Below, one piece after another: positions 1 through 64,000 of a stretch of 64,000 nt of DNA (positions are counted from its first letter, which is position 1; every line of letters begins with the position of its first letter). This stretch comes from Myxococcota bacterium (GTDB lineage Bacteria; Myxococcota_A; UBA796; UBA9615; JAKLKC01). A program made the translations under genes and the position numbers. Below the pieces are notes generated by a model. It ran no database searches, was not told the DNA's origin, and worked only from the letters and a program-made list of their open reading frames with translations. The stretch covers positions 1-64,000 of the forward strand of contig JAKLKC010000019.1 in the NCBI GenBank assembly GCA_023150875.1, read 5' to 3'.

Positions 1-77
1 GCCCCCGCCCTACGTTCCGGATCGGGTGGGCCTGGGAACGGAGAAACTGGGGAGGAACCTTCGGAACGACGTACTAG
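1..77. repeat. Partial copy of hairpin-plus-tail repeat element
   Basis: Bases 1-77 are identical to 16896-16972. The second copy shows that the first 13 bases here are the end of the right arm of a 26-bp inverted repeat, so the window begins inside the element. The tail contains a nested inverted pair, CGTTCCG near its start and CGGAACG near its end. It ends 24 bases before the start codon of the first glycosyltransferase. No transposase is next to it. It may be a non-autonomous REP or MITE-like element, but this is inference. Confidence 0.85.
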
Positions 78-101
78 CCTCCTCCCTCGTCGGCCCTCCC
101 C

Positions 102-1253
102 ATGCCCCTGCACGTTGCCCTCAACGCCCTCCACCTCGTCCCCGGGGAGACCGGGGGGCAGGAGCTGTACGCCCGGCGCCTGGTGCCGGCGCTCCTCGGC
201 GCGGAGGGGGGCCTGCGGCTGACGGTGATGGCTTCCCGGGAGGGGGCTCCCTCGCTCCGGGCCGAGCCCTGGGCCGACGGAGGGCGAGCCCGGGTGGTGG
301 AGCTGCCGGTCCACTCCCGAAGCCGCGTCGCCCGGGTGGCCGCCGAGCAATCCATCCTCCCCGTGGCGGTGCTCCGGGCCCGGGCGGACCTGCTCCACAA
401 CCTCTTCACCACCGCCCCCACGCTGGCCGGCGCTCCCCAGGTCACCACCGTGCTCGACCTGATCTACAAGCGGGTGCCCGGGGCGCACCGCGGCCTGCTG
501 GGGGTCGGCATGGCCGCCCTGGTCCCCCTCGCCGCCCGCAGGTCGCGCCGGGTGATCGCCATCTCCCGCTCCGTGGCCGACGACGTCGTCCGCTGGCTCG
601 GCGTCCCCGGGGACCGCCTGGACGTGGTCCCCCTGGGACCCGGCCTGTCCGGCACCGCCCCTCCCCTTCCCGAGGCCGATCTCCGCCGCCGCCACGACCT
701 CGGGGACGCGCCCCTGGTGCTCTCGGTGTCCGCCCGCCGCCCCCACAAGAACCTGCCCCGCCTCGTGGAGGCCCTGGCCTGCCTTTCCCACCGCCCCGCG
801 CCCCTGCTGGTCCTCCCCGGCTACCCCACCGGCGACGAGGGCGCCCTGCTCTCCCACGCCCGGGCCCACGGGGTCGGGGACCGGGTCCGCCTGCTGGACT
901 GGGTGGACGAGGCCACCCTGGAGGGGCTCTACCGGGCCTCCACCTGCATGGTCTTCCCGTCCCTGGCGGAGGGCTTCGGGCTGCCGGTGCTGGAGGCGAT
1001 GGTGAGGGGCCTGCCCGTCGCCTGCTCGGACCGGACGTCGCTCCCCGAGGTCGCCGGGGACGCCGCCGTGTACTTCGACCCCGAGGACGTGGGCGGGATC
1101 GCCGCCTCCATGGGGGCGCTGCTGGGCGACGGGGAGCTCCGGGCCCGCCTCGCCGCCGCTGGCCTCGCCCGGGCCGCCGCGTTCACCTGGGAGGCCACCG
1201 CCCGGGGCACCCTGGCCTCATACCGGCGCGCCCTCGGACGGGTGGCGGCTTGA
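102..1253 (+). CDS. GT4-family glycosyltransferase
   Basis: A 383-residue GT-B fold glycosyltransferase, expected to move a sugar from a nucleotide-sugar donor onto a growing glycan at the cytoplasmic face of the inner membrane. The N-terminal half begins with a Rossmann strand and a glycine-rich acceptor-side loop (GETGGQE). The C-terminal half has the donor-binding EGFGLPVLEA motif, with the E-x7-E pattern of family GT4, followed by a proline/glutamate segment (SLPEVAG). Length is normal for the family. It overlaps the next glycosyltransferase by four bases (TTGA), so the two are probably translationally coupled. Donor and acceptor cannot be told from sequence. ATG at 102 is the only start that gives the family's N-terminus. 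Confidence 0.9.
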   Translation: MPLHVALNALHLVPGETGGQELYARRLVPALLGAEGGLRLTVMASREGAPSLRAEPWADGGRARVVELPVHSRSRVARVAAEQSILPVAVLRARADLLHNLFTTAPTLAGAPQVTTVLDLIYKRVPGAHRGLLGVGMAALVPLAARRSRRVIAISRSVADDVVRWLGVPGDRLDVVPLGPGLSGTAPPLPEADLRRRHDLGDAPLVLSVSARRPHKNLPRLVEALACLSHRPAPLLVLPGYPTGDEGALLSHARAHGVGDRVRLLDWVDEATLEGLYRASTCMVFPSLAEGFGLPVLEAMVRGLPVACSDRTSLPEVAGDAAVYFDPEDVGGIAASMGALLGDGELRARLAAAGLARAAAFTWEATARGTLASYRRALGRVAA

Positions 1254-2524
1254 AGATCGCCCTGGTGTACGACGCCGTCTACCCCTGGGTGCGCGGCGGG
1301 GGCGAGGTCAACGTCCGGGGCCTCGCCGAGCGCCTCGCCGCCCGGGGTCACGCCGTCGACGTGGTGGGGATGAAGTGGTGGGAGGGCCCGCCTGAGCGCG
1401 AGGAGGACGGGTTTGGCGAAGCCAAACGCCCAGGGCCCGCCGCCTGCGGCGGAATAGGGTGCGGGACGCACCCGAAAGGGCCCTGGGCCGGACCCGAGGG
1501 CAGGGCCCAGGATGGCCCTGACCGCGGGTTCCGCCTGGTGGGGGCGTGTCCCTCCTCCCCCCTCTACCGCGAGGACGGCCGGCGGCGCTTCGAGCCCCCC
1601 CTGCTCTTCGCCGCCGGGGTGGCGCGCCACTTCATCCGGCGGCGCTACGACGTCGTGGACTGCTGCGCCTTCCCCTACATGCCCGCCTTGGGCCTCGTCC
1701 CCCTCCTGCGGGCTCGGCGGATGCCCCTCACCCTGACCTGGTTCGAGGTGTGGGGGAGCTACTGGCGGGAGTACCTGGGCCGGAAGGGGCGTGTCGCCGA
1801 GGGGATCGAGCGCGCCGTCGCCCGAGGCGCCCGCTGGCACCTGGCGATCTCCCCCCTGACCGCGTCGCGCCTGCGGGCTCTCGCCCCCGCCGCCCGTGTC
1901 CGGACCATCCCCTCGGCCTGCGAGGTGTCCACCCCCACCGGTGTTCACCTTGATCCCTATAGGATCGGGTGGTGCGGTCGCGCCCTGCCCTTCAAGGATC
2001 TCCCGGTCCTTCTCGGCGCGCTGGCCCGCCTGCCCCGGGACGAGCCCTGGCACCTGTCGGTGGTGGGGGACGGCCCCTCCCTCCCGGAGTGGAAGGAGAG
2101 GGCGAGGGCGTTGGGGGTCCAGGACCGGGTGGACTGGCTCGGCTTCCTGCCCACCCAGGAGGAGGTCTTCCGGGTCCTCGCCGGCTGCGGAGCGGTGGTC
2201 CAGACCTCCCGGCGGGAGGGGCAGGGCAAGTCCGGGCTGGAGGCGCTGGCCCTGGGGCGACCCCTCGTGTGCGCCGCCCACCCCGAGGTCGCCACCACGG
2301 GCTTCGTCGAGGACGGCGTCTCGGCCCTGCTCTACCCCGCGGGCGACGAGGGCGCGCTGGCCCGGGCCCTGCTCCGCCTGGCGCGGGAGGAGGGGCTCCG
2401 GGAGCGCCTCGCCGCCGGGGCGGCCCGGGTCGCCGCGGGGCTGAGGTGGGAGGCGATCCTCCCCGCCGTGGAAGCCCACTATGACGAGGTGGCGGGGACG
2501 CCGAGGGGTTCGAGACCGAGGTAG
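1250..2524 (+). CDS. GT4-family glycosyltransferase with in-frame palindromic insertion (copy 1)
   Basis: A 424-residue GT-B glycosyltransferase. The start is a TTG overlapping the previous stop (TTGA), giving the expected N-terminus with a Rossmann strand and glycine-rich loop (KIALVYDA, then RGGGEVN). The donor site is EGQGKSGLEALALG near the C-terminus. It is very similar to the gene ending at 7854, but carries about 38 extra residues (roughly 53-91) that the other copy lacks. The extra segment is encoded by a block of nested inverted repeats (1408-1529), is rich in Gly, Pro and Ala, and keeps the frame open. It lies shortly after the first beta-alpha unit, probably in a surface loop. Function could be retained; this is inference. 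Confidence 0.85.
   Translation: MKIALVYDAVYPWVRGGGEVNVRGLAERLAARGHAVDVVGMKWWEGPPEREEDGFGEAKRPGPAACGGIGCGTHPKGPWAGPEGRAQDGPDRGFRLVGACPSSPLYREDGRRRFEPPLLFAAGVARHFIRRRYDVVDCCAFPYMPALGLVPLLRARRMPLTLTWFEVWGSYWREYLGRKGRVAEGIERAVARGARWHLAISPLTASRLRALAPAARVRTIPSACEVSTPTGVHLDPYRIGWCGRALPFKDLPVLLGALARLPRDEPWHLSVVGDGPSLPEWKERARALGVQDRVDWLGFLPTQEEVFRVLAGCGAVVQTSRREGQGKSGLEALALGRPLVCAAHPEVATTGFVEDGVSALLYPAGDEGALARALLRLAREEGLRERLAAGAARVAAGLRWEAILPAVEAHYDEVAGTPRGSRPR
1408..1529. repeat. In-frame multi-hairpin palindromic insertion
   Basis: Compared with the paralogue at 6770-7854, about 120 bp are inserted here. In order: a perfect 7-bp stem with a GAA loop (GTTTGGC/GCCAAAC, 1411-1427); an 11-bp inverted repeat GCCCAGGGCCC (1428-1438) and GGGCCCTGGGC (1478-1488); and, between those arms, two more hairpins, CCGCC/GGCGG (1440-1452) and GGGTGCG/CGCACCC (1457-1473). 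On paper this folds as a multibranch structure. The reading frame is kept. It resembles the idea of Rickettsia palindromic elements (repeats inserted in frame in genes), but I do not claim homology. No second copy was noticed in the window. Confidence 0.75.
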
Positions 2525-2883
2525 CGGACCCGTCCCGGGGGAAGCCACCGCGGCGACCGTCGCGCCCCGGAGTCCGGCAGCCCCCCATTTGGCGGCCGGG
2601 CGACTCGTGGTGGACGGTACAGGGCTCGCGCAACGGGAGGAGGGAGGCCCCACGGTGGGCGAGGTCCTGCCCGCGGGAGGAGGTCGAGCAGCGCGGCCAG
2701 TGCCGCCGCCGCGGGGGGCGCGACGACCTGCAAACGACGTCGATGCCTTCGCGCCGGCAGGCCGAGCGGGAGTCGCTGCGATCCGGAGGAGGTCGGGCGC
2801 AGCGCTTCCTGGAGGACGCCCGCGGACTGCCCGCATCGCTGGACGCCCGCGGACCGCCCGCATCGCTGGACAGCCGCCGGACG
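2525..2883. other. Intergenic region with 27-bp tandem repeat
   Basis: No credible gene between the end of glycosyltransferase copy 1 and the end of the FG-GAP lipoprotein gene on the other strand. It holds two tandem copies of a 27-bp unit (2815-2841 and 2842-2868) that differ at one base, followed by a degenerate third start. Base composition changes here from the GC-rich glycosyltransferase to the lower-GC cassette A, so this is probably the left junction of the inserted segment. Confidence 0.6.
2815..2868. repeat. 27-bp tandem repeat, two units
   Basis: Two head-to-tail 27-bp units, one T/C difference, each containing CCCGCATCGCTG. They lie just past the stop codon (2884-2886, minus strand) of the FG-GAP lipoprotein gene. 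Role unknown. Confidence 0.8.
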
Positions 2884-4329
2884 CTACCGCGACTCCGAGG
2901 GATAGCCGGGTGCGCCGATCGCGATCTCTGGGAGGCCGTCGGCATCCAGATCCGGGATCGCGGCGACCGCATCCCCGCTCATGCCCCACGGGACCCGACC
3001 GTGGATGGAGACGAGCACCGCGTCCGGATCGGTCTCATCGACGCTGCGGCCTTGAAGGAGCGCCGCACCAGAGACCACCCAGGTCCGACCTGCGTAGTCG
3101 TCCGGGCACGGGCTCCCGATGAGCACATCGGCCTTCCCGTCATCGTCCATGTCTGCGAGGGCCGACATCGGGAAGTCCCCCCAGACCGTGGATGGCCCAC
3201 ACTCCACGACGAAGGTCCCCGATGCCGACGCGACCCCGAAACGGCTCCCGGAGCACTCAGCGGGAGAGAGGAAGAGGGAGACTTGGGCAGGCCCCGTCAT
3301 GCCATACTCCCCAGAGTGATAGGCCATCAGGACATCGCCGCGACCATCCCCGTCCACGTCCCCTGCCGACGCGAACCATCGCATGTTCCTCACGACATCG
3401 TCGCCGCCGAGAGTGAAACAGGGCTCCTCCGTTCCGAATGTACCACCAGATGCCAGCCGAGCACCCGAGAAGGCGCGCGCCGACATAACGTCATCCTCGC
3501 CGCCGTCGTAACCCAAGGTGTCCCTGTGGGGTAGGAGCACGTCGGCGCGGCCATCCCCATCCACGTCCCCGATCGGTACGGGTCTCTCGGTGCCCGACCC
3601 CACATCCCCGACCACGGTCGCAATGGCGAGATCGGCGATCTCGTAGCGGCCTCCCTCGCCAAGGTCACTCCCCGACAACAAGTACGCGACGCCGCCGCGC
3701 CCCATGACTGTGTCGCCGACTCCGTCGCCGGTCGCGTCTCCCACCGGCACAGCGAACTCGACCGCCCCCTCCCCGTCGTATAGCACGACGTCTGCGATCG
3801 ACATGTCGAACTCCACCTGGGACGTGACCGACGCAGCGAAGACGATGCACCCCGAATCCTGATTTCCTCCGGGGTCGCAAGGACCCGCGTAGAGCAAGTC
3901 GCCCAGAGCGTCTCCGTCCAGATCACCCGCCCCTTGCACGTGGAGGCGCTCCGGGCCGACACCGCCACCGTCCTTCAGTCTCATCGTCGCGTACGAGAGT
4001 CCGAGCGACACGTCGGACGGGTCCAGAAGCGTGTCTCCCGAGACAATGTACGCACGACCGGATCCTGGGGCACCGACCAAGAGTCCCGCCATCCCATCGC
4101 CGGTCTGGTCGCCGGATGAACCAAGATAGCGCCCACTCGCTTCCTTCTGGAACACACCCGTCCTCCTCACATCACCCATTTCCACTTCGAGGGTCGAGAC
4201 GCCATCGAGGGTACTGGAGAGGAACACGAAGGCGGCGCCGTACTCGAACTGCCACGTCGATCTCTCCGGCGTGCAACCGGCCGCCAGGGCCAGGAGAAAT
4301 GTCGTCGTGGAAGTGCGAAGTGGGGACAT
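2884..4329 (-). CDS. FG-GAP repeat lipoprotein (third gene of cassette A)
   Basis: About 481 residues from the ATG at 4329. That start gives a compact lipoprotein signal (MSPLRTSTTT, hydrophobic core, lipobox LAAGC); ATG 4368 is an in-frame alternative. The mature protein has repeated FG-GAP/integrin-like calcium loops of the type GDVDGDGRADVL, DMDDDGKADVLIG and DLDADGLPEIAIG, spaced as in a seven-bladed propeller. It is probably anchored at the outer membrane and exposed. It lies last in a minus-strand run after the frameshifted metalloprotease and the exported partner. In the paralogous cassette B this position is held by an unrelated lipoprotein. GC content is visibly lower than in the flanking glycosyltransferases. 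Confidence 0.85.
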   Translation of the reverse strand: MSPLRTSTTTFLLALAAGCTPERSTWQFEYGAAFVFLSSTLDGVSTLEVEMGDVRRTGVFQKEASGRYLGSSGDQTGDGMAGLLVGAPGSGRAYIVSGDTLLDPSDVSLGLSYATMRLKDGGGVGPERLHVQGAGDLDGDALGDLLYAGPCDPGGNQDSGCIVFAASVTSQVEFDMSIADVVLYDGEGAVEFAVPVGDATGDGVGDTVMGRGGVAYLLSGSDLGEGGRYEIADLAIATVVGDVGSGTERPVPIGDVDGDGRADVLLPHRDTLGYDGGEDDVMSARAFSGARLASGGTFGTEEPCFTLGGDDVVRNMRWFASAGDVDGDGRGDVLMAYHSGEYGMTGPAQVSLFLSPAECSGSRFGVASASGTFVVECGPSTVWGDFPMSALADMDDDGKADVLIGSPCPDDYAGRTWVVSGAALLQGRSVDETDPDAVLVSIHGRVPWGMSGDAVAAIPDLDADGLPEIAIGAPGYPSESR

Positions 4330-4390
4330 CGGGGCGCGGCGCGCCCGCAGCGTGGTGGGTTCCCTCATGGCCGACTCGCTACTCATGTCG

Positions 4391-5176
4391 CTACCAGGCC
4401 CAGAAGCCGGTGCTGACGCCATGCTGCTCTGCGTGACCGGCGAAGAACGGAAACTCGAACGTCGGGTCCAGGACCAGGGAGGCGGCTGCCATGATCCGAT
4501 CCGACGGATAGCATGGCCCTAGGTGGGCGGGAGGCGGCGGGATTTCCCACGGCAGGTGGGGAAAAGGCGTCGGCGCGTCCGTGGGGCACCAGTGGTGCGG
4601 ATCGGCGAGATCCCAGATCTCAACGAGGGAGTCGAAGTCCAGAGTAGCTGGGATCTCCCCCCAGAAGAACCGGAGCCAATCATACTCCGTCCCCCGAACG
4701 TACGTGCTTCCGTCGCACCAGTCCTGCAAGTAGTTCTTTTCGTCTACCGACGGCGCGTCCGCATCAGGCGATCCGGTACATGAGAATTGTGGGCCGTCCG
4801 ACGGGGGGCCGCTCCGGTCCCAGTCGACGGAGTAGCTCCGTTCCATTCGGCAGTCCGACTCACCCTCGTTGTTGAACGTGATCGCTGCGTACAGATGGGC
4901 GAATCCTTCCGATGCAGCGGCGCTCTGAAACTCCTTGCTGATGATGAAGTGACTCCCCGGGCCCGCGTCCGCGCAGATGCCGGGGTCGGCCTCGTAGAAG
5001 ATCGCAAACGGCAAGCGCTGGTCGGCCTTCACGGAGAGGGCGTGGCCCATTTCGTGGACAATCGTCCACTTGTAGTCGGCCGTGGCCGGCGAGATGTAGA
5101 CCGTGTCTAGCAGCGCGCATGCATTACCGAAGCACTCGTCAGCGGTGAGCACGAATGAGTACTCCTCATTCGCCAA
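4391..5176 (-). CDS. Secreted HExxH metalloprotease, C-terminal half (frameshifted)
   Basis: Carries the zinc motif HEMGH (residues 41-45 of this fragment) and a downstream EGFAH (Glu90) fitting the third ligand of gluzincins, plus a conserved GTEYDWLRFFW segment shared with the intact paralogue at 53344-54672. Alignment by eye places this as the C-terminal two thirds of that protein. Its N-terminal part continues upstream in another frame (5166-5729). The frame is lost near a CCC run (GGG on the plus strand, 5188-5190), consistent with one surplus base. The TTG at 5176 is only the first possible start in this frame, not a natural gene start. It may be a pseudogene, a sequencing error or a recoding site. 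Confidence 0.75.
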   Translation of the reverse strand: MANEEYSFVLTADECFGNACALLDTVYISPATADYKWTIVHEMGHALSVKADQRLPFAIFYEADPGICADAGPGSHFIISKEFQSAAASEGFAHLYAAITFNNEGESDCRMERSYSVDWDRSGPPSDGPQFSCTGSPDADAPSVDEKNYLQDWCDGSTYVRGTEYDWLRFFWGEIPATLDFDSLVEIWDLADPHHWCPTDAPTPFPHLPWEIPPPPAHLGPCYPSDRIMAAASLVLDPTFEFPFFAGHAEQHGVSTGFWAW

Positions 5177-5729
5177 GCCGCCGTCGTGGGAAGAGGGCCC
5201 ACTCTGAGGCCGCCATGATGTTGCTGTGGGGGGTCAAGTATCCGGTAGCCGGGATCGTCACGGGCTCAGCAGCCCAAGTCTGGTCAACGGTCTCGTCCAA
5301 ACTTGTAGCAAACCAGAAGACCTCCAGCGCGTCATTGGTGAGTCGGATCGAGTTACTACCGATCTTCGCCCGCGTGTAAGTGTGCACGCTAACGAGGTGT
5401 CCCTCCTTGATCGAAAGGAGAGGCGTACAGCCCACATGCGACCCGTCTTCGTACGCGAAGTCGGACCAGACTTCGTTGAACCCGGGCTCTGTTGGCGTTC
5501 CGACATCGATTACCCTACCCTTGACTCCGCGTGCCGGAACGTCCATGATGGAATCTAAGAAGTAGTCGTCACCCAGTGGGGGCAGACCATCGACGGGGTC
5601 ATAGGCGTCTGTGAAGCTGGTCACATGCACGAAGCAGAAACGAACAGGCACATCAGCCGCCCATCCGAATGCGGGCGAGGCAACGAATGCGGTTGACAGT
5701 GCGATTGCATTGCGGCGGACATGTACCAT
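5166..5729 (-). CDS. Secreted HExxH metalloprotease, N-terminal half (frameshifted)
   Basis: Starts at ATG 5729, which gives a signal peptide (MVHVRRNAIALS, then a core ending FGWAAD). The segment GCTPLLSIKEGHLVSVHTYT matches GCTPLLSFDDDETYLISIWS of the intact paralogue in cassette B, and NIMAASEWAL matches NILGAAIWAL, so this is the prodomain or N-terminal domain of the same protease. After EWALF the frame runs to a stop at 5166, while the other frame continues with the catalytic part. As read here no full-length protease is made. Upstream, 81 bases away, is the exported partner gene in the same direction. Confidence 0.75.
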   Translation of the reverse strand: MVHVRRNAIALSTAFVASPAFGWAADVPVRFCFVHVTSFTDAYDPVDGLPPLGDDYFLDSIMDVPARGVKGRVIDVGTPTEPGFNEVWSDFAYEDGSHVGCTPLLSIKEGHLVSVHTYTRAKIGSNSIRLTNDALEVFWFATSLDETVDQTWAAEPVTIPATGYLTPHSNIMAASEWALFPRRRLGE

Positions 5730-5810
5730 CGAATCGGTCCCTTCTCCAGGCGGGCAGCACCGTGAGTCCCCCTCGTCCTCGTGCGCGAGCCTCACGGTGT
5801 CGTAGTGTCG

Positions 5811-6548
5811 TCAGGGGCCCAAGGCGATCTCCTGCATCCGGACAAGAGCAACGGGTTCGTCGTGAAGCATTGTCCGTGGGTCGTATCCCACTCTCTCGAA
5901 TACGAGATCGACGTTGCCAGGCTGGATGCCCGCGACCATCGTGAGTTCGGCCTCCTCAGCGTCCATGAGAGTCGGATCGCCAGTTCGCTCATCGAAAATG
6001 ACATGGACTACGGGTGCTTGAACCCGCGCGACGGTTACGCCCGTCGTGACATCAGTGGCCACGACCTTCACTCGAAGGTCGCTGATCACCTCCACTTGCC
6101 TCGAATCGAACTCGACGACATGGTCGGACATCAAGATGTTCAGTTCGGCCGCATGTCCGTCCGCAGTGGTGCTGGGACCGTCGATCCATTCGACACCCAG
6201 GCCGTTGAATGTGAGCCGGCTGATCGTCCAATACTCGACGTCGTAGTATACGGACGAACCGACTTCAAGGGTCGGCTGCACTTGCCCAGCCCCATCCCTG
6301 ACCCAGTCGACGGATATCCAGCTCGGGTCGAACGCCTCCATGACGCACACTGGTGCGACCTCCTGTACATCACCTTCGCGCCCGTCGTGTTCTGCGGGCG
6401 CCACGTCTTCGTGTGCGGACCCGACATGCACGTTGGCGACCACCGGTAGAACGACGATTCCCACAGCCAATCCCCGCTTCAAGCGCCACAGTATCGAGAG
6501 GATCTGCGACGTGCGCACTCTGCACTGCACCCCCATGGTGGTTCTCAT
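5811..6548 (-). CDS. Exported protein of unknown family (first gene of cassette A)
   Basis: A 245-residue protein from ATG 6548, chosen because GAGGAG lies 5 bases upstream and the N-terminus then gives a signal or anchor (RLKRGLAVGIVVLPVVANVH). I do not recognise a named domain. It aligns by eye with the first gene of cassette B (54722-55408): EYWTISRLTF against EYWVQRRLVF, WIDGP against WYEGP, PVVHVIFDERTG against PLVHASFDELGT, and a common C-terminal pattern ending in an NVD/NVV segment. Both precede a homologous metalloprotease, so they likely act with it, perhaps as inhibitor, chaperone or substrate-presenting partner. That role is inference from gene order only. Confidence 0.7.
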   Translation of the reverse strand: MRTTMGVQCRVRTSQILSILWRLKRGLAVGIVVLPVVANVHVGSAHEDVAPAEHDGREGDVQEVAPVCVMEAFDPSWISVDWVRDGAGQVQPTLEVGSSVYYDVEYWTISRLTFNGLGVEWIDGPSTTADGHAAELNILMSDHVVEFDSRQVEVISDLRVKVVATDVTTGVTVARVQAPVVHVIFDERTGDPTLMDAEEAELTMVAGIQPGNVDLVFERVGYDPRTMLHDEPVALVRMQEIALGP

Positions 6549-6681
6549 GGCGCTCCTCAACTCCTGCCGATGGGGGCGGACACTGCACCAGAGCAGGGCC
6601 GTCGTCCTGCAATCGCAACACGATGAGCGGCCTCGCGGCACCAGGGAGGTGTAGCGGAAGGCCGGCACCCTGGACTACTCG

Positions 6682-7854
6682 ATGACCCGGACACGTCAAC
6701 CCGTGGCCTTGAACATACAGATCGGGGCCGAACCAGTCAAGCCCAGCTCGTCCGTCGGTCGCCCGGTCCGGGGCCTCGCCGAACGCCTCGCCGCCCGCGG
6801 GCACGCCGTCGACGTGGTGGGGATGAAGTGGTGGGAGGGCCCCGCGGTGCGCAGGGAGGACGAATTCCGCCTCGTGGGGGCGTGTCCCTCCTCCCCCCTC
6901 TACCGCGAGGACGGCCGACGGCGCTTCGAGCCCCCCCTCCTCTTCGCCGCCGGGGTGGCGCGCCACTTCGCCCGGCGGCGCTACGACCTCGTGGACTGCT
7001 GCGCTTTCCCCTACCTGCCCGCCCTGGGCCTCATCCCGCTCCTGCGGGCGCGGCGGATCCCCCTCACCCTGACCTGGTTCGAGGTGTGGGGAAGCTACTG
7101 GCGGGAGTACCTGGGCCGGAGGGGGCGTGTCGCGGAGGGGATCGAGCGCGCCGTCGCCCGGGGCGCCCGCTGGCACCTGGCCCACTCCCCCATGACCGCG
7201 TCGCGCCTGCGCGCCATCGCCCCCGCCGCCCGTGTCCGGACCATCCCCTCGGCCTGCGAGGTGTCCACCCCCACCGGTGTTCACCTTGATCCCTATAGGA
7301 TCGGGTGGTGCGGTCGCGCCCTGCCCTTCAAGGATCTCCCGGTCCTCCTCGGCGCGCTGGCCCGCCTGCCCCGGGACGAGCCCTGGCGCCTGTCGGTGGT
7401 GGGGGACGGCCCCTCCCTTCCGGAGTGGAAGCAGACGGCCCGGGCGCTGGCGGTCCAGGACCGGGTGGAATGGCTCGGCTTCCTGCCCACCCAGGAGGAG
7501 GTCTTCCGGGTCCTCGCCGGCTGCGGAGCGGTGGTCCAGACGTCCCGGCGGGAGGGGCAGGGCAAGTCAGGACTGGAGGCGCTGGCGCTGGGGCGACCCC
7601 TCGTGTGCGCCTCCCACCCTGACGTCGCCACCACGGGCTTCGTCGAGGACGGCGTCTCGGCCCTCCTCTACCCCGCGGGCGACGAGGGCGCGCTGGCCCG
7701 GGCCCTGCTCCGCCTGGCGCGGGAGGAGGGGCTCCGGGAGCGCCTCGCTGCCGGGGCGGCCCGGGTCGCCGCGGGGCTGAGGTGGGAGGCGATCCTCCCC
7801 GCCGTGGAAGCCCACTACCGCGAGGTGGCGGGGGCGGGCGAGGGGGGAAATTAG
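6682..7854 (+). CDS. GT4-family glycosyltransferase, 5'-truncated duplicate (copy 2)
   Basis: From about 6770 the product follows copy 1 (1250-2524) almost residue for residue, including the C-terminal donor site EGQGKSGLEALALG, without the palindromic insertion. The first 30 residues do not match copy 1: the N-terminal Rossmann strand and the glycine-rich loop (KIALVYDA, GGGEVN) are missing and replaced by unrelated sequence from cassette A. Since that loop is important in GT-B enzymes, this copy is probably inactive or needs another partner. The open frame is intact and differences from copy 1 are scattered, so this is an older duplicate, not an exact assembly repeat. The ATG at 6682 is a guess. 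Confidence 0.65.
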   Translation: MTRTRQPVALNIQIGAEPVKPSSSVGRPVRGLAERLAARGHAVDVVGMKWWEGPAVRREDEFRLVGACPSSPLYREDGRRRFEPPLLFAAGVARHFARRRYDLVDCCAFPYLPALGLIPLLRARRIPLTLTWFEVWGSYWREYLGRRGRVAEGIERAVARGARWHLAHSPMTASRLRAIAPAARVRTIPSACEVSTPTGVHLDPYRIGWCGRALPFKDLPVLLGALARLPRDEPWRLSVVGDGPSLPEWKQTARALAVQDRVEWLGFLPTQEEVFRVLAGCGAVVQTSRREGQGKSGLEALALGRPLVCASHPDVATTGFVEDGVSALLYPAGDEGALARALLRLAREEGLRERLAAGAARVAAGLRWEAILPAVEAHYREVAGAGEGGN

Positions 7855-7888
7855 GGGCCGAGGTCGGCCCTCGAGCCTCCGCCACCGT

Positions 7889-8338
7889 TCACGGAGCCGG
7901 CGCGCCCGGCGGGGCCCCCGAAGCGTCCAGCCACCGCTGCACCCAGCCGCAGAACTCCCTCAGATCGCGGACGTCCTCGGCGAGCCCCCGGTGCAGGAGA
8001 GTGTCGTCCACGTCGAGATAGTCGTGCACGAGCAGGTTGCGCAGCCCGGCCGCCTCCCCCAGGCGCCGTCCCAGCTCGGCGGGCAGGACGGAACGGCCCG
8101 CCAGGAGGCGAAAAACATCCCGATAGGTCTCGGGCATCGGCCAGCCGGCGAGAGCCGCGACGCGCCCCCCCGCGTCGATCGCGGCCTGGACGGCGACCTC
8201 CAGCCATCGCTCCATCGCGGCCAGCGAGGTCGGGTCGTGGGACAGGTCCTCCCAGGGCACGCGCGCCACCTCGTCCAGCCGCCGACAGTATTCCTCGATC
8301 CGGTCGAGGCGCGCATCGATGCGGGCGCGGTCAGCCAC
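7889..8338 (-). CDS. HepT-like HEPN ribonuclease toxin
   Basis: A 149-residue all-helical protein with the HEPN R-x4-H signature RNLLVH followed by DYLDVD, typical of HepT (DUF86). HepT toxins are tRNA or mRNA ribonucleases kept inactive by AMPylation by their MntA partner. The GTG start at 8338 overlaps the partner's stop by eight bases (GTGGCTGA), showing tight coupling. The partner nucleotidyltransferase is directly upstream. The gene converges on the end of the truncated glycosyltransferase. Assignment rests on the motif, size and pairing. Confidence 0.85.
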   Translation of the reverse strand: MADRARIDARLDRIEEYCRRLDEVARVPWEDLSHDPTSLAAMERWLEVAVQAAIDAGGRVAALAGWPMPETYRDVFRLLAGRSVLPAELGRRLGEAAGLRNLLVHDYLDVDDTLLHRGLAEDVRDLREFCGWVQRWLDASGAPPGAPAP

Positions 8339-8783
8339 CGCTGGAGCCCTCCACGGAGTACCGCCGGGATCGGGCACGCATCGCGACGCCCCGGAGGTCC
8401 GCCGCCTCGACGCCCCGGTGCAGGGCCGCCACCTGGAACTCCACGCGATGGGAGGGATCGCGGTCGAAGAGAAGCACGGCGTCGTGCAGCGCCGCGAGCG
8501 CCAGGGAGGGGGGTGCATCCTGAAGCACGATCAGGTCCACCGCCCCGTCCGGGAGCTCGAGCGCGTCCGCCGCCTCGGCCCACAGCCTCAGCCGGCGGCG
8601 CAGCCGGTCCGGCCTCTCCTCCCACCCCCGCGCCCCCAGCACCGCCACGTCGACGTCGCTGCCGGGCCGATGATCGCCCCTCGCCCGGCTCCCGAAGATC
8701 CACGCCGCAGCCACGTCGGGCTGCGCGCGCAGGCAGGCCGTCAGGGCATCCAGGCGCGGCACGTCGGGAATGGGCGCGGGCAT
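8331..8783 (-). CDS. MntA-like nucleotidyltransferase antitoxin
   Basis: A 150-residue minimal nucleotidyltransferase with the signature GSRARG...SDVDVAVL (about residues 31-48), where the two aspartates bind the metal. Known MntA proteins transfer AMP to a tyrosine of the HepT toxin and so neutralise it. It is the first gene of the pair. Upstream is a good sigma70-type promoter (TTGTCC, 17 bp, TATGAT) whose -10 ends six bases before the ATG, so the mRNA may start at or next to the start codon. Confidence 0.85.
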   Translation of the reverse strand: MPAPIPDVPRLDALTACLRAQPDVAAAWIFGSRARGDHRPGSDVDVAVLGARGWEERPDRLRRRLRLWAEAADALELPDGAVDLIVLQDAPPSLALAALHDAVLLFDRDPSHRVEFQVAALHRGVEAADLRGVAMRARSRRYSVEGSSGG

Positions 8784-8789
8784 GGGATG

Positions 8790-8818
8790 ATCATAGAGTC
8801 GGCGCGGGGGAAGGACAA
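8790..8818 (-). promoter_or_regulatory. Promoter of mntA-hepT pair, leaderless type
   Basis: On the minus strand TTGTCC (8818-8813), 17-bp spacer, TATGAT (8795-8790), then six bases to the ATG at 8783. Normal discriminator length puts the transcription start at the start codon. Confidence 0.55.
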
Positions 8819-8850
8819 TCGCGGCGGCCCCGTCCGGCCGCGGCGCGGCC

Positions 8851-10062
8851 TCACCGCCCCAGGCGGATCACGTGGACGATGAAGGCGGTCCCCAGCAGGC
8901 CGACCCCGGCGGCCAGCAGCGAGGTCGCCAGGGCCAGGTAGGGCACGGCGGCCAGCTCGCCGAAGCCCGAGGCCGCCCAGGAGACCACCACCGCCGCCCA
9001 CATCAGGGCTCCCGCGCCCGTGAGGGCGATCCCGCCCAGGCGGGACGGGCGGTCGCCGGAGCGCGCCACCCAGCGGGCCAGGGGACCATGGCGGAAGCGC
9101 AGGCCGATGCTCCAGGCGTAGACCGCCCCCACGTTCCCGAGGCCCAGCAGGGTCGCCCCCAGCAGGGTCGCCGCCACGCCGGCGAGGTGGGCGTGCACGT
9201 CGAAGGGGCGGAAGAGCAGGAAGCGGGGCCCCGCCAGCAGGAGGGCCTGGAGGGCGAGCCCGCCGGCGAACAGCAGGGCCCCGGGCCACAGGAAGCTCAC
9301 CGACGGCGCGAAGACCAGCATGTACTCGACGTGGCGCCAGGCGTCCCGCATGGGCATCAGCTTGGACTCGCCGATCCGGGGGCGGTAGGGGATCCCCACC
9401 TCCTTCACCGCCAGCCCCGAGTCCAGGGCCTTCACGATCATCTCGGTGGCGAACTCCATCCCCGGGGTCTGGAGCAGGAGCTCGGGGACCCGGGAGCGGC
9501 GGATCGCCCTCATGCCGCAGTGGATGTCGGCGAGGCCCACCCGGAACAGCACCCGGGTCATGCCCGACAGCACAGGGTTGCCCAGGTAGCGGTTCAGGAA
9601 CGGCATCGCCTCCGCCTCCATCAGGCCGGCGAAGCGGTTGCCGATCACCATGTCGGCCTCCCCCGAGAGGACCGCCCGGGCGAACTCCCCGATGAGCTCC
9701 GCGGGGTAGGTCCCGTCGGCGTCCAGCAGCACGATGCACTCGCCCCGGGCCTCGGCGAACCCCCGCAGGTAGGCGCTCCCGTAGCCGCGCCGGAGCTCGG
9801 GGATCACCCTGGCCCCGGCGGCGGCGGCGATCTCGGCGGAGCGGTCGGTGGAGCCGTTGTCCACCACCAGGACCTCCCCGGCGAACCCGGACTCCCCGAG
9901 GGCCCGCGACGCCGCCTCGACGCAGTCGCCGATGGCCGCCTCCTCGTTCAGGCAGGGGAAGACCACCGAGATCCGGGGCGCGGCGACCTCGCGCTCCTCC
10001 ATCGGGCCGGCGGGGACCGCGCCTTTCGGCTCGGTCGAGACGGGCGCGGTGCTGGAACGCAT
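8851..10062 (-). CDS. GT2-family glycosyltransferase with C-terminal membrane domain
   Basis: A 403-residue protein of the polyprenyl-phosphate sugar synthase type (dolichol-phosphate mannose or glucose synthase-like). The N-terminal GT-A domain starts with SVVFPCLNEEAAIG, has VVDNGSTDRS and the metal-binding LLDADGTYP, and a later GMRAIRR segment. The last third holds about four hydrophobic segments, as in synthases that deliver a lipid-linked sugar for use by GT39/PMT-type membrane transferases. Two such proteins are encoded immediately upstream in the same direction, which supports that role. An extended -10 (TGATATAAA) lies in the 12-base gap before the ATG. Confidence 0.85.
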   Translation of the reverse strand: MRSSTAPVSTEPKGAVPAGPMEEREVAAPRISVVFPCLNEEAAIGDCVEAASRALGESGFAGEVLVVDNGSTDRSAEIAAAAGARVIPELRRGYGSAYLRGFAEARGECIVLLDADGTYPAELIGEFARAVLSGEADMVIGNRFAGLMEAEAMPFLNRYLGNPVLSGMTRVLFRVGLADIHCGMRAIRRSRVPELLLQTPGMEFATEMIVKALDSGLAVKEVGIPYRPRIGESKLMPMRDAWRHVEYMLVFAPSVSFLWPGALLFAGGLALQALLLAGPRFLLFRPFDVHAHLAGVAATLLGATLLGLGNVGAVYAWSIGLRFRHGPLARWVARSGDRPSRLGGIALTGAGALMWAAVVVSWAASGFGELAAVPYLALATSLLAAGVGLLGTAFIVHVIRLGR

Positions 10063-10068
10063 CGGACG

Positions 10069-10077
10069 TTTATATCA
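10069..10077 (-). promoter_or_regulatory. Extended -10 element before GT2 gene
   Basis: Minus strand TGATATAAA, an extended -10 motif, ends six bases before the ATG at 10062. No convincing -35 is present; the TG extension can replace it. The motif overlaps the stop codon of the preceding gene and could give an internal, leaderless transcript. Confidence 0.4.
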
Positions 10078-11745
10078 CGGGTCCGGCCCCGGCTCCGGGG
10101 AGCCTCGGGGCGAGCGACCTCCCCGGCGCGAGCCGAGCCCGGACCGCAGCAGGGCGGCCCCCGCCAGGCCGGCTCCGAGCCCCAGGGCCATCGGGGGTCC
10201 GGGCCGGATGGGTCGCTGCTCCGGTGGCAGCGCCGCCATCCATAGGGGCCACGGCTTGGGCAGGAAGAAGACCCCGAACCGCCGCACCCAGGCCGGTCCC
10301 TCCCCCGCGAGGCGCCGGCGGGCGGGGAGGACCAGCGGGGCATAGGTCGGCGAGCCGTAGGGGTTGGCGGCGAAGCGGGTCGCCGTGGGCGGCACCCCCT
10401 CCCGCGCCAGCGCCGCCAGCTCGCCGACCCGGGCCACCAGGACGGACTCCTGGAAGTGGAACAGGGGCTCGCGCTCCCAGAAGGCATCGGGGACTCCCCG
10501 CTCGACGTAGAAACGGTGGAAGTCCAGGCTGAGGCCCAGGACCTGGACGAGCGCTCCCCCCGCCACCAGGGCGCCGGCCACCGCCCGTCCCCCCGCCTGG
10601 AGCGGCGCGAACGGCAGGGCCAGGGCCAGGAGGGGGACCGTCAGCGCGAGGTAGCGGGGTCCCCAGCACCAGTCGCCGCCCGGGAACGGGACGAGGCAGA
10701 TGGTCAGCAGGTGCGCCAGGCTGGCGGAGATCGCCGCCGCGGCCACCCACGGTGCGCGCCGCCACAGCCCCGGCAGCCCCGCCAGCGCCAGGACCACGGG
10801 CGGGCTGTAGATCAGGATGCTCTTGCCGGGGCTCGCCAGCAGGGTGGGGATCCCCACCGCCAGGTTCCAGCCGATCCGGCCGCCGAGGTCGGGCACGGCC
10901 CCGAGCACCGCGCCCGCGCCACCTCCCGCCACGCCCACCGCGGGGCCCGCCCGCAAGTCCCGGTACCAGAAGAAGATCCCGAGACTGGCGACGACCGGGA
11001 GGGCCCAGGCCAGCCCCCGGATCGCCGCCCGCAGGAACGACGGCCGGGACAGGGCGCCGGCCAGCACCGGGAGGGCCAGAAAGGGCACCACGGGGACGTA
11101 ACTCTCCTGGTACTGGACCAGGGCGCCGCAGGCCAGCCCCGCGGCGGCGGCGAGGCCGGGAGAGTCCCGCTCGCCGGACCGCCACGCGAGCCACACCGCC
11201 GCCAGTCCCAGGAACGCGTGCTGGGCCTGGTCGAAGGTGGAGGCCGCCACGGGCCAGAGCAGGGTCGAGAAGGCCGCCACCGCCGTCCACCCCGCGGCCC
11301 CCCGGGGAGTCGCCCCGAGGCGCGCCATGAAGACCAGCAGGAGGCCGGCCAGCAGGCCCCCGAAGGCCGCCGACGTCGCCGCGAACCAGAAGCGACCCGA
11401 CTCCACGCCCGCCCCTCCGAGGGCCTCCCCGAGCCCCGCCAGCGGGATCCCCGACAGGACGCGGGCGAGCCCGTAGCTCGACCAGCGCGACCCGTCGCGG
11501 GCCACCACCACCAGGTCGCCGCCGAGGTAGGGGTCCAGGATCCGGGGCCGGCCCTCGGCGAGCAGGTTCCGCGCCGCCTCCCACCGGTACTGCCCGTCGA
11601 TGGTGTCGATCCGCCCGGGCCCGGTCAGGAAGTACACCGCGGCCACCAGCGCCGCCATGCCCAGGGCGACCCGCAGGGGTAGAGGCGCCGACTCCGGCTC
11701 TGCGCGCGAGGCGCGGTCCGCGGCGTCCGTCCGCGGCATCCCCAT
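10075..11745 (-). CDS. Polytopic membrane protein, GT39/PMT-like
   Basis: A 556-residue membrane protein with some ten hydrophobic stretches. After the first membrane segment it has an acidic loop containing RIDTIDGQYRWEAARNL, comparable to the periplasmic first loop that carries the catalytic Asp of GT-C transferases such as ArnT and PMT. Later loops contain WCWGPRYL, common in this group. Such enzymes use polyprenyl-phosphate sugars in the periplasm, fitting the GT2 synthase next to it. Start ATG at 11745 overlaps the previous stop by one base (TGATG). The exact substrate is unknown. Confidence 0.75.
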   Translation of the reverse strand: MGMPRTDAADRASRAEPESAPLPLRVALGMAALVAAVYFLTGPGRIDTIDGQYRWEAARNLLAEGRPRILDPYLGGDLVVVARDGSRWSSYGLARVLSGIPLAGLGEALGGAGVESGRFWFAATSAAFGGLLAGLLLVFMARLGATPRGAAGWTAVAAFSTLLWPVAASTFDQAQHAFLGLAAVWLAWRSGERDSPGLAAAAGLACGALVQYQESYVPVVPFLALPVLAGALSRPSFLRAAIRGLAWALPVVASLGIFFWYRDLRAGPAVGVAGGGAGAVLGAVPDLGGRIGWNLAVGIPTLLASPGKSILIYSPPVVLALAGLPGLWRRAPWVAAAAISASLAHLLTICLVPFPGGDWCWGPRYLALTVPLLALALPFAPLQAGGRAVAGALVAGGALVQVLGLSLDFHRFYVERGVPDAFWEREPLFHFQESVLVARVGELAALAREGVPPTATRFAANPYGSPTYAPLVLPARRRLAGEGPAWVRRFGVFFLPKPWPLWMAALPPEQRPIRPGPPMALGLGAGLAGAALLRSGLGSRRGGRSPRGSPEPGPDP

Positions 11746-13424
11746 CACCCCTCCACCGGGGTGAGCAGCACCTCCGAGCGCCCCGCCCGGATCCGGTCCA
11801 CGCACGCCGCCGGCCAGGCCTTCAAGGGGATCCGGGCCGATCCCGGGGGAGCCTCGGGGCCGCAGGTGGCCTGGGCCGCGAGCCGCCGGAGCAGGGGATC
11901 CGAGGCGTCGGGGGCCGCGATCACCACCGCCACGGCCCCGGGGAGTCGGCGGGACGCGGGCGGACCGGCCTCCAGGGGGACCTCCGTGGGGACGCTCCAC
12001 ATGGGCTCGGTGCCGACCACGATCACCCCCTCCAGGGAGGGGTTGAGCATCCCCGCCTGGAACACGTGCGCCACCCGAAGCCCCGGGCAGCGCCAGGGCA
12101 GCATCCGCGTGTGGGTCATCACCGGGCTGTCCGTCACCAGGAGCGCCGGCCGCCCCGCCGCCGCATCGCACGCGGCGTCCCGGTAGGCCGTCTGGAAGAC
12201 CCCCTCCTCCGCGACCCGGGTCAGGGAGGTCGCGGGCAGGATCCCCGCCCCGAACGGCAGGGGGACCGCCGCCGGGAGCAGGACGAACGCCGCGGGGAGC
12301 GCCAGCCCCGCCAGCAACGCCCGGCGCCGCGTGCCGGGGCCCAGGGGGACGCCCCACGTGGCGGGGACGAGGCAGGCGAGGGCCGCCACCCCCAGCAGGT
12401 ACCCGATCTCCACCGCGAACACCAGGGAGTGGAACGCCACGTCCAGCGCGACGACGGCGACCAGGGCGCTGCGCCAACCTCGTGCAGGCGCCGCGGCGTC
12501 GTCTCGCCGTCCCCGGGCCCAGGCGATCGCCGGCAGGGCACCCAGGGCGACGCCGGCGGCGACGATGGAGACGTTCCGCAGGACCGAAGCAGGCCCGGCC
12601 CGCTCCCCGAAGGGGCTGAAGTTGGCGAAGATCAGGTCGTGGATCAGGGCCCGCCCCGCCCGCGCGTACATCGAGGGGTCCTCCACCACCCACCCGAGGG
12701 CCCCCATCCACAGCCCCACCCCGACGGCCCCGGCGGCACCCGCCAGGAGCCAGTCCCGCGCGGACCTCCCCCACAGGGCCCAGATCAGGATGGGAGTGGC
12801 GAGGAGGGGGATCGTCTGCCGCAGCGATCCGCACAGCCCGGCTGCGAGGGCGAGGGCCGCGAGGCCCGCGGAACGGGGCCGCCGCCTGAGCCTCGCGGCA
12901 GCTCCCACCAGGGCCAGGAGGCAGAGCCCTTCGGCGGCGTGGGGTTGCCCGTCGGCCCCGTAGTACCAGAGGACCGGATGGAGGGCGGCGAAGGTCGCCG
13001 CCGCCACGGGACGGGGATCGCTCCCCGCGCGGGGGGCAGGCGGGGCGCTGGACCCCAAGGCCGCGCACGCCCAGGCGGCGACGGGCACGGTGGCGGCGCC
13101 CGCGAGGCGGCTGCCCCACTTGGCCACCTCCTCGGGGGCGAGGCCCGGGGCGAGGGCGTGGATCAGCTTCAGGAAGGCGACCCAGCCGGGGTAGCCCGGG
13201 GGCTGAGGCTGGTGGTGGACGGGGTCGAAGTGGAGCGCCGCCAGGCCGAAGTTGCCGGTGTCCATGTCCAGGACGCCGTCGATGTCCACCACCGTCCGCA
13301 GCCCCAGGCCCAGCAGGCAGAGCCCCCACACCAGGGGCGGGATGGGGAGGGGGGGAGCGGGCGCAGGGGACGAGACACCCGCGCGCGGACCCGCTCCCCC
13401 CTCGGCGGGGCCGATCCCCACCAC
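11745..13424 (-). CDS. Polytopic membrane protein, GT39/PMT-like (second)
   Basis: About 559 residues, many hydrophobic segments and a loop after the first one with DIDGVLDMDTGNFGLAAL and HHQPQPPGYPGW. Acid pairs followed by a PPGYP segment are usual in GT39-like families, where the Asp is catalytic and the second motif contacts the lipid donor. The C-terminal 150 residues look soluble and periplasmic. It starts three bases after the pilT stop (GTG at 13424) and overlaps the next membrane protein by one base, so pilT and these genes may share a transcript. Start is uncertain; a later GTG near residue 17 is possible. Confidence 0.7.
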   Translation of the reverse strand: MVGIGPAEGGAGPRAGVSSPAPAPPLPIPPLVWGLCLLGLGLRTVVDIDGVLDMDTGNFGLAALHFDPVHHQPQPPGYPGWVAFLKLIHALAPGLAPEEVAKWGSRLAGAATVPVAAWACAALGSSAPPAPRAGSDPRPVAAATFAALHPVLWYYGADGQPHAAEGLCLLALVGAAARLRRRPRSAGLAALALAAGLCGSLRQTIPLLATPILIWALWGRSARDWLLAGAAGAVGVGLWMGALGWVVEDPSMYARAGRALIHDLIFANFSPFGERAGPASVLRNVSIVAAGVALGALPAIAWARGRRDDAAAPARGWRSALVAVVALDVAFHSLVFAVEIGYLLGVAALACLVPATWGVPLGPGTRRRALLAGLALPAAFVLLPAAVPLPFGAGILPATSLTRVAEEGVFQTAYRDAACDAAAGRPALLVTDSPVMTHTRMLPWRCPGLRVAHVFQAGMLNPSLEGVIVVGTEPMWSVPTEVPLEAGPPASRRLPGAVAVVIAAPDASDPLLRRLAAQATCGPEAPPGSARIPLKAWPAACVDRIRAGRSEVLLTPVEG

Positions 13425-13427
13425 CGA

Positions 13428-14594
13428 TCAGCGCCGGTTCAGCGCCGGCATGGTGCCGGTGGCGCGGCCGGTGGCCGGGCGGCCCTCCTGCTGCTGGCGG
13501 TCCTCCTTGGCCTTCCGGAAGGCGTCACGCCCCTCGCGCTCGGCCTCGGCGGCCTGCTCTTCGAACTTGGGGTCGGGGATGCACTCCGTCGCCGTCTCCC
13601 GGGTGACCTTCCCCTCCCGGACCAGCGCCAGCACGCTCGCCTCGAGGCTGACCATCCCCTGCCCGCTGCCGCTCTGGATGACCGAGGGGATCTGGAAGAT
13701 CTTGTTCTCGCGGATCAGGTTCCGCACCGCGAAGTTCACCCGCATGATCTCCAGCGCGCACGCCCGCCCTCCCCCCTTCCGGGCGAGCAGGGTCTGGGAG
13801 ATCACCGCCTGGAGCGAGTTGGCGACCATCGCCCGGACCTGGTCCTGCTGGCCGGCGGGGAAGGCGTCGATGATGCGGGCGATGGTGTCGGGCGCGCCCC
13901 GGGTGTGGAGGGTGCCGAAGACCAGGTGGCCGGTCTCGGAGGCGGTGAGGGCCAGGCCGATGGTCTCCAGGTCCCGCATCTCCCCCACGAGGATCACGTC
14001 GGGGTCCTCCCGCAGCGCCGAACGGAGGGCGTTGGCGAAGGAGTGGGTGTGGGCACCCAGCTCCCGCTGGTTGATGACGCAGCGGAGGGGTTGGTGGACG
14101 AACTCGATTGGGTCCTCGATGGTGAGGATGTGCAGCGGTTCGCTCTTGTTGATGTGGTGGATCATCGCCGCCAGCGTGGTGGACTTGCCCGAGCCCGTGG
14201 GGCCCGTCACCAGCACCAGCCCCCGGGGCAGCTCGGCGATGCGCTCCAGGACCGGCGGCAGTCCCAGCTCGTCCACGGACTTCACCCGGTCGGGGATGGA
14301 CCGGAACACCGCCCCCATGCCCCGGGCCTGGGTGAACACGTTGACCCGGAATCGGCCGACCCCCTCGATGCCGATGGCGAAGTCCAGCTCCAGCTCCTCC
14401 TCGACCGCCGCCTTCTGGCGCTCGTTCATGATGGAGTAGATCAGGCGCTTGGTCTCGTCGGGGCGGAGGGGCTCCAGGTTCCGGAGGCGCTGGATGTTCC
14501 CGTCCTGGCGGATGGACGGCACCTCGCCCGCGGCGATGTGCAGGTCCGACGCTCCGGTCCTCGCCGAGTGCGCCAGGAGCTCGTGGATGTGCAT
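13428..14594 (-). CDS. pilT: Twitching motility ATPase PilT
   Basis: A 388-residue hexameric AAA+-like secretion ATPase that powers retraction of type IV pili from the cytoplasmic face of the inner membrane. Visible: N-terminal PAS-like domain, Walker A GPTGSGKS (131-138), the Asp box LTIEDPIEFVH, Walker B DPDVILVGEMRD, the His box GHLVFGTLHT, and the PilT-specific AVRNLIREN (AIRNLIRE) motif near the C-terminus. ATG 14594 is preferred over an upstream ATG at 14618 because GAGGG precedes it and PilT proteins start close to this point. It is separated from other pilus genes and sits upstream of glycan membrane proteins. Confidence 0.95.
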   Translation of the reverse strand: MHIHELLAHSARTGASDLHIAAGEVPSIRQDGNIQRLRNLEPLRPDETKRLIYSIMNERQKAAVEEELELDFAIGIEGVGRFRVNVFTQARGMGAVFRSIPDRVKSVDELGLPPVLERIAELPRGLVLVTGPTGSGKSTTLAAMIHHINKSEPLHILTIEDPIEFVHQPLRCVINQRELGAHTHSFANALRSALREDPDVILVGEMRDLETIGLALTASETGHLVFGTLHTRGAPDTIARIIDAFPAGQQDQVRAMVANSLQAVISQTLLARKGGGRACALEIMRVNFAVRNLIRENKIFQIPSVIQSGSGQGMVSLEASVLALVREGKVTRETATECIPDPKFEEQAAEAEREGRDAFRKAKEDRQQQEGRPATGRATGTMPALNRR

Positions 14595-14785
14595 GGGCGA
14601 CCCTCGCGGAGGGATCATGGTTCGGACGCGGAGCGCGTGTCAAACGGACGCGGGGCCGGAGCACGGGCGGCGGGGAACCCCTCATCCCCGGCCCGGGGGC
14701 TCCGATAGGGCTCGTGTCCGGACCGTCCCCCCGAGGCGAGGTCCGGAGGGTCCGGCCGAAGAGGGCCGGCGAAGGGTGGCTCTCC

Positions 14786-15115
14786 ATGGACGAGTACACG
14801 AGCCAGTTCTGCCGCTGCGAAGCCCGGGTGGCGCTGGGAAGCCTGAGGTGCCCCGCCTGTGGCACCCCCTTCCAGGGACGGGGAGTGCCCCCCGCCGCCG
14901 CCGTCCGCTTCCGCCTCCGGTGGGACGTCTCGGGCACCGAGCTGGGATCCGAGGTGCTGGGCCCCTCGGGGTGGATGCCGGCGTCGGAAGACGCGCCTCC
15001 TCCGCCCCCCCACGAGGCATACGCCGCCAACGACTCCCCATGGGGAGCCGCCGTCCGGGCCTCCGGCCCGGCGCCGGGCTCTCCCCTGCGGTCGTCGATC
15101 TCCGCCAGCGCGTAA
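14786..15115 (+). CDS. Small zinc-ribbon-like hypothetical protein
   Basis: A possible 109-residue protein with CRCEARVALGSLRCPACGTPF near the start, giving four cysteines in a zinc-ribbon-like order, then a low-complexity Pro/Ala-rich tail. A GAAGGG lies about nine bases before the ATG. It is divergent from pilT. No known family recognised. Long overlapping frames on the other strand exist in this GC-rich DNA, so coding status is only fairly likely. Confidence 0.4.
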   Translation: MDEYTSQFCRCEARVALGSLRCPACGTPFQGRGVPPAAAVRFRLRWDVSGTELGSEVLGPSGWMPASEDAPPPPPHEAYAANDSPWGAAVRASGPAPGSPLRSSISASA

Positions 15116-15140
15116 GCGGATCGGTCGAGGTCCGCCGCCG

Positions 15141-15428
15141 TCAGGCGTGGGTGCTCCGGGCGGAGGGGTCCTCCCGCTGGGGGACGTCCTCGGCGGTTGG
15201 CGTGGAACTCGCCCCGCGGCGACCCAGCGCCACCCCGGCGAGCCCCACCCACGAGAGCACCGCCGCACCGCACAGCAGGCCCGTCTGGATGCCGGCCACA
15301 TCCACCGCCGACAACCCGGTCGGGGGGTACAAGGCCAACCCCGGTACCCCCAGCGCGGCCGCAGCCGCGGGGGCGATGATCAGGGTCTCCCCCGCAACCT
15401 TCAACGCGCGCCCGGTCTTCTCGCCCAT
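15141..15428 (-). CDS. Small membrane protein
   Basis: 95 residues from ATG 15428 (GAGGG eight bases upstream). Two hydrophobic segments (about residues 12-36 and 46-68) with a short loop between them, then a polar tail. It lies 109 bases downstream of the GT4 gene on the same strand and might accompany it. No family recognised. Confidence 0.5.
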   Translation of the reverse strand: MGEKTGRALKVAGETLIIAPAAAAALGVPGLALYPPTGLSAVDVAGIQTGLLCGAAVLSWVGLAGVALGRRGASSTPTAEDVPQREDPSARSTHA

Positions 15429-15537
15429 GGAAGCGGCCCTCAGGAGCGCCCCTCGACCCGCGGACCGCCGCGCCCACCGCCGTCCGCCACACCCGGGACG
15501 CCCGAACCCCGCCGCCCATTCCCGGCGGCGCGGGGGC

Positions 15538-16713
15538 TCATGTGCGCGCCCCACGGTTGCCCGGCAAGTCCCGCTCCCGGGGGGCGCCCCTCCGGCGTGC
15601 GCCCAGGACGTCCCGATAGAGGGACGCCAGGGCCTCCCCGTGACGCCGGGGCACCCGTAGCCCCCCGGCCAGGTCCCTCCGGGCCGCCACCCCCATCGCC
15701 CGGCGCCGGGCGGGGTCCGACAGAAGCTCCACCACCGCCCCCGCCAGGGCGTCCGCACCCCCCGCCACCACCCGACCCGTGACCCCGTCCGCCAACATCC
15801 CGGGGATCCCCCCCACCGCCGGGGCGACGACGGGCACCGCGTGGGCGGCCGCCTCCAGCACCACCAGGGGATCCGCTTCGGTGCGGGAGGTCAGGAGCAG
15901 CAGGTCGGCGGCCGCCAGGGCCGGGGAGGGGTCCACCAGGGGCCCCATCACCGAGACCCCGGCACCGGGTCCGCCCTCCTCCACCGCGGCCCGCAGGTCC
16001 GGTAGCAGCTCCCCCCCTCCCACGACGACGAAGCGCGCCCCGGGGATGCTCGCCCGGACCGACGCGGCGACGGCGAGCGCCGCCAGGGGGTCCTTCTCGG
16101 GGGACAGCCGGCCGATCCAGCACACCAGCGGCGCCGAAGGCCCGAGGCCGAAGTGGGCACGGAACTCGTCCCCCGCCCCAGGTCGGATCCGGGGGAGATC
16201 CGGAGCGGCGTTGGGGAGCACCACCCGTCGCCCCTCGGGCACCGCGGGGAGCCCCTCCCGGAGGCCCTCCGACACGCAGATCACCCGGTCCGCGGCCCGC
16301 AGCAAGGAGCGGGCGACCGCCACCGATGCCCGGCGGTCCCGGGAGGTCTCCGCCACCCAGCCGTGGACGGTGTGGACCCAGGGCGCCCGCCCGAAGGGAT
16401 CGACTCCCCACCGGAGCAGCAAGGCCCTCTCGCCGTGGGTGTGGACGAGGTCCGGGGCCGCCCGCCGCCATGCCCGGGACACCGCCGACCACCCCCGAGG
16501 GTCCAGCTTGCCGGACATGGGCACGACCTCGGCGTCGATCCCCTCGGCCTGGAACCGCGCCACCACGGGAGTTTCCCTTGGGGGGCCGTCCACCACCACC
16601 ACGCACCGCGCGGCGAACTCGCCTTCGGGAAGAGCGCGGACGGAGCGGATCAGGGAGACCTCGGCGCCGCCGATCTCCCCCTGATTTCCCACGATGTGCA
16701 GGACGCGGGGCAC
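15538..16713 (-). CDS. GT4-family glycosyltransferase
   Basis: 391 residues from a GTG at 16713, which gives the right N-terminus (PRVLHIVGNQGEIGGAEVSL, the glycine-rich loop of GT4). The acceptor domain has VHTHGERALLL; the C-terminal domain has the donor site GRLSPEKDPLAAL and SRTEADPLVVLEAAAHAVP with the E-x7-E pattern. It is likely part of the same surface glycan assembly as the glycosyltransferases at 102-2524. The gene starts 135 bases from the hairpin repeat at 16849. Substrate cannot be told. Confidence 0.88.
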   Translation of the reverse strand: MPRVLHIVGNQGEIGGAEVSLIRSVRALPEGEFAARCVVVVDGPPRETPVVARFQAEGIDAEVVPMSGKLDPRGWSAVSRAWRRAAPDLVHTHGERALLLRWGVDPFGRAPWVHTVHGWVAETSRDRRASVAVARSLLRAADRVICVSEGLREGLPAVPEGRRVVLPNAAPDLPRIRPGAGDEFRAHFGLGPSAPLVCWIGRLSPEKDPLAALAVAASVRASIPGARFVVVGGGELLPDLRAAVEEGGPGAGVSVMGPLVDPSPALAAADLLLLTSRTEADPLVVLEAAAHAVPVVAPAVGGIPGMLADGVTGRVVAGGADALAGAVVELLSDPARRRAMGVAARRDLAGGLRVPRRHGEALASLYRDVLGARRRGAPRERDLPGNRGART

Positions 16714-16848
16714 GCCCAAGGGTAGTCGCCGCGGGCCCCGAGGGGGAAGCGACCCTCCCCCCTGCCCCCGGGTGAAGGAAATGTAAAAGTGTTGGTGCCT
16801 GACACCCAGAACCACATCGGCGTCGCGGTCCCGCGAACGGGAGGCCCC

Positions 16849-16972
16849 GTAGGGCGGGGGCTTGTCCCCCGCCGAAGCCCCGCGGCGGGGGACAAGCCCC
16901 CGCCCTACGTTCCGGATCGGGTGGGCCTGGGAACGGAGAAACTGGGGAGGAACCTTCGGAACGACGTACTAG
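16849..16972. repeat. Hairpin-plus-tail repeat element (complete copy)
   Basis: Left arm 16849-16874 and right arm 16883-16908 are perfect 26-bp inverted repeats around the 8-base loop AAGCCCCG. The tail 16909-16972 continues with the sequence shared with window bases 14-77. A motif GGTGCCTGACACC lies 42 bases before the left arm; similar motifs are common in repeats of many environmental bacteria, sometimes near Y1 (REP-type) transposases, but none is encoded here. Confidence 0.85.
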
Positions 16973-17057
16973 TAGTGGCCTCCGCGCCGGGCTCGGACGG
17001 CCCCTCGCCGCGTGCTCTTCCCCACCAGCGCAAGCTGGCGCCGGCACTCCAGAACGA

Positions 17058-17088
17058 CGAAGGGGACCCCCTCTTGGGGCCCCCTTCG
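17058..17088. repeat. Nested hairpin
   Basis: CGAAGGGG (17058-17065) and CCCCTTCG (17081-17088) form an outer 8-bp stem; CCCC and GGGG around TCTT form an inner one. It could act as a transcription terminator on the minus strand for material beyond the flippase promoter side, but there is no T tract. Confidence 0.55.
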
Positions 17089-17546
17089 CTCTCGCAGGGA
17101 AAAACGGGAAGTACCGTTGCGTGGTTCGATGAGCGGTGCCCAGCGGGGAAGGGGCCGGCACCCGCGAATGTCCCGCGAAGGCGCGTGGACCACGAGTGCG
17201 CCTTTGGGTGCGGCGGCCTCTTCCTGCAGAGCGGCGGAGAGTCAGGAAGGGCGTCGCGGAACGAACTGGCGCCTCTGCCCCCTCCCCGCTGGACCCCCAC
17301 TCGTCGAACTACGCTCCCTTCCTTCAGCAGGAGGTGTGCCAGACTTCGTTCGGATGGGCATCGAATCCCCGAACGGGCCGATTCTGCCCGGTCCGGGGGC
17401 TGAACGGGGCGCGAACGGGGGGATCCGACGGACGGCATGCCGGCCGAACGCGGCGAACCGGGCCCGGGGAGCGGGGTCTCCCCCTTACGGGACATCCCGC
17501 GACCGCCTGGGCCTGTGCACTCCGTTCACGATCCCCGGTAGAGGCT

Positions 17547-18827
17547 TCACAGTCGTGCAGGAAGTGCACGGATCGCCAACGCGTACAGGGCGGCGGTGGC
17601 GACCTCCCGGGCCAGGGTGGCCGCCGCGGCGCCCAGGATCCCCCAGCGGGGGATCCACCAGGCCGCCAGGGCGAAGCTCCCCGCCGCCGCCACCGACTGG
17701 GCGGCGGCGATGGCCCCGCCCCGGCCGTGAACGGCCAGGCGAACGCAGAGCACCGTTCCCACCGCGTAGGGGACGATGGCGAGGACCTGGACCCGGAACG
17801 CGGGCGCGGCGGGCTCGAAGGCCCCTCCGAACACCGCCCCCAGCAGGGGGCGCGCGGCGATCCCCAGGCCCGCGGCCACGGCCAGCGCCAGGGCGGCGGC
17901 CACCCCACCGGCCGTCCGGCTCGCCGCCGCCGCCCGCCGCTCCGCCTCGCGCCCGCTGACCCCCCGCGCGGACCGGGCGACCGCGGGGAGCAGCGCACCG
18001 AAGAGGGCGACCGCCACGCCCCGCAGCGCGTCCAGCCCCCGCCCGCCCGCGGCGTAGAGGCCGGTCGCCTCGTCCCCGAGCCAGGCCGCCACCAGCCACA
18101 GGTCCAGGCGGCCCGCCACGGCGCCGGCCACCGCCGCCAACCCGAAGGGCCACGCCTCCCGCAGCAAGGGCAGGACCCGATCCCCCGCCCCCCGCAGCCT
18201 CCCTCCCGCCACCATCCCCCAGCCCACCGCCATCGCCCCCGCCGCCGCCGCCGCCGGCCCCAGCACCGCCGCCCACGCCACCCCCAGGAGGCCCAGCCCC
18301 GCCGCCAGGGCGGACACCGTGAGGACGAGGCGGAGCGCCGCCTCACCGGCGGTCAGCGCGAGGATCCACTCCATTCGCTCTCCGGCGCGGATCGCCGCCC
18401 TGCCCGCGCCGGCGACTCCCGAGATCCCCGGGAGGAGCGCCAGCAGGGCCGCCGCCGGCAGCGCTCCGCCGAACGGACCGGCGCCCGACGCCGCCAGGGC
18501 GAGCATCCCCAGGCCCGCGATCACCCCCAGGGCCAACCGCAGCCCGAGTCCCGCCCACAGATCCCGCGCTCCCCCGTCGGGGGTCCGGGCGAGTTCCCGG
18601 GTCAGCACGGTGCCGATCCCGAAGTCGGCCACCATCTGGAGACCCGCCGCCACCGAGAGCAGGAACGAGAAGCGCCCGAACTCCGCCGCGCCGAGGCCCC
18701 GGGCAGCCACCGCGACGGTGACGAAGCCGATCCCCGAGGCGGCTCCCTGGGCGGCCACCAGGAGCGCGGTGTTCAGGGCCACCCGCCCCCGCGCGGGGCG
18801 GGGCTCCGGGGACGCGGCCGTGCTCAT
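17547..18827 (-). CDS. Wzx-like polysaccharide flippase (MATE/PST type)
   Basis: A 426-residue membrane protein with about twelve to fourteen hydrophobic segments. The N-terminus has the features of the polysaccharide transport family: NTALLVAAQGAASGIGF, then ARGLGAAEFGRFSF, the usual 'GLGxxxFGxF' pattern. Such proteins flip lipid-linked glycans across the inner membrane. ATG 18827 overlaps the stop of the methyltransferase gene by four bases (ATGA). It fits with the glycosyltransferases in the first 17 kb. No Wzy-like polymerase is evident in the window. Confidence 0.85.
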   Translation of the reverse strand: MSTAASPEPRPARGRVALNTALLVAAQGAASGIGFVTVAVAARGLGAAEFGRFSFLLSVAAGLQMVADFGIGTVLTRELARTPDGGARDLWAGLGLRLALGVIAGLGMLALAASGAGPFGGALPAAALLALLPGISGVAGAGRAAIRAGERMEWILALTAGEAALRLVLTVSALAAGLGLLGVAWAAVLGPAAAAAGAMAVGWGMVAGGRLRGAGDRVLPLLREAWPFGLAAVAGAVAGRLDLWLVAAWLGDEATGLYAAGGRGLDALRGVAVALFGALLPAVARSARGVSGREAERRAAAASRTAGGVAAALALAVAAGLGIAARPLLGAVFGGAFEPAAPAFRVQVLAIVPYAVGTVLCVRLAVHGRGGAIAAAQSVAAAGSFALAAWWIPRWGILGAAAATLAREVATAALYALAIRALPARL

Positions 18828-19528
18828 CCACGGCTCGGGGGCGTCAGGGCGACGACGGTGAACGTCTCCGCCCACGCCCGGCGGGTGGCGACGATCCGGT
18901 GGTCGTGACCCGGTGGGAGTCCCCCCCTCACGAACGCCGGCAGGTCGGAGTCGTCGGAGAGCACCAGCAGGGCGAGCCCGCCGGGCCCAAGGAACTCCCC
19001 GTATTCACTCAAGAACCGGGCGACGACCCTGTGTCCCTCGCCGGACATGAACGCCGCCGCGGCGGGGGAGCCCGGCTCCCGGGGGTAGTAGGGAGGGTTC
19101 CACCAGATCCGGTCGAAGCGCTCCCCCCGGACCGGCTCGAAGAGGGAGCCCTCCCGCACCTCCATCGCGTCCTCCAGGCCGCAACGTCGGGCGTTGGCGC
19201 GGGCGCACGCGACGGCGGCGGGGGCGACGTCGGTGGAGACCACCCTCCCCGCCCCGGCGCGGAGGGCGGAGAGGCCCAGCGCCCCCGAGCCGGTGCCCAG
19301 GTCCAGGACCCACGACCCCCGGGGGAGCTCGGCGCAGGCGACCTCGGCCATGAACGCGGAGGAGCCCGCATGCAGGGGGTGGAAGACCCCCGGTTCCACC
19401 CAAAGGGGCAGCCCCCGGAACGGGGCCGGGACCGGCCGGCCCGGGTCGCGGCCGACGGCCCGGGCCCGGTGGACCCAGAGGCGGACCCGCCGGCGGACGG
19501 CCCGGTGCAGGGCCCCCGCCGCGCTCAA
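18824..19528 (-). CDS. SAM-dependent methyltransferase (HemK/RsmC-like)
   Basis: A 234-residue class I methyltransferase. The SAM-binding motif I is VLDLGTGSGALGL (about 74-86), followed by an acidic motif II (STDVAPAAVACA), and the catalytic-type motif NPPYYP (about 145-150). NPPY is characteristic of enzymes that methylate amide or exocyclic amino nitrogens, such as HemK/PrmC and RsmC. The target is unknown. TTG start at 19528. Translation is probably coupled with the flippase downstream, though a functional link is not obvious. Confidence 0.8.
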   Translation of the reverse strand: MSAAGALHRAVRRRVRLWVHRARAVGRDPGRPVPAPFRGLPLWVEPGVFHPLHAGSSAFMAEVACAELPRGSWVLDLGTGSGALGLSALRAGAGRVVSTDVAPAAVACARANARRCGLEDAMEVREGSLFEPVRGERFDRIWWNPPYYPREPGSPAAAAFMSGEGHRVVARFLSEYGEFLGPGGLALLVLSDDSDLPAFVRGGLPPGHDHRIVATRRAWAETFTVVALTPPSRG

Positions 19529-19556
19529 GCCGCCCGCTCCGGCCGCCGGGGCGCGG

Positions 19557-20153
19557 TCACGCCCCCCGGGGGAAGAAGCGCCAGCGGCGGCCCGACGGCT
19601 GGGATCCCTTCTCGGCGAAGAGGTCGGGGTGGCTCAGGTAGTCCCTGGGGAGTCGGCCCCCCCGGGGGCTCTCGTCGGTGATGGCCACGGGGACCGTGGG
19701 CCGGTCCAGGTGGTCCTCGTTCCCCATCCACAGGCGGTTCGGAGAGATGAAGACCATGGTGTGCCAGTGGGGGATGTTGGGCTCGGTGTCCGTCTGGCGC
19801 CAGTTGTAGACCAGCAGGTCGCCGGCCCGCATCTCCTCGATCGGCACCGCGCGGGTGTTGACGTGGTCGGCGAGGTTCTGGGCGCCCAGGAAGCGCCGCG
19901 CCCAGCGGGCGTATCGGTCGTAGTCGCCCCGGAAGGTCCCCTCGCTCACCCGCGTCCACTTGCCCCGACCTCCCTCCCTCTCGAAGAAGGAGAGGGGTAC
20001 GGTCAGCTCCCGCCGCGCCGCGAAGGTGATCGCCCCCAGGATGGCGAGGTCCGCGCAGTCCGCGGCGAGCCCGTCGGCCGCCCGGTCGGCGATCCACCCG
20101 TCGATCCACTCGCGGTAGGCCGCGACGTCGTCCTCGTTCCAGTCCCGTCCCAC
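19557..20153 (-). CDS. Hypothetical protein, possible papain-like amidase fold
   Basis: 198 residues from a GTG at 20153, with GGAGGGAAC immediately upstream. A cysteine in AADCADLAILG (about residue 32) and a histidine in PHWHTMVFIS (about 132), with GDLLVYNW between them, resemble the Cys-His layout of NlpC/P60 or related cell-wall or papain-like enzymes. No signal peptide is evident. The family assignment is a guess from these motifs. Confidence 0.65.
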   Translation of the reverse strand: MGRDWNEDDVAAYREWIDGWIADRAADGLAADCADLAILGAITFAARRELTVPLSFFEREGGRGKWTRVSEGTFRGDYDRYARWARRFLGAQNLADHVNTRAVPIEEMRAGDLLVYNWRQTDTEPNIPHWHTMVFISPNRLWMGNEDHLDRPTVPVAITDESPRGGRLPRDYLSHPDLFAEKGSQPSGRRWRFFPRGA

Positions 20154-20262
20154 GTTCCCTCCCCCCGCCCGGCCGAGGTCCCGGCGACCTCCGCCGGCCT
20201 TCCGGGCCCGAGCCGACGAGGGTACCGCCGGACGGCACCGGCGGGAAGTCCGCGCCGCGACG

Positions 20263-20739
20263 TCAGGACAGCAGGGAGAGGAGCGCCCCCTGGACCTGCT
20301 GGCGGAAGAGCTCCAGCCCGGCCCGGTCGACGTGGAGGCGTACCCCCGCCTGACGTTCCCCCTTCAGGCCCGAACGGAGGCGGAGGGCACGGGAGGCGTG
20401 GGAGAGGTCCACCCACCACTCCACCCGGACGCGGTCCCCCTCCACCGCCTCGATGGACAGGGAGAAGCCATCCTCGAAGCTGTCGTGCTGGACGGCCCGG
20501 GCCCTCCCCGCCACCACCTCCCCCAGGGTCTTCTGGAGCTGGTGCAGGGACGCCAGGGGCTCCCGGAACCCCGCCACCGAGAGCCAGGGAGCCCCGAACT
20601 GGCCGTCGTCCCCCAGCATCTCGAAGCGGACGCCGTAACGCACCAGGTCGGTGCCCTCCACCAGGCTCGCCAGATCGAGGACCACCCGCACCGCCACCGC
20701 CTGGTCCACCATCGCCGCGCACCGTTCCCGGGACTCCAT
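20263..20739 (-). CDS. Hypothetical cytoplasmic protein
   Basis: 158 residues, no signal peptide, alternating polar and hydrophobic pattern suggestive of a beta-rich fold (RYGVRFEMLGDDG, RVRVEWWVDLS), and a C-terminal helix. ATG at 20739 lies two bases after the stop of the GHL10-like gene, so they are in one operon. No family recognised with confidence. Confidence 0.65.
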   Translation of the reverse strand: MESRERCAAMVDQAVAVRVVLDLASLVEGTDLVRYGVRFEMLGDDGQFGAPWLSVAGFREPLASLHQLQKTLGEVVAGRARAVQHDSFEDGFSLSIEAVEGDRVRVEWWVDLSHASRALRLRSGLKGERQAGVRLHVDRAGLELFRQQVQGALLSLLS

Positions 20740-20741
20740 CC

Positions 20742-22262
20742 TCACTCGCCTTTCCAGGGCATCGGCGGCACCCGCGCCGGCTCCGCGAACGGGCCGGCGG
20801 CGAGGTCGTCGAGCCACCCGCCCGCCGCCAGCAGGCTGTAGTCGAACAGCGTGACCCCGGCCGCCCCCAGCTCCCGGGCGACCTCCACCTCCGCCGCGAT
20901 CTCGCCGAAGTCGTTGTCGGGGCAGGTCTCGGAGTCCACGCAGATCCCCGCGTACACGTGGCGCCCCGCGGCGCCCCCCCGGGACAGGTGGTCCCCCGCG
21001 AGGGTCCGCCAGTCCAGCCGCTGCCCCGGAGGGTCGGTGAGGGGCCAGTAGATCATGGGCAGGATGGCGTCCGCGGCGCCCTCGTCCATGAAGGCGCCGC
21101 TGTCCTGGTAGTAGTCCAGGTTCCCCTGGCTCACCGAGGACCAGCCCCAGCGGTTCTCGTAGATCCCCCAGACCGCGGCGGTCACCTTCACCTCCGGTCG
21201 CACCGCCCACACCCTCCCCGACACCCCGGCGACGGTGGCGGTGACCGCCCGGCGCTGGAAGTCCTCCCACGAGAGCCCCGGCTCGCCGGCGAGGGCGGAG
21301 GCGTAGGCCGCGTCGCTGGCCTCGTCGTGGGAATACTGGCTGCCGGGATAACGGACGTAGTCCAGGTGCACGCCGTCCACGTCGTAGGCGGTCACCACGT
21401 CCTCGGCGACGGCGGCGACCCAGTCCCGCACCTCGCCGCTCCCCGGAGAGGCGAAGACGTAGCTGGAGTTCAGGGCCATGGGGACCCCCGAGGCGTCGGC
21501 CACCCGCCACTCGGGGTGGACGTCGTAGGGGTGCGGGGGGACCACGTCCGAGGGCGGCGTGGTACCGGACCAGAAGGGGAAGGTGTTCAGGTAGGCGTGC
21601 AGCTCGATCCCCCGGGCGTGGGCCCGGCCCACCGCCGCCTCCAGGGGATCCCACCCGGGGTCGACGCCGAGGCCGTCCATCACCGACGACCACGGCTCCA
21701 GGCTGGAGCGATACAGGGCGTCGAAGGTGCCCCGGACCTGGAAGTACACCTGGTTGAAACCGGCGCCGGCGATGGAGTCGATCAGCGCCTCCACGTCCCC
21801 CTCGTCGGTGGCGGCGCCGATGGTCCACCGGGTCACCCAGAGCCCCCGCGCCTCCAGGAGGGCGACCTCGACGGGCACGGCGATCTCCAATCCCCCGTAG
21901 GTGGCGCGCACCGTGGTCTCCCCCCGTTCCCCGCCGGTGACCACCCCCGCCGCCACCGACGCGACCCCGGGATCGTCGGCGCTCCAGGCCGCGAGGGCGG
22001 GGTCCACGGCGGCCCCGTCCGCCAGCAGCTCCAGGGTCCGGGCGTCCCCCTCCCCGAGCAGGAGGCGGGCCGGGCGGGCGGCGAGGGAGGCGGGGGAGGC
22101 GTCGTCGTCCCCGGGCGAGGCGTCGTCGTCTCCGGGCGAGGCGTCGTCGTCCCCCGGCGGGGCCACCAGGGCGTCGTCGTCCCCCTCCCCCGCGGGAGCG
22201 CAGCCCGGGGCGAGGGCGCACGAGGCCAGGACGGCGAGGAGGAGGCTGGGGGATCTGGGCAT
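20742..22262 (-). CDS. GHL10-like glycoside hydrolase lipoprotein
   Basis: 506 residues. A lipoprotein signal ends at LAPGC; next comes an acidic linker with three tandem DDDASPG units encoded by 21-bp repeats, then a bacterial Ig-like segment (about 55-130), then a TIM-barrel domain of the GHL10 (DUF187) type: GLWVTRWTIG, NQVYFQVRG, a barrel strand VDGVHLDYVRYPG, and DAILPMIYWP. Members of this family are predicted to act on polysaccharides or peptidoglycan-linked glycans; the DYVRYP segment holds the likely catalytic acid. Predicted to be anchored at the outer membrane. ATG 22262 gives the signal peptide. Confidence 0.85.
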   Translation of the reverse strand: MPRSPSLLLAVLASCALAPGCAPAGEGDDDALVAPPGDDDASPGDDDASPGDDDASPASLAARPARLLLGEGDARTLELLADGAAVDPALAAWSADDPGVASVAAGVVTGGERGETTVRATYGGLEIAVPVEVALLEARGLWVTRWTIGAATDEGDVEALIDSIAGAGFNQVYFQVRGTFDALYRSSLEPWSSVMDGLGVDPGWDPLEAAVGRAHARGIELHAYLNTFPFWSGTTPPSDVVPPHPYDVHPEWRVADASGVPMALNSSYVFASPGSGEVRDWVAAVAEDVVTAYDVDGVHLDYVRYPGSQYSHDEASDAAYASALAGEPGLSWEDFQRRAVTATVAGVSGRVWAVRPEVKVTAAVWGIYENRWGWSSVSQGNLDYYQDSGAFMDEGAADAILPMIYWPLTDPPGQRLDWRTLAGDHLSRGGAAGRHVYAGICVDSETCPDNDFGEIAAEVEVARELGAAGVTLFDYSLLAAGGWLDDLAAGPFAEPARVPPMPWKGE

Positions 22263-22365
22263 GGCGGGCCCCCGTCCGCGCCGTCGGGGGATCTCCCGGG
22301 CGGTCGGGACGGGGGAGTATACGCGGGGAGGCCAGGGGCAGGTGCCCGGGCCGGGCGAGGCCCGA

Positions 22366-24027
22366 TCAGAGGCGGACGTAGTAGCGGCTGCTGGAAGCGG
22401 AGTTGCCCGAGGCGTCCGCCGAGCGGAGCGTGAAGTAGTAGGTGTAGTTGCTGCTGACGGTGAAGGTCATCACGTGGGTGGTGGTGAGGCCGTCGTCGCC
22501 GTAGGGGCCGCAGCACTCGAAGTCCACCCAGGTGGTGGCGGGCTCGTCGGTCACCCACGTCAGGGTGACGGTGCGGCCGCTGGCCGAGCCGGAGATCCCG
22601 CTGATGGTCGGCGGAGTCGTGTCGGCGGCGGAGCAGCCCTCGTCCAGGTCGCCGTCGCAGTCGTTGTCCACCCCGTCGCAGGACTCGGACGCCCCGGGGT
22701 TGATCGCCCCGTCGCCGTCGTCGCAGTCGGAGCTGGAGCTCCACCCGTCGCCATCGGCGTCGGTGGGGCCGGAGCCCCCGCCGCCCGCCACCGCCGCCGC
22801 GACGTCGATCAGGCCGTGGCCGTAGGAGCTGTCCCACCCCGAGGAGCCGAGGTCGATGGACGTGCTCTTCAGCCGCTCGTAGACGGAGCTGGTGGTGGTG
22901 TAGCCCTGGCTGACCAGGAGGGCGGCGGCGGCGGCGAGGTGGGGGGTCGCCATCGAGGTGCCGTCCCAGAAGTAGTAGCTCCAGGTGTTGCCCTCGAAGG
23001 TCTCCTGGAGGACGCCGTCGGCGTAGCCGTCGCCGTTCTGGTCCTTGCCGGTGTCGCCCCCCGGGGCGACAAAGTCCAGGGCGGTGCCGGTGTTGCTGTA
23101 GGAGGCGCGGGTCTTGTCGTAGCGGACGGCGCCCACGGCGATCACCCCGTCGTAGGCGGCGGGGTAGTTGATGCGGTCGGTGTACTCGTTGCCAGCCGCG
23201 GCCACCAGGATCACCCCCTTCGACAGGGCGTAGTCGACGGCGCTCTTCAACGTCGAGGAGCCCGAGTAGGTGCCGAGGCTCATGTTGGCGACCGCGGCGC
23301 CGTGGTCGGCGGCGTACACGATGCCGTTGGCGATGGAGGTGACACTCCCCGAACCGTAGGTGTCCAGGACCCGGATCGGCATGATCGAGACGCCCGGGGC
23401 GACCCCCGAGACGCCGCGCCCGTTGTCCGTCGCCTGGGCGATGGTGCCGGCGACGTGGGTGCCGTGGCCGTTCTTGTCGGTGGGGTCGGAGTCGTAGTCG
23501 ATGTAGTCGTACCCCGCGACCCGGGAGGACGGCGTGTCCTCGCCGTCCTGGGAGAGGCCCGTGTCCAGCACGGCGACCACCACCCCCGCCCCGGTGGTGA
23601 CGTCCCAGGCCGAGCGGACGCCGATCTGGTCCAGGTTCCACTGGAGGCTGGTGTAGGGGTCGTTCACGCTGCCCATGGAGTGGGTGCGGTAGTTGGGCTC
23701 CGCGTAGAGGATCCGGGGATCCGCCCGGAGGGCGGAGACGACCTCGCCCACCGCCAGGTCGTCGGGCAGAAGGAGGCGGATCGTCCCGTTGGCGCCCACC
23801 TCCTCCACCGCCTCGAGGCCGAAGGACGCCTCCAGGGCCTCCTGGTCCTCCACCGGGACCCCGTCCTGGTACTTCGCCAGCACCTCGGCGCCGACGTAGT
23901 CCTCGTTGCCCTCGAAGGCGACGGACGGAGATCCCTCGGCGGGGACGTCGCCGGTGCCCTGGGGCTCGCAGGCCGCGACGGCGGCCAGGGGGGCGAGGAT
24001 GTAGGCGAAGCGCTTCGTCACGGGCAT
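22366..24027 (-). CDS. Subtilisin-like S8 serine protease lipoprotein with MopE module
   Basis: 553 residues. Signal with lipobox AAVAAC (Cys20); a prodomain (about 45-115) of the inhibitor I9 type; then the peptidase S8 domain with Asp155 (VLDTG), His188 (NGHGTHVAGT), oxyanion Asn280 (AAAGN) and Ser358 (GTSMATPH), so the triad is complete. C-terminal to this is one MopE-type metal-binding motif (DADGDGW, DCDDGD, DNDCDGDLDEGC) and a fibronectin-like domain ending in YYVRL. Likely an extracellular or surface protease. ATG 24027 has GGGAG five bases upstream. Confidence 0.95.
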   Translation of the reverse strand: MPVTKRFAYILAPLAAVAACEPQGTGDVPAEGSPSVAFEGNEDYVGAEVLAKYQDGVPVEDQEALEASFGLEAVEEVGANGTIRLLLPDDLAVGEVVSALRADPRILYAEPNYRTHSMGSVNDPYTSLQWNLDQIGVRSAWDVTTGAGVVVAVLDTGLSQDGEDTPSSRVAGYDYIDYDSDPTDKNGHGTHVAGTIAQATDNGRGVSGVAPGVSIMPIRVLDTYGSGSVTSIANGIVYAADHGAAVANMSLGTYSGSSTLKSAVDYALSKGVILVAAAGNEYTDRINYPAAYDGVIAVGAVRYDKTRASYSNTGTALDFVAPGGDTGKDQNGDGYADGVLQETFEGNTWSYYFWDGTSMATPHLAAAAALLVSQGYTTTSSVYERLKSTSIDLGSSGWDSSYGHGLIDVAAAVAGGGGSGPTDADGDGWSSSSDCDDGDGAINPGASESCDGVDNDCDGDLDEGCSAADTTPPTISGISGSASGRTVTLTWVTDEPATTWVDFECCGPYGDDGLTTTHVMTFTVSSNYTYYFTLRSADASGNSASSSRYYVRL

Positions 24028-24147
24028 GCCTGCTCCCTGGAGGGGAAGGTCCGCCGGGCCCGGCCGCCCCGTCGGGGGGCGGGCGGACTCGGCGGATCAA
24101 TTTATCGGGCACGCTCGCGCTCCATCCAGCCTTCCTTGTCAAGAAAT

Positions 24148-24158
24148 CGCAAATTGCG
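24148..24158. promoter_or_regulatory. Palindrome upstream of protease gene
   Basis: CGCAAATTGCG, a perfect 5-1-5 inverted repeat. On the minus strand a consensus-like TTGACA lies just downstream (24141-24136) towards the protease gene, but no -10 at correct distance was found. Possible operator; weak. Confidence 0.25.
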
Positions 24159-24254
24159 GCGCCGCGGGGCGAAGCGGTGCCCTGCCCGGCTGCCGACGGA
24201 CGAAGGAGGCCCGGGTTGGGACGCCGAGGAGGATCCCCGGGGAGGCGGGGGGGC

Positions 24255-24590
24255 TCAGGCCTGCCCCTCCACCTCCTCGTCCTCCTCCTCGTCGCTCAGC
24301 AGGTCCAGGAGCCCGCTCTCGGCGAGGCGGCCGACGAAGTGGTCGACCAGGTGGGCGACGCGCCAGGCGACGGCGTCGTCCCCTTCCAGGGCCTCGGGGG
24401 ACTCGTTCTCGTTGTAGGTCTCGAACATGTCGGCGAGGTCCCCGTAGGGGGTGAAGGCCAGGGCCTCGTCCTCGACGTCGACTTCCAGCAGGAAGCGGTC
24501 CTCGGTCTCCGCCTCGTCGTCCGTCACCACCACGGAGATCACGCAGCCCCCGCTCGGCGAGCGGTGCATCAGGTCCCAGCGCAGCTCCAT
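24255..24590 (-). CDS. Acidic hypothetical protein
   Basis: 111 residues, strongly acidic, with a C-terminal tail SDEEEDEEVEG. GGAGG lies six bases before the ATG at 24590. Seems cytoplasmic and single-domain, with a beta-rich N-terminal half (CVISVVVTDDEAE, RFLLEVDVEDE) and a helical C-terminal half. No family recognised. Confidence 0.7.
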   Translation of the reverse strand: MELRWDLMHRSPSGGCVISVVVTDDEAETEDRFLLEVDVEDEALAFTPYGDLADMFETYNENESPEALEGDDAVAWRVAHLVDHFVGRLAESGLLDLLSDEEEDEEVEGQA

Positions 24591-24785
24591 CTTCGCCTCC
24601 TCGTTCCGCGGCGCGGCCCATCGGCGGGCGCCGGCACGCGGAAGGCCGCGGATACTACGCGCGGCGCCCACCGCGGGGAACCCCGGCGCGCGGAATTCAC
24701 GGGGGTGCCGCGGGACGGACGCGACGGCCCCGCCGGCTCCCCCTGGCTTGCCCCCGCGGCCGGGGGCCCGGTACGCTCCGGCGGC

Positions 24786-24827
24786 ATGGACAGAGCCCGG
24801 ACCCCGGCCCGACCGGCGGCGGATTGA
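24786..24827 (+). other. Possible 13-codon leader ORF
   Basis: ATG at 24786 opens a 13-codon frame (MDRARTPARPAAD) whose TGA (24825-24827) overlaps the TTG start of the methyltransferase. A TACGCT hexamer lies eight bases before this ATG. Could be a translated leader coupling to the TTG start, or chance. Confidence 0.25.
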
Positions 24828-25693
24828 CCGCCCGCTGCCCCGTGTGCGAGGCGGCGGGCCCCCCCCGGCCCGTGCCGGCGCGGGTGGGGGGGGCGCGCCT
24901 CGGGTGCGCCGCCTGCGGCGCGGCGTGGCTCCCGGGCGCGCCCTCGGGGGAGGAGGCCGCGGGGCTTTACGGGGAGGCCTACTTCCGGGGCGGCGAGGGC
25001 GCTCCCCTGGGCTACCGCGACTACGAAGACGACGCCGCCCTGGTCCGGGCCCAGGCCCGGGCGCGGCTCCGGGCCATCGGGGGCCGCCAGCCCCCCCCGG
25101 GGGCCCTGCTGGAGGTCGGCTGCGCCACGGGCCTGCTCCTGGACGAGGCGCGGGCCCGGGGGTGGGCCGTGGGGGGCGTGGAGGTCTCGCCGTGGGCGGC
25201 GGCCCGGGCGGAGGCCCGCCTGGGGCCAGGGACCGTGGTCCGGGGCGCCCTCGGCGAGGTGGACCTCCCCGCCGCCGCCTATGACGTCGCCGTCGCCGAC
25301 GACGTGATCGAGCACCTCGCGGATCCCGTGGCGGGGCTGAGGGCCCTGCGGCGCGCCCTCCGCCCGGGGGGCCTCCTGGCCCTCCAGACCCCGGCCGTCG
25401 GGGGGCTCCTCCACCGGGCCTCCGGAGCCGGCTGGTTCCACTTCAAGGCCGACCACCCCGTCCTGCTCACCCCGGAGGCCCTGGGCCTGGCCCTCCGCCG
25501 CGCCGGCTTCGCCGCCGTGGAGCTGCGGCCCGCCGCCCGGCGGGTGGACCTCGCCTACATCGCGTCCCGGCTCGGGCACTGGAGCCGCCCCGCCGGCACG
25601 TTGGCCGGCGCCACCCTGCGCCGCCTCCCCGGCGGCCGCCGCCCCTTCCCCCTTCCCACCGGCGAGGTGGTTGCCTTCGCCCGGGCCACCTGA
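24824..25693 (+). CDS. SAM-dependent methyltransferase with N-terminal zinc-ribbon
   Basis: 289 residues. The N-terminus has CPVC and CAAC pairs (about residues 5-36) forming a zinc-binding module; then a class I methyltransferase with motif I LLEVGCATGLLL (about 95-106) and motif post-I VADDVIEHLADP. The combination is common in sugar or natural-product methyltransferases encoded near glycan genes. TTG start at 24824 is the only start upstream of the first Cys pair; a short leader frame overlaps it. Substrate unknown. Confidence 0.8.
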   Translation: MTARCPVCEAAGPPRPVPARVGGARLGCAACGAAWLPGAPSGEEAAGLYGEAYFRGGEGAPLGYRDYEDDAALVRAQARARLRAIGGRQPPPGALLEVGCATGLLLDEARARGWAVGGVEVSPWAAARAEARLGPGTVVRGALGEVDLPAAAYDVAVADDVIEHLADPVAGLRALRRALRPGGLLALQTPAVGGLLHRASGAGWFHFKADHPVLLTPEALGLALRRAGFAAVELRPAARRVDLAYIASRLGHWSRPAGTLAGATLRRLPGGRRPFPLPTGEVVAFARAT

Positions 25694-25775
25694 GGGGGCC
25701 CCCGGGGCGCCCCGGTGGCGTGCGCCCGGCGGCGGCGGTAGTCTGTGCCCGTCACCACCCGGAGCCCGCTCCACG

Positions 25776-26252
25776 ATGCCCCGTCCCCCGCGCCGCGCCC
25801 TCCTCGCCTGCTCCGCCCTCGCCCTCGCCGCCGCCTGCCAGTCCGATGCGGCGGGGGACGACGACTCCGCCGCTCCCCCCGAGGCCGAGGCCCCCGAGCT
25901 GTCGGGCCTGGCGCTCTCGCCGGAGACCGGGACCTTCGGGTCCGGGTGCAAGCTGATCGTCGCCTTCGACGTCCACGACGCCCAAGGCGACCTCCACGGG
26001 GGGAGCGTGAGCTTCTCGTTCCAGGGGAGCGGGATCGGCGGCACCGCGGACTTCAGCGGCGCCCTGGACGAGCAGGAGGACGCCGTGGACGCCAGCCTCC
26101 GCTACGGCTTCGACGTCGGCGACGGGGCGGACCTCCCCGCCGGGAAGGACTACGACGACCTGGCGATCGTCCTGGTGGACGCCGCCGGCAACGCCAGCGG
26201 GGAGCTGCGCTCGGGGGCGTTCACCACCCCCGACACCTCCTGCGCCATGTGA
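25776..26252 (+). CDS. Small lipoprotein with Asp-triplet linker
   Basis: 158 residues. Signal ending in lipobox LALAAAC, directly followed by an acidic linker (GDDDSAAPPEAEAP), then a beta-rich domain resembling an Ig or Reeler-like sandwich (KLIVAFDVHDAQGDL, VSFSFQG, DLAIVLVDAAGN). One Cys pair, in FGSGCKLI and DTSCAM, could form a disulfide. Function unknown; probably lipid-anchored outside the cytoplasm. Confidence 0.75.
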   Translation: MPRPPRRALLACSALALAAACQSDAAGDDDSAAPPEAEAPELSGLALSPETGTFGSGCKLIVAFDVHDAQGDLHGGSVSFSFQGSGIGGTADFSGALDEQEDAVDASLRYGFDVGDGADLPAGKDYDDLAIVLVDAAGNASGELRSGAFTTPDTSCAM

Positions 26253-26261
26253 GGCCCCGCC

Positions 26262-26483
26262 ATGCCGACCTTCGAGATCGCCGGGTTCGACGTCGTCCCC
26301 GTCGCCGCCGGAGTCGTGGCCCTCCTCGCCGTCGCCTGGCTGGTCCGGGCCCTCAAGAAGGAGAAGCAGCCGGACTTCGTGGTCCCGATGCGCTGCCCCG
26401 ACTGCGGCTGGAGGGGGCAGCGGAGCAAGTACAACCGCGCCTGCCCCTCCTGCGCGCGGCCCTCCCTCAAGCCGGCGGGGTGA
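26262..26483 (+). CDS. Small membrane-anchored zinc-ribbon protein
   Basis: 73 residues: an N-terminal transmembrane segment (about 10-29), then a basic stretch ALKKEK and a C-terminal zinc-ribbon with CPDC and CPSC. Starts ten bases after the lipoprotein gene. It overlaps the converging lipB gene by 17 bases at its 3' end. Function unknown. Confidence 0.75.
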   Translation: MPTFEIAGFDVVPVAAGVVALLAVAWLVRALKKEKQPDFVVPMRCPDCGWRGQRSKYNRACPSCARPSLKPAG

Positions 26484-27152
26484 TCCGCGGGGCGGGGCGC
26501 CCCCCCAGCGCCTCCGCCACCCGGACCGCCATCTCCTCCGCCGCCTCGGCGGGGCTCGGGGAGGCGCCGGTGAGGGAGCGCAGCGAAGCCACCCCGGCGT
26601 CCCGGATCCCGCACGGGACGATGGGAGCGAAGTCCCCGGGGTCGTTGGAGAGGTTCAGGGCGAAGCCGTGCAGGCTGACGAAGCGGCGGAAGTGGACCCC
26701 CACGGCGCCGCACTTCACCCCGCCCACCCAGGCGCCGGGGTGCCCGGCCCGCCTCCCCGCTTCCAAACCCCGGGCGGCGAGGAAGCCGATCATCGCCTCC
26801 TCCAGCGCCCCCACGAAGCCCGGCACGTCCAGGCCGAAGGTCCCGAGGCGCGCGATGGGGTAGCCGACGAGCTGCCCCGGGCCGTGGAAGGTCGCGTCCC
26901 CTCCCCTCTCGACGCGCCGCACCGCCGTCCCCCGCGCCTCCAGGTCCGCCTCGGGCACCAGGAGGCTCCCCGGGTCGGCCCGGCGCCCCAGGGTGACGAC
27001 GGGATCGTGCTCGCACAGCAGCAGCACGTCCTCGTCCCCTCCCCCGAGGAGGCGGTCCCGGGCCTGGACCTGGAGCCCCCAGACCTCGTCGTAGGGCCGC
27101 CGCCCCAGCCAGGCCCAACGCAGGACGGGCGGCTCGCCGCGCCGGCCCGCGG

Positions 27153-27156
<4 letters not shown>
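26467..27156 (-). CDS. lipB: Octanoyl-[acyl-carrier-protein] transferase LipB
   Basis: 229 residues. LipB moves octanoyl groups from acyl carrier protein to lipoyl domains in the first step of lipoate biosynthesis, in the cytoplasm. Seen: the substrate-binding RGGDATFHGPGQLVGYP motif (about 79-95), the catalytic Lys in VGGVKCGAVGV and catalytic Cys in PIVPCGI, with HGFALNLS between. A TTG start at 27156 overlaps the dnaE stop (TTGA), so lipB is coupled to the replicative polymerase gene. No lipA is visible in the window. Confidence 0.92.
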
Positions 27157-30659
<3,503 letters not shown>

Positions 30660-30789
30660 GCCGGGATCCGGGGTCGGGGGCGTGGTGGTGGCGGGGGGAG
30701 CGGGGATTCTCGGGCCCCCACCGGGGGGTGTCAAACGGGGCGGCGGGGGCCCGGGAAGGGGGAGAGGGAGTGGGGAGCCCCCAACGACC

Positions 30790-30818
30790 TTGCCCCCGGA
30801 TGTGGAGTGCCCCATACT
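30790..30818 (+). promoter_or_regulatory. Promoter of DUF433/DUF5615 toxin-antitoxin pair
   Basis: TTGCCC (30790-30795), 17-bp spacer, CATACT (30813-30818). An inverted repeat GAGTGC/GCACTC (30805-30830) overlaps the -10 and could be an operator for autorepression. AGGAGG (30833-30838) follows, six bases before the GTG at 30845. Confidence 0.45.
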
Positions 30819-30844
30819 CAACGTGCACTCATAGGAGGTGTCGA

Positions 30845-31354
30845 GTGGGCAAGCCCGCGACCAAGCGACAGAACTTCGACGTCACGCCGGAGCAGGAGGC
30901 CGAGATCGGCTGGCTCCGGGAGGCGCTGGGCGCCCCCACCGCCAAGGACACCCTCCTGCGCGCCGTCCGGATCGCGTCGATCCTCGCCCGGGAGGCGCGG
31001 TCGGGAAGGGTGCTGATGCTCGGGGGTGCCACCGGTCCCGCCGAGCGCCTGATCGTCCCCGAGCTCGAGCACCCCGCGGCGGGGGAGTGGAAGTACCTCG
31101 TCCAGAGAGAGCACCCCTGGCGGCGGCAGATGAGCGTGAAGGGGCGGCGGCTCCTGGCGGCCACCGTGTGGCGGGACATGGTCGCCAACTCCCAGGCTCC
31201 CGCCGAAGCGGCGGAGGAGTGGGGGATCCCGGTCGAGGCGGTCCTGGAGGCGGTCCGGTGGTGCGAGGCCAACCGGGGGCTCCTGGACCTGGAGGCGCAG
31301 GAGGAGCGCAGGCGCCTCGCCGCGACCGGGACATCCGTTGCGGCTGCTGGTTGA
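30845..31354 (+). CDS. DUF433-type antitoxin
   Basis: 169 residues from GTG 30845, with a perfect AGGAGG six bases upstream. The N-terminal part looks like a short DNA-binding region; the C-terminal part (about 100-150) has the helix-turn-helix layout of DUF433 proteins: RRLLAATVWRDMV, then SQAPAEAAEEWGIPVEAVLEA. DUF433 proteins are usual partners of DUF5615 PIN-like toxins, and one is encoded next, overlapping by 17 bases. Likely binds its own promoter (inverted repeat at 30805-30830). The pairing is the main evidence. Confidence 0.75.
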   Translation: MGKPATKRQNFDVTPEQEAEIGWLREALGAPTAKDTLLRAVRIASILAREARSGRVLMLGGATGPAERLIVPELEHPAAGEWKYLVQREHPWRRQMSVKGRRLLAATVWRDMVANSQAPAEAAEEWGIPVEAVLEAVRWCEANRGLLDLEAQEERRRLAATGTSVAAAG

Positions 31355-31688
31355 CGAGGACTCCCAGGCCCGGACCCTGGTGGCTCGACTCCGCGCGGCC
31401 GGTCACGACGTGGAGACCGCCGAGACGGCAGGGCTGAACTCCCTCGCGGACGAGGAAGTGCTCCGGCGCGCCACGGCGGAGGGCCGCGTCCTGCTCACGC
31501 GGAACTGCGGGGACTTCCGGACCCTCCACGCCCTGATGCACGAGCACGCGGGCATCGTCGCCGTCTACCAGGACGCGGACCCGGCGAAGAACATGAGCTA
31601 CGCCGAGATCGTGGCGGCGATCGGAGGTGTCGAGGCCTCGCTCCCCGGCCTGGCGGGTGAGTTCGTGGTGCTGAACGCCTGGAAGTGA
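31338..31688 (+). CDS. DUF5615-type PIN-like toxin
   Basis: 116 residues from a TTG at 31338 that overlaps the antitoxin. The sequence begins RLLVDEDSQARTLVARLRAAGHDV, has the acidic ADEEVLRRA segment and the LLTRNCGDF motif, all typical of DUF5615 proteins, whose fold is PIN-like with an Asp-based metal site (predicted RNase). Length is normal. Confidence 0.85.
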   Translation: MRLLVDEDSQARTLVARLRAAGHDVETAETAGLNSLADEEVLRRATAEGRVLLTRNCGDFRTLHALMHEHAGIVAVYQDADPAKNMSYAEIVAAIGGVEASLPGLAGEFVVLNAWK

Positions 31689-31890
31689 CGGGGCCACGGG
31701 CGGGGTGCGCGAGTTTGCACGAGGAGGTCATCGGGGCCTGCAGACCCTCTCCGGTTCATGCCGCGCCCGACCATTCGGCGGCCACGGCCGCTCTCGGCCG
31801 GCGCCGCGGAACGCGACGCGGCCCTTGCATCGCGGCGGAGGAAGTGCGATCCCGACGGGGCGCCGCGCCTCCCCCCGGTCCGAGGTCCCC

Positions 31891-32103
31891 ATGAGCACGA
31901 ACCTCCCCGCCCGCCGCCTCACCCGCTCCGAGAACGACAGGATGATCGCCGGCGTCTGCGGCGGGATCGCCCGGTGGCGGGGCTGGGACCCGACGCTGGT
32001 GCGGGTGCTGTGGGTGCTGGCGGCGATCTTCTCCGTCGCGTTCCCGGGCCTGCTGGTCTACCTGATCCTGTGGGCCGTGATGCCCCGAGAGCCCGGCACC
32101 TGA
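31891..32103 (+). CDS. PspC-domain membrane protein
   Basis: 70 residues: RLTRSENDRMIAGVCGGIARW is the PspC signature, followed by one hydrophobic segment (about 40-62). PspC proteins sense or respond to envelope stress. GAGGT five bases before the ATG. It is likely cotranscribed with the two amidohydrolases, 17 bases downstream. Confidence 0.88.
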   Translation: MSTNLPARRLTRSENDRMIAGVCGGIARWRGWDPTLVRVLWVLAAIFSVAFPGLLVYLILWAVMPREPGT

Positions 32104-32120
32104 AGGTTCCCCGGCCACCC

Positions 32121-33611
32121 ATGCGCAGAGACCTCGCCCTCGCACTCCTCCTGTCCCTCACCCTGTCCCCGGGCGCTCCGCCCGCGGCGGCGAAGGACGC
32201 CCCTCCCCCCGAGCCTCCCCGGGGCGCCGACCTGCTCCGGGAGCTGGAGGCCGCGGGGCGGCTCTCCGTCGAGCCCCCGCCCGCCACCGCCGGTCCCCCG
32301 GTGGTGCTCCGGGGGGGCACGGTGATGACCGCCGGCGGCGAGACCTTCTCGCCGGGCTACGTCGTGTTGGCGGACGGGCGCGTGGCGGCGGTGGGGCCGG
32401 GGGAGCCGGGGACGGTCCCCGAGGGCGCCGTGGTGCTGGACGTGACGGGCAGGCACGTCACCCCGGGCCTCATCGACACCCACAGCCACCTGGGCGTCTA
32501 TCCCGCCCCCGACGCCCGCGCCCACTCCGACGGCAACGAGGCCACGGCTCCCACGACCCCGGGGGTCTGGGCGGAGCACTCCTTCTGGCCCGAGGACCCC
32601 CAGATCGACCTGGCCCTCGCGGGCGGCGTCACCACCCTCCAGGCCCTGCCGGGCTCGGCGAACCTGGTGGGAGGCCGCGGCGCCGTGGTCCACCTCGTGC
32701 CCGCCCGGGGGAGCCGGGCGATGCTGCTCCCCGGCGCCCCCGGCACCCTGAAGATGGCCTGCGGCGAGAACCCCAAGCGGGTGTACGGCACGCGGCAGCA
32801 GGCGCCGTCGACGCGGATGGGCAACCTGCGGGCCCTGCGGCAGGCCCTCCTGGCCGCGAAGCACTACGAGGAGACCTGGGACGCCTGGTCGCGGAAGAAG
32901 GCGAAGCACGAGAGGGACGAGGCGGGCAAGAAGTCCAAGAAGGGCAAGGGAGGGGAAGGCGGGCCGGAGCCCTTCCCGGAGCCGGCGCCGGAGCGGGACC
33001 TGGACAAGGAGACCCTGGCAGCCCTGCTGCGGGGGGACCTGCTGGCCCAGGTCCACTGCTACCGGGCCGACGACATGCTGGCCTTCCTCCAGGTGGCGGA
33101 CGAGCTCGGCTTCCGGGTGCGCTCCTTCCACCACGCCCTGGAGGCGTACAAGGTCCGGGACGTCCTGGCGGCCAGGGGAGTGGGGGTGTCCACCTGGGCG
33201 GACTGGTGGGGCTTCAAGCTGGAGGCCCGGGACGGGATCCCCGAGAACCTCGCCCTGGTGGCCGAGGCGGGGGGCCGGGCCATCGTCCACTCCGACTCCC
33301 CGACGGGGATCCAGCGGCTGAACCAGGAGGCCGCCAAGGGGCTCGCCGCGGGGCGCCGGGCGGGGATCCGCCTCACCGAGGACGACGCCCTGCGCTGGAT
33401 CACCGCCAACCCCGCGTGGGCGCTGGGGATCGACCACCTCGTCGGCGCCCTGCGCCCCGGCCTCCGGGCCGACGTGGTGGTGTGGGACGGCTCCCCCTTC
33501 AGCGTCTACACCCGGGCGGAGAAGGTCTTCGTCGACGGGGTCCTGCGCCACGACGCCGGGAGTCCCGGGATCGGTTCGGACGCCCTGCGGGGCCTGGAGG
33601 TCGAGCCATGA
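32121..33611 (+). CDS. Secreted amidohydrolase with intact metal ligands
   Basis: 496 residues, signal peptide (about 1-24). Amidohydrolase superfamily: composite beta-sandwich (VVLRGGTVMTAGG), then the TIM barrel with HxH in GLIDTHSHLG (about 116-125), a His in AQVHCYRADD, a His pair in RSFHHALEAY and the Asp in IVHSDSPTG, so a complete metal site. A lysine-rich loop (KKSKKGKGG) is inserted before the third strand. Probably an imidazolonepropionase-like or peptidase-type hydrolase in the periplasm; substrate unknown. Its stop overlaps the next gene by four bases (ATGA). Confidence 0.88.
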   Translation: MRRDLALALLLSLTLSPGAPPAAAKDAPPPEPPRGADLLRELEAAGRLSVEPPPATAGPPVVLRGGTVMTAGGETFSPGYVVLADGRVAAVGPGEPGTVPEGAVVLDVTGRHVTPGLIDTHSHLGVYPAPDARAHSDGNEATAPTTPGVWAEHSFWPEDPQIDLALAGGVTTLQALPGSANLVGGRGAVVHLVPARGSRAMLLPGAPGTLKMACGENPKRVYGTRQQAPSTRMGNLRALRQALLAAKHYEETWDAWSRKKAKHERDEAGKKSKKGKGGEGGPEPFPEPAPERDLDKETLAALLRGDLLAQVHCYRADDMLAFLQVADELGFRVRSFHHALEAYKVRDVLAARGVGVSTWADWWGFKLEARDGIPENLALVAEAGGRAIVHSDSPTGIQRLNQEAAKGLAAGRRAGIRLTEDDALRWITANPAWALGIDHLVGALRPGLRADVVVWDGSPFSVYTRAEKVFVDGVLRHDAGSPGIGSDALRGLEVEP

Positions 33612-34984
33612 GCGCCGCCGTCCCCTCCCCCGCCCTCGCCCTCCGGAGGGCGGCGGTCCTGGCGGTGGCCGTGGGCCTCGCTTCCCCCTCCCAGGCCGCC
33701 GCGGACACCCCGCCGGGCACCGCCGTGGTGGCGCCGGATCGGGCGCCCTGCCGCGTGTTCGAGGGGGGGCGCGTCCACCTGCCCGAGGGCCCCCGGGAGG
33801 GGGTCACGGTGGTGGTGGACGGGGCCCGCATCGCCGCCGTGGGCGAGGCGATCCCGGGCCTGTCGCCGCCGGACCGCGGGGCCGGCACGGTGACATTCCG
33901 CGGGCGCGCCTGCGGGTGGGAGGACGCCCGGGGCCGGGAGCTGACCCCAGGCCTCGTGGACGCCGCCGCCCCTCTGGGCCTAGTGGAGGTGGCGATGGAG
34001 GGGGACACCGACGACACCGACCCGGGGGGCGACCCGGTGAGGGCGTCGTTCCGGGTGTGGGACGCATACGATCCCCGCTCCACGCCCGTCCCCGTCGCCC
34101 GGGCGGCGGGGCTGACCGGGGCGATGGTGGCGCCCTCCGGGGGACTGGTCTCGGGCCAGTCGGCCTGGGTGAGCCTCGGGGGGGCCACCCAGGAGACCGC
34201 GGTGGTGAAGGGGCCGGCGGCGGTCCACGCATCCCTCGCCGCGCTCCCGTCCCGGGCCGAGGCCATCGGCCGGCTGCGGGAGCTGCTGGAAGACGCCCGG
34301 GCCTTCGACCGGGACCGCGCCGCGTGGTCCCGCAACCAGAGCCGCCCCTTCGCGGCGGAGAGGCTGGACCTGGAGGCTCTGGTGAGGGTGGTCCGGGGGG
34401 AGATCCCCCTGGTGGTGGCCGCCGACGGCGCGGCCGACGTCGAGGCGGCGGTGCGCCTGGCCCGGGAACAGGGGGTCCGGCTGGTGGTTGCCGGGGGCGC
34501 CGAGGCGTGGCTGGTGGCGGACCTGCTGCGGGAGGCGGGCGTACCGGTGATCGTCGATCCCCTGCGCTACGGACCCGGGAGCTTCGACCAGCTCCGGGCG
34601 CGGCGGGACAACGCCGCCCTCCTCCACCGGGCGGGGGTCGCCGTGGCGATCTCCACCTTCAGCGGCTACAACGCCCGTACCCTGCCCCAGGTGGCGGGGA
34701 ACGCGGTCCGGGAGGGCCTCCCCCACGCCGCGGCCCTCGCCGCGGTCACCGAGGTCCCCGCGAGGGTCTTCGGCGTCCCCGACCGGGGCCGGATCGCCCC
34801 CGGCGCCGTGGCGGACCTGGTGGTGTGGAGCGGCGACCCCTTCGAGCTGGACACCGCCGTCGTGCGCGTCCTCGTCGGCGGGCGCGAGGTCTCCACCCGC
34901 AGCCGCCAGACGGCGCTGCTGGAGGCGTACCGGGAGGTCCCGGGGGCGGCGGCGCCGCGGGAGGCGGGGGCGACCGCTCCGTGA
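33608..34984 (+). CDS. Amidohydrolase-like protein lacking metal ligands
   Basis: 458 residues, signal peptide. Same overall order as the preceding protein: N-terminal beta-sandwich, barrel, and C-terminal VADLVVWSGDPFEL. But the metal-binding residues are replaced: HxH is AAA in GLVDAAAPLG, the barrel histidine is absent in VVAADGAADVE, the His pair is absent in VVAGGAEAWL, and the Asp position reads ISTFSGYN. It is likely a non-catalytic paralogue that pairs with the upstream enzyme (overlap ATGA, equal stoichiometry plausible). That it forms a heteromer is inference. Confidence 0.85.
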   Translation: MSAAVPSPALALRRAAVLAVAVGLASPSQAAADTPPGTAVVAPDRAPCRVFEGGRVHLPEGPREGVTVVVDGARIAAVGEAIPGLSPPDRGAGTVTFRGRACGWEDARGRELTPGLVDAAAPLGLVEVAMEGDTDDTDPGGDPVRASFRVWDAYDPRSTPVPVARAAGLTGAMVAPSGGLVSGQSAWVSLGGATQETAVVKGPAAVHASLAALPSRAEAIGRLRELLEDARAFDRDRAAWSRNQSRPFAAERLDLEALVRVVRGEIPLVVAADGAADVEAAVRLAREQGVRLVVAGGAEAWLVADLLREAGVPVIVDPLRYGPGSFDQLRARRDNAALLHRAGVAVAISTFSGYNARTLPQVAGNAVREGLPHAAALAAVTEVPARVFGVPDRGRIAPGAVADLVVWSGDPFELDTAVVRVLVGGREVSTRSRQTALLEAYREVPGAAAPREAGATAP

Positions 34985-35023
34985 CGGTCGTGTTACGATG
35001 CCGCCACTCCGAGGGGCATCGCG

Positions 35024-36295
35024 ATGCGGCATCCACGAACCTCCTGGTCCTGGCTGATGGTGGTCTTCCTGGCGTGGGGCTGCGCCGACGCCGGGGCCGG
35101 CGACGACGACGCGGCCTCGGAGGACGACGACTCTACGGCCGACGACGACGCCGGGACCGACGACGACACGACGTTTCCGGACGACGACGCCGGGACCCCC
35201 GACGACGACGCGACCGACGACGACTCGTCCTCCCCGGACGACGACACCGGCGCGCCCGACGACGACACCGGGACCCCAGACGACGACACCGGGACCCCCG
35301 ACGACGACACCGGGACCCCAGACGACGACACCGGGACCCCAGACGACGACACCGGCGCGCCCGACGACGACGCGACGCCTCCGGACGACGACACCGGCGC
35401 GCCCGACGACGACTCGTCACCCCCCGACGACGACACCACGCCGCCTCCCCCGCCGGAGGTGGTTCGCTTCGCGGCCCTCGGGGACACCGGCGAGGGGAAC
35501 ACGGACCAGTATCTCGTCTCCGAGGTGATGAAGTCGGTGTGCGACACCCGGGGATGCGACTTCGTGCTGCTGCTCGGGGACAACATCTACGACTCCGGCG
35601 TCGACTCCCCGACCGACCCCGACTGGGACTCCCTGTTCGAGCTCCCCTACGCCGCCTTCGACATCCCCTTCTACCCCGTGCTGGGCAACCACGACTACGG
35701 CGGCGAGGGGATCGGCTGGGAGCTGTGGAAGGGGCAGTACGAGGTCGACCACACCGACTACAGCCCCATCTGGACGATGCCGGACATCTACCACACGTTC
35801 ACCGCGGGGCCGGCGGCCTTCTTCGCCCTGGACACCACCCAGGCCTTCTGGTGGCTCGCCGAAGGGCAGAAGTCCGACGTCCAGTCCTGGATCTCCGCGT
35901 CCACGGCGACCTGGAAGTTCGCCTTCGGCCACCACCCCTACCTGTCCAACGGCCCCCACGGCGACGCGGGGAACTACGAGGGGCTGTGGTTTCTCCCCAT
36001 CGTCAACGGCGAGGGGGTACAGGACCTGCTGGACGACGTCGTGTGCGGGCAGGTGGACCTGTACCTGTGCGGCCACGACCACTCCCGGCAGTTCCTGACC
36101 GAGACCTGCGACGACACGATGCTGATCGTCTCCGGCGCGGGGGCGAAGAACACCGACCTGGAGGGGAGCCACGCCGTGGAGTTCGAGTCGGAGGTGGAGG
36201 GCTTCTTCTGGTTCGAGGTGGTGGGGAACGAGATGACCATCGCCACCTACGACAAGAACGGGCTCCTGGAGTACGAGGGGCTCCGCACCAAGTAG
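35024..36295 (+). CDS. Purple acid phosphatase-like metallophosphoesterase lipoprotein
   Basis: 423 residues. Lipoprotein signal ending FLAWGC; then about 120 residues of acidic linker built of DDD triplets, including six near-exact DDDTGTP/DDDTGAP units; then a calcineurin-like phosphoesterase: ALGDTGEG, LLLGDNIYDSG, PVLGNHDYGG, FAFGHHPYLSNG, LYLCGHDHSRQ, i.e. the full set of metal ligands. Closest in layout to the tartrate-resistant or purple acid phosphatases. Likely a surface phosphatase at the head of a run of four surface protein genes. A TACGAT hexamer sits 24 bases upstream of the ATG. Confidence 0.9.
   Translation: MRHPRTSWSWLMVVFLAWGCADAGAGDDDAASEDDDSTADDDAGTDDDTTFPDDDAGTPDDDATDDDSSSPDDDTGAPDDDTGTPDDDTGTPDDDTGTPDDDTGTPDDDTGAPDDDATPPDDDTGAPDDDSSPPDDDTTPPPPPEVVRFAALGDTGEGNTDQYLVSEVMKSVCDTRGCDFVLLLGDNIYDSGVDSPTDPDWDSLFELPYAAFDIPFYPVLGNHDYGGEGIGWELWKGQYEVDHTDYSPIWTMPDIYHTFTAGPAAFFALDTTQAFWWLAEGQKSDVQSWISASTATWKFAFGHHPYLSNGPHGDAGNYEGLWFLPIVNGEGVQDLLDDVVCGQVDLYLCGHDHSRQFLTETCDDTMLIVSGAGAKNTDLEGSHAVEFESEVEGFFWFEVVGNEMTIATYDKNGLLEYEGLRTK
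35232..35420 (+). repeat. 21-bp coding repeats (DDDTGxP)
   Basis: Tandem 21-bp units encoding DDDTG(T/A)P within the phosphatase linker; unit core GACGACGACACCGG. Likely prone to length change between strains. Confidence 0.85.
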
Positions 36296-36376
36296 GTCCG
36301 AGGACCGGGGGCCGCGGTCCGCGGGGCCTAACCCTCCGGGCGCCCGTGGGGTCCCCCGGGGGCGCATGGAGGGGCG

Positions 36377-39037
36377 ATGCGGATGATCGGCGGGACGCGA
36401 ACTCGGACGATCCCGTTGGCGATGGCGCTCGCGTGGGTCGCAACGGCCCTCGGATGCCCGGCGCCGGAGACGGCCCCACCCGCCGCGGTCGACGTCGACG
36501 GCGACGGCTACGGCGAGGCCATCGACTGCGACGACGGAGACGGCGGGATCTTCCCCGGCGCTCCCGAGTCTTGCGACGGCCGGGACCAGGACTGCGACGG
36601 GGTGGTGGACGAGGACGCCGGGGACGCCGCGGCGTTCCACCCGGACGGGGACGGGGACGGCTTCGGCGATCCCGGGATGATGGAGCGCGCCTGCGCCGCC
36701 CCCGAGGGGCACGTCCCCGACGGATCGGACTGCGACGACGGCGACGCCAAGACCTTCCCGGGGGCCCCGGAGATCTGCGACGGGCGGGACCAGGACTGCG
36801 ACGGGGTGGTGGACGAGGGGCCGGTGGACGGGGTGACGCTCCACGCCGACGCCGACGGGGACGGCGCAGGCGATCCCGGTGCGGCGGTGGTGGCCTGCGC
36901 CCCGGGGGACGGACTCGTGGACGACGCGACCGACTGCGACGACGCCGATCCCGGCGTCCATCCCGGGGCGAACGAGACATGCGACGGCGCCGACCAGGAC
37001 TGCGACGGCGAGGTCGACGAGGGCTTCGACGGCGACGGGGATGGCGTAACGCCCTGCGGCGGGGACTGCAACGACGGGTACGCCGCCATCCACCCCGGTG
37101 CCGCCGAGCTCTGCGACGGGCTCGACGGGGACTGCGACGGGGAGGTCGACGAGGAGGCCGTCGACCGCGGGACGTTCTACGGGGACGGGGACGGCGACGG
37201 TGCGGGAGATCCCTCCCTGCCCATCCTCGCCTGCACCCCTCCCCCCGGGTCCGTCGGCGAGGCGACGGACTGCGACGACTCCGATCCCGGGGTGCATCCC
37301 GGGGCCACCGAGACCTGCGACGGGCGGGACGAGGACTGCGACGGGACGGTCGACGAAGACGTCCCGGGGGTGCCCGCGTGGTTCGAGGACCACGACGGCG
37401 ACGGGTACGGCGCGGGGGACGCCGTCGCTCGGGCCTGCGCGGGCCCGGTGGGGACCTCCCCGGCCGGCGGGGACTGCGACGACCTGCGGGTGCGCGTCCA
37501 CCCGGGCGCTCCCGAGCTCTGCGGCAACGGGCGGGACGACGACTGCGACGGTGCCTACGAGGAGGAGCAGGACCTGGACGGCGACGGGACGTCCAACTGC
37601 CGCGGCGACTGCGACGACGGCGACGCCGCGGTCCACCCGGGGGCCGCGGAGATCTGCAACGGCGTCGACGACGACTGCGACGGCTGCGAGGCGGACGGCT
37701 GCCCGCTGGTGGGGCCGTTCTGCATCGAGAGAGCGGACGCGAGCCTGGGCGGCACCGGGACCTCCCCCGCGTCGATGTATTACGGGTACGCGTTCGACCT
37801 GGCGGGCGACCTCACCGGGGACGGCATCGCGGACGTCGTCGTCGGCGCCCCGGGCTACCCCTGGGCCGACGATCCGTGCGTGCCCGATCCCGGCACCTGC
37901 TTCCGGGGGGCGGCGGTCGTGGTAGCGGGTCCCATCGTCGGGCATGGGTCGACCGGACTGGGAATCAGCCTGATGATCGAGGGCTACGGAGACTCCTACC
38001 TCGGATGGGCGGTGGACTCCTCGGGGGACTACGACGCCGACGGCCAGGACGACCTCTACGTCCACTTCTCCGCCTACGGGCCGAACGACGACAACCTCGC
38101 GGGGGCCATCTACAACGGGCCCCTCCCCGAGCCCAGCCCCTACGACTCCCTCACCTGGGAGTTCGACTCCATGATCGGGTACGACGACGCCGGCTCCTTC
38201 GCGTCCGGCGACGTCGACTGCGACGGGTACGACGACGTCCTCGTCGGGGACCCGGGGTTCTCCTACGTCTACGCCTCGGAGGCGGGGGCCGTCCAGGTCC
38301 ACCTCGGCCCCCTGCCCGCCGTCGCCGCCGTGGAGGACATGGACGCCATCGTCGTGGGCGTGGCGGACGACGAGGCGATCGGCGGGAGCCTGGCCGTGGG
38401 AGACGCGGACGGGGACGGGTGCGACGACCTGCTGGTGGCGTCGTCGGGGAGGGCCGGCGGCGTCATCGCCCTCCTCTTCTACGGGCCCCTGGACGTGACC
38501 GAGACCCGCGACACCGCGGACGCCCGGTTCCTCGGCGACGGGGAGCCGGCCGACATCCGCGGACTGTCCCTCTCCGGGGACCTGGACGGCGACGGCCTCG
38601 GGGACGTGGTGGTGGGCGATCCCACGGGCTCGGTGCTGGACACCCGGGCGGGCGGGGCCCTGGTGTACTCATCCCCCGTATACGGCGATGTGCCCCCCGA
38701 GATGGCCCGGGCCCGCCTGCTGGGCGGGGAGTGGGGCGGCCAGGCGGGGCTGGATCTCGCCACGGGGGACCTGGACGGGGACGGGTTCGACGACGTGGCC
38801 CTGAGCACCCGGGCGTGGACGCACCTCGGCACCCGCGAGGCGGTGTGGCTGGCATACGGGCCGTTGGAAGGCGAGGTCGAGGTGGGCACGACCGGCGCCC
38901 TCCTCCTCGCGCCGCCCACGGAGGGGATGGTCGCCGAGATCCGGATCGGGGACGTGGACGCCGACGGGGTCGACGACGTGGGCACGAGCGACTTCTACTT
39001 CCAGGTGGTGAGCTTCTTCGTCGGGAGGCCGCGATGA
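36377..39037 (+). CDS. MopE-repeat and FG-GAP lipoprotein
   Basis: 886 residues. Signal ending in TALGC; seven MopE-type putative metal-binding modules (about 40-440), each with a DxDGDG loop, DCDD, PGA and DCDG, the Cys residues presumably forming disulfides; then FG-GAP blades (GDLTGDGIADVVVGAP, GDVDCDGYDDVLVGD, GDLDGDGFDDVALS) forming a propeller. ATG at 36377, with GGAGGGG just upstream. It is followed without gap by the larger paralogue. Likely secreted, calcium-binding surface protein; adhesion or scavenging is possible but unproven. Confidence 0.88.
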   Translation: MRMIGGTRTRTIPLAMALAWVATALGCPAPETAPPAAVDVDGDGYGEAIDCDDGDGGIFPGAPESCDGRDQDCDGVVDEDAGDAAAFHPDGDGDGFGDPGMMERACAAPEGHVPDGSDCDDGDAKTFPGAPEICDGRDQDCDGVVDEGPVDGVTLHADADGDGAGDPGAAVVACAPGDGLVDDATDCDDADPGVHPGANETCDGADQDCDGEVDEGFDGDGDGVTPCGGDCNDGYAAIHPGAAELCDGLDGDCDGEVDEEAVDRGTFYGDGDGDGAGDPSLPILACTPPPGSVGEATDCDDSDPGVHPGATETCDGRDEDCDGTVDEDVPGVPAWFEDHDGDGYGAGDAVARACAGPVGTSPAGGDCDDLRVRVHPGAPELCGNGRDDDCDGAYEEEQDLDGDGTSNCRGDCDDGDAAVHPGAAEICNGVDDDCDGCEADGCPLVGPFCIERADASLGGTGTSPASMYYGYAFDLAGDLTGDGIADVVVGAPGYPWADDPCVPDPGTCFRGAAVVVAGPIVGHGSTGLGISLMIEGYGDSYLGWAVDSSGDYDADGQDDLYVHFSAYGPNDDNLAGAIYNGPLPEPSPYDSLTWEFDSMIGYDDAGSFASGDVDCDGYDDVLVGDPGFSYVYASEAGAVQVHLGPLPAVAAVEDMDAIVVGVADDEAIGGSLAVGDADGDGCDDLLVASSGRAGGVIALLFYGPLDVTETRDTADARFLGDGEPADIRGLSLSGDLDGDGLGDVVVGDPTGSVLDTRAGGALVYSSPVYGDVPPEMARARLLGGEWGGQAGLDLATGDLDGDGFDDVALSTRAWTHLGTREAVWLAYGPLEGEVEVGTTGALLLAPPTEGMVAEIRIGDVDADGVDDVGTSDFYFQVVSFFVGRPR

Positions 39038-42000
39038 GACGGTGCCTCGCCCTGCTCGCGCTCCTCGCCCCGGTCTCCCTGGCGGGCTGCGAGGGGGGCG
39101 ACCCTCCCGCTCCCGAGGAAGTGGACGCCGACGCCGACGGCTTCGAGGCCGCGTCCGACTGCGACGACGCCAGCGCCGCGATCCACCCCGGGGCCCCCGA
39201 GATCTGCAACGGGATCGACGAGGACTGCGACGGCGAGCTGGACGAGGATCCCCAGGGGGCGCCGTCCTGGTTCCTGGACTCCGACGGCGACGGGAGCGGG
39301 GCGGCGGACCCGGTCCCCGCGTGCGCGGCTCCCTTGGGCCACGTCCTCGACGGCTCCGACTGCGACGACACCGACGGCGACGTCCACCCCGGGGCGGCCG
39401 AGACGTGCGACGGGATCGACCAGGACTGCGACGGCGAGGTCGACGAGGACCCCGAGGACGGGACGCCGTGGTACCCCGACGCCGACGGCGACGGGATCGG
39501 GGCCGAGGTGGGCGAGGTCGTCGCGTGCTCCGCCCCCGGCCACGTCGGGACGACGGGGGACTGCGACGACGGCGATCCGGGGGTGCATCCCGGAGCGGAC
39601 GAGGTGTGCGACGGGCTGGACCAGGACTGCGACGGGGCGGCGGACGAGGGCACGCCGGGCCTCTCCCCTTTCCATCCCGACGCCGACGGGGACGGCTTCG
39701 GGGATCCGTCCACGGGGACGCTGGCCTGCGAGGCGCCGCCGGGGCACCTCGCCGACGCCACCGACTGCGACGACGACGACGCCTCGGTCCACCCGGGGGC
39801 GGCGGACACCTGTGGCGACGCCCGGGACGAGGACTGCGACGGCGAGGTGGACGAGGGGGAGGACGCCGACGGCGACGGGGCGGCCTCCTGCGGGGACGAC
39901 TGCGACGACGACGATCCCGCGGTCCACCCCGGCGCCGGCGAGACCTGCGACGGGGCCGACCAGGACTGCGACGGAAAGGTCGACGAGGGGCTCCCCGGGG
40001 GCCCCTGGTACGTGGACCTGGACGGGGACGGGTACGGAGATCCGGACCGCCCCGTGGAGGGCTGCGCCGGTCCCCCCGATGGCGCGGTGGCGGACGCGGG
40101 CGACTGCGACGACCTGAGCGCCGAGGTGCGGCCCGGTGGCGCCGAGGCGTGCGGCGACGGGCTGGACGGGGACTGCGACGGGCGGGATCCCCGCTGCGGT
40201 CCCGTGGGGGAGATCGACCTCCACGACGCCGACGCCCTGCTCGCGGGGCGGGAGGACGACCAGGTGGGCGCCGTCGCCGCGGCGGGGGACGTCGACGGGG
40301 ACGGCTACGGAGACGTGCTGATCGGCGCTGACCACCGGGACCGTGCGTACCTCATGCGCGGACCGCTGGCGGGGAGGATCGACCTCGCCGAGGCGGACCT
40401 GACCTTCGGGCCCGCCGAGTACAGCTACGGAGGATCCAGCGAGATCGGGACCTCGGTTGCGGGCGGCGATCTGGACGGCGACGGGCTCGCGGACCTGCTG
40501 GTGGGAGCGCCGCACGCCGACGAGGGCGGCTACGACACCGGGAGCGCCTACGTGCTGTTCGGTCCGGCATCCGGCTGGATCGAGCCCGCCGATGCGGGCG
40601 CGGTGCTCTCGGGGACGGCCCAGGGAGCGAAGGTCGGCGCGTCGGTCGCCGTCGCCGGGGACGTGGACGGCGACGGCCACCTGGACGTCCTGGTCGGCGC
40701 ACCCAGCGATCCGGGATCCGGCAACGGCGGCGGCGCGGCGTACCTCCTCTTGGGCCCCGTCACCGGCGACCGCTCCCTGGGCACCGCGGACGCGCGACTG
40801 CTCGCTGAGGAGGGCTCCGACAGGGCGGGCACCACCGTCGCTTCCGCCGGCGACGTTGACGGCGACGGGTACGGGGACATCCTCGTGTCCGCTCCCTACT
40901 CCGACGCCGGGGGCCGCGACTCGGGACGCGCCTACCTGTTCCTGGGGCCGGTCACCGGGGAGGCCTCCCTGGCCTCGGCGGACGTGACGCTCACCGGGGC
41001 CGCCGAGTACGCCTACCTCGGCCCCGTCGCGGGCGCCGGAGACACCGACGGGGACGGGTACGACGATGTCCTGGTGAGGGCCAACATCGATCCCTTGGCC
41101 ACCGGGTACCAGGGGATCGCCTACCTCTTCCGAGGGCCGATCGCCCCGGACGCGACCCTCGCGGACGCCGACGCGAGGCTCGTCGGGGAGCACGGGGAGG
41201 ACTTGGCGGGTCAGCTTGCGGGCGCGGGGGACGTCAACGGGGACGGCTTCGCCGACCTCCTGGTCGGAGCGCAGTACTCCGACCGGGGGGGCGATGACTC
41301 GGGCGCCGCCTACCTCTGCTACGGGCCCCTCGCCGGGTCGGTGGGCCTCGGGCGCGCCGACGCGCGGTTCGCCGGGGAGCGGACCCTCGACTACGCGGGG
41401 ATCGTCGCCGGGGGCGGGGACGTGGACGGCGACGGCTACGGCGACTTCCTCGTCGCGGCGCCGGGGAACGACGAGGCCCGTGCCGGTGGCGCGGTGTACG
41501 TGGTGCTGGGCGGCGAGGCGGAGGACCTGGACGGAGACGGCCTCTCCGCCCGGGACGGGGACTGCGTCGACCGGGATCCCCTCGCCTTCCCCGGGGCGGA
41601 GGAGGCGTGCAACGGCGTCGACGACGACTGCGACGGCGAGGTCGACGAGGGGCCGGACGCCGACGGGGACGGCGCGGCCCCTTGCGACGGCGACTGCGAC
41701 GACGGGGATCCGGCGGTCGGCCCCGGCGTCGTGGACGTCTGCAACGGCGTCGACGACGACTGCGACGGGATGCCGGACCAGGACGACGACCTCGACCGGG
41801 ACGGGTGGGCGCCCTGCGTCGGCGACTGCGACGACGGCGATCCCCGCGTGTACCCGGGGGCGCCCGAGCTGTGCGACGACCGGGACACCGACTGCGACGG
41901 GGTCCTGGGTGAGGCCCCGGACCTCGACGGGGACGGATCCGCCGTCTGCGACGGGGACTGCGACGACCTCGATCCCGCCGTCGGTCCGGAGAGCGTCGAG

Positions 42001-43776
42001 ATCTGCGACGGCGTCGACCAGGACTGCGACGGGGTCGCGGACGACGACTTCGACCGGGACGCCGACTCCTGGCGCACCTGCGACGGCGACTGCGACGACA
42101 CCCGGGCGGCGGTGTTCCCGGGAGCGCCCGAGGGGTGCGACGGGATCGACTCCGACTGCGATGGCGATGTGGACGAGGGCGCGCTGGACGACGCGGACGG
42201 CGACGGGCACACCGTCTGCGACGGGGACTGCGACGACGGCGACCCCCTCGCCTACCCGGGCGCACCCTCGGGGGGATGCCCCGGAGACGGGTGCCTCGGG
42301 GAGCCGGACGGAGACGGGGACGGGTGGTCCGAGTGCATGGGGGACTGCGACGACGCCGATCCGGCCCGCCACCCCGGGGCCCTCGAGACCTGCGGCGACG
42401 GCGTCGACCAGGACTGCGACCCGGCCGGAGACGGCTGCGCCCCCGAGGGGGAGCTATCCGCGGAGGACGTGCCGGCGAGGTGGGGTCGGACCGGGACATA
42501 CACTACGGGCGCCGCCCTGGCCCCCATCGGCGACCTCGACGGCGACGGATCCCTGGACTTCATCGTCGGCGATCCGGAGGGCCCCAGCTACCACGAGGAC
42601 TACCCGGACCCGGGGTGCGCGTGGATCTTCCTCGGTCCCTTCGACCTGGGAGCGGAGTTCGAGCCCCGCTTCGACATCCTGGGGAAGGCCGACGGCGACA
42701 GGGCCGGGGCGTCGGTGGCGGGACCCGGGGACGTCGACGGGGACGGATTCGCGGACTTCCTGATCGGCGCCCCGGACGACAGTACCAGCGCGAGCGGGGC
42801 CGGGGCGGCCTACCTGTTCCGGGGTCCGAGCACCGTGGACCGGTCGGTGGAGGAGGCCGACGGCGCCTGGCTGGGGGAGGGGGCCGACGACGCCGCCGGC
42901 AGCGTCGTCGCCGCCGCGGGGGACGTGAACGGGGATGGCCTCGGCGACTTCCTCGTGACCGCGCCCCGCTGGGATGGGGAGGGGTCCTACACCGGGGCCG
43001 CCTACCTCATCCTCGGGCCGGGCCTGGGCACCTCCTCCCTCGCGTGGGCCGACGCCCGGTGGACGGGCAGCTACCGGTCCCACTCCCTGGAGTCGGTCGC
43101 CGGCGCCGGGGACGTGGACGGCGACGGCTACGACGACGTGCTCGTCGGCGCCTTGGGGGACGATGCCGGCGGGTACTACGCAGGCGCGGCGTTCCTCTTC
43201 TACGGCCCGGTCCACGGCGACCTCCCCCTGGAGGACGCGGATGCGCGCCTGATGGGTCCTGGGGAGTACCAGGGTGCGGGGCGCGTGGCGGGAGCCGGAG
43301 ACGTGAACGGGGATGGGTACGCCGACGTGCTGGTGGGCGGCCCCTACTCGTCGCCGACCGAGACCGACGCCGGGACGGCCTGGCTGGTCCACGGGCCCAT
43401 TTGGGGGGACTTCGGGCTGGAGTTTGCCGACGCGCGCTTCGAGGGCTCCCAGGGACGGGACTTCCTGGGGGCGGCCATGGCGGGCGTCGGGGACGTGGAC
43501 GGGGATGGCCTGGACGACCTCGCGTTCGGGGCGTCAGAGCACGACGCGGCGGAATCTTCCGCAGGGGCGGCCTGGCTGGTTTATTCCCCGGTCTCGGGCG
43601 CCTACGCCCTGGGCTCGACCGGCGCGGTGGTCTACGGCTCGGACTGGTGGGACTCCGTCGGCGCCGCGGTCGCCGGGGGTGGAGACCTGGATGGGGACGG
43701 CTACGACGACGTGCTGGTGGGCGCTCCGACGGCCGCGCACCAGATCCTGATCCTGGCCGGGGGAGGGAGGCCGTGA
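39034..43776 (+). CDS. Giant MopE-repeat and FG-GAP lipoprotein
   Basis: 1,580 residues; start ATG 39034 overlaps the previous stop by four bases (ATGA). Signal with lipobox VSLAGC. Domain order: six MopE modules (about 30-385), an FG-GAP propeller (about 390-825), seven more MopE modules (about 830-1140), and a second FG-GAP propeller (about 1150-1580). This looks like an internal duplication of the layout of the preceding gene. Very Asp-rich, so probably needs calcium. Localisation to the cell surface is inferred from the lipobox and repeats. Confidence 0.88.
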   Translation: MRRCLALLALLAPVSLAGCEGGDPPAPEEVDADADGFEAASDCDDASAAIHPGAPEICNGIDEDCDGELDEDPQGAPSWFLDSDGDGSGAADPVPACAAPLGHVLDGSDCDDTDGDVHPGAAETCDGIDQDCDGEVDEDPEDGTPWYPDADGDGIGAEVGEVVACSAPGHVGTTGDCDDGDPGVHPGADEVCDGLDQDCDGAADEGTPGLSPFHPDADGDGFGDPSTGTLACEAPPGHLADATDCDDDDASVHPGAADTCGDARDEDCDGEVDEGEDADGDGAASCGDDCDDDDPAVHPGAGETCDGADQDCDGKVDEGLPGGPWYVDLDGDGYGDPDRPVEGCAGPPDGAVADAGDCDDLSAEVRPGGAEACGDGLDGDCDGRDPRCGPVGEIDLHDADALLAGREDDQVGAVAAAGDVDGDGYGDVLIGADHRDRAYLMRGPLAGRIDLAEADLTFGPAEYSYGGSSEIGTSVAGGDLDGDGLADLLVGAPHADEGGYDTGSAYVLFGPASGWIEPADAGAVLSGTAQGAKVGASVAVAGDVDGDGHLDVLVGAPSDPGSGNGGGAAYLLLGPVTGDRSLGTADARLLAEEGSDRAGTTVASAGDVDGDGYGDILVSAPYSDAGGRDSGRAYLFLGPVTGEASLASADVTLTGAAEYAYLGPVAGAGDTDGDGYDDVLVRANIDPLATGYQGIAYLFRGPIAPDATLADADARLVGEHGEDLAGQLAGAGDVNGDGFADLLVGAQYSDRGGDDSGAAYLCYGPLAGSVGLGRADARFAGERTLDYAGIVAGGGDVDGDGYGDFLVAAPGNDEARAGGAVYVVLGGEAEDLDGDGLSARDGDCVDRDPLAFPGAEEACNGVDDDCDGEVDEGPDADGDGAAPCDGDCDDGDPAVGPGVVDVCNGVDDDCDGMPDQDDDLDRDGWAPCVGDCDDGDPRVYPGAPELCDDRDTDCDGVLGEAPDLDGDGSAVCDGDCDDLDPAVGPESVEICDGVDQDCDGVADDDFDRDADSWRTCDGDCDDTRAAVFPGAPEGCDGIDSDCDGDVDEGALDDADGDGHTVCDGDCDDGDPLAYPGAPSGGCPGDGCLGEPDGDGDGWSECMGDCDDADPARHPGALETCGDGVDQDCDPAGDGCAPEGELSAEDVPARWGRTGTYTTGAALAPIGDLDGDGSLDFIVGDPEGPSYHEDYPDPGCAWIFLGPFDLGAEFEPRFDILGKADGDRAGASVAGPGDVDGDGFADFLIGAPDDSTSASGAGAAYLFRGPSTVDRSVEEADGAWLGEGADDAAGSVVAAAGDVNGDGLGDFLVTAPRWDGEGSYTGAAYLILGPGLGTSSLAWADARWTGSYRSHSLESVAGAGDVDGDGYDDVLVGALGDDAGGYYAGAAFLFYGPVHGDLPLEDADARLMGPGEYQGAGRVAGAGDVNGDGYADVLVGGPYSSPTETDAGTAWLVHGPIWGDFGLEFADARFEGSQGRDFLGAAMAGVGDVDGDGLDDLAFGASEHDAAESSAGAAWLVYSPVSGAYALGSTGAVVYGSDWWDSVGAAVAGGGDLDGDGYDDVLVGAPTAAHQILILAGGGRP

Positions 43777-45605
43777 TGCGGGGCGTGGGGTGGCGTCGCG
43801 GCGGGGAGTGGCGGGTCGGCGGGGTCCGGCAGGCAGCCCGGGCGCTGGGACTGGCGTCGGCCCTGCTCGCGCACGGTTGCAACCCGGGGGAATCCCCCCG
43901 TCTCGGGGAGCCGGCCCGGGAGACCGAAGCGCTGAGGGCGGGCGGGGCGGAGACGGGGCGGACCGCCCGCTCCGAGGGCGCCGGCCTCCCGGTGAGGGCT
44001 ACCCTTGCGACGGCCACCGGGACGGCGCTGCTCCCGGGCGAGTGCTGCTACGTCTTCGGTTACGCCGTCGCGGGGGCAGGCGACATCGACGCGGACGGTT
44101 ACGCCGACGTGGTCCTCGGGGATCCCTATCGCGCTCCCCGCGGCGCCGTGGTCGTCTTCCACGGCTCGGCCACCGGGGTGGCGACCACACCCACCACCGT
44201 CATCGCGGGCGCAGGGGACGACGACTTGCTGGGGCAGGCCGTCTCGGGCGCGGGGGACGTCGACGGGGACGGTTACGGTGACGTGATCGTGGGAGATGAC
44301 TCCGCCGGGAGCACCGGCGAGGCGCGGGTCTACTTCGGATCTCCGGCGGGCATCGCCGCCGCGGCTTCCACGGACCTCGAACCGCCGGAGGGAAGCGCCT
44401 ACTTCGGCTCCTCCGTCGCGGGCGCGGGCGACGTGAACGGCGACGGTTACGACGACGTCGTCGTGGCGGACCACGTCGCCGCCGGGATCCAGGGACGGGC
44501 GTACGTGTTCCAGGGCTCGCCTACGGGGATCGCGCCGGACGATCCCGCGGTCCTCGCCGGGACCGTCAACCCGTACTACTTCGGCTGGCCGGCCGCTTCG
44601 GCAGGGGATGTGGACGCCGACGGCTACGACGACGTGATCGTCGGATCGATGGACTCGGTGGACCGGACCTACGTCGCCTACCTGTTCCAGGGATCCCCGA
44701 CGGGGATCGACGGGTCCTCCCCCACCGTCCTGACCGGTCCCGAGGGCGGGCGCGGGTTCGGTAGGTCGGTCGCGGGGGCCGGGGACCTGGACGGGGACGG
44801 CTACGACGACGTCGTCGCCGGAGATCCCGACGGGGGCTCGGCGGAGGAGGGCGCCGCCGCCGTGTACTACGGGTCCGCGACGGGTCTGTCCGCGGCGGAC
44901 GTCACGGAGATCCCGGCCCCGGGCGTCGCGTACAGCTTCGGCGCGAACGTGGCGGGCGCGGGCGACCTGGACGGAGACGGCTACGACGACGTGCTGATCG
45001 GGGATCCCGAGGGCGGACTCCTGGGCGATGGGCGGGTGCACGCGTTCTACGGCGGCCCCGGCGGCATCGACCCGACGCTTTACTCCTCTCTGGACGGCCC
45101 CGGGCTCCTGGGCGACTTCGGGTACTCGCTCGCGGGCGTCGGGGACGTGGAAGGGGACGGCCACGACGACATCGCCGTCGGGGACCCCCTGTACTCGGAG
45201 GGAGGAGCGGTCTTCGTCTACACCGACGACCCCGATGTCGGGGACGACGACTCCGCCGACGATGACGATTCCACCGGGGACGACGACTCCACGGGCGACG
45301 ACGACTCCGCCGATGACGACGACTCCACGGGCGACGACGACTCCACGGGCGACGACGATTCCACCGGAGACGACGACTCCACGGGCGACGACGACGCGGG
45401 CTCCGACGACGACACCACCTCGCAGGGCGACGACGACTCCGCACCGGGGGACGACGACTCCGCGGCGGAGGACGAGGCCCCCGACCGCGGGTGCGGTTGT
45501 GCCACGCCGCCGTCCGCCCCTTCGCCGGCTGAGTCCACCGCCGCCGGCCCCCTCGCCGCCCTCGCGCTGCTCGCGGCCGCCCGGCTCCGGCGCGCCCGGC
45601 GGTGA
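43776..45605 (+). CDS. FG-GAP protein with MYXO-CTERM-like tail
   Basis: 609 residues; ATG overlaps the previous stop by one base (TGATG). Lipobox-like LLAHGC at residue 35, then seven FG-GAP blades (repeated AGAGD(L/V)DGDGYDDV), then about 75 residues of DDDST repeats, then a terminal DRGCGC, a hydrophobic segment LAALALLAAARL and RRARR. The last is the MYXO-CTERM type of sorting signal (Cys, membrane segment, Arg cluster) cut by a sortase-like protease in Myxococcota. Having both an N-terminal lipobox-like Cys and the C-terminal tag is unusual. It is last in the four-gene run. Confidence 0.88.
   Translation: MRGVGWRRGGEWRVGGVRQAARALGLASALLAHGCNPGESPRLGEPARETEALRAGGAETGRTARSEGAGLPVRATLATATGTALLPGECCYVFGYAVAGAGDIDADGYADVVLGDPYRAPRGAVVVFHGSATGVATTPTTVIAGAGDDDLLGQAVSGAGDVDGDGYGDVIVGDDSAGSTGEARVYFGSPAGIAAAASTDLEPPEGSAYFGSSVAGAGDVNGDGYDDVVVADHVAAGIQGRAYVFQGSPTGIAPDDPAVLAGTVNPYYFGWPAASAGDVDADGYDDVIVGSMDSVDRTYVAYLFQGSPTGIDGSSPTVLTGPEGGRGFGRSVAGAGDLDGDGYDDVVAGDPDGGSAEEGAAAVYYGSATGLSAADVTEIPAPGVAYSFGANVAGAGDLDGDGYDDVLIGDPEGGLLGDGRVHAFYGGPGGIDPTLYSSLDGPGLLGDFGYSLAGVGDVEGDGHDDIAVGDPLYSEGGAVFVYTDDPDVGDDDSADDDDSTGDDDSTGDDDSADDDDSTGDDDSTGDDDSTGDDDSTGDDDAGSDDDTTSQGDDDSAPGDDDSAAEDEAPDRGCGCATPPSAPSPAESTAAGPLAALALLAAARLRRARR
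45232..45480 (+). repeat. Coding repeats (DDDST / DDDSAD)
   Basis: Short tandem units, mainly GACGACGACTCCACGGGC, encode the acidic linker before the C-terminal tag of the FG-GAP protein. Repeats of this kind are expected to vary in number. Confidence 0.85.
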
Positions 45606-45645
45606 GAGGGGCGCCCCACCCGCCCCCCACCCGGCCACTGCCCCA

Positions 45646-46809
45646 TCAGCGGTCCAGGATCACCGCCCACGCGGCGTCCTCGACGAGGTCGGCCTCGGCG
45701 AAGAAGTTGTCCACCAGCACGGCGACGACGGCCGCGTCCCCCCCCTCCTCGGGCCTCCAGCGGAGCCGGGACTGGTATCCGTAGGTGGCTCCGCTGTGCC
45801 CGTAGGTCAGGGCGCCGTCGTACCACTGGATCTGGCAGGCGATCCCGTAGCCCACGGTGGATCCGTCGGCGAGCACCGCGGGGGAGGTCATGGTGGCGAG
45901 GGAGGCGACGTCCAGCACCTGGCCCCCGTAGAGGGCCCGGGCCCAGGCCACCAGGTCGTCGGCGTCGGCGACCATCTCGCCGGCCCCGTAGGCCAGGCTG
46001 GGATCCATGTCGTAGGTGACGTCGGCCAGGGTGTCGCCGCTGCCGACGTAGCCGTGGGCCATGCCGTCGGGCAGGCCCTCGGCGCTGGGGACGAAGGTGT
46101 CCGGGAGGCCGTGGGGGTCCAGCAGGCGCCCCCTGACCTCCTGGTCGTAGCCCCTGCCCGTCACCGCCTCGATGGCCAGGGCGCCGATCACGTAGTGGGT
46201 GTTGGAGTACTCGTAGTCCGTGCCCGGATCGAACTGGAGGGGGTCGTCGGCGACCAGGTCCAGCAGCTCCCACGGGGTGCGGGGCTCGTCCATGGAGGAC
46301 ATCATGCCGCCCTGGTAGATGTAGTCGGGGTAGCCGGCGGTGTGCTGGAGCACCTGGCGCAGGGTGACGAGGCCTGAGTGGGGGACCTCCGGCAGCAGGT
46401 CTGAGAGGATCGCGTCCAGGTCCACCGAGCCCTCGGCGACGAGCTGGAGGAGCACCGCGCCGACGTAGGTCTTGGTGATGGACCCGATCCGGAAGCGGTC
46501 GTGGGGATCGGTAGGCGTGCCGGCGGCGAGGTCCGCGGTGCCGCTGGCGCCGGTCCAACTCCCCACGCCGGGGACGTACACCGACAGGGTCGCCGCCGGG
46601 GCGTCCGCCTCGATCCGCGAGGCGTCCAGGGCCTCCTGGAGCCGGGCGGCCAGCTCGGGGTCGAAGTCGGGGACCGAGTCGTCGTCCGCCGGGGCTGAGG
46701 TGTCGTCGTCGGCCACCGCCGTGTCGTCGTCCCCCACCGGCCCCGGGTCGCATCCGGCCGCGGCGAGGGAGAGGGCGAGGGGAGCCAGTCGGAGGGTGAG
46801 GGCGCGCAT
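45646..46809 (-). CDS. Serine beta-lactamase-like hydrolase, lipoprotein
   Basis: 387 residues. Signal ending LAAAGC, an acidic DDDT linker, then a class C/penicillin-binding-protein-like domain with the S-x-x-K motif SITK (Ser110), YSN (201-203) and HSG (near 337) in place of KTG, as in many esterase or DD-peptidase relatives of AmpC. Likely a lipid-anchored peptidase or esterase; true beta-lactamase activity is not implied. A TAGGAT hexamer ends six bases before the ATG. Confidence 0.9.
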   Translation of the reverse strand: MRALTLRLAPLALSLAAAGCDPGPVGDDDTAVADDDTSAPADDDSVPDFDPELAARLQEALDASRIEADAPAATLSVYVPGVGSWTGASGTADLAAGTPTDPHDRFRIGSITKTYVGAVLLQLVAEGSVDLDAILSDLLPEVPHSGLVTLRQVLQHTAGYPDYIYQGGMMSSMDEPRTPWELLDLVADDPLQFDPGTDYEYSNTHYVIGALAIEAVTGRGYDQEVRGRLLDPHGLPDTFVPSAEGLPDGMAHGYVGSGDTLADVTYDMDPSLAYGAGEMVADADDLVAWARALYGGQVLDVASLATMTSPAVLADGSTVGYGIACQIQWYDGALTYGHSGATYGYQSRLRWRPEEGGDAAVVAVLVDNFFAEADLVEDAAWAVILDR

Positions 46810-46815
46810 CCCCCG

Positions 46816-46821
46816 ATCCTA
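46816..46821 (-). promoter_or_regulatory. -10-like hexamer, leaderless type
   Basis: Minus strand TAGGAT ends six bases before the ATG at 46809, the same spacing as in several other genes here. No clear -35 was seen, so support is weak on its own. Confidence 0.3.
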
Positions 46822-46935
46822 CATCGGCCCGAGGCCCCCGGTGGCTCCGATCCCAGGAGGCGCAGCGCTCACGACCCCGGACCCGCCGCGGCGGCAGGAC
46901 CGGGGTCGCGATGGGAGAGGGACGGCGGGTTGAGG

Positions 46936-47712
46936 TCAGACCGCCGGCGCCCGGGTCTCCGGCCCGCTGGGGCGGGGCTGGGGCGTGAGGCCGGCGTGGG
47001 CGTCGATGGCCCCCGTCAGCCAGGACCGAACCCGCGCCAGGTGGTCCTGCTCGTCCACCAGGGCGAGGCGGAAGTCCGCGGCCATCTCGTCGTGGCCGAG
47101 CCGGGCGGCGATGTCGGAGAGCATGAGCCAGCCGTCGTTGTCCGCCAGCTCCGCGATCAGGACCGCCTTGAGCGCCTGTTCCAGGGTGACGCGGGGGTCG
47201 CTGGAGACGGCGAGCAGCCCCTGGGTCGCCACCGCCATCACGTCGGCGGAGGGGGTGACGGCGGTCGGATCGGCGCCGAGCTGCTCCATCGCCGAGGCGA
47301 GCAGCCCGAAGTGGCGCAACTCCTGGTCCCGGATCCGCTCCAGGTCCTCCCGCGCGACGTCGGCGTCCCGGGTGCGGCCCTCCTCCAGCTTCACCATGAC
47401 CACCTCGTACAGGCGGGTCCCGGTCCTCTCGAAGGCCAGGCGCTCCCCCAGGAGGTCCAGGAACACGGTGGGGCGGTTGCCCTTGAGCAGCTCGGCCGCG
47501 GTGACGACGACCCCCTTGACCGAGGCGGGGGGCGGCATCGTCCCGATGGGCTCGGCCTCGGCGGTCCAGGTCCGGCGGACCGCGTCGATGGCCGCGGTGG
47601 ACGTCGAAGGGGCCAGCACCCCGTCGCGGGCGCCGTCGATGGACCGGCGGGAGTCGATGGGGGACATGTCCACGCCGGTGCGGTTCGGACCCAGGTCCAT
47701 GGGCGTCTTCAT
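46936..47712 (-). CDS. Ferritin-like domain protein
   Basis: 258 residues. An N-terminal disordered stretch, then long helices carrying E-x-x-H in RDQELRHFGLL and acidic residues in VLIAELADNDGW and LVDEQDHLARV, consistent with a four-helix ferritin-like bundle with a di-iron site. GGGAGGG precedes the ATG at 47712, two bases after the stop of the upstream gene. Function unknown; metal storage or oxidative stress defence are possible. Confidence 0.7.
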   Translation of the reverse strand: MKTPMDLGPNRTGVDMSPIDSRRSIDGARDGVLAPSTSTAAIDAVRRTWTAEAEPIGTMPPPASVKGVVVTAAELLKGNRPTVFLDLLGERLAFERTGTRLYEVVMVKLEEGRTRDADVAREDLERIRDQELRHFGLLASAMEQLGADPTAVTPSADVMAVATQGLLAVSSDPRVTLEQALKAVLIAELADNDGWLMLSDIAARLGHDEMAADFRLALVDEQDHLARVRSWLTGAIDAHAGLTPQPRPSGPETRAPAV

Positions 47713-47714
47713 CC

Positions 47715-48914
47715 TCAGACCCTCCCTCGGTAGCCGCCCATGGCGGCGGTGCGGTCCACCAGCTCGGTGCCGGGGCGCCAGCGGTACCCGTCGGCGACGG
47801 TCTCCGAGGGCGAGCCCGCGGAGTTGAGCTGGTTGCGGTAGCCGACGGACGGCCAGTCGGGCTTCTCCTGGTCCGCGGGCACGAAGCGGGGTCCCGAGGC
47901 CCTCAGGTCCACCTCGTCCGCCAGGACCTGCCGGACGAAGTCCCGGTGGCTCTCGAACCGGATGGGCTCGGGGAGGGTCGCCGGCAGCAGCGCGGCGGGA
48001 TCTCGCTTCTCCAGCCTCTTGCACAGGTCCATCACGAAGTGGAGCTGCCCCAGCTCGTAGGCCAGGAACCGCTCCCAGATCGCCCGGACCCGCGCGTCCG
48101 GCTCCTGCTGCGAGCAGCCCCAGTAGTTGTACACCTCGGTGGCCTCGTGAAGGACCCACTTCTCAAGCCAGGTCTCTCCGGGGTCGATGATCGACTCGTA
48201 CTGGGTGACGTGCTGCTCCTCGATGGAGGCGATCTCCGCGTAGAGCTGGCGCGCCACCGGATCGGCCCACTGGGGGCCCACGTTCATGTAGTAGTCGCGG
48301 GTCTGGTGTTCGGCGTGCAGGACGGTCAGGGCGTGGAGTCGAGTGATGGGCTGGGCCGTGGCGCGGTCGTAGTGGTCCCGCAGGTCGTCCTCGGGGTCGC
48401 GGTGCTCCACTGCGGTCGGGCGTCCCGGCCGGATGTCGGTGTAGCTCTGGAGGATCGAGTTGGGATCGCGCCCCTCCAGGCGGTCCATCAGCGCCGAGTA
48501 CCGGTAGAGGTGGTCGAAGTCCTCCAGCAGTCCGAAGCGGTAGACCTGGGCGAGGTAGGGATCGGGCTCGTGCCGGGCGACGCTGGCCGTCACCTCCACC
48601 GCCACCTGCTCGTACCCGATGGTCGTCTCCAGGGTCGATTGATCGGCGGGCAGCAGCCAGTTGACCATCGTCTGCTGGTGGTGGTCGATCCGCCTCACCC
48701 GGGCCAGGGCGCCGCGCAGATCGGGGTCGCCGCAGCGGGCGCAGGCGTGGCTGAACCGGATGGAGCCCATCTCGATCCCGTTCATCAGGATCGCCCTCAC
48801 CCGCGTGAACGCGTCATCGTCCAGCTTGCTGAAGGGTGGGCCCGCCATCTCCTTCCAGGTGAACCGCTGCCGATCGAGGGGGATGCCCCTCTCCTTGAGG
48901 ATGTCCAGCGCCAT
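47715..48914 (-). CDS. Ferritin-like helical protein
   Basis: 399 residues, almost all helical, with metal-type motifs IEEQHVTQYE (E-x-x-H), LEDFDHLYRY, LHEATEVYNYW and a CARC pair. Suggests two ferritin-like bundles in one chain. GGAGG five bases before the ATG at 48914. It is the first gene of a two-gene operon with the smaller ferritin-like protein, so the two may form one complex. No family name is certain. Confidence 0.7.
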   Translation of the reverse strand: MALDILKERGIPLDRQRFTWKEMAGPPFSKLDDDAFTRVRAILMNGIEMGSIRFSHACARCGDPDLRGALARVRRIDHHQQTMVNWLLPADQSTLETTIGYEQVAVEVTASVARHEPDPYLAQVYRFGLLEDFDHLYRYSALMDRLEGRDPNSILQSYTDIRPGRPTAVEHRDPEDDLRDHYDRATAQPITRLHALTVLHAEHQTRDYYMNVGPQWADPVARQLYAEIASIEEQHVTQYESIIDPGETWLEKWVLHEATEVYNYWGCSQQEPDARVRAIWERFLAYELGQLHFVMDLCKRLEKRDPAALLPATLPEPIRFESHRDFVRQVLADEVDLRASGPRFVPADQEKPDWPSVGYRNQLNSAGSPSETVADGYRWRPGTELVDRTAAMGGYRGRV

Positions 48915-49249
48915 CCCTGCCTCCGGGGGACCCGGGTGGATGGGGGTCCCGCCGCCTTGAGTAGCCCGATCCCCGGCGGCGCACAGGGCGGGAGTATGGC
49001 GCGGCCCCGGCCCCTGCCGGCCGCCGTACGAACGGAGGCGGGGGAGCCGGCGGCCCCGCCCTCCGGGCGCGGCCCGACGGCGAAACCGCCTCCTCGACGG
49101 GGGCGCAGGGGACGAGATCCTTGAACGAAGCTCCGCTCCGGCGTACCGTGCCGCCCACGGGGCGCGCGGACCCGGATTCCGCCCCCCCCTCGAACATGAA
49201 GGGACGCGGGCCGCGCCACGGCGCTCCCCCGCGATCCCGGAGGTCCCCC
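48915..49249. other. Divergent intergenic region
   Basis: About 335 bases between the ferritin-like operon (minus) and the aldolase (plus). No gene seen. It contains a possible promoter for the aldolase, TTGAAC (49121-49126), 17 bp, TACCGT (49144-49149). Confidence 0.5.
49121..49149 (+). promoter_or_regulatory. Promoter of aldolase-like gene
   Basis: TTGAAC, 17-bp spacer, TACCGT; leaves a leader of about 95 bases before the ATG at 49250. GGAGGT lies five bases before that ATG. Confidence 0.4.
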
Positions 49250-50260
49250 ATGGGTCACGATCCCCGCATACTCTGCTGCCCCGACGGCCTGGTCACCGAC
49301 CGCCGTCGCTACGTGAAGGTCCTGGACTGCACCATCCGCGACGGCGGGCTGTGCAATAGCTGGAAGTTCGACCACGAGCTGGTCGGCAAGACGTTCCGCG
49401 CCCTCACCGAGGCCCGCGTCGACTACATGGAGGTCGGCTACCGGTCCTCCGACGAGGCCATCAGCCGCGAGAAGGTCGGCCCCTGGCGCTTCTGCGACGA
49501 GAAGGACCTCGAGGCGGTGGCCGCGCGGGGGGACATGAAGCTCTCGACCATGGTGGACGTGGGCAAGGTCCGGGCGAAGGACATCCCCCCGGTCTCCGAC
49601 ACCATGATCGGTGTCGTCCGGATCGCCACCTACGCCCACCAGATCGACGAGGCCCTGGAGCTTCTCAAGCACTGCCTCGACTCGGGCTACGAGACCTTCA
49701 TCAACGTGATGGCGGTCTCGGTGTGCGAGCCCGACGACATGGACCGCTACCTGGAGAAGCTCGCCGCCTCCCAGGTCCACAACGTCGCCGTGGTGGACTC
49801 CTTCGGGGCGCTGCTGCCCCACCACGTCCGCTACCTCTTCCGCAAGTACCGCAGCTTCCTCGGCAACGAGAAGCACATCGGGATGCACGCCCACAACAAC
49901 CTCCAGAACGCATACGCCAACACCGTGGCGGCCATCGAGGAGGGGGCGGACTTCGTCGACGCGACGATCCACGGGATCGGCCGGGGCGCGGGGAACTGCC
50001 CCATCGAGTCCCTGCTTTTCTACCTGGAGAACGCCCGCTACGACGTGCGGCCCATCCTGGACCTGGTGGAGGAGTTCGCGCTGCTCCGGGACGAGCTCCG
50101 CTGGGGCTACCACCTGCCCTACGCCATCAGCGGCTTCATGAACGTGCACCCGAAGCAGGCCATCGCCATGATGGACACCCAGGCCCGCTACCAGTGCACG
50201 GACTACTACGACCGCCTCCAGAAGGCCCGGGCGGCGGGCGGGCGCCCGTCGCTGGACTAG
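49250..50260 (+). CDS. DRE-TIM metallolyase / aldolase-like protein
   Basis: 336 residues. The metal and catalytic motif LDCTIRDGG (about 24-32) and HAHNNLQNA with two His ligands are hallmarks of DRE-TIM enzymes (HMG-CoA lyase, 4-hydroxy-2-oxovalerate aldolase, isopropylmalate synthase). It lacks the C-terminal regulatory domain of the synthases, so it is aldolase or lyase-like. IHGIGRGAGN is similar to the aldolase group (DmpG). Substrate unknown. ATG 49250 has GGAGGT before it. Confidence 0.88.
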   Translation: MGHDPRILCCPDGLVTDRRRYVKVLDCTIRDGGLCNSWKFDHELVGKTFRALTEARVDYMEVGYRSSDEAISREKVGPWRFCDEKDLEAVAARGDMKLSTMVDVGKVRAKDIPPVSDTMIGVVRIATYAHQIDEALELLKHCLDSGYETFINVMAVSVCEPDDMDRYLEKLAASQVHNVAVVDSFGALLPHHVRYLFRKYRSFLGNEKHIGMHAHNNLQNAYANTVAAIEEGADFVDATIHGIGRGAGNCPIESLLFYLENARYDVRPILDLVEEFALLRDELRWGYHLPYAISGFMNVHPKQAIAMMDTQARYQCTDYYDRLQKARAAGGRPSLD

Positions 50261-50507
50261 AGCTGCGGGGGACGGCGGGGGCAGGGGCAGCAGGGGCGGC
50301 GGGGACCGGGGGATGGCCGCCCCCGGTGCGAGACCGCCGCCCTTGGCATGGATCCGCTGCCGGGCGTTGGCTCCGGGCGATGATCACGATCTTCGAGTGC
50401 CATCCGGGCACGGCGGACGCCTTCCGCCTCGGGGCGGCCTACTCGTGGTGCGAAGCGGGCAAGCTGATCCGGAGGGAGCGGGTGGGACTCCTCTCACGCC
50501 TCCGGGA

Positions 50508-50966
50508 ATGCCGAGTGGAGCGCCCGTGTACCTCGATCGGGCGGTGCTCGCGGAACAGGTCACCGCGGTAGAGCGCCACTTGGACAGGGTGGCGAAGCGG
50601 TTGCCCGCGGACCCGTCGGACCTGGCGCCGTGGACCGACGCGTCCGACGCCGTGGTGCTCCACCTCTGGCAGGCGATCCAGATCGTCATCGACCTCGCCC
50701 TGAACGCCACGGTCCGGATGGGCCTGGGCACTCCAGAGACTTTCGCCGACGCCTTCCGCACCCTCCACCACGCGGGCGTACTCCCCGCCGACCTCGCCGG
50801 CCGCTTGGTGAAGGCCGCCGGGTTCCGCGACCTGATCGTTCACGCCTTCGATGACCTGGACATGGGCGTGGTCTACCGCGCCGCCCGGGCGGGACCCGAA
50901 GACCTCCGCGCGTTCCTCGGGATCCTGGCGGCGGGGTCAACGCCCGCGGGGGACTCCGGCCCCTGA
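50508..50966 (+). CDS. HepT-like HEPN protein without adjacent antitoxin
   Basis: About 152 residues from ATG 50508 (GTG 50526 also possible). The HEPN signature is RDLIVH in AAGFRDLIVHAFDDLD, and the layout matches the HepT at 7889-8338, including VLPADLAGRLVKAAGF against VLPAELGRRLGEAAGL. No MntA-type nucleotidyltransferase is encoded next to it; the preceding 250 bases have no credible gene. Either it pairs with a distant antitoxin, or it is a remnant. Confidence 0.75.
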   Translation: MPSGAPVYLDRAVLAEQVTAVERHLDRVAKRLPADPSDLAPWTDASDAVVLHLWQAIQIVIDLALNATVRMGLGTPETFADAFRTLHHAGVLPADLAGRLVKAAGFRDLIVHAFDDLDMGVVYRAARAGPEDLRAFLGILAAGSTPAGDSGP

Positions 50967-50996
50967 CCTTGGGGTCCACCAGGGACCGGGACGCGG

Positions 50997-51278
50997 CTAC
51001 CGGACCTGGGAGACCGAGGCGTCGATCTCCGCCCGGAAGTCCGCCCGCAGGCGCACGATGGGCGGGTACTCCCGCTGCCGCCTCTCGATCACCGAACCGA
51101 CTCCGGGCCGCTGGAGGACGCCGTCCACCGAAGCGCCCTCGCCGATGTCGATGTCGGTCACCGGCTTGTAGACCACCCGCGGCCCCGCGGGCGGGGCGCC
51201 CTCGGACTGGGCGAGGGCGGCGGCGGGGGGCAGGAGCACGGAAACGGCGAGGACGAGGGCGGGAACGGTACGGGTCAT
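50997..51278 (-). CDS. Small exported protein
   Basis: 93 residues with a clean signal peptide ending AAALAQS and a mature part of about 70 residues (VVYKPVTDIDIGEGASVDG, ERRQREYPPIVRLRADF). A perfect GGAGGT lies four bases before the ATG at 51278. The pattern recalls small periplasmic proteins seen in Myxococcota with an (I/F)D(F/I)xxxxVxG core, but I cannot name the family. Confidence 0.7.
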   Translation of the reverse strand: MTRTVPALVLAVSVLLPPAAALAQSEGAPPAGPRVVYKPVTDIDIGEGASVDGVLQRPGVGSVIERRQREYPPIVRLRADFRAEIDASVSQVR

Positions 51279-51563
51279 GGCGACCTCCTTCCGCCGCGCA
51301 AGTAGAGCAACGGCCGTGCCCGACCATCGGCGAGGGAGCGATCCCCATCGGGATCCCGTCCGGGACGGGATCCGTCCCCCTGGCCGCCCCGCGCGCCCGG
51401 GGTGCGCCCGCCCCCCCGACGTGGAACGCCGCGTGACGACGGAGGAACGGCGCGTGACCGGCGCCCGCTGGACGGCCTCCCCCGCAGTAGGAACTCCGCA
51501 CCCCATCGTCGCGTTGCTCGGCGCGGGCGTTTCGGGGGCACGGGGGAGAGGGCGGGCCCCGGA

Positions 51564-51800
51564 CTACAGGGCGTCCTCCGGCGGGGGCTCTCGGTCCGGC
51601 ACGCGCGCGAGCGCCGATTCGAACTCCCCGCGGTCGCCGCGCCGTGCCCGTGCGCCGAGGTACTCCTCGGTCGCCCACGCCGCGAGCTTCTCCCCGGCGG
51701 CGCTGGCGATGAATTGGTTGATCGAGACGCCCTCCCGTCGAGCGGCCTCGCGGATCCCTCGGTGGAGGGACTCGGGCAGGCGGATGCTGATGGTGCTCAT
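51564..51800 (-). CDS. Ribbon-helix-helix antitoxin
   Basis: 78 residues. STISIRLPESLHRGIREAAR and EGVSINQFIASA form a ribbon-helix-helix (CopG/HicB-type) DNA-binding fold. ATG 51800 overlaps the PIN toxin stop by four bases (ATGA). It probably represses the pair by binding the inverted repeat at 52227-52239 in the shared promoter. Confidence 0.85.
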   Translation of the reverse strand: MSTISIRLPESLHRGIREAARREGVSINQFIASAAGEKLAAWATEEYLGARARRGDRGEFESALARVPDREPPPEDAL

Positions 51801-52216
51801 GGTCGTTCTCCGATCTCCTGAAGGTACTCCCTGGGCGTAAGCACCCGGATTCCGAAGCGGTCCGTCCCGACGAAGTCGCGCTTGTTGAAGGTGACGATGA
51901 CCGCGGCGCCCGCGTCCACGGCAAGTTCGAGGACCATGTCGTCTTTCGGATCGGGCAGCGTCGGGCGCCACAGGAAGAACACCGGGCGGTGGATGGCCAC
52001 GGCGCAGAGGTAATCGAGGACGACGCCGAGGTCGCCCGCATCCACCCGGAGCTCGGGCAGCATCCGGTCACACACCCCCTCGTACTCCAGCACCAGCGGC
52101 ACTGAGATCGCGATGTCGAACCGGCCCGTGCCGACCAGCGAGAGCAACCGGAACGACGCCCCTCGACGAGACCACAGCGCGGAGATCAGCGCGTTCGTGT
52201 CGAGGACGATGACCAC
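51797..52216 (-). CDS. PIN-domain toxin
   Basis: 139 residues. PIN fold with Asp ligands in VLDTNALISALW (Asp6), VLEYEGVC, LPDPKDDMVLELA and VTFNKRDF; the order and spacing fit the COG1569 toxin group, predicted metal-dependent RNases. The start is GTG at 52216. A near-consensus promoter ends six bases before it, so the mRNA is probably leaderless. Toxin-first order is opposite to most type II pairs but usual for this group. Confidence 0.85.
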   Translation of the reverse strand: MVIVLDTNALISALWSRRGASFRLLSLVGTGRFDIAISVPLVLEYEGVCDRMLPELRVDAGDLGVVLDYLCAVAIHRPVFFLWRPTLPDPKDDMVLELAVDAGAAVIVTFNKRDFVGTDRFGIRVLTPREYLQEIGERP

Positions 52217-52222
52217 CGTGGT

Positions 52223-52250
52223 ATTATAGGTGATACCTAAGCCGCGTCAA
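52223..52250 (-). promoter_or_regulatory. Near-consensus promoter of PIN/RHH pair
   Basis: Minus strand TTGACG (52250-52245), 16-bp spacer, perfect TATAAT (52228-52223), then six bases to the GTG. The expected transcription start falls on the start codon. An inverted repeat TAGGT-GAT-ACCTA (52227-52239) overlaps the -10 and spacer. Confidence 0.75.
52227..52239. promoter_or_regulatory. Operator-like inverted repeat
   Basis: TAGGT, 3-base spacer GAT, ACCTA. It overlaps the -10 element, so a bound ribbon-helix-helix protein would block RNA polymerase. Binding by the encoded antitoxin is inferred. Confidence 0.55.
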
Positions 52251-52579
52251 GGGCGACCTGGACGCCATCCGCCTGGCCCACCGCCTCGCGAAGCTCCGCG
52301 GTGCTGATGCCTGCGACGAGGCGGAGCGGGAAGGATCGGGGAGCTATCGGGCGCCCGAGACCGCGCCGATTCGCGGCAGCACCGGCACCCGCATGGGAAC
52401 TCGCCACGCGGGGCCTCCCGGGTCGCGCTCCAGCCGGGTCGAGAGTAGCCGCGGACGGCGCCCCTGGGCAACCCTCGGTGCCCGCCGACTCCCGCCTCGT
52501 GACACGGCCCTTGCCTCGCCTTCGCCTCCCTGGCCAACCACTTCACCACGTAGCGGCCCCGGGCAGGCCCCGCGTGCGA
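52240..52579. other. Intergenic region
   Basis: About 340 bases between the toxin promoter and the end of cassette B. Apart from the -35 of the toxin promoter, nothing recognisable. Confidence 0.5.
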
Positions 52580-53344
52580 TCAGTCGAGACTCTCGGCGGC
52601 GAAGGCGAGGCTGACCAGGTCAAAGGTCTGGCCCCACTCCGTGCACTCCTCGCTGTCTTCGTGGTTCCAGGTCTCCGCTGTGAACAGCACCATCCGGGAG
52701 CCGCCCAGGGATGCCTCCTCGCCCTGGTACAGCGTGGTGCTCTCCCCGGCGACCTGGAAGGTGACGGGGTTGTTGTCGATGGTGTCGACGCAGTACTGTT
52801 CGACCTCCCGGGACGGGCAGTATGATCGGCCCAGCTCGTAGCCCCACCGACCGATCTCCAAACGCGACCAGTCCGTGGCGGTCACGAACAGCAGGAGGGG
52901 CTCCTCTTCGGGCGGGATCCCCCGGTAGACGTATAGGTACTTCCCGTAGGTGCGGTCTTCCGGCGCGCATTCCCCTCCCATGTCGACCATCGTGACCTCG
53001 CCCGCTTGCCCGAGGTCCGGGAGCCATTCCCAGATGTCCTGGTCAACGTCGATAGACGTATAGTCCGCGACTGTCCCATCCGTCGTCGTGAACGTGATGT
53101 GGTCCCGCTCCCAGCGGGTGAAATGACCTGTGTATGGTGTGCCGTACCCCTCGCCAACTGCACAGAGGTATGTCCAGCCGAGGCGCTCGTGACCGCACAC
53201 CCCCTCCGGGGGAGGGCTCGTAGACGCGCAGGCCGCCAGCAGGGTGACGGCCAGCGGGGCCACGAAGCCCCAGCCCCGTCGAAGGGCGCCCCGGAGAACG
53301 CTGGCAGGCCGAGGGCGGCGGAAGGGTAACGCGGTCCGACCCAT
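52580..53344 (-). CDS. Lipoprotein (third gene of cassette B)
   Basis: 254 residues from ATG 53344, which overlaps the metalloprotease stop by one base (TGATG). A basic N-region, hydrophobic core and lipobox LLAAC. The mature part is beta-rich with several Cys (GVCGHE, GGECAPED, SYCPSREVEQYCVD, SEECTEWG) that may form disulfides. No family recognised. It occupies the same position as the FG-GAP lipoprotein in cassette A but is not similar to it. Lower GC than surrounding genes. Confidence 0.75.
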   Translation of the reverse strand: MGRTALPFRRPRPASVLRGALRRGWGFVAPLAVTLLAACASTSPPPEGVCGHERLGWTYLCAVGEGYGTPYTGHFTRWERDHITFTTTDGTVADYTSIDVDQDIWEWLPDLGQAGEVTMVDMGGECAPEDRTYGKYLYVYRGIPPEEEPLLLFVTATDWSRLEIGRWGYELGRSYCPSREVEQYCVDTIDNNPVTFQVAGESTTLYQGEEASLGGSRMVLFTAETWNHEDSEECTEWGQTFDLVSLAFAAESLD

Positions 53345-54672
53345 CAGTCGGTCACTCCGTTCGTGCCGGCCCAAGTCGTCCACTGGGAGTCGAATCCCAG
53401 CACCCCCGCGGCGTCTTGGAGACGGGTTGACGGGTCGTCCCCAGGACTACCATCGTCGTTCGCGTTCCAGTCGTAGGGACCCGCGAATGCCCAGATCGTG
53501 AATACATCATCGACGGAGAGCCCACCGGAGTACGCCATGTCCCACCAGAAACGCAACCAGTCATACTCGGTACCTCGGTTCATGACCACGTTCCCGTTCG
53601 CGTCGAGGCCGGGCCAGCACCTGTTGTGGTAGTAGTCCTCGTCTTCGATCCAGGGCGCCACATGGTGCCCGTTCGCGCAGTCCACCAGGCCCGTCTGCTC
53701 GTCCGCCTGGCGGATCCGGTCGAGGTTCCAGTCCACCCAGCCAACGTAGTATCCGAACCAGCAGTCCTGCTCCACTCGGTTCCACGACGCCGCCGCGTAG
53801 AAGTGGGCCATCCCTTCCGTGGCGGCGGCGCTCTGGTACTCCCGGGTGTTCATCTCGTGGCTGCCGTGGTCCCCCTCGCTGAGCCAGGACGGATGGTCGA
53901 TGATGGAGTCGCCGTCCTGCTCGTCCCAGCGGTCGCTGAAGCAGTTGACCATCCGCGAGTCGTAGTCCTTGGCGGCACTCTTGTATGATGTGGCGAAGTA
54001 CTGCACGAGATGCCCCATCTCGTGGGAGATCACGTACTTGCGGTCCGTTTGAGACGCCTTGATGTACGCCTCGCCGCCGCTGACACAACTACCGGCGCAC
54101 TCCGGGTTTGCCTCATCGTAGAACTTGTACGCCTTCCCCGTCATGCCCGCGTTGTTCCGATGCAGCGCCCAGATCGCCGCCCCCAGGATGTTCCAGTGGC
54201 GCCGCACGACCGTCGTGCCGGTCACGGTCGACAGGTGCGGATAGGCCGTCGGGTCGAAGGCCGTCCACAGGTTCGTGTAGAAGACCTGGTCCAGCGTCGG
54301 GTTGTTGTACACATACACGCTGTTGCCGTTGACGGCCGCGTAGCTCCAGATGCTGATCAGGTACGTCTCGTCGTCGTCGAAGGAGAGCAGAGGTGTGCAG
54401 CCCTCTCTGGAGAAGAGGCCGGGCTCCTCGAGCTTGCCGTTGAACAGCACCCCGGGCGTTTCGTTCGACTCAATCCGCACGTGGACGCCGATAGCAGGAT
54501 ACGGCCCCGGCCAGTCGAGGTAGTCGTCGGAGAGCCACGTCCAGTCCCCGTCCACGAAGTCCAGGTTGAGCTCGAAGCACATCTCCAGGGTTCGGCTCGC
54601 CGCAAGGGAGGGGCGGATCGAAAGAGACACGATGCACGCCGCAGCGAGACACAGAAATACCAGCTTGCGCAT
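53344..54672 (-). CDS. Secreted HExxH metalloprotease (intact, cassette B)
   Basis: 442 residues. Start ATG 54672 is supported by GGAGG six bases upstream and a signal peptide (MRKLVFLCLAAACIVSL to about residue 24). An N-terminal domain of about 180 residues shared with cassette A is followed by HEMGH (217-221), and TEGMAHFY with Glu286 as likely third zinc ligand, i.e. a gluzincin pattern. The C-terminal part has GTEYDWLRFWWD shared with the paralogue and many Cys. No named peptidase family recognised. Probably secreted; substrate unknown. Confidence 0.8.
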   Translation of the reverse strand: MRKLVFLCLAAACIVSLSIRPSLAASRTLEMCFELNLDFVDGDWTWLSDDYLDWPGPYPAIGVHVRIESNETPGVLFNGKLEEPGLFSREGCTPLLSFDDDETYLISIWSYAAVNGNSVYVYNNPTLDQVFYTNLWTAFDPTAYPHLSTVTGTTVVRRHWNILGAAIWALHRNNAGMTGKAYKFYDEANPECAGSCVSGGEAYIKASQTDRKYVISHEMGHLVQYFATSYKSAAKDYDSRMVNCFSDRWDEQDGDSIIDHPSWLSEGDHGSHEMNTREYQSAAATEGMAHFYAAASWNRVEQDCWFGYYVGWVDWNLDRIRQADEQTGLVDCANGHHVAPWIEDEDYYHNRCWPGLDANGNVVMNRGTEYDWLRFWWDMAYSGGLSVDDVFTIWAFAGPYDWNANDDGSPGDDPSTRLQDAAGVLGFDSQWTTWAGTNGVTD

Positions 54673-54721
54673 CCGATCCTCCATTGCGGACCACCGAGAG
54701 CCGGCTCCGCATTGAGCCCGC

Positions 54722-55408
54722 TCAGTATCCGGCCACCCCATCCAGGGATGGTCCGCCATCGTAGACCGCGTCGACCACGTTGACGTCGCCTTCCGATGGC
54801 GTCGCTTCGACGAGCACCGCCGGGAGGGATGGGTCGTCGCGCCACGCCGACGCCAGATCCTCTCCCTGTAGGCCGGTCAAGGTGCCGAGCTCGTCGAACG
54901 ATGCATGGACGAGGGGCAGCCGAAGGCGCAGGACGATCATGTCGGCCTCAACGTCCACCCCGAGTACGGTCGCGATCACGTCGCTGGGCCGGCTGGTCTG
55001 GGCCTCGTGGAGCAACTCGTCCCATGGCGGGACGAACTCCACCCACGCCGTCTCCTCCGGCGCCAGGGTGAACGGCCCCTCGTACCAGCGGTACTCCAGG
55101 TCGAAGAAGACCAAGCGACGCTGAACCCAGTACTCGTAGGTCTTCGTGTCCGCGGCCCGGATCTCGACGAGGGGCATCAGCCGCGACTCCTCGTCCGAGA
55201 CGTAGTCGGCCGTCAGGCCGCCGAGATCGGGTCCTTCCGGCTCGATGTCATCCAGGACCACATCCGCCCTCGCGGCAGGGAGCAGCGCGCTTGCGGAGAG
55301 GAGGAAGGTTAGCTGGAGGATCAACCTCCCAGTGCGGGTGAGGTTCGCGGGCTGGGGGGGGGGTACATCGGCTTGCCGCTTCCATCGCTCCCCTGACCGG
55401 GGAGCCAT
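54722..55408 (-). CDS. Exported protein of unknown family (first gene of cassette B)
   Basis: 228 residues. Hydrophobic signal (RLILQLTFLLSASALLPAARA) preceded by a polar stretch of about 28 residues; translation may begin at the ATG 55408 or further in. Mature part is beta-rich and aligns by eye with the first gene of cassette A (EYW...RL.F, W.EGP, L.HA.FDE). A strong promoter (TTGACG, 18 bp, TATAAG) leaves only a few bases before the ATG. Lies 49 bases upstream of the protease. Confidence 0.7.
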   Translation of the reverse strand: MAPRSGERWKRQADVPPPQPANLTRTGRLILQLTFLLSASALLPAARADVVLDDIEPEGPDLGGLTADYVSDEESRLMPLVEIRAADTKTYEYWVQRRLVFFDLEYRWYEGPFTLAPEETAWVEFVPPWDELLHEAQTSRPSDVIATVLGVDVEADMIVLRLRLPLVHASFDELGTLTGLQGEDLASAWRDDPSLPAVLVEATPSEGDVNVVDAVYDGGPSLDGVAGY

Positions 55409-55416
55409 GACTACAG

Positions 55417-55446
55417 CTTATAGATGAGTTCGCCAGTCTGCGTCAA
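55417..55446 (-). promoter_or_regulatory. Promoter of cassette B
   Basis: Minus strand TTGACG (55446-55441), 18-bp spacer, TATAAG (55422-55417), then eight bases to the ATG at 55408. Expected transcription start is one to three bases before the start codon. Confidence 0.6.
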
Positions 55447-55634
55447 TTCCGGTCCAGCGATTTCCCCCGCCCCATCGATCCCACGCGCGGCGGGGCCTTC
55501 TCCACGCCCGGTTGAGTCACCGCCCCCGGGGCGGAGGATCGAGCGGAATTCCTCCCTCCCCGAGTCGGACCCGGCGCGGGAGCGGGCCCTCCGGCGCGTC
55601 GATCAGCGCGCCGATCACAGCCTGGCGCCACCGA

Positions 55635-56834
55635 CTACCACGTCGCGATCAGCCCCACGTTCCCCGTGTGCCCCACCACCCGGGCCCCCTCGCCGAGCTG
55701 GGGGAACTCCGTGACCGCCAGGTCGTAGCCCCCGGCCAGGGTGAGGGAGCCGGGGGGCGAGGTGGACTCCACCAGCCGCCCCCGGATGGAGAGGCCGGCG
55801 GCGTGGGCGACCAGGGTGCCGAGGCGGGGATCCCCGGCCAGCACCGGGAGGGCCTCGTCGTAGGAGGGGGCGTAGAACTCCGCGGCCCCCTGCCGATAGA
55901 AGCGGTAGCGCAGGCCCAGCAGGCCCCGGGGAAGCTCCACGTGGAGGCCCGCCTCGGGGATCAGGGCCCACACCCGCCAGGTGTCCAGGTAGAGGCCCTG
56001 GCGAAGGTGCAGGGCGGTGCCCCGGCCCAGGTGCCAGGCGAGCTGGGCGAAGGCGGTGAGGCGGTCCCGGGAGCCGGGCAGGACCTCGGGCACCAAGTCG
56101 CCGGCGACGCGGGCGGAGCGGAAGGGGCTGGCGAGCTCCCCCCGGGCCACCGACAGGGCGGCGCCCCCCGAGATCACCGCCCGGCGGTGCACCACCTGGG
56201 AGGCGGCGAGGCCGGCGCTCCCCCTCCAGGTCCGGGCCGGCCACCGGCTCCCCTGGGCCGGGGCGGGCTCCGGGGGATCCGAGACGTCGGCGCCGAAGGA
56301 CACCCAGCCGCTCAGGGTGGTGTTCCGCCTCGCCAGCTCCACAGTGCCCCCCAGAGTTCCCGACGCCGACCGATAGTCGGACTCCGTGCTCCCCCGGACC
56401 CGGGCCGAGAGGCGCCCGGGCGCGCCGCCCGCCTCCCCCACCACGTCCAGCCCGACCCCCAGCTCGACCCTCTCCTCCTCCGGCGCCCCGGAGGGGCCGA
56501 CAGCGAGGGAGGCGGTGGTGATGGCGTCGGCGGGCTCGTTCCGGAGCACGGTCCCGGTGGGTCTCCCCCCCGAGGCGTCCCCGGGGACGCTGACGTGGTC
56601 CTCCACGAGCTGGACCCGCAGGCCCAGGTGGCGCCCGATGGGCACCTCGGCCTCCCCGGCGGTGGTGACCACCAGCACCCCCTCGTCGTCGCCGTAGACG
56701 ATCCCCCGGAACTCGAAGCGGCCGGGGCGCTCGGGGACCGGGGCACCCGCCCCCCGGTGGGCGCAGCCCCCCAGCACGACCCCGGCCGCCACCAGGGCCC
56801 GGACCGCGGCGAGGAGCCCGGCCCGCGCCCTCAC
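55635..56834 (-). CDS. DUF3570-type outer membrane lipoprotein
   Basis: 399 residues from a GTG at 56834, overlapping the DUF4266 stop by four bases (GTGA). Lipobox VVLGGC, then a beta-barrel-like pattern with many amphipathic strands (RFEFRGIVYG, RVELGVGLDVVG, LSGWVSFGADVS) to the last strand VGLIATW. The layout and the partner gene fit DUF3570 proteins, which usually occur with DUF4266 and an ApbE-type flavin transferase; no ApbE is in the window. Confidence 0.8.
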   Translation of the reverse strand: MRARAGLLAAVRALVAAGVVLGGCAHRGAGAPVPERPGRFEFRGIVYGDDEGVLVVTTAGEAEVPIGRHLGLRVQLVEDHVSVPGDASGGRPTGTVLRNEPADAITTASLAVGPSGAPEEERVELGVGLDVVGEAGGAPGRLSARVRGSTESDYRSASGTLGGTVELARRNTTLSGWVSFGADVSDPPEPAPAQGSRWPARTWRGSAGLAASQVVHRRAVISGGAALSVARGELASPFRSARVAGDLVPEVLPGSRDRLTAFAQLAWHLGRGTALHLRQGLYLDTWRVWALIPEAGLHVELPRGLLGLRYRFYRQGAAEFYAPSYDEALPVLAGDPRLGTLVAHAAGLSIRGRLVESTSPPGSLTLAGGYDLAVTEFPQLGEGARVVGHTGNVGLIATW

Positions 56835-57073
56835 TGGGTGCAGCCGCAACCCCCGCCGGGGGCGGCCCCGGGGAGGCCCCCGGCCGTCGACACCTGGACG
56901 GCCTTGTCCCGGTACTCCCCCATCAGGGAGGTCTCGGCAAAGGGGGACTCCATCGCCGGCGAGGCCAGCAGCGCCCTCTCCCAGGGCTGGACCGCGGCGC
57001 ACGCCGGGGCGCCGGAGACCACCAGGGCGAGGGCGAGCACGGTTGGGGAAGGGCACGAGGGGCGAGCCGACAT
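56831..57073 (-). CDS. DUF4266-type small lipoprotein
   Basis: 80 residues. Signal with lipobox GAPAC; mature part begins AAVQPWERALLASPAM and ends GGGCGCTQ, the hallmarks of DUF4266 (a conserved VxPWER and C-terminal GGCGC). First gene of the pair with DUF3570. A promoter (TTGACC, 18 bp, CATACT) ends six bases before the ATG. Confidence 0.88.
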   Translation of the reverse strand: MSARPSCPSPTVLALALVVSGAPACAAVQPWERALLASPAMESPFAETSLMGEYRDKAVQVSTAGGLPGAAPGGGCGCTQ

Positions 57074-57079
57074 GGACGC

Positions 57080-57109
57080 AGTATGTCCGGGGGCCGGCGA
57101 GGGGGTCAA
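57080..57109 (-). promoter_or_regulatory. Promoter of DUF4266/DUF3570 pair, leaderless type
   Basis: Minus strand TTGACC (57109-57104), 18-bp spacer, CATACT (57085-57080), six bases to the ATG at 57073. Confidence 0.55.
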
Positions 57110-57209
57110 CGGCCGCGGATGGTGGACCGCGGGCGCCGGCGGGCTAAGGTTGCCGCCGAGGGCGCCCTCCTCGCCCCGCGTCGGCCTCTCACCCCGCCGC
57201 CGGTCCGGT

Positions 57210-57238
57210 TTGACCGTCCCCCGGGCTCGGGGGAGAAT
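57210..57238 (+). promoter_or_regulatory. Promoter of outer-membrane barrel gene
   Basis: TTGACC (57210-57215), 17-bp spacer, GAGAAT (57233-57238); leader of about 70 bases before the TTG at 57315. GAGG lies in the leader near the start. Confidence 0.4.
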
Positions 57239-57314
57239 GCGGCGCGCTGCGGCCCCGGGGCCGCTCCCGAACCGGACGCCGGGGAGGCCCCTCCCCCCGT
57301 CCCGCGAGGTCCCA

Positions 57315-57818
57315 TTGCGAAAGCGCCTCCTCGTCCCGATCTTCACCGCCCTCCTCTTCGCCCTCGCCGCCAGCCCCGCGTCCGCCAAGGATCTCCGCAA
57401 GCGGTTCGGTCTCGGCTTCAACAACCAGTTCTCCCCCGTGGCCAACCTCTCGGTGAAGTACGGCTTCCCCGCGAAGTCGCCCACGATCAACATCCAGGTC
57501 CAGGGCATCGTCGGCTTCGCCTTCGCGAAGTCGGCGGAGACCAAGCTCTTCGCCGGCGGGCGCCTCCTCTTCACCGTGATCGCCGAGGACAACCTCAACG
57601 TGTACGTCGGCGCGGGCGGCGGATACGCGAGGTTCAGCGACGGCACCGCGGCCGCCCGGATCCAGCCGGTGGCGGGGGTGGAGTTCTTCTTCTTCGGCCT
57701 CGACAACCTGGGCGTGTCCGGCGAGGTCGGGCTGAACGTCGACATCGGGCCCGACGGGATCGAGGTCTTCACCGCCTCCAGCATGTTCGCCGGGGTCGGC
57801 CTGCACTACTACCTGTAG
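57315..57818 (+). CDS. Outer membrane beta-barrel protein
   Basis: 167 residues from a TTG at 57315 that gives a signal peptide (RKRLLVPIFTALLFALAASPASA). The rest is a small eight-strand-type barrel: alternating pattern GLGFNNQFSPVANLSVKYGF, FAGGRLLFTVI, VYVGAGGGYARF and a C-terminal aromatic strand GVGLHYYL. Shape and size fit OmpA/OmpW-like porins. Divergent from the DUF4266 gene. Confidence 0.85.
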   Translation: MRKRLLVPIFTALLFALAASPASAKDLRKRFGLGFNNQFSPVANLSVKYGFPAKSPTINIQVQGIVGFAFAKSAETKLFAGGRLLFTVIAEDNLNVYVGAGGGYARFSDGTAAARIQPVAGVEFFFFGLDNLGVSGEVGLNVDIGPDGIEVFTASSMFAGVGLHYYL

Positions 57819-57864
57819 GGGCGCGCCCGTGCCCGGCGACCGCGTCACCCGGGGAGTGGCACCG

Positions 57865-59181
57865 ATGCTCCGAGGCGTCCAGGCCGCCGCGTTACTCGTC
57901 CTCGCCGCCGGCTGCGGCCGGGATCCCTGCGACACCGAAGGCTTCGCCCGGGCCGCGTGGGTCGCCCCCGCCGACCGGATCCCCTGGGCCACCCACACCG
58001 ACACCCGCGCCTTCACCTCCATCGCCGCCGCCGTGGACTCCATGGCCCCCACGGAGGACGGCCCCGCCCTGGTCTGCGTGGCCAGCGGCACCTACCGGGA
58101 GAGGCTGGTGGTGCCCGGGGGGGTCGCGGTGCGGGAGGCCGAAGGGGCGGAGGCCGTGCTGGTCGCCCCCGATCCCCTGGGCCCGGCCGTGGTCCTCGAG
58201 GGCTCCCGCACCGGTGCGGCGGCGGAGGTCCGGGGGATCCGGATCGTCGCCGAAGGGGTCGCGGTGCGGGTGGAGGGGCACGGGGTCGTCGCCGGGATCG
58301 ACGTGGAGGGAGCCGGCAAGGGCGTGGACGTGGCCGCCGACGCCCGGGCGACCCTCTCGGGCGGGTCGCTGCGGGGGATCCGCCTCGCCCCGGCGGTGGA
58401 GGGGGCGGCGGGCGCGGCCCTGGAGATCGGCGGCACCGACTTCGCCGGCAACGTCGTCGACGTGCGCCTCGCCTCGGGGGGGGATCTCGGGCTGGACGGC
58501 ACCACCCACGCCGTCCTGGACGACGCCGACGAGGCCCCCATCCAGGTCGCGGACGCCCGGCTCGACGGGAGGCGCCTCGCCTTCCGGGCCGAGGGGTCGC
58601 GCCCGGCCTTCGTCGACCTCGTCGGCACCGACGCCGTGCTGGAGGGCGCCGAATTCCTCGCCCAGACCGCCCCGATCCCCGCGGTCCGCCTGCGGGACGA
58701 CGCCGCCCCCGCCTCGACGCTGACCGCCACCAACGTGCTGGCCTTCGCCCGGGTGGGTGGCGATCCCCGCTCCGCCGCCTTCGTGGTGGGGGGCGCCGCC
58801 ACCCTCCGCCTGCGCTTCTCGGCGGTGCTGGGACTCGGCGGCGGCTACGGCTCCGCCATCGCCGCCACCGGCGACCAGGCCGCCATCCTGGTGGTCGACT
58901 CGGTCTTCTGGGGCAACGAGTCCTTCCTGGACACCGGGGGCTTCGACGCCTCGGTGGACGTGGACCCCGACCACACCTTCGTGGAGGCGGGCTGGGAAGT
59001 CGCCCAGGCCCTCCGCGGGGACCCCCTCCTGGAGGACCCCGCGCGGGAGGACTTCCGCCCCCGGACCGGCTCCCCCCTCATCGACGCCGCCCTGGCCATC
59101 GAGGGGGTGGACACGGACATCCTCGGCGAGCCCCGCCCCCTCGGCGACGGCCCCGACATCGGCCCCTACGAGGTCCGCTGA
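57865..59181 (+). CDS. Right-handed beta-helix lipoprotein
   Basis: 438 residues from ATG 57865 (GGAG nine bases upstream; an in-frame GTG at 57829 is less likely). Lipobox LVLAAGC, then repeated short strands with a solenoid pattern (GSRTGAAAEVRGIRIVAEG, VVAGIDVEGAGKGVDVAADA), typical of pectate-lyase-like parallel beta-helix proteins. C-terminal DIGPYEVR is a common ending of 'choice-of-anchor' or polymorphic membrane proteins with this fold. No catalytic residues identified. Confidence 0.82.
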   Translation: MLRGVQAAALLVLAAGCGRDPCDTEGFARAAWVAPADRIPWATHTDTRAFTSIAAAVDSMAPTEDGPALVCVASGTYRERLVVPGGVAVREAEGAEAVLVAPDPLGPAVVLEGSRTGAAAEVRGIRIVAEGVAVRVEGHGVVAGIDVEGAGKGVDVAADARATLSGGSLRGIRLAPAVEGAAGAALEIGGTDFAGNVVDVRLASGGDLGLDGTTHAVLDDADEAPIQVADARLDGRRLAFRAEGSRPAFVDLVGTDAVLEGAEFLAQTAPIPAVRLRDDAAPASTLTATNVLAFARVGGDPRSAAFVVGGAATLRLRFSAVLGLGGGYGSAIAATGDQAAILVVDSVFWGNESFLDTGGFDASVDVDPDHTFVEAGWEVAQALRGDPLLEDPAREDFRPRTGSPLIDAALAIEGVDTDILGEPRPLGDGPDIGPYEVR

Positions 59182-59183
59182 CC

Positions 59184-59231
59184 GGGGAGATCGCGCCGCC
59201 CGCCCCTGCCCCGGTGATCTCCCCCCTTTTT
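59184..59231 (+). terminator. Rho-independent terminator
   Basis: GGGGAGATC (59184-59192) pairs with GATCTCCCC (59216-59224), followed by five T residues (59227-59231). It starts two bases after the stop of the beta-helix gene. The loop is long (23 bases), and an alternative shorter pairing with CCCCGG exists. Confidence 0.6.
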
Positions 59232-59288
59232 CGCCCTCCCCCTTGAAACCGCCCCGTCCCCCCTGCTCCAATCGCCCTCGACTTGCCC

Positions 59289-62200
59289 ATGCCTTCCGCG
59301 AAGGAGCGCCCCACCCGCCTCCGCCTGGCGACGGTGGTGGGGCTGGTGTTGCTGGCGCTGCTCGTCCTGCCCCGGGCGGCCGGGGCGGCGAACTACGATC
59401 CCCGCCTGCGCTGGCGCACCGTCACCACCCCCCACTTCCGCATCCACTTCCACCAGGGGACGGAGCACCTGGCGTTCAAGGCCGCTCGGGTCGCCGAGGA
59501 GATCCACGTCCGCCTCGTCCCCGAGCTGAAGTGGGAGCCCCGGACCCGCACCGACCTCGTCATCCTCGACAACACCGACTCCGCCAACGGCTTCGCCCAG
59601 ACCATCCCCTACCGGGCCATCACCATCTACGCCACCGCTCCCCTGGAGGACAGCAGCCTCGACAACTACGAGGACTGGCTGTGGGCCCTGCTGGTCCACG
59701 AGTACGCCCACATCCTCCACATCGACACCACCCTCGGGGTCAATCGGGTGATCCAGGCGGTGATCGGTCGACTCTGGGTGCCCAACGGCATCCAGCCGGG
59801 GTGGCTGACGGAGGGGCTGGCCACCTACCAGGAGACGGTCCAGACCGCAGGAGGCCGGGGGCGCTCGGCCTACACCGAGATGCTCTGGCGCGCCAGCGCC
59901 CTGGAGGGGACCTTCCCGGGGATCGACCAGGCGGAGGGCTACCAGGCGGACTGGCCCGGGGGGCAGATCCGCTACCTGTACGGCGCCGGCTTCCACCTCT
60001 GGCTGGCGAACCGCTTCGGTGACGACCGGATCGCCGCGTTCAGCCACGCCCACGCCCGGCAGGTGATCCCCTTCATCCTCCCCTCCCGGCGGGTCTTCGG
60101 CCGGAGCTTCCCCACCCTGTGGGGGGAATGGCGGGGCGAGATGGAGCGGAGGGCCGCCGCCGACCGGGACCGGGTCCTGGAGCGGGGGGGGCCCACGCCC
60201 TCCACGGTGGTCGCCGGCGCGCCGTACCAGGCCACCCAGCCGGTGTGGACGCCGGACTCCCAGCGGCTGCTCTACGTCCGCCGCGACCTGTACGGCCCCA
60301 CGCGGGTGATGGCCCTGGACCCCGACACCCGCCGGGAGGAGGTCTTCCTCAAGAAGGCGCCCCGGAGCATGACCTGGAGTCCCAAGGGCCACCTCTACTT
60401 CTCGGAGGTCGGCAACTTCGATCCCTTCAACTCCGGCTACGACCTCTTCCGCTACGACCCGGTCACCCGCAAGGTGCGACGCCTGACCCGGGGCCAGCGG
60501 GCCCGGGACCCGGCGCCTTCACCCCGCGACGGACGGGTGCTGTGCGTCGTCAACGACGCCCAGATGAACCACCTGGCCTGGCTGGGCGAGAAGGGACAGG
60601 TCCACAGGCTGGGGGAGATCCGGGACTACACCCAGTTCTCGGACCTCGTCTGGTCCCCCGACGGCTCGATGCTCGCCCTCTCGGCGTGGAAGGAGGGGGG
60701 GCGGCGCGACATCCATGTCCTGGACCCCGTCGCCTTCGAGCGCTGGGGGGACGTGGGGATCGCGCTGGCGGACGACCGGGCGAGCGAGATCGACCCCACG
60801 TTCTCCCCCGACGGCCGCTGGCTCCTCTTCGCCTCGGACCGCTCGGGGATCTGGAACGTCTACGCCTGGTCGGTGGCGGACGGCGCGCTGCGCCAGGTGA
60901 CCGACGAGGTCGGCGGAGCGTTCTCGCCCTCCGTCTCCCCCGACGGGCGCTGGCTCGCCTACCAGGGCTACACCTCCTCGGGGTACGACGTGCGGATCCT
61001 GCCCTACCGCCCCGAGACCTGGAGCGAGCCGCAGCCCGCCGCCGACCCCGAGGCCCGCTGGCTGGCGCCGCCCCCGCGCCCCCTGCCGCCTCCCCCCGAG
61101 GCGGAGGTCCCCCTCCCGTCCAGGCCCTACAACCCCATCCGCACCCTGTTCCCGCCCCGCTACCTGAGCCCCAGCTTCTCGTTCAACGACACCGGCTTCG
61201 TGGTGGGCCTGTCCACCGGGGGGTTCGACGTGCTGCGCCAGCACTCCTGGGGGGCGTCGGTGAACTACCGCAGCGACAGCGGGTACTTCGGTTGGGGTGT
61301 CGGCTACACCAACGACGTCCTGTACCCGAAGATCGGCCTCGGCTTCAGCACGTACACCGTCAGCTACGGGAGGATCTGGCTCGAGACCGGCGAGCCGCCC
61401 CCGCCGGGGGGCCCCGGCTTCGACGGGATCCACCGGGGCGAGGAGACGTACTTCGAGCGCCGCGACCGCGCCTACCTCTCCGCCTCCGTCCCCACCCGGG
61501 ACCGCCACCACGCCTTCTTCGCCCGGTACGTGCTGGACGTGCGCCGCCCCCTGCGGGAGGTCCCCGGGGAAGCCCACACCGAGTACCTGCCCAACCACGG
61601 CAGCTTCTCGGGCATCGACGTGGGCTGGACCTGGTCCGACACCTCCTCCTACGGCCGCAGCGTCAGCCCCGAGGCGGGCAGCTCCTTCTCCGCCCGAGCC
61701 GAGGTGAAGTCCAAGTACCTGGGCGCCGGGATGAAGACCCCGGATGGCGAGGAAACGCCGCTGGAGCAGGTGGTGCTCACCGGGGAAGGCCGTGGGTACG
61801 TCAGCATGCCGTGGAAGAGGGGACACGTCCTGGGCATCCGCGGGGCGCTGGGGACCACCCTCGGCACCCAGGAGGGGCAGTACAGCTTCAGGATGGGGGG
61901 CAGCTTCGGCGACAGCGCGTTCATCAGCCTGCCCGACCGGTACTACCCCCTCCGGGGGTATCCCACCAGCTCCGTCCGGGGCGACCACCTGCTCCTCCTG
62001 AGCGCGGAGTACCGCCTCCCCCTGTTCTTCGTCGAGCGCTCCCTGTCCACCCTGCCGGTCTACCTCCGGGACGTGGACCTCTCGCTGTTCGCCGACGCCG
62101 GGCAGGCGTGGGACAGCGGCGACAACCCCTCTCTGGCCTCGATCCTGAGCGGCGACGCGGACTTGGGGGAGGCGCTCCTGGGCTGGCTCGGGGACCTCAG

Positions 62201-62351
62201 GGTGGGGGTCGGCGCCGAGATCGGGGTCCACTTCGCCCTGGGCTGGGGTGGGTTCCTGAGGCTGCGCCTGGGCGCGGGGGTGGGGCTCACCGACGGCGCC
62301 CTCTCGGGCTTCCCCGACAACCTCTACTGGCAGCTCGGCTCGTCGTTCTGA
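59289..62351 (+). CDS. Gluzincin peptidase, beta-propeller and outer-membrane barrel fusion
   Basis: 1,020 residues. Signal peptide to about residue 34 (ATG 59289; a TTG six bases earlier is in frame). N-terminal peptidase-MA-like domain with HEYAH (137-141) and TEGLATYQ (Glu175), the gluzincin zinc site. Next, TolB-like beta-propeller blades (SPDGSMLALSAW, SPDGRWLLFASDRSG, SPDGRWLAYQGY). The C-terminal third (about 620-1020) is a surface-antigen/BamA-like barrel (SVNYRSDSGYFGWGVGYT, ending DNLYWQLGSSF). A known but rarely studied layout; a protease tethered to its own barrel. Confidence 0.88.
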   Translation: MPSAKERPTRLRLATVVGLVLLALLVLPRAAGAANYDPRLRWRTVTTPHFRIHFHQGTEHLAFKAARVAEEIHVRLVPELKWEPRTRTDLVILDNTDSANGFAQTIPYRAITIYATAPLEDSSLDNYEDWLWALLVHEYAHILHIDTTLGVNRVIQAVIGRLWVPNGIQPGWLTEGLATYQETVQTAGGRGRSAYTEMLWRASALEGTFPGIDQAEGYQADWPGGQIRYLYGAGFHLWLANRFGDDRIAAFSHAHARQVIPFILPSRRVFGRSFPTLWGEWRGEMERRAAADRDRVLERGGPTPSTVVAGAPYQATQPVWTPDSQRLLYVRRDLYGPTRVMALDPDTRREEVFLKKAPRSMTWSPKGHLYFSEVGNFDPFNSGYDLFRYDPVTRKVRRLTRGQRARDPAPSPRDGRVLCVVNDAQMNHLAWLGEKGQVHRLGEIRDYTQFSDLVWSPDGSMLALSAWKEGGRRDIHVLDPVAFERWGDVGIALADDRASEIDPTFSPDGRWLLFASDRSGIWNVYAWSVADGALRQVTDEVGGAFSPSVSPDGRWLAYQGYTSSGYDVRILPYRPETWSEPQPAADPEARWLAPPPRPLPPPPEAEVPLPSRPYNPIRTLFPPRYLSPSFSFNDTGFVVGLSTGGFDVLRQHSWGASVNYRSDSGYFGWGVGYTNDVLYPKIGLGFSTYTVSYGRIWLETGEPPPPGGPGFDGIHRGEETYFERRDRAYLSASVPTRDRHHAFFARYVLDVRRPLREVPGEAHTEYLPNHGSFSGIDVGWTWSDTSSYGRSVSPEAGSSFSARAEVKSKYLGAGMKTPDGEETPLEQVVLTGEGRGYVSMPWKRGHVLGIRGALGTTLGTQEGQYSFRMGGSFGDSAFISLPDRYYPLRGYPTSSVRGDHLLLLSAEYRLPLFFVERSLSTLPVYLRDVDLSLFADAGQAWDSGDNPSLASILSGDADLGEALLGWLGDLRVGVGAEIGVHFALGWGGFLRLRLGAGVGLTDGALSGFPDNLYWQLGSSF

Positions 62352-62496
62352 GGTCCCCGCGCGCGCGATGGCGTCCCCTCCTGCTTTCCGGTTAACCTGC
62401 CCCATCCGCTCGCCGCGACCGCCCCACGGCTCCCGGGCGCGGCCGTGCCCGGATGGGTGGCATCGCGATTGCCCATGCCGGCCCGCGGAGCAGAGC

Positions 62497-63906
62497 ATGC
62501 GCCCCGTCCACCACCGGCTCGCCGCACCGATCGTGCTCCTCGGGTCGTCCCTGGTCGCCCAGGGCTGCTCCGAGAGCAGCCTCGCCTTGGACGGCGGCGG
62601 CATGGAGGACGTGGCGGGCGCCGAGGGGGTGGCGACGGTGGTCTTCGCCGGCACCGACGCCGCCACCCTGACGACGGACGTGTGGGCCTTCGGGCCGTCC
62701 GGCGCCTTCAACGTCACCGGCGGCCTCAGGTCGCTGCTGGCGGAGGGGTCCTCGGTCCTCCCCTCCACGGCTCCCCTGCCCGTCCCTTCCCGGGACGGCT
62801 CCCGGCTGGCGCTGGTGGTCACCGAGGTCGATTCCGAGAGCGGCGAGGTGATCGTCTCCCCCGCCACCTGCTCCCTGGACGGGGTCGAGGCGGAGGTCGG
62901 CGAGCCCGTGCCCGGCCTGATCGCGGCCTGGTTCGACCAGGGCGGCGAGCACCTGGTCCTCCAGGTCCAGGACTCCGGGGCCGACACCCGCCGCGTGCTC
63001 TTCCTGCCGGCGGACCTCTCGGGCGAGCCGGTGCAGGCGGAGATCGACGCGACGGACGTTGTGTTCCGCGGCCACGCCGGGGAAACGGGGCACGTGCTGG
63101 TCACCGCCACGGCGGACGGGGACGCCACCCGCTCGGTGTGGAGGGTCGACCCCCACGACGGCGCGGCGAGCCTGCTGGCGGCGGACCCGGAGCGCTGGCT
63201 AGGGGCGCCGAGCGTCTCCCCCGACGGAGCCTGGCTGGCGGTGGAGGCGTCGGACGCAACGGGGAGGCGCGAGCTCTACGCCTGGTCCCTGGACGACGGC
63301 CGCGTCGTGGCGATCTCCGCCGGCAGCCCCCTGGTGGACGCCCACCACCCCGCGTGGGACCCCGGATCCGCCGGAGCGCCGCGACTCGCCTGGGTCGAGG
63401 ACCCGGTCGGCGGTGGGACGCCGGGCTCGACCGTGCGGGTCCTGGACGTCCTCGGAGGGGACGTCGGAGCCCGGACCCTGGTGGGGACCGAGGACCTCCC
63501 CACCGGCAGGACCGTGGACTCCCTGAGGTGGTCGCCGGCCGGAGGCCGCCTGCTGGTGATCTCCCGCTCCGCCGACCTGGGCACCGGGGAGACCTCCTAC
63601 GAGCTGCAGGTGGTGTCCGCGGGCGAGTCCGACGGCGCCTCCGACGACGACGCGGAGTTCACCGCGGGGGACGTGGACGAGATCGACTCCGGGGGGACCC
63701 CCCTCAACCCCTCCACCGCCCACTGGGCCCGGGACGGCTCCCGGGTGCTCCTGTGGGACCGGGCCGCCGCCACCGCGACTCCCCCCTCCTCGCCGGTGCG
63801 GGAGTTGGACCCGGACTCCATGACCCTCACGGACGTGGGCACGGACTTCGCCGGGGAGATCTCCTACCCCCTTTACGCCTGGTGGAACACCCTGCTCTAC
63901 CCCTGA
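62497..63906 (+). CDS. TolB-like beta-propeller lipoprotein
   Basis: 469 residues from ATG 62497. Lipobox SLVAQGC, then PD40-type blades (SPDGAWLAVEASD, SPAGGRLLVIS, ARDGSRVLLWD). Lies 145 bases after the gluzincin-propeller-barrel gene, so the two may act together at the outer membrane. The linker SDDDAEFTAGDVDEID is acidic. No enzymatic motif seen. Confidence 0.85.
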   Translation: MRPVHHRLAAPIVLLGSSLVAQGCSESSLALDGGGMEDVAGAEGVATVVFAGTDAATLTTDVWAFGPSGAFNVTGGLRSLLAEGSSVLPSTAPLPVPSRDGSRLALVVTEVDSESGEVIVSPATCSLDGVEAEVGEPVPGLIAAWFDQGGEHLVLQVQDSGADTRRVLFLPADLSGEPVQAEIDATDVVFRGHAGETGHVLVTATADGDATRSVWRVDPHDGAASLLAADPERWLGAPSVSPDGAWLAVEASDATGRRELYAWSLDDGRVVAISAGSPLVDAHHPAWDPGSAGAPRLAWVEDPVGGGTPGSTVRVLDVLGGDVGARTLVGTEDLPTGRTVDSLRWSPAGGRLLVISRSADLGTGETSYELQVVSAGESDGASDDDAEFTAGDVDEIDSGGTPLNPSTAHWARDGSRVLLWDRAAATATPPSSPVRELDPDSMTLTDVGTDFAGEISYPLYAWWNTLLYP

Positions 63907-64000
63907 GCGAGAGCGCCCCACAAGGGTCCGCCCCGCCGCGGGTATTGGTGCCCGGCCCCAGGTCGGTCCATGCCTATCCGGTTGCCACCCAGGGCGGTTC
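63907..64000. other. End of window
   Basis: 94 bases after the last gene; no feature seen. Confidence 0.5.

Follow-up and report, generated by a model that had tools for sequence, protein, structure and literature searches.

The Rickettsia palindromic elements (RPEs) are palindromic repeats of about 100–150 nt that occur both within genes, in frame, and in intergenic DNA. REP/BIME sequences and MITEs are likewise short, non-coding and palindromic, and are presumably moved in trans. Another arrangement is that of rtT in Escherichia coli K-12 (RtT, RF00391), which consists of tandem units located behind a tRNA gene in the tyrT/tyrV operon. It comprises four units of 111 nt each, counted from the arm to the tRNA-end copy, with a hairpin core between the two. 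The arm, GGGGAAGG(A/G)T, is antisense to the T-arm of tRNA-Tyr, perfectly so in three of the four units, and the copy closing each unit reproduces the 3' end of the tRNA (AATCCTTCCCC...CCA). Sequences of this kind occur at 1–10 places per E. coli genome, and rtT has been reported to be an RNA processed out of the primary tRNA transcript.

Repeats within genes are also on record in Deltaproteobacteria. As described in the available text of the reports, Geobacter bemidjiensis carries a multicopy family whose insertions in protein-coding genes occur in every frame and cause no frameshifts (PMC2996986), and another repeat family occurs within genes in Geobacter metallireducens (PMC2700814). The first-pass annotation of the DNA studied here, in which nothing similar to the in-frame elements of Rickettsia was said to be described for this kind of organism, was in this respect not quite right.

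A palindromic element in a glycosyltransferase gene

The window, i.e., the whole stretch of DNA analyzed, consists of 64,000 nt of contig JAKLKC010000019.1 from a Myxococcota bacterium. The multi-hairpin palindromic element annotated at 1408–1529 proved to be real: the RNA fold of this segment reaches -83.6 kcal/mol (z -5.5), none of 200 shuffles folding as well, and the opposite strand folded as DNA gives a z of -6.6. The structure is branched, as had been proposed, and includes five helices (H1 and P2–P5, Table 1) instead of the four inverted-repeat pairs first counted. H1 occupies, in the alignments, the position where the tRNA-linked relatives described below have an arm antisense to the tRNA, and the end of P5 corresponds to the border with their tRNA 3' end copy. 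The reading of the GGA loops as CsrA sites was rejected, since several P4 loops have TGA instead of GGA (A11). In an Rfam scan of 25 locus entries, no family exceeded the gathering cut-off on the element.

The element interrupts the host protein between EEDG and FRLVG, and the translated frame stays open throughout. Its absence from the paralogue, pointed out in the first-pass annotation, is confirmed by an empty site in a 95% identical copy, which reads GGAGGACGAATTCCGCC in the alignment versus GGAGGACGGG[...]TTCCGCC in the host gene. The frame is kept, as had been stated, and the gain amounts to 39 codons rather than about 38 residues. The ends are uncertain by a few bases, GGGTT being present at both sides. 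Since the paralogue lacks the element, the insertion must either be younger than the gene duplication or have been cleanly lost from one copy; the former is simpler. This comparison with the empty paralogue shows that the element has moved. Four of its six reading frames are open, so that an uninterrupted frame is not remarkable, and the in-frame insertion needs no special explanation.

The duplication itself, which covers most of the glycosyltransferase gene (1313–2508 and 6766–7848), is recent and lies within 6 kb. The similarity starts only at codon 22 of the host gene copy, and over the 326 codons compared, synonymous and non-synonymous codons account for 26 differences each.

Table 1. Coordinates of the window features, and places of related sequences at other loci
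Feature	Position	Strand	Description
Host gene, GT4-type glycosyltransferase	1250..2524	+	Pfam Glyco_transf_4 and Glycos_transf_1; TTG start; 424 codons
Dispersed palindromic element	1412..1528	+	net insertion 117 nt = 39 codons; from paralogue comparison, other copies and R3 match
Hairpin H1	1411..1427	+	GTTTGGC-GAA-GCCAAAC; from fold and alignments
Stem P2	1428-1438 paired with 1478-1488 (whole 1428..1488)	+	encloses P3 and P4; pairs covary across the family
Hairpin P3	1440-1452	+	loop TGC; inside P2
Hairpin P4	1457-1473	+	loop GGA; inside P2
Hairpin P5	1492..1529	+	internal loops; loop CAGGAT
Paralogue without insertion	about 6766-7848	+	95% DNA identity to host gene; empty site about 6862-6866
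tRNA-tied places, own genome	C148; C105; C171; C102 (twice); C107; C142		Ala-CGC; Glu-CTC; Arg-CCG; Leu-TAA; His-GTG; contig edge
TGCTTCGCCCTTTGGGCTACGCACGGCACGCCAT-like sequence	L038, about 3839-3875; L040, L047, L065		in L040, L047 and L065, after distal CCA

Dispersed copies in the same genome

The genome to which the window belongs (G000; 6.9 Mb, 180 contigs, 98% complete, 1.2% contaminated) was searched for further copies by blastn. Near-full copies were found on contigs C40 (97% over 122 nt), C111 (92% over 131 nt) and C2 (90% over 116 nt), and a 42-nt partial copy on C131, which disposes of the single-copy alternative considered in the first-pass annotation. The check proposed in the first-pass annotation, whether other copies sit in frame in genes, gave the following picture: a GT2 gene begins about 24 nt downstream of the C2 copy and is followed by an AAA/DUF4143 gene, the C111 copy lies upstream of a MarR-like gene, and the C40 copy has no gene support. 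Since only the window copy, one of the four near-full copies, was shown to be inside a gene, the data give no sign that in-frame insertion is preferred.

All four copies have H1 in place of the arm, in the form GTTTGGC-GAA (or GTA)-GCCAAAC or a near variant. No tRNA was found at any of the four loci, nor a tRNA gene anywhere in the window, and within the genome searches made, this dispersed form is known from this genome only. The ends of the four copies show no clear terminal inverted repeats of the kind expected of a MITE, and a consistent target duplication is absent, GGGTT occurring at both ends in only two of them. A contig end is found within 2 kb of the copies on C40, C91, C111, C131, and C142, possibly a result of the assembly breaking at hairpins or arrays.

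Relatives located behind tRNA genes

A model built from the four dispersed copies (R1) identified diverged copies behind tRNA genes, and two later rounds (R2, then R3) followed, R3 being a covariance model built from 12 tRNA-linked cores only. R3 retrieves all four dispersed copies in the window's genome: C40 (E 7.5e-13), the window element (1422–1534, E 4.3e-11), C111 (E 3.7e-10) and C2 (E 8.9e-10). The recovery of the dispersed copies by a model of tRNA-linked cores alone demonstrates that the window element is related to the tRNA-linked family. R3 finds 12 places in this genome at E 0.05 or better: the four dispersed copies, seven places linked to a tRNA or to the 3' end of one (Table 1) and one on C165 without a tRNA. 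Elsewhere, it finds four places in the metagenome-assembled genome SL3-B22.2, two in Zod_Metabat.852, and one in each of two relatives from the same order.

Searching 84,980 species genomes with a degenerate core pattern yielded 13 loci; in viral contigs, the pattern had no match. Seven of these loci have an R2 match, all from genomes titled Deltaproteobacteria, Myxococcales or uncultured proteobacterium, and a tRNA gene lies directly upstream in six of the seven; the other six loci, which have neither an R2 match nor a tRNA, were discarded as chance. Among 41 genomes related to SL3-B22.2 (itself counted), three have a match. A blastn search with the tRNA-plus-unit stretch of Zod_Metabat.852 matched all 39 relatives, many by the tRNA alone, and in ten genomes chosen among those with unit matches, a biased sample, R3 finds 1–9 places each (44 in all). 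Counting the window's genome, R2 matches occur in 3 of the 71 genomes of its class and R3 matches in 4 of the 377 genomes of its phylum, where ten candidates were scored per genome and the negatives are weak, the C2 copy retrieved in the direct search having been missed there. One of the four phylum matches, G191, comes from another family and carries the same unit pair as contig C102 of the window's genome. The C102 locus (L024) is identical to L039 (JABWCM010000157.1, Myxococcales MAG_56) over 2490/2490 bases, so a stray contig is probably present in one of the bins sharing these units.

The set aligned consists of 61 R3 matches at E 1e-5 or better, from 54 loci. Refetched arrays (L097 and L106, cf. 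L113; L102, cf. L110) were left out, as were 14 of the 44 places mentioned above, 30 having been fetched, and L105 (E 0.0025), which resembles coding DNA, was dropped. A tRNA gene lies 24–333 nt upstream on the same strand in 49 of the 61 matches, involving 18 tRNA species, with serine tRNAs in 28 of the 49. The 12 matches without such a gene are the four dispersed copies, C165, two cases at a contig edge that retain a tRNA 3' end (L012, L066), and five in which ARAGORN calls no gene but a copy resembling a tRNA 3' end is present (L021, L047, L067, L112, L116), some of which show tRNA 3' remnants upstream.

The order downstream of the tRNA is as follows: often an apparent terminator (judged by eye), the antisense arm, the core, and the tRNA 3' end from C56 to CCA. 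The arm covers tRNA positions of about 56–65, in the T-arm, and extends further in L023, L011, L108, L092, and L107. The core consists of about 110 nt of covarying hairpins, its length being constant at 109–115 nt in full units. Of the 49 tRNA 3' end copies, 34 are free of mismatches over their first 18 nt, 6 have one mismatch, and 9 have two to eight. Direct repeats, measured in 19 units, are 17–27 nt long in 11 of them, 68–85 nt with the terminator included in L010, L011, L022, and L048, and 0–14 nt in L021, L047, L067, and L068. Tandem arrays reach three units. At Leu-TAA (C102) and Ala-GGC (SL3-B22.2), the CCA is absent from the proximal tRNA and present on the distal copy, which looks as if the latter were the displaced original end; L066 shows the reverse, with a complete CCA at the proximal tRNA and an incomplete one at the distal copy.

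Several loci have features of their own. In L113 (1319–2033), three tandem units lie behind tRNA-Ser(GGA), with an SRP RNA gene directly after them, and in L035 (about 406–470), the unit behind tRNA-Ser(GCT) has decayed and carries an internal deletion, next to an intact unit behind tRNA-Ser(TGA). The upstream tRNA is reduced to a 3' fragment or unrecognisable in L047, L067, L112, and L116, as if an island had integrated into the tRNA and displaced its end along with the unit. A second short conserved sequence, approximately TGCTTCGCCCTTTGGGCTACGCACGGCACGCCAT, follows the CCA of tRNAs or distal copies in SL3-B22.2 and G381 (Table 1) and is possibly another tRNA-linked repeat. No tRNA-linked family such as that described here was found in Rfam 15 or in the literature searched, in which the Geobacter reports were compared by their text.

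Correspondence between the arm and its tRNA

In 44 distinct pairs, the pairing of the arm with its own tRNA-end copy averages 9.35 versus 7.25 with those of other units, a difference reached in none of 20,000 permutations; in an earlier set of 18, the values were 10.4 and 6.8, again with 0/20,000. Near-alike cores sharing the core start carry different, fitting arms at Gln-TTG, Pro-TGG, and Ser-CGA, while the Arg-CCT arm fits more poorly. At Pro-CGG, the unusual T-loop CAAATCC is matched by an arm GGATTTG. The distal copy is damaged in L108, L092, and L107, and the arm pairs there with the intact upstream tRNA over 18–22 positions with a few mismatches; in L038, the arm has drifted.

In 32 of 42 loci, the core has its nearest relative at another tRNA species, a count biased towards "different" by the several species occurring once. 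In the other ten, the nearest relative lies in another genome behind a tRNA of the same species, which speaks in part for vertical descent. Mean core identity amounts to 0.81 within a genome at different tRNAs, 0.79 between genomes at the same tRNA, and 0.70 otherwise, which suggests that movement and descent are both present. The match between arm and tRNA could be kept by selection on the standing unit rather than set at insertion.

Covariation and the folding strand

In the 61 rows, 80.5% of the cells pair and both-sided changes occur in 30 of the 35 pairs (349 cells), the alignment having been fitted to the model and thus leaning towards structure. None of 500 shuffles reached any of five covariation measures, and sliding the partners abolishes the signal. 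G-U accounts for 43 of the 1688 standard pairs in the units (2.5%) versus 83 of 1286 (6.5%) in 54 tRNAs of the same loci. Because G-A cells (282) greatly outnumber C-T cells (7), the tRNA-sense strand seems to be the one that folds. The near-absence of G-U had been taken as proof of DNA-level selection, an argument weakened when 2/360 in 12 rows became 43/1688 in 61 rows, with 29 A-C cells; G-U still exceeds A-C, and RNA is accordingly a possible folded form.

Comparison with known systems

The tRNA-linked units share with rtT the tandem arrangement behind a tRNA gene, the antisense arm, the terminal copy of the tRNA 3' end, and the tandem G-A stem. A unit lying behind a tRNA together with a copy of its 3' end is found in the tRNA-linked relatives, but not in the window copy. 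The present family differs from rtT, examined at tyrT/tyrV only, in involving 18 tRNA species and in having a dispersed form. Sequence relation is not detectable: R3 scores 8.7 bits on rtT (E 0.16), RF00391 has no match in the window's genome (the E. coli control being positive), and no RtT match was obtained in the 25 locus entries. We therefore consider rtT, by analogy, as the same kind of arrangement and not as a proven relative.

The likeness to RPEs consists in the size, the palindromes, and the in-frame site, and was assessed by these features; here only one of four copies is shown to lie in a gene, and the relatives are tied to tRNAs. The multicopy sequences of Geobacter resemble the window element in being short repeats of Deltaproteobacteria, some of them in genes, as far as the available text of the reports goes (PMC2700814, PMC2996986). 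In the comparison with these text descriptions, the families with heptanucleotide repeats and a central palindrome GRCGTAGCGCTGCTACGCC do not match, and the element may yet be identical to one of the families. Unlike REP/BIME sequences and MITEs, the element shows no GTAG-type tag and no terminal inverted repeats. A Y1/RAYT transposase, considered as the mover, shows no association with the element in these draft genomes: the Y1 counts are 1 in the window's genome (G000), 7 in both G071 and G072, and zero in G005, G006, G381, and G403, and Y1 is present in G382 and G383, where no element was found.

Origin of the window element

The window element is quite probably a non-autonomous mobile palindromic repeat that represents the dispersed form of the tRNA-linked core family and lies in frame by chance. 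The usual site of the multi-hairpin cores is directly behind tRNA genes, where the unit has an arm antisense to the T-arm and is followed by a tRNA 3' end copy, which leaves the tRNA whole. A variant with the plain hairpin H1 instead of the arm would have spread recently to at least four non-tRNA places in this genome, one landing being in the glycosyltransferase gene, where the 117-nt insertion would have kept the frame by chance and have no function in this position. The element would have moved in trans, by a mobilising enzyme recognising a folded single strand, more likely of DNA than of RNA. Cores would move between tRNA genes, the arm then being copied from the new tRNA or selected to match it.

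A more specific proposal, to which we give a rather low probability, is that the arm defines the target. A gene-less element of about 130 nt would pair with tRNA genes and insert at the T-loop, restoring the tRNA, and every move would rewrite the arm from the new target, for instance through foldback copying of the neighbouring strand. According to this proposal, rtT would illustrate the same principle, being either unrelated or very distantly related, and the loss of the arm would have freed the window variant to enter other sites, including genes.

It seems unlikely, on balance, that the tRNA-linked unit is instead a structured RNA with a function of its own, released from the primary transcript of the tRNA, with the dispersed copies as pseudogenes or retro-copies. 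The strong covariation, the fact that rtT has the same layout and is listed as an RNA in Rfam, the reading of the units in the direction of the tRNA, and the conserved G-A pairs on the tRNA-sense strand only would be in keeping with such an RNA. However, an apparent intrinsic terminator, again judged by eye, separates the tRNA from the unit at many loci (L010, L011, L022, L023, L029, L040, L048), the G-U fraction is lower than in the tRNAs of the same loci, and decayed units are tolerated (L035, L114).

An improbable origin of the units is that they are remnants of genomic islands, that is, collapsed attL/attR pairs of integrase-borne islands whose left-over attP arms form the hairpins. The T-loop is a known crossover site of integrases, and the tRNA 3' end copy starts there, with displaced CCA ends at two loci. 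Against this, the core length is constant, the stems covary in many genomes, the tandem arrays contain up to three units, and no cargo or integrase was found in any unit read; a displaced 3' fragment is present, but the inserts, of about 110–200 nt, are too small for an integrase gene.

Still less credible is an element of the Rickettsia type, for which selection or target choice favors in-frame insertion in proteins. The first-pass annotation was correct in seeing a palindromic element in frame in a gene, and the length is divisible by three, with four of six frames open. Against such a type, only one copy among four is shown to lie in a gene, the L007 copy has a stop codon in the frame that the window copy uses, and the tRNA-linked relatives are non-coding. 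"Rickettsia-type" seems to denote a likeness and not membership. Inverted repeats are common at high G+C, but the shuffles, the copies elsewhere, and the paralogue without the element refute the view that the segment is a chance structure or ordinary coding sequence that has diverged within a high-GC gene.

Of wider importance than the window element, read here as a dispersed member lying in frame by chance, is the tRNA-linked family itself, with an antisense arm matched to the tRNA. It connects two kinds of repeat that have been treated separately, the small palindromes that come to lie within proteins and the tRNA-linked repeats, of which most is known from a single E. coli operon. The strong covariation, the constant core length, and the arm following the tRNA make it testable whether a gene-less element may define its target by pairing.

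Follow-up and report, generated by a model that had tools for sequence, protein, structure and literature searches.

A run of three genes on the minus strand at positions 2884–6548 of the window (the whole stretch of 64,000 nucleotides of Myxococcota DNA analysed here) encodes an exported partner protein, a metalloprotease and a lipoprotein, in that order. A preliminary description, made from the sequence by eye, had placed and ordered them in this way and had proposed that the first two form a conserved pair with an exchangeable third member. The question that this locus raises is whether the pair belongs together and what the third gene contributes to it. The order and position of the genes were borne out, and they are listed below as cassette A.

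5811–6548, minus strand: gene 1, exported partner of a predicted Ig-like family (Sec signal by eye; profile match)
4391–5795, minus strand: gene 2, probable exported gluzincin metalloprotease with a broken frame (open reading frames; paralogue alignment)
2884–4329, minus strand: gene 3, FG-GAP lipoprotein (PF01839; lipobox)

Genes of cassette A

The protease of cassette A had been described as a single gene. It is present and homologous to the other copies, but a frameshift had been missed: it consists of two open reading frames in different frames, 5166–5795, which carries the N-terminal half, and 4391–5176, which carries the motifs HEMGH, EGFA and DWLRFFW. Both halves align, in order, with an intact paralogue; the break lies near 5166–5200, and the remaining full-length paralogues are open. 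Because the reading frame is broken at this point, this copy may be non-functional or may bear a sequence error.

Gene 3 contains FG-GAP repeats (PF01839, E 1.7e-14, 53.7 bits against a Pfam cut-off of 22.1) and the lipobox LAAGC after a hydrophobic stretch; here, as throughout, inspection by eye or a regular expression served to recognise signal peptides and lipoboxes, in this case both. Its reading frame can be extended to 4422, and translation probably starts at 4329 (signal peptide MSPLRTSTTTFLLALAAGC), the start that the lipobox favours. Just past the 3' end of the cassette, at 2814–2867 of the window, there is a tandem repeat with a unit of 27 bases (96% identity).

Cassette B and paralogues in the same genome

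A second set of three genes lies in the same window.

54722–55408, minus strand: cassette B gene 1, exported partner (homology to 5811–6548; 70% identical copy at locus C92)
53344–54672, minus strand: cassette B gene 2, intact metalloprotease with predicted transthyretin-like N-terminal and thermolysin-like catalytic domains (structure model)
52580–53344, minus strand: cassette B gene 3, lipoprotein (three-paralogue alignment; no Pfam match)

The homology of the first two genes of the two cassettes, previously judged by eye, is confirmed by alignment: the partners are 30% identical over 111 amino acids (E 7.8e-12), and the protease of cassette B matches the C-terminal half of that of cassette A with 30% identity over 238 amino acids (E 1.4e-22) and its N-terminal half with an E-value of 1.4e-9. 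The third genes are unrelated to each other, FG-GAP in A and a different lipoprotein in B; that they differ had been noticed. The source genome (6.9 Mb, 180 contigs, 98% complete) holds the protease at five loci, namely A, B, C92, C147 (two copies) and C102, and at all five a partner lies directly upstream according to the partner profile. Most of the paralogous copies are 22–40% identical, and the only close pair is B and C92, whose partners are 70–71% and whose proteases 60–61% identical. The earlier statement that the unit is duplicated elsewhere thus holds for the existence of homologous copies, but these are spread over five loci and, as judged from their sequences, cassettes A and B are old paralogues.

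The lipoprotein of cassette B occupies the third position at B, C92 and C147. Among the loci fetched its family is confined to these three, no third gene of this type having been found in those from outside the source genome, and no Pfam family scored above the cut-off. The second of the tandem proteases at C147 (L010, 10242–11378), which reaches the end of its contig, has SRQLG in place of HExxH and is possibly an inactive copy.

The protease

Residues H217, E218, G220 and H221 of the HExxH motif are near-invariant across 30 aligned proteases, and so is E286-G-x-A289, an ExxA pattern whose glutamate would be the third zinc ligand. HExGH, the EGxA motif, EYQS and DWLRFxW are the conserved elements of the alignment. 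Because HExxH is combined with ExxA, the protein is most likely a gluzincin, with putative zinc endopeptidase activity. Against Pfam and NCBIfam it gave sub-threshold matches only, and its profile found no meaningful match among the sequences of solved structures.

The model of the cassette B protease (pLDDT 84.8, pTM 0.87) was compared with known structures by Foldseek. Thermolysin was matched with an E-value of 1.8e-4 and a probability of 1.00, and the top 11 matches were thermolysin, vibriolysin and related M4 enzymes (probabilities 0.94–1.00), with TM-scores of 0.33–0.51 that indicate a similar, not the same, fold. Transthyretin was a weak structural match for the N-terminal beta domain. 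The resemblance to M4 enzymes rests on this single-protease model, since thermolysin was absent among the best 50 matches listed for the model of a fused partner-protease protein.

Likeness to the thermolysin family (MEROPS M4; thermolysin, vibriolysin, LasB) lies in the predicted catalytic fold, the HExxH motif and the predicted export. Unlike M4 enzymes, none of the 30 members matched an M4 Pfam model, a Pfam search turned up neither an FTP nor a PepSY propeptide, and the NExxSD-type third-ligand motif is absent from the alignment, with EGxAH/N/D in its place; there are, moreover, an additional putative transthyretin-like N-terminal domain and an apparently dedicated, Ig-like partner.

The partner and its link to the protease

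No Pfam family above the cut-off was found for the partner. In a fused relative, the partner portion (residues 68–197) models as a beta-sandwich followed by a disordered linker, and this sandwich matches Asf1, a TRAP subunit, PapD and Fn3 domains in Foldseek, with low TM-scores. In the same model (pTM 0.64 overall) the pLDDT of the linker is about 27–31, so that no interface between the partner and protease parts can be read from it. The partners of the window are tied to the modelled relative by a weak match between the near and the far profile of the partner (55% hhalign probability, E 1.2e-4), and their Ig/Fn3-like beta-sandwich is a correspondingly tentative prediction. At many loci outside the class of the window the partner itself bears a lipobox.

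A profile built from the five loci of the source genome recovered eight more partners from other genomes, each encoded immediately ahead of a protease. At 29 loci a separate partner gene was listed just upstream of the protease gene, most of these pairs overlapping by 1–4 bases, and in 14 proteins the two are fused in a single chain with the partner N-terminal to the protease (11 from a scan of the phylum, and L024, L058 and L063). The protease was detected in 9/71 genomes of the window's class and in 30/379 sampled Myxococcota genomes, as well as on contigs labelled Acidobacteriota (Holophagales), Planctomycetota, Gammaproteobacteria and Desulfobulbaceae; in the tree, the sequences from the same phylum group with Nannocystis. 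Within the class, partner matches occur in six of the nine protease-bearing genomes and in none of the 62 protease-free ones. Partner and protease distances are correlated (r 0.85, reached in 0/2000 permutations), which, as read from the sequences, shows joint inheritance of the kind expected of linked genes. A partner accompanies the protease almost without exception; near the proteases L017 and L057 none was found.

The fused proteins strengthen the suggestion of a dedicated partner, and so does the lack of any partner match in the 62 protease-free genomes of the class. The co-occurrence check likewise upheld the proposal that a conserved pair is combined with a variable third gene: other genomes contain the pair as well, with third genes that differ by lineage.

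Two loci deserve separate mention. At L142 (5376–6314, genome G014) a partner-like sequence is in frame with an FG-GAP-like sequence, with no protease between them, possibly a cassette remnant or a partner-lipoprotein fusion. A full cassette lies on a contig titled Actinomycetota (L012, DMNR01000073.1) and groups with Myxococcota sequences; its label or binning may be wrong.

The third gene

The FG-GAP lipoprotein found in cassette A is a real variant, but not, as had been supposed, one of two equal variants: in the class of the window it is what usually occupies the third position. The ten Pfam-checked loci, cassette A and nine others, share FG-GAP repeats with the FG-GAP or MopE-motif lipoproteins of Myxococcota, and several of their third genes carry the MopE motif; the cassette proteins differ from these lipoproteins in sitting directly behind the protease pair. 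In other families of the phylum the third gene has an FGE domain (PF03781; eight loci checked, most with a lipobox). LRR-like lipoproteins are third at two loci, L113 (sub-threshold in Pfam) and L019 (by eye), genome G025 has another uncatalogued type twice, and the lipoprotein of cassette B constitutes a fifth type. Many far loci are without a lipoprotein third gene.

Both common types have a considerable genomic background. FG-GAP repeat matches number 45–104 in three genomes and at least 150 in two, including G000; genome G062, with at most 45, nevertheless has an FG-GAP third gene at both its loci. There are 16–40 FGE genes per genome, and in five such genomes FGE genes follow about 10/12 proteases, among them each of the four proteases of G279, so that FGE third genes behind proteases are above background. 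A cassette-specific FG-GAP subfamily was considered and rejected, as the best match of the cassette A lipoprotein is a control FG-GAP protein, to which it is at least as close as to other cassette FG-GAP proteins.

In the class of the window, lipoboxes occur on the third protein; elsewhere, the partner or the fusion often has one. From this distribution a membrane anchor appears to be supplied one way or another at many loci, as a trend and not a rule.

Proposed function and alternatives

The reading preferred here, held with slightly more confidence than doubt, is that the cassette encodes an exported protease of the gluzincin type together with an Ig-like scaffold of its own, and that an exchangeable lipoprotein tethers or targets this protease. 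The pair, the gene order, the fusions and the variable third gene are observed, the folds and the export are predicted, and catalysis, complex formation, anchoring and aiming are inferred from fold, motifs and lipobox distribution. Gene 2 would encode an exported gluzincin zinc endopeptidase with a transthyretin-like N-terminal domain followed by a thermolysin-like catalytic domain. Gene 1 would encode a dedicated exported Ig/Fn3-like protein that forms one working unit with the protease, most likely by serving as a scaffold or tether for it; in certain lineages the two are a single chain, often lipobox-bearing, with a flexible linker between them. The lipoprotein of gene 3 would anchor the unit at the cell surface, aim it by means of an exchangeable fold (FG-GAP propeller, FGE/C-type-lectin fold, LRR and others), or both; an anchoring or targeting role is favoured because of the coupled lipoprotein genes and the lipidated fusions. 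A broader proposal, put forward tentatively and with doubt prevailing, is that this is an undescribed modular surface-protease system of Myxococcota, with a conserved core of protease and Ig-like scaffold whose aim is changed by swapping the terminal lipoprotein among these unrelated binding folds, and with several differently aimed copies per genome.

Gene 1 could instead be a folding helper or inhibitor that replaces the thermolysin-type propeptide, required while the protease matures and afterwards set free or cleaved off. The lack of an FTP or PepSY propeptide by Pfam, the propeptide-like position of the fused partner ahead of a linker of very low pLDDT, and the presence of the Ig-like chaperone PapD among the structural matches agree with this; however, a lipobox on the partner at many loci is more in keeping with a permanent tether than with a chaperone that is discarded, and neither an interface nor a cleavage site is in evidence, which leaves the helper role rather improbable. 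As for gene 3, its product might be what the protease acts on, a surface lipoprotein that is released or processed, given that the gene is tightly coupled to the protease at many loci and that all third-gene products are of a surface type and have unrelated folds. Those folds have no evident common site, though, several far loci and fusions are without a third gene, and fused or lipidated partners already provide an anchor; a substrate is thus an unlikely interpretation. Still less probable is that gene 3 is a neighbour by chance or at the level of a regulon. The abundance of such lipoproteins speaks for it (FG-GAP repeats are common, as in G000), as does the failure of the cassette A lipoprotein to fall closer to its cassette counterparts than to the control, but the genes are on the same strand and mostly overlapping at many loci, and neither the frequency of FGE genes behind proteases nor the two FG-GAP third genes of G062 is what abundance would predict.

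Whatever the intact cassettes do, cassette A may be in decay and its protease no longer produced, and the evidence for and against is about evenly balanced. The frame break, the low GC3 described below and the occurrence in the same genome of a protease-like copy without HExxH (the second at C147) are consistent with decay. Genes 1 and 3 are nevertheless open, the catalytic motifs are all preserved beyond the break, and the break itself may have arisen recently or may reflect a sequence error or recoding.

Relation to known systems

The FP0506 elastase of Flavobacterium psychrophilum is a surface protease outside the named families that was assigned to the gluzincins by HExxH plus ExxA, features that it shares with the cassette protease (PMC6414381). 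In the account drawn on here it is a predicted lipoprotein of 296 amino acids, closest by profile to PF04228 and M48, and restricted to Flavobacteriaceae; it differs in that neither a partner gene nor an exchangeable third gene is reported there (PMC6414381). The FGE-sulfatase domain has a C-type lectin fold and serves as a ligand-binding module, for example in diversity-generating systems, with whose proteins the FGE third genes share PF03781 (PMC7159879). The cassette FGE genes, in contrast, are linked to an exported protease, while a reverse transcriptase and an NTPase belong to the known systems. A literature search found no published description of the cassette, which appears to be an undescribed arrangement of parts of known kinds.

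Surface proteolysis in predatory, social bacteria is poorly understood. The protease passes no Pfam or NCBIfam model and the partner no Pfam model, yet both recur across Myxococcota, often in several copies per genome, and the pair is also found in a few metagenome-assembled genomes of other phyla. If it is true that the third gene aims the protease, this would be a natural form of re-targeting by exchange of a separate binding subunit. The existence of fused and split forms makes the link between partner and protease directly testable.

Base composition and surroundings

The preliminary description had noted a lower GC content in both cassettes and had seen in it a hint of transfer. The first point is correct: the mean GC3 of the window is 0.939 (sd 0.040), and the values are 0.68–0.80 in cassette A, 0.84–0.87 in cassette B and 0.76 at C102. 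GC3 is somewhat low at all five loci, A and C102 lying far under the window mean and B and the others less so. The second is not supported, because the proteases, despite their low GC3, fall inside the clade of their own class. All copies do so in the tree (96/94), where the protease of cassette A groups with C102 (99/94) and that of B with C92 and C147 (85/93); a plasmid search for the cassette gave no match. On these grounds, and with GC3 on the low side at all five loci, a recent import of the cassettes was rejected, and exchange of cassettes within the class is possible.

Cassette A is flanked on both sides by copies of one gene.

1313–2508, plus strand: glycosyltransferase on one side of cassette A (flanking repeat)
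6766–7845, plus strand: second glycosyltransferase copy on the other side, with a different N-terminal start

The first copy is 95% identical to 6865–7845 over 981 columns and 91% identical to 6766–6862 over 97 bases. These two nearly identical flanking copies point to a local duplication or insertion event at cassette A. Near both cassettes there are also, by eye, apparent toxin-antitoxin genes of nucleotidyltransferase/HEPN and PIN types (7889–8783, 50526–50966 and 51564–52216), and similar ones, again by eye, lie near the cassette of a relative (L061, 4004–4647).
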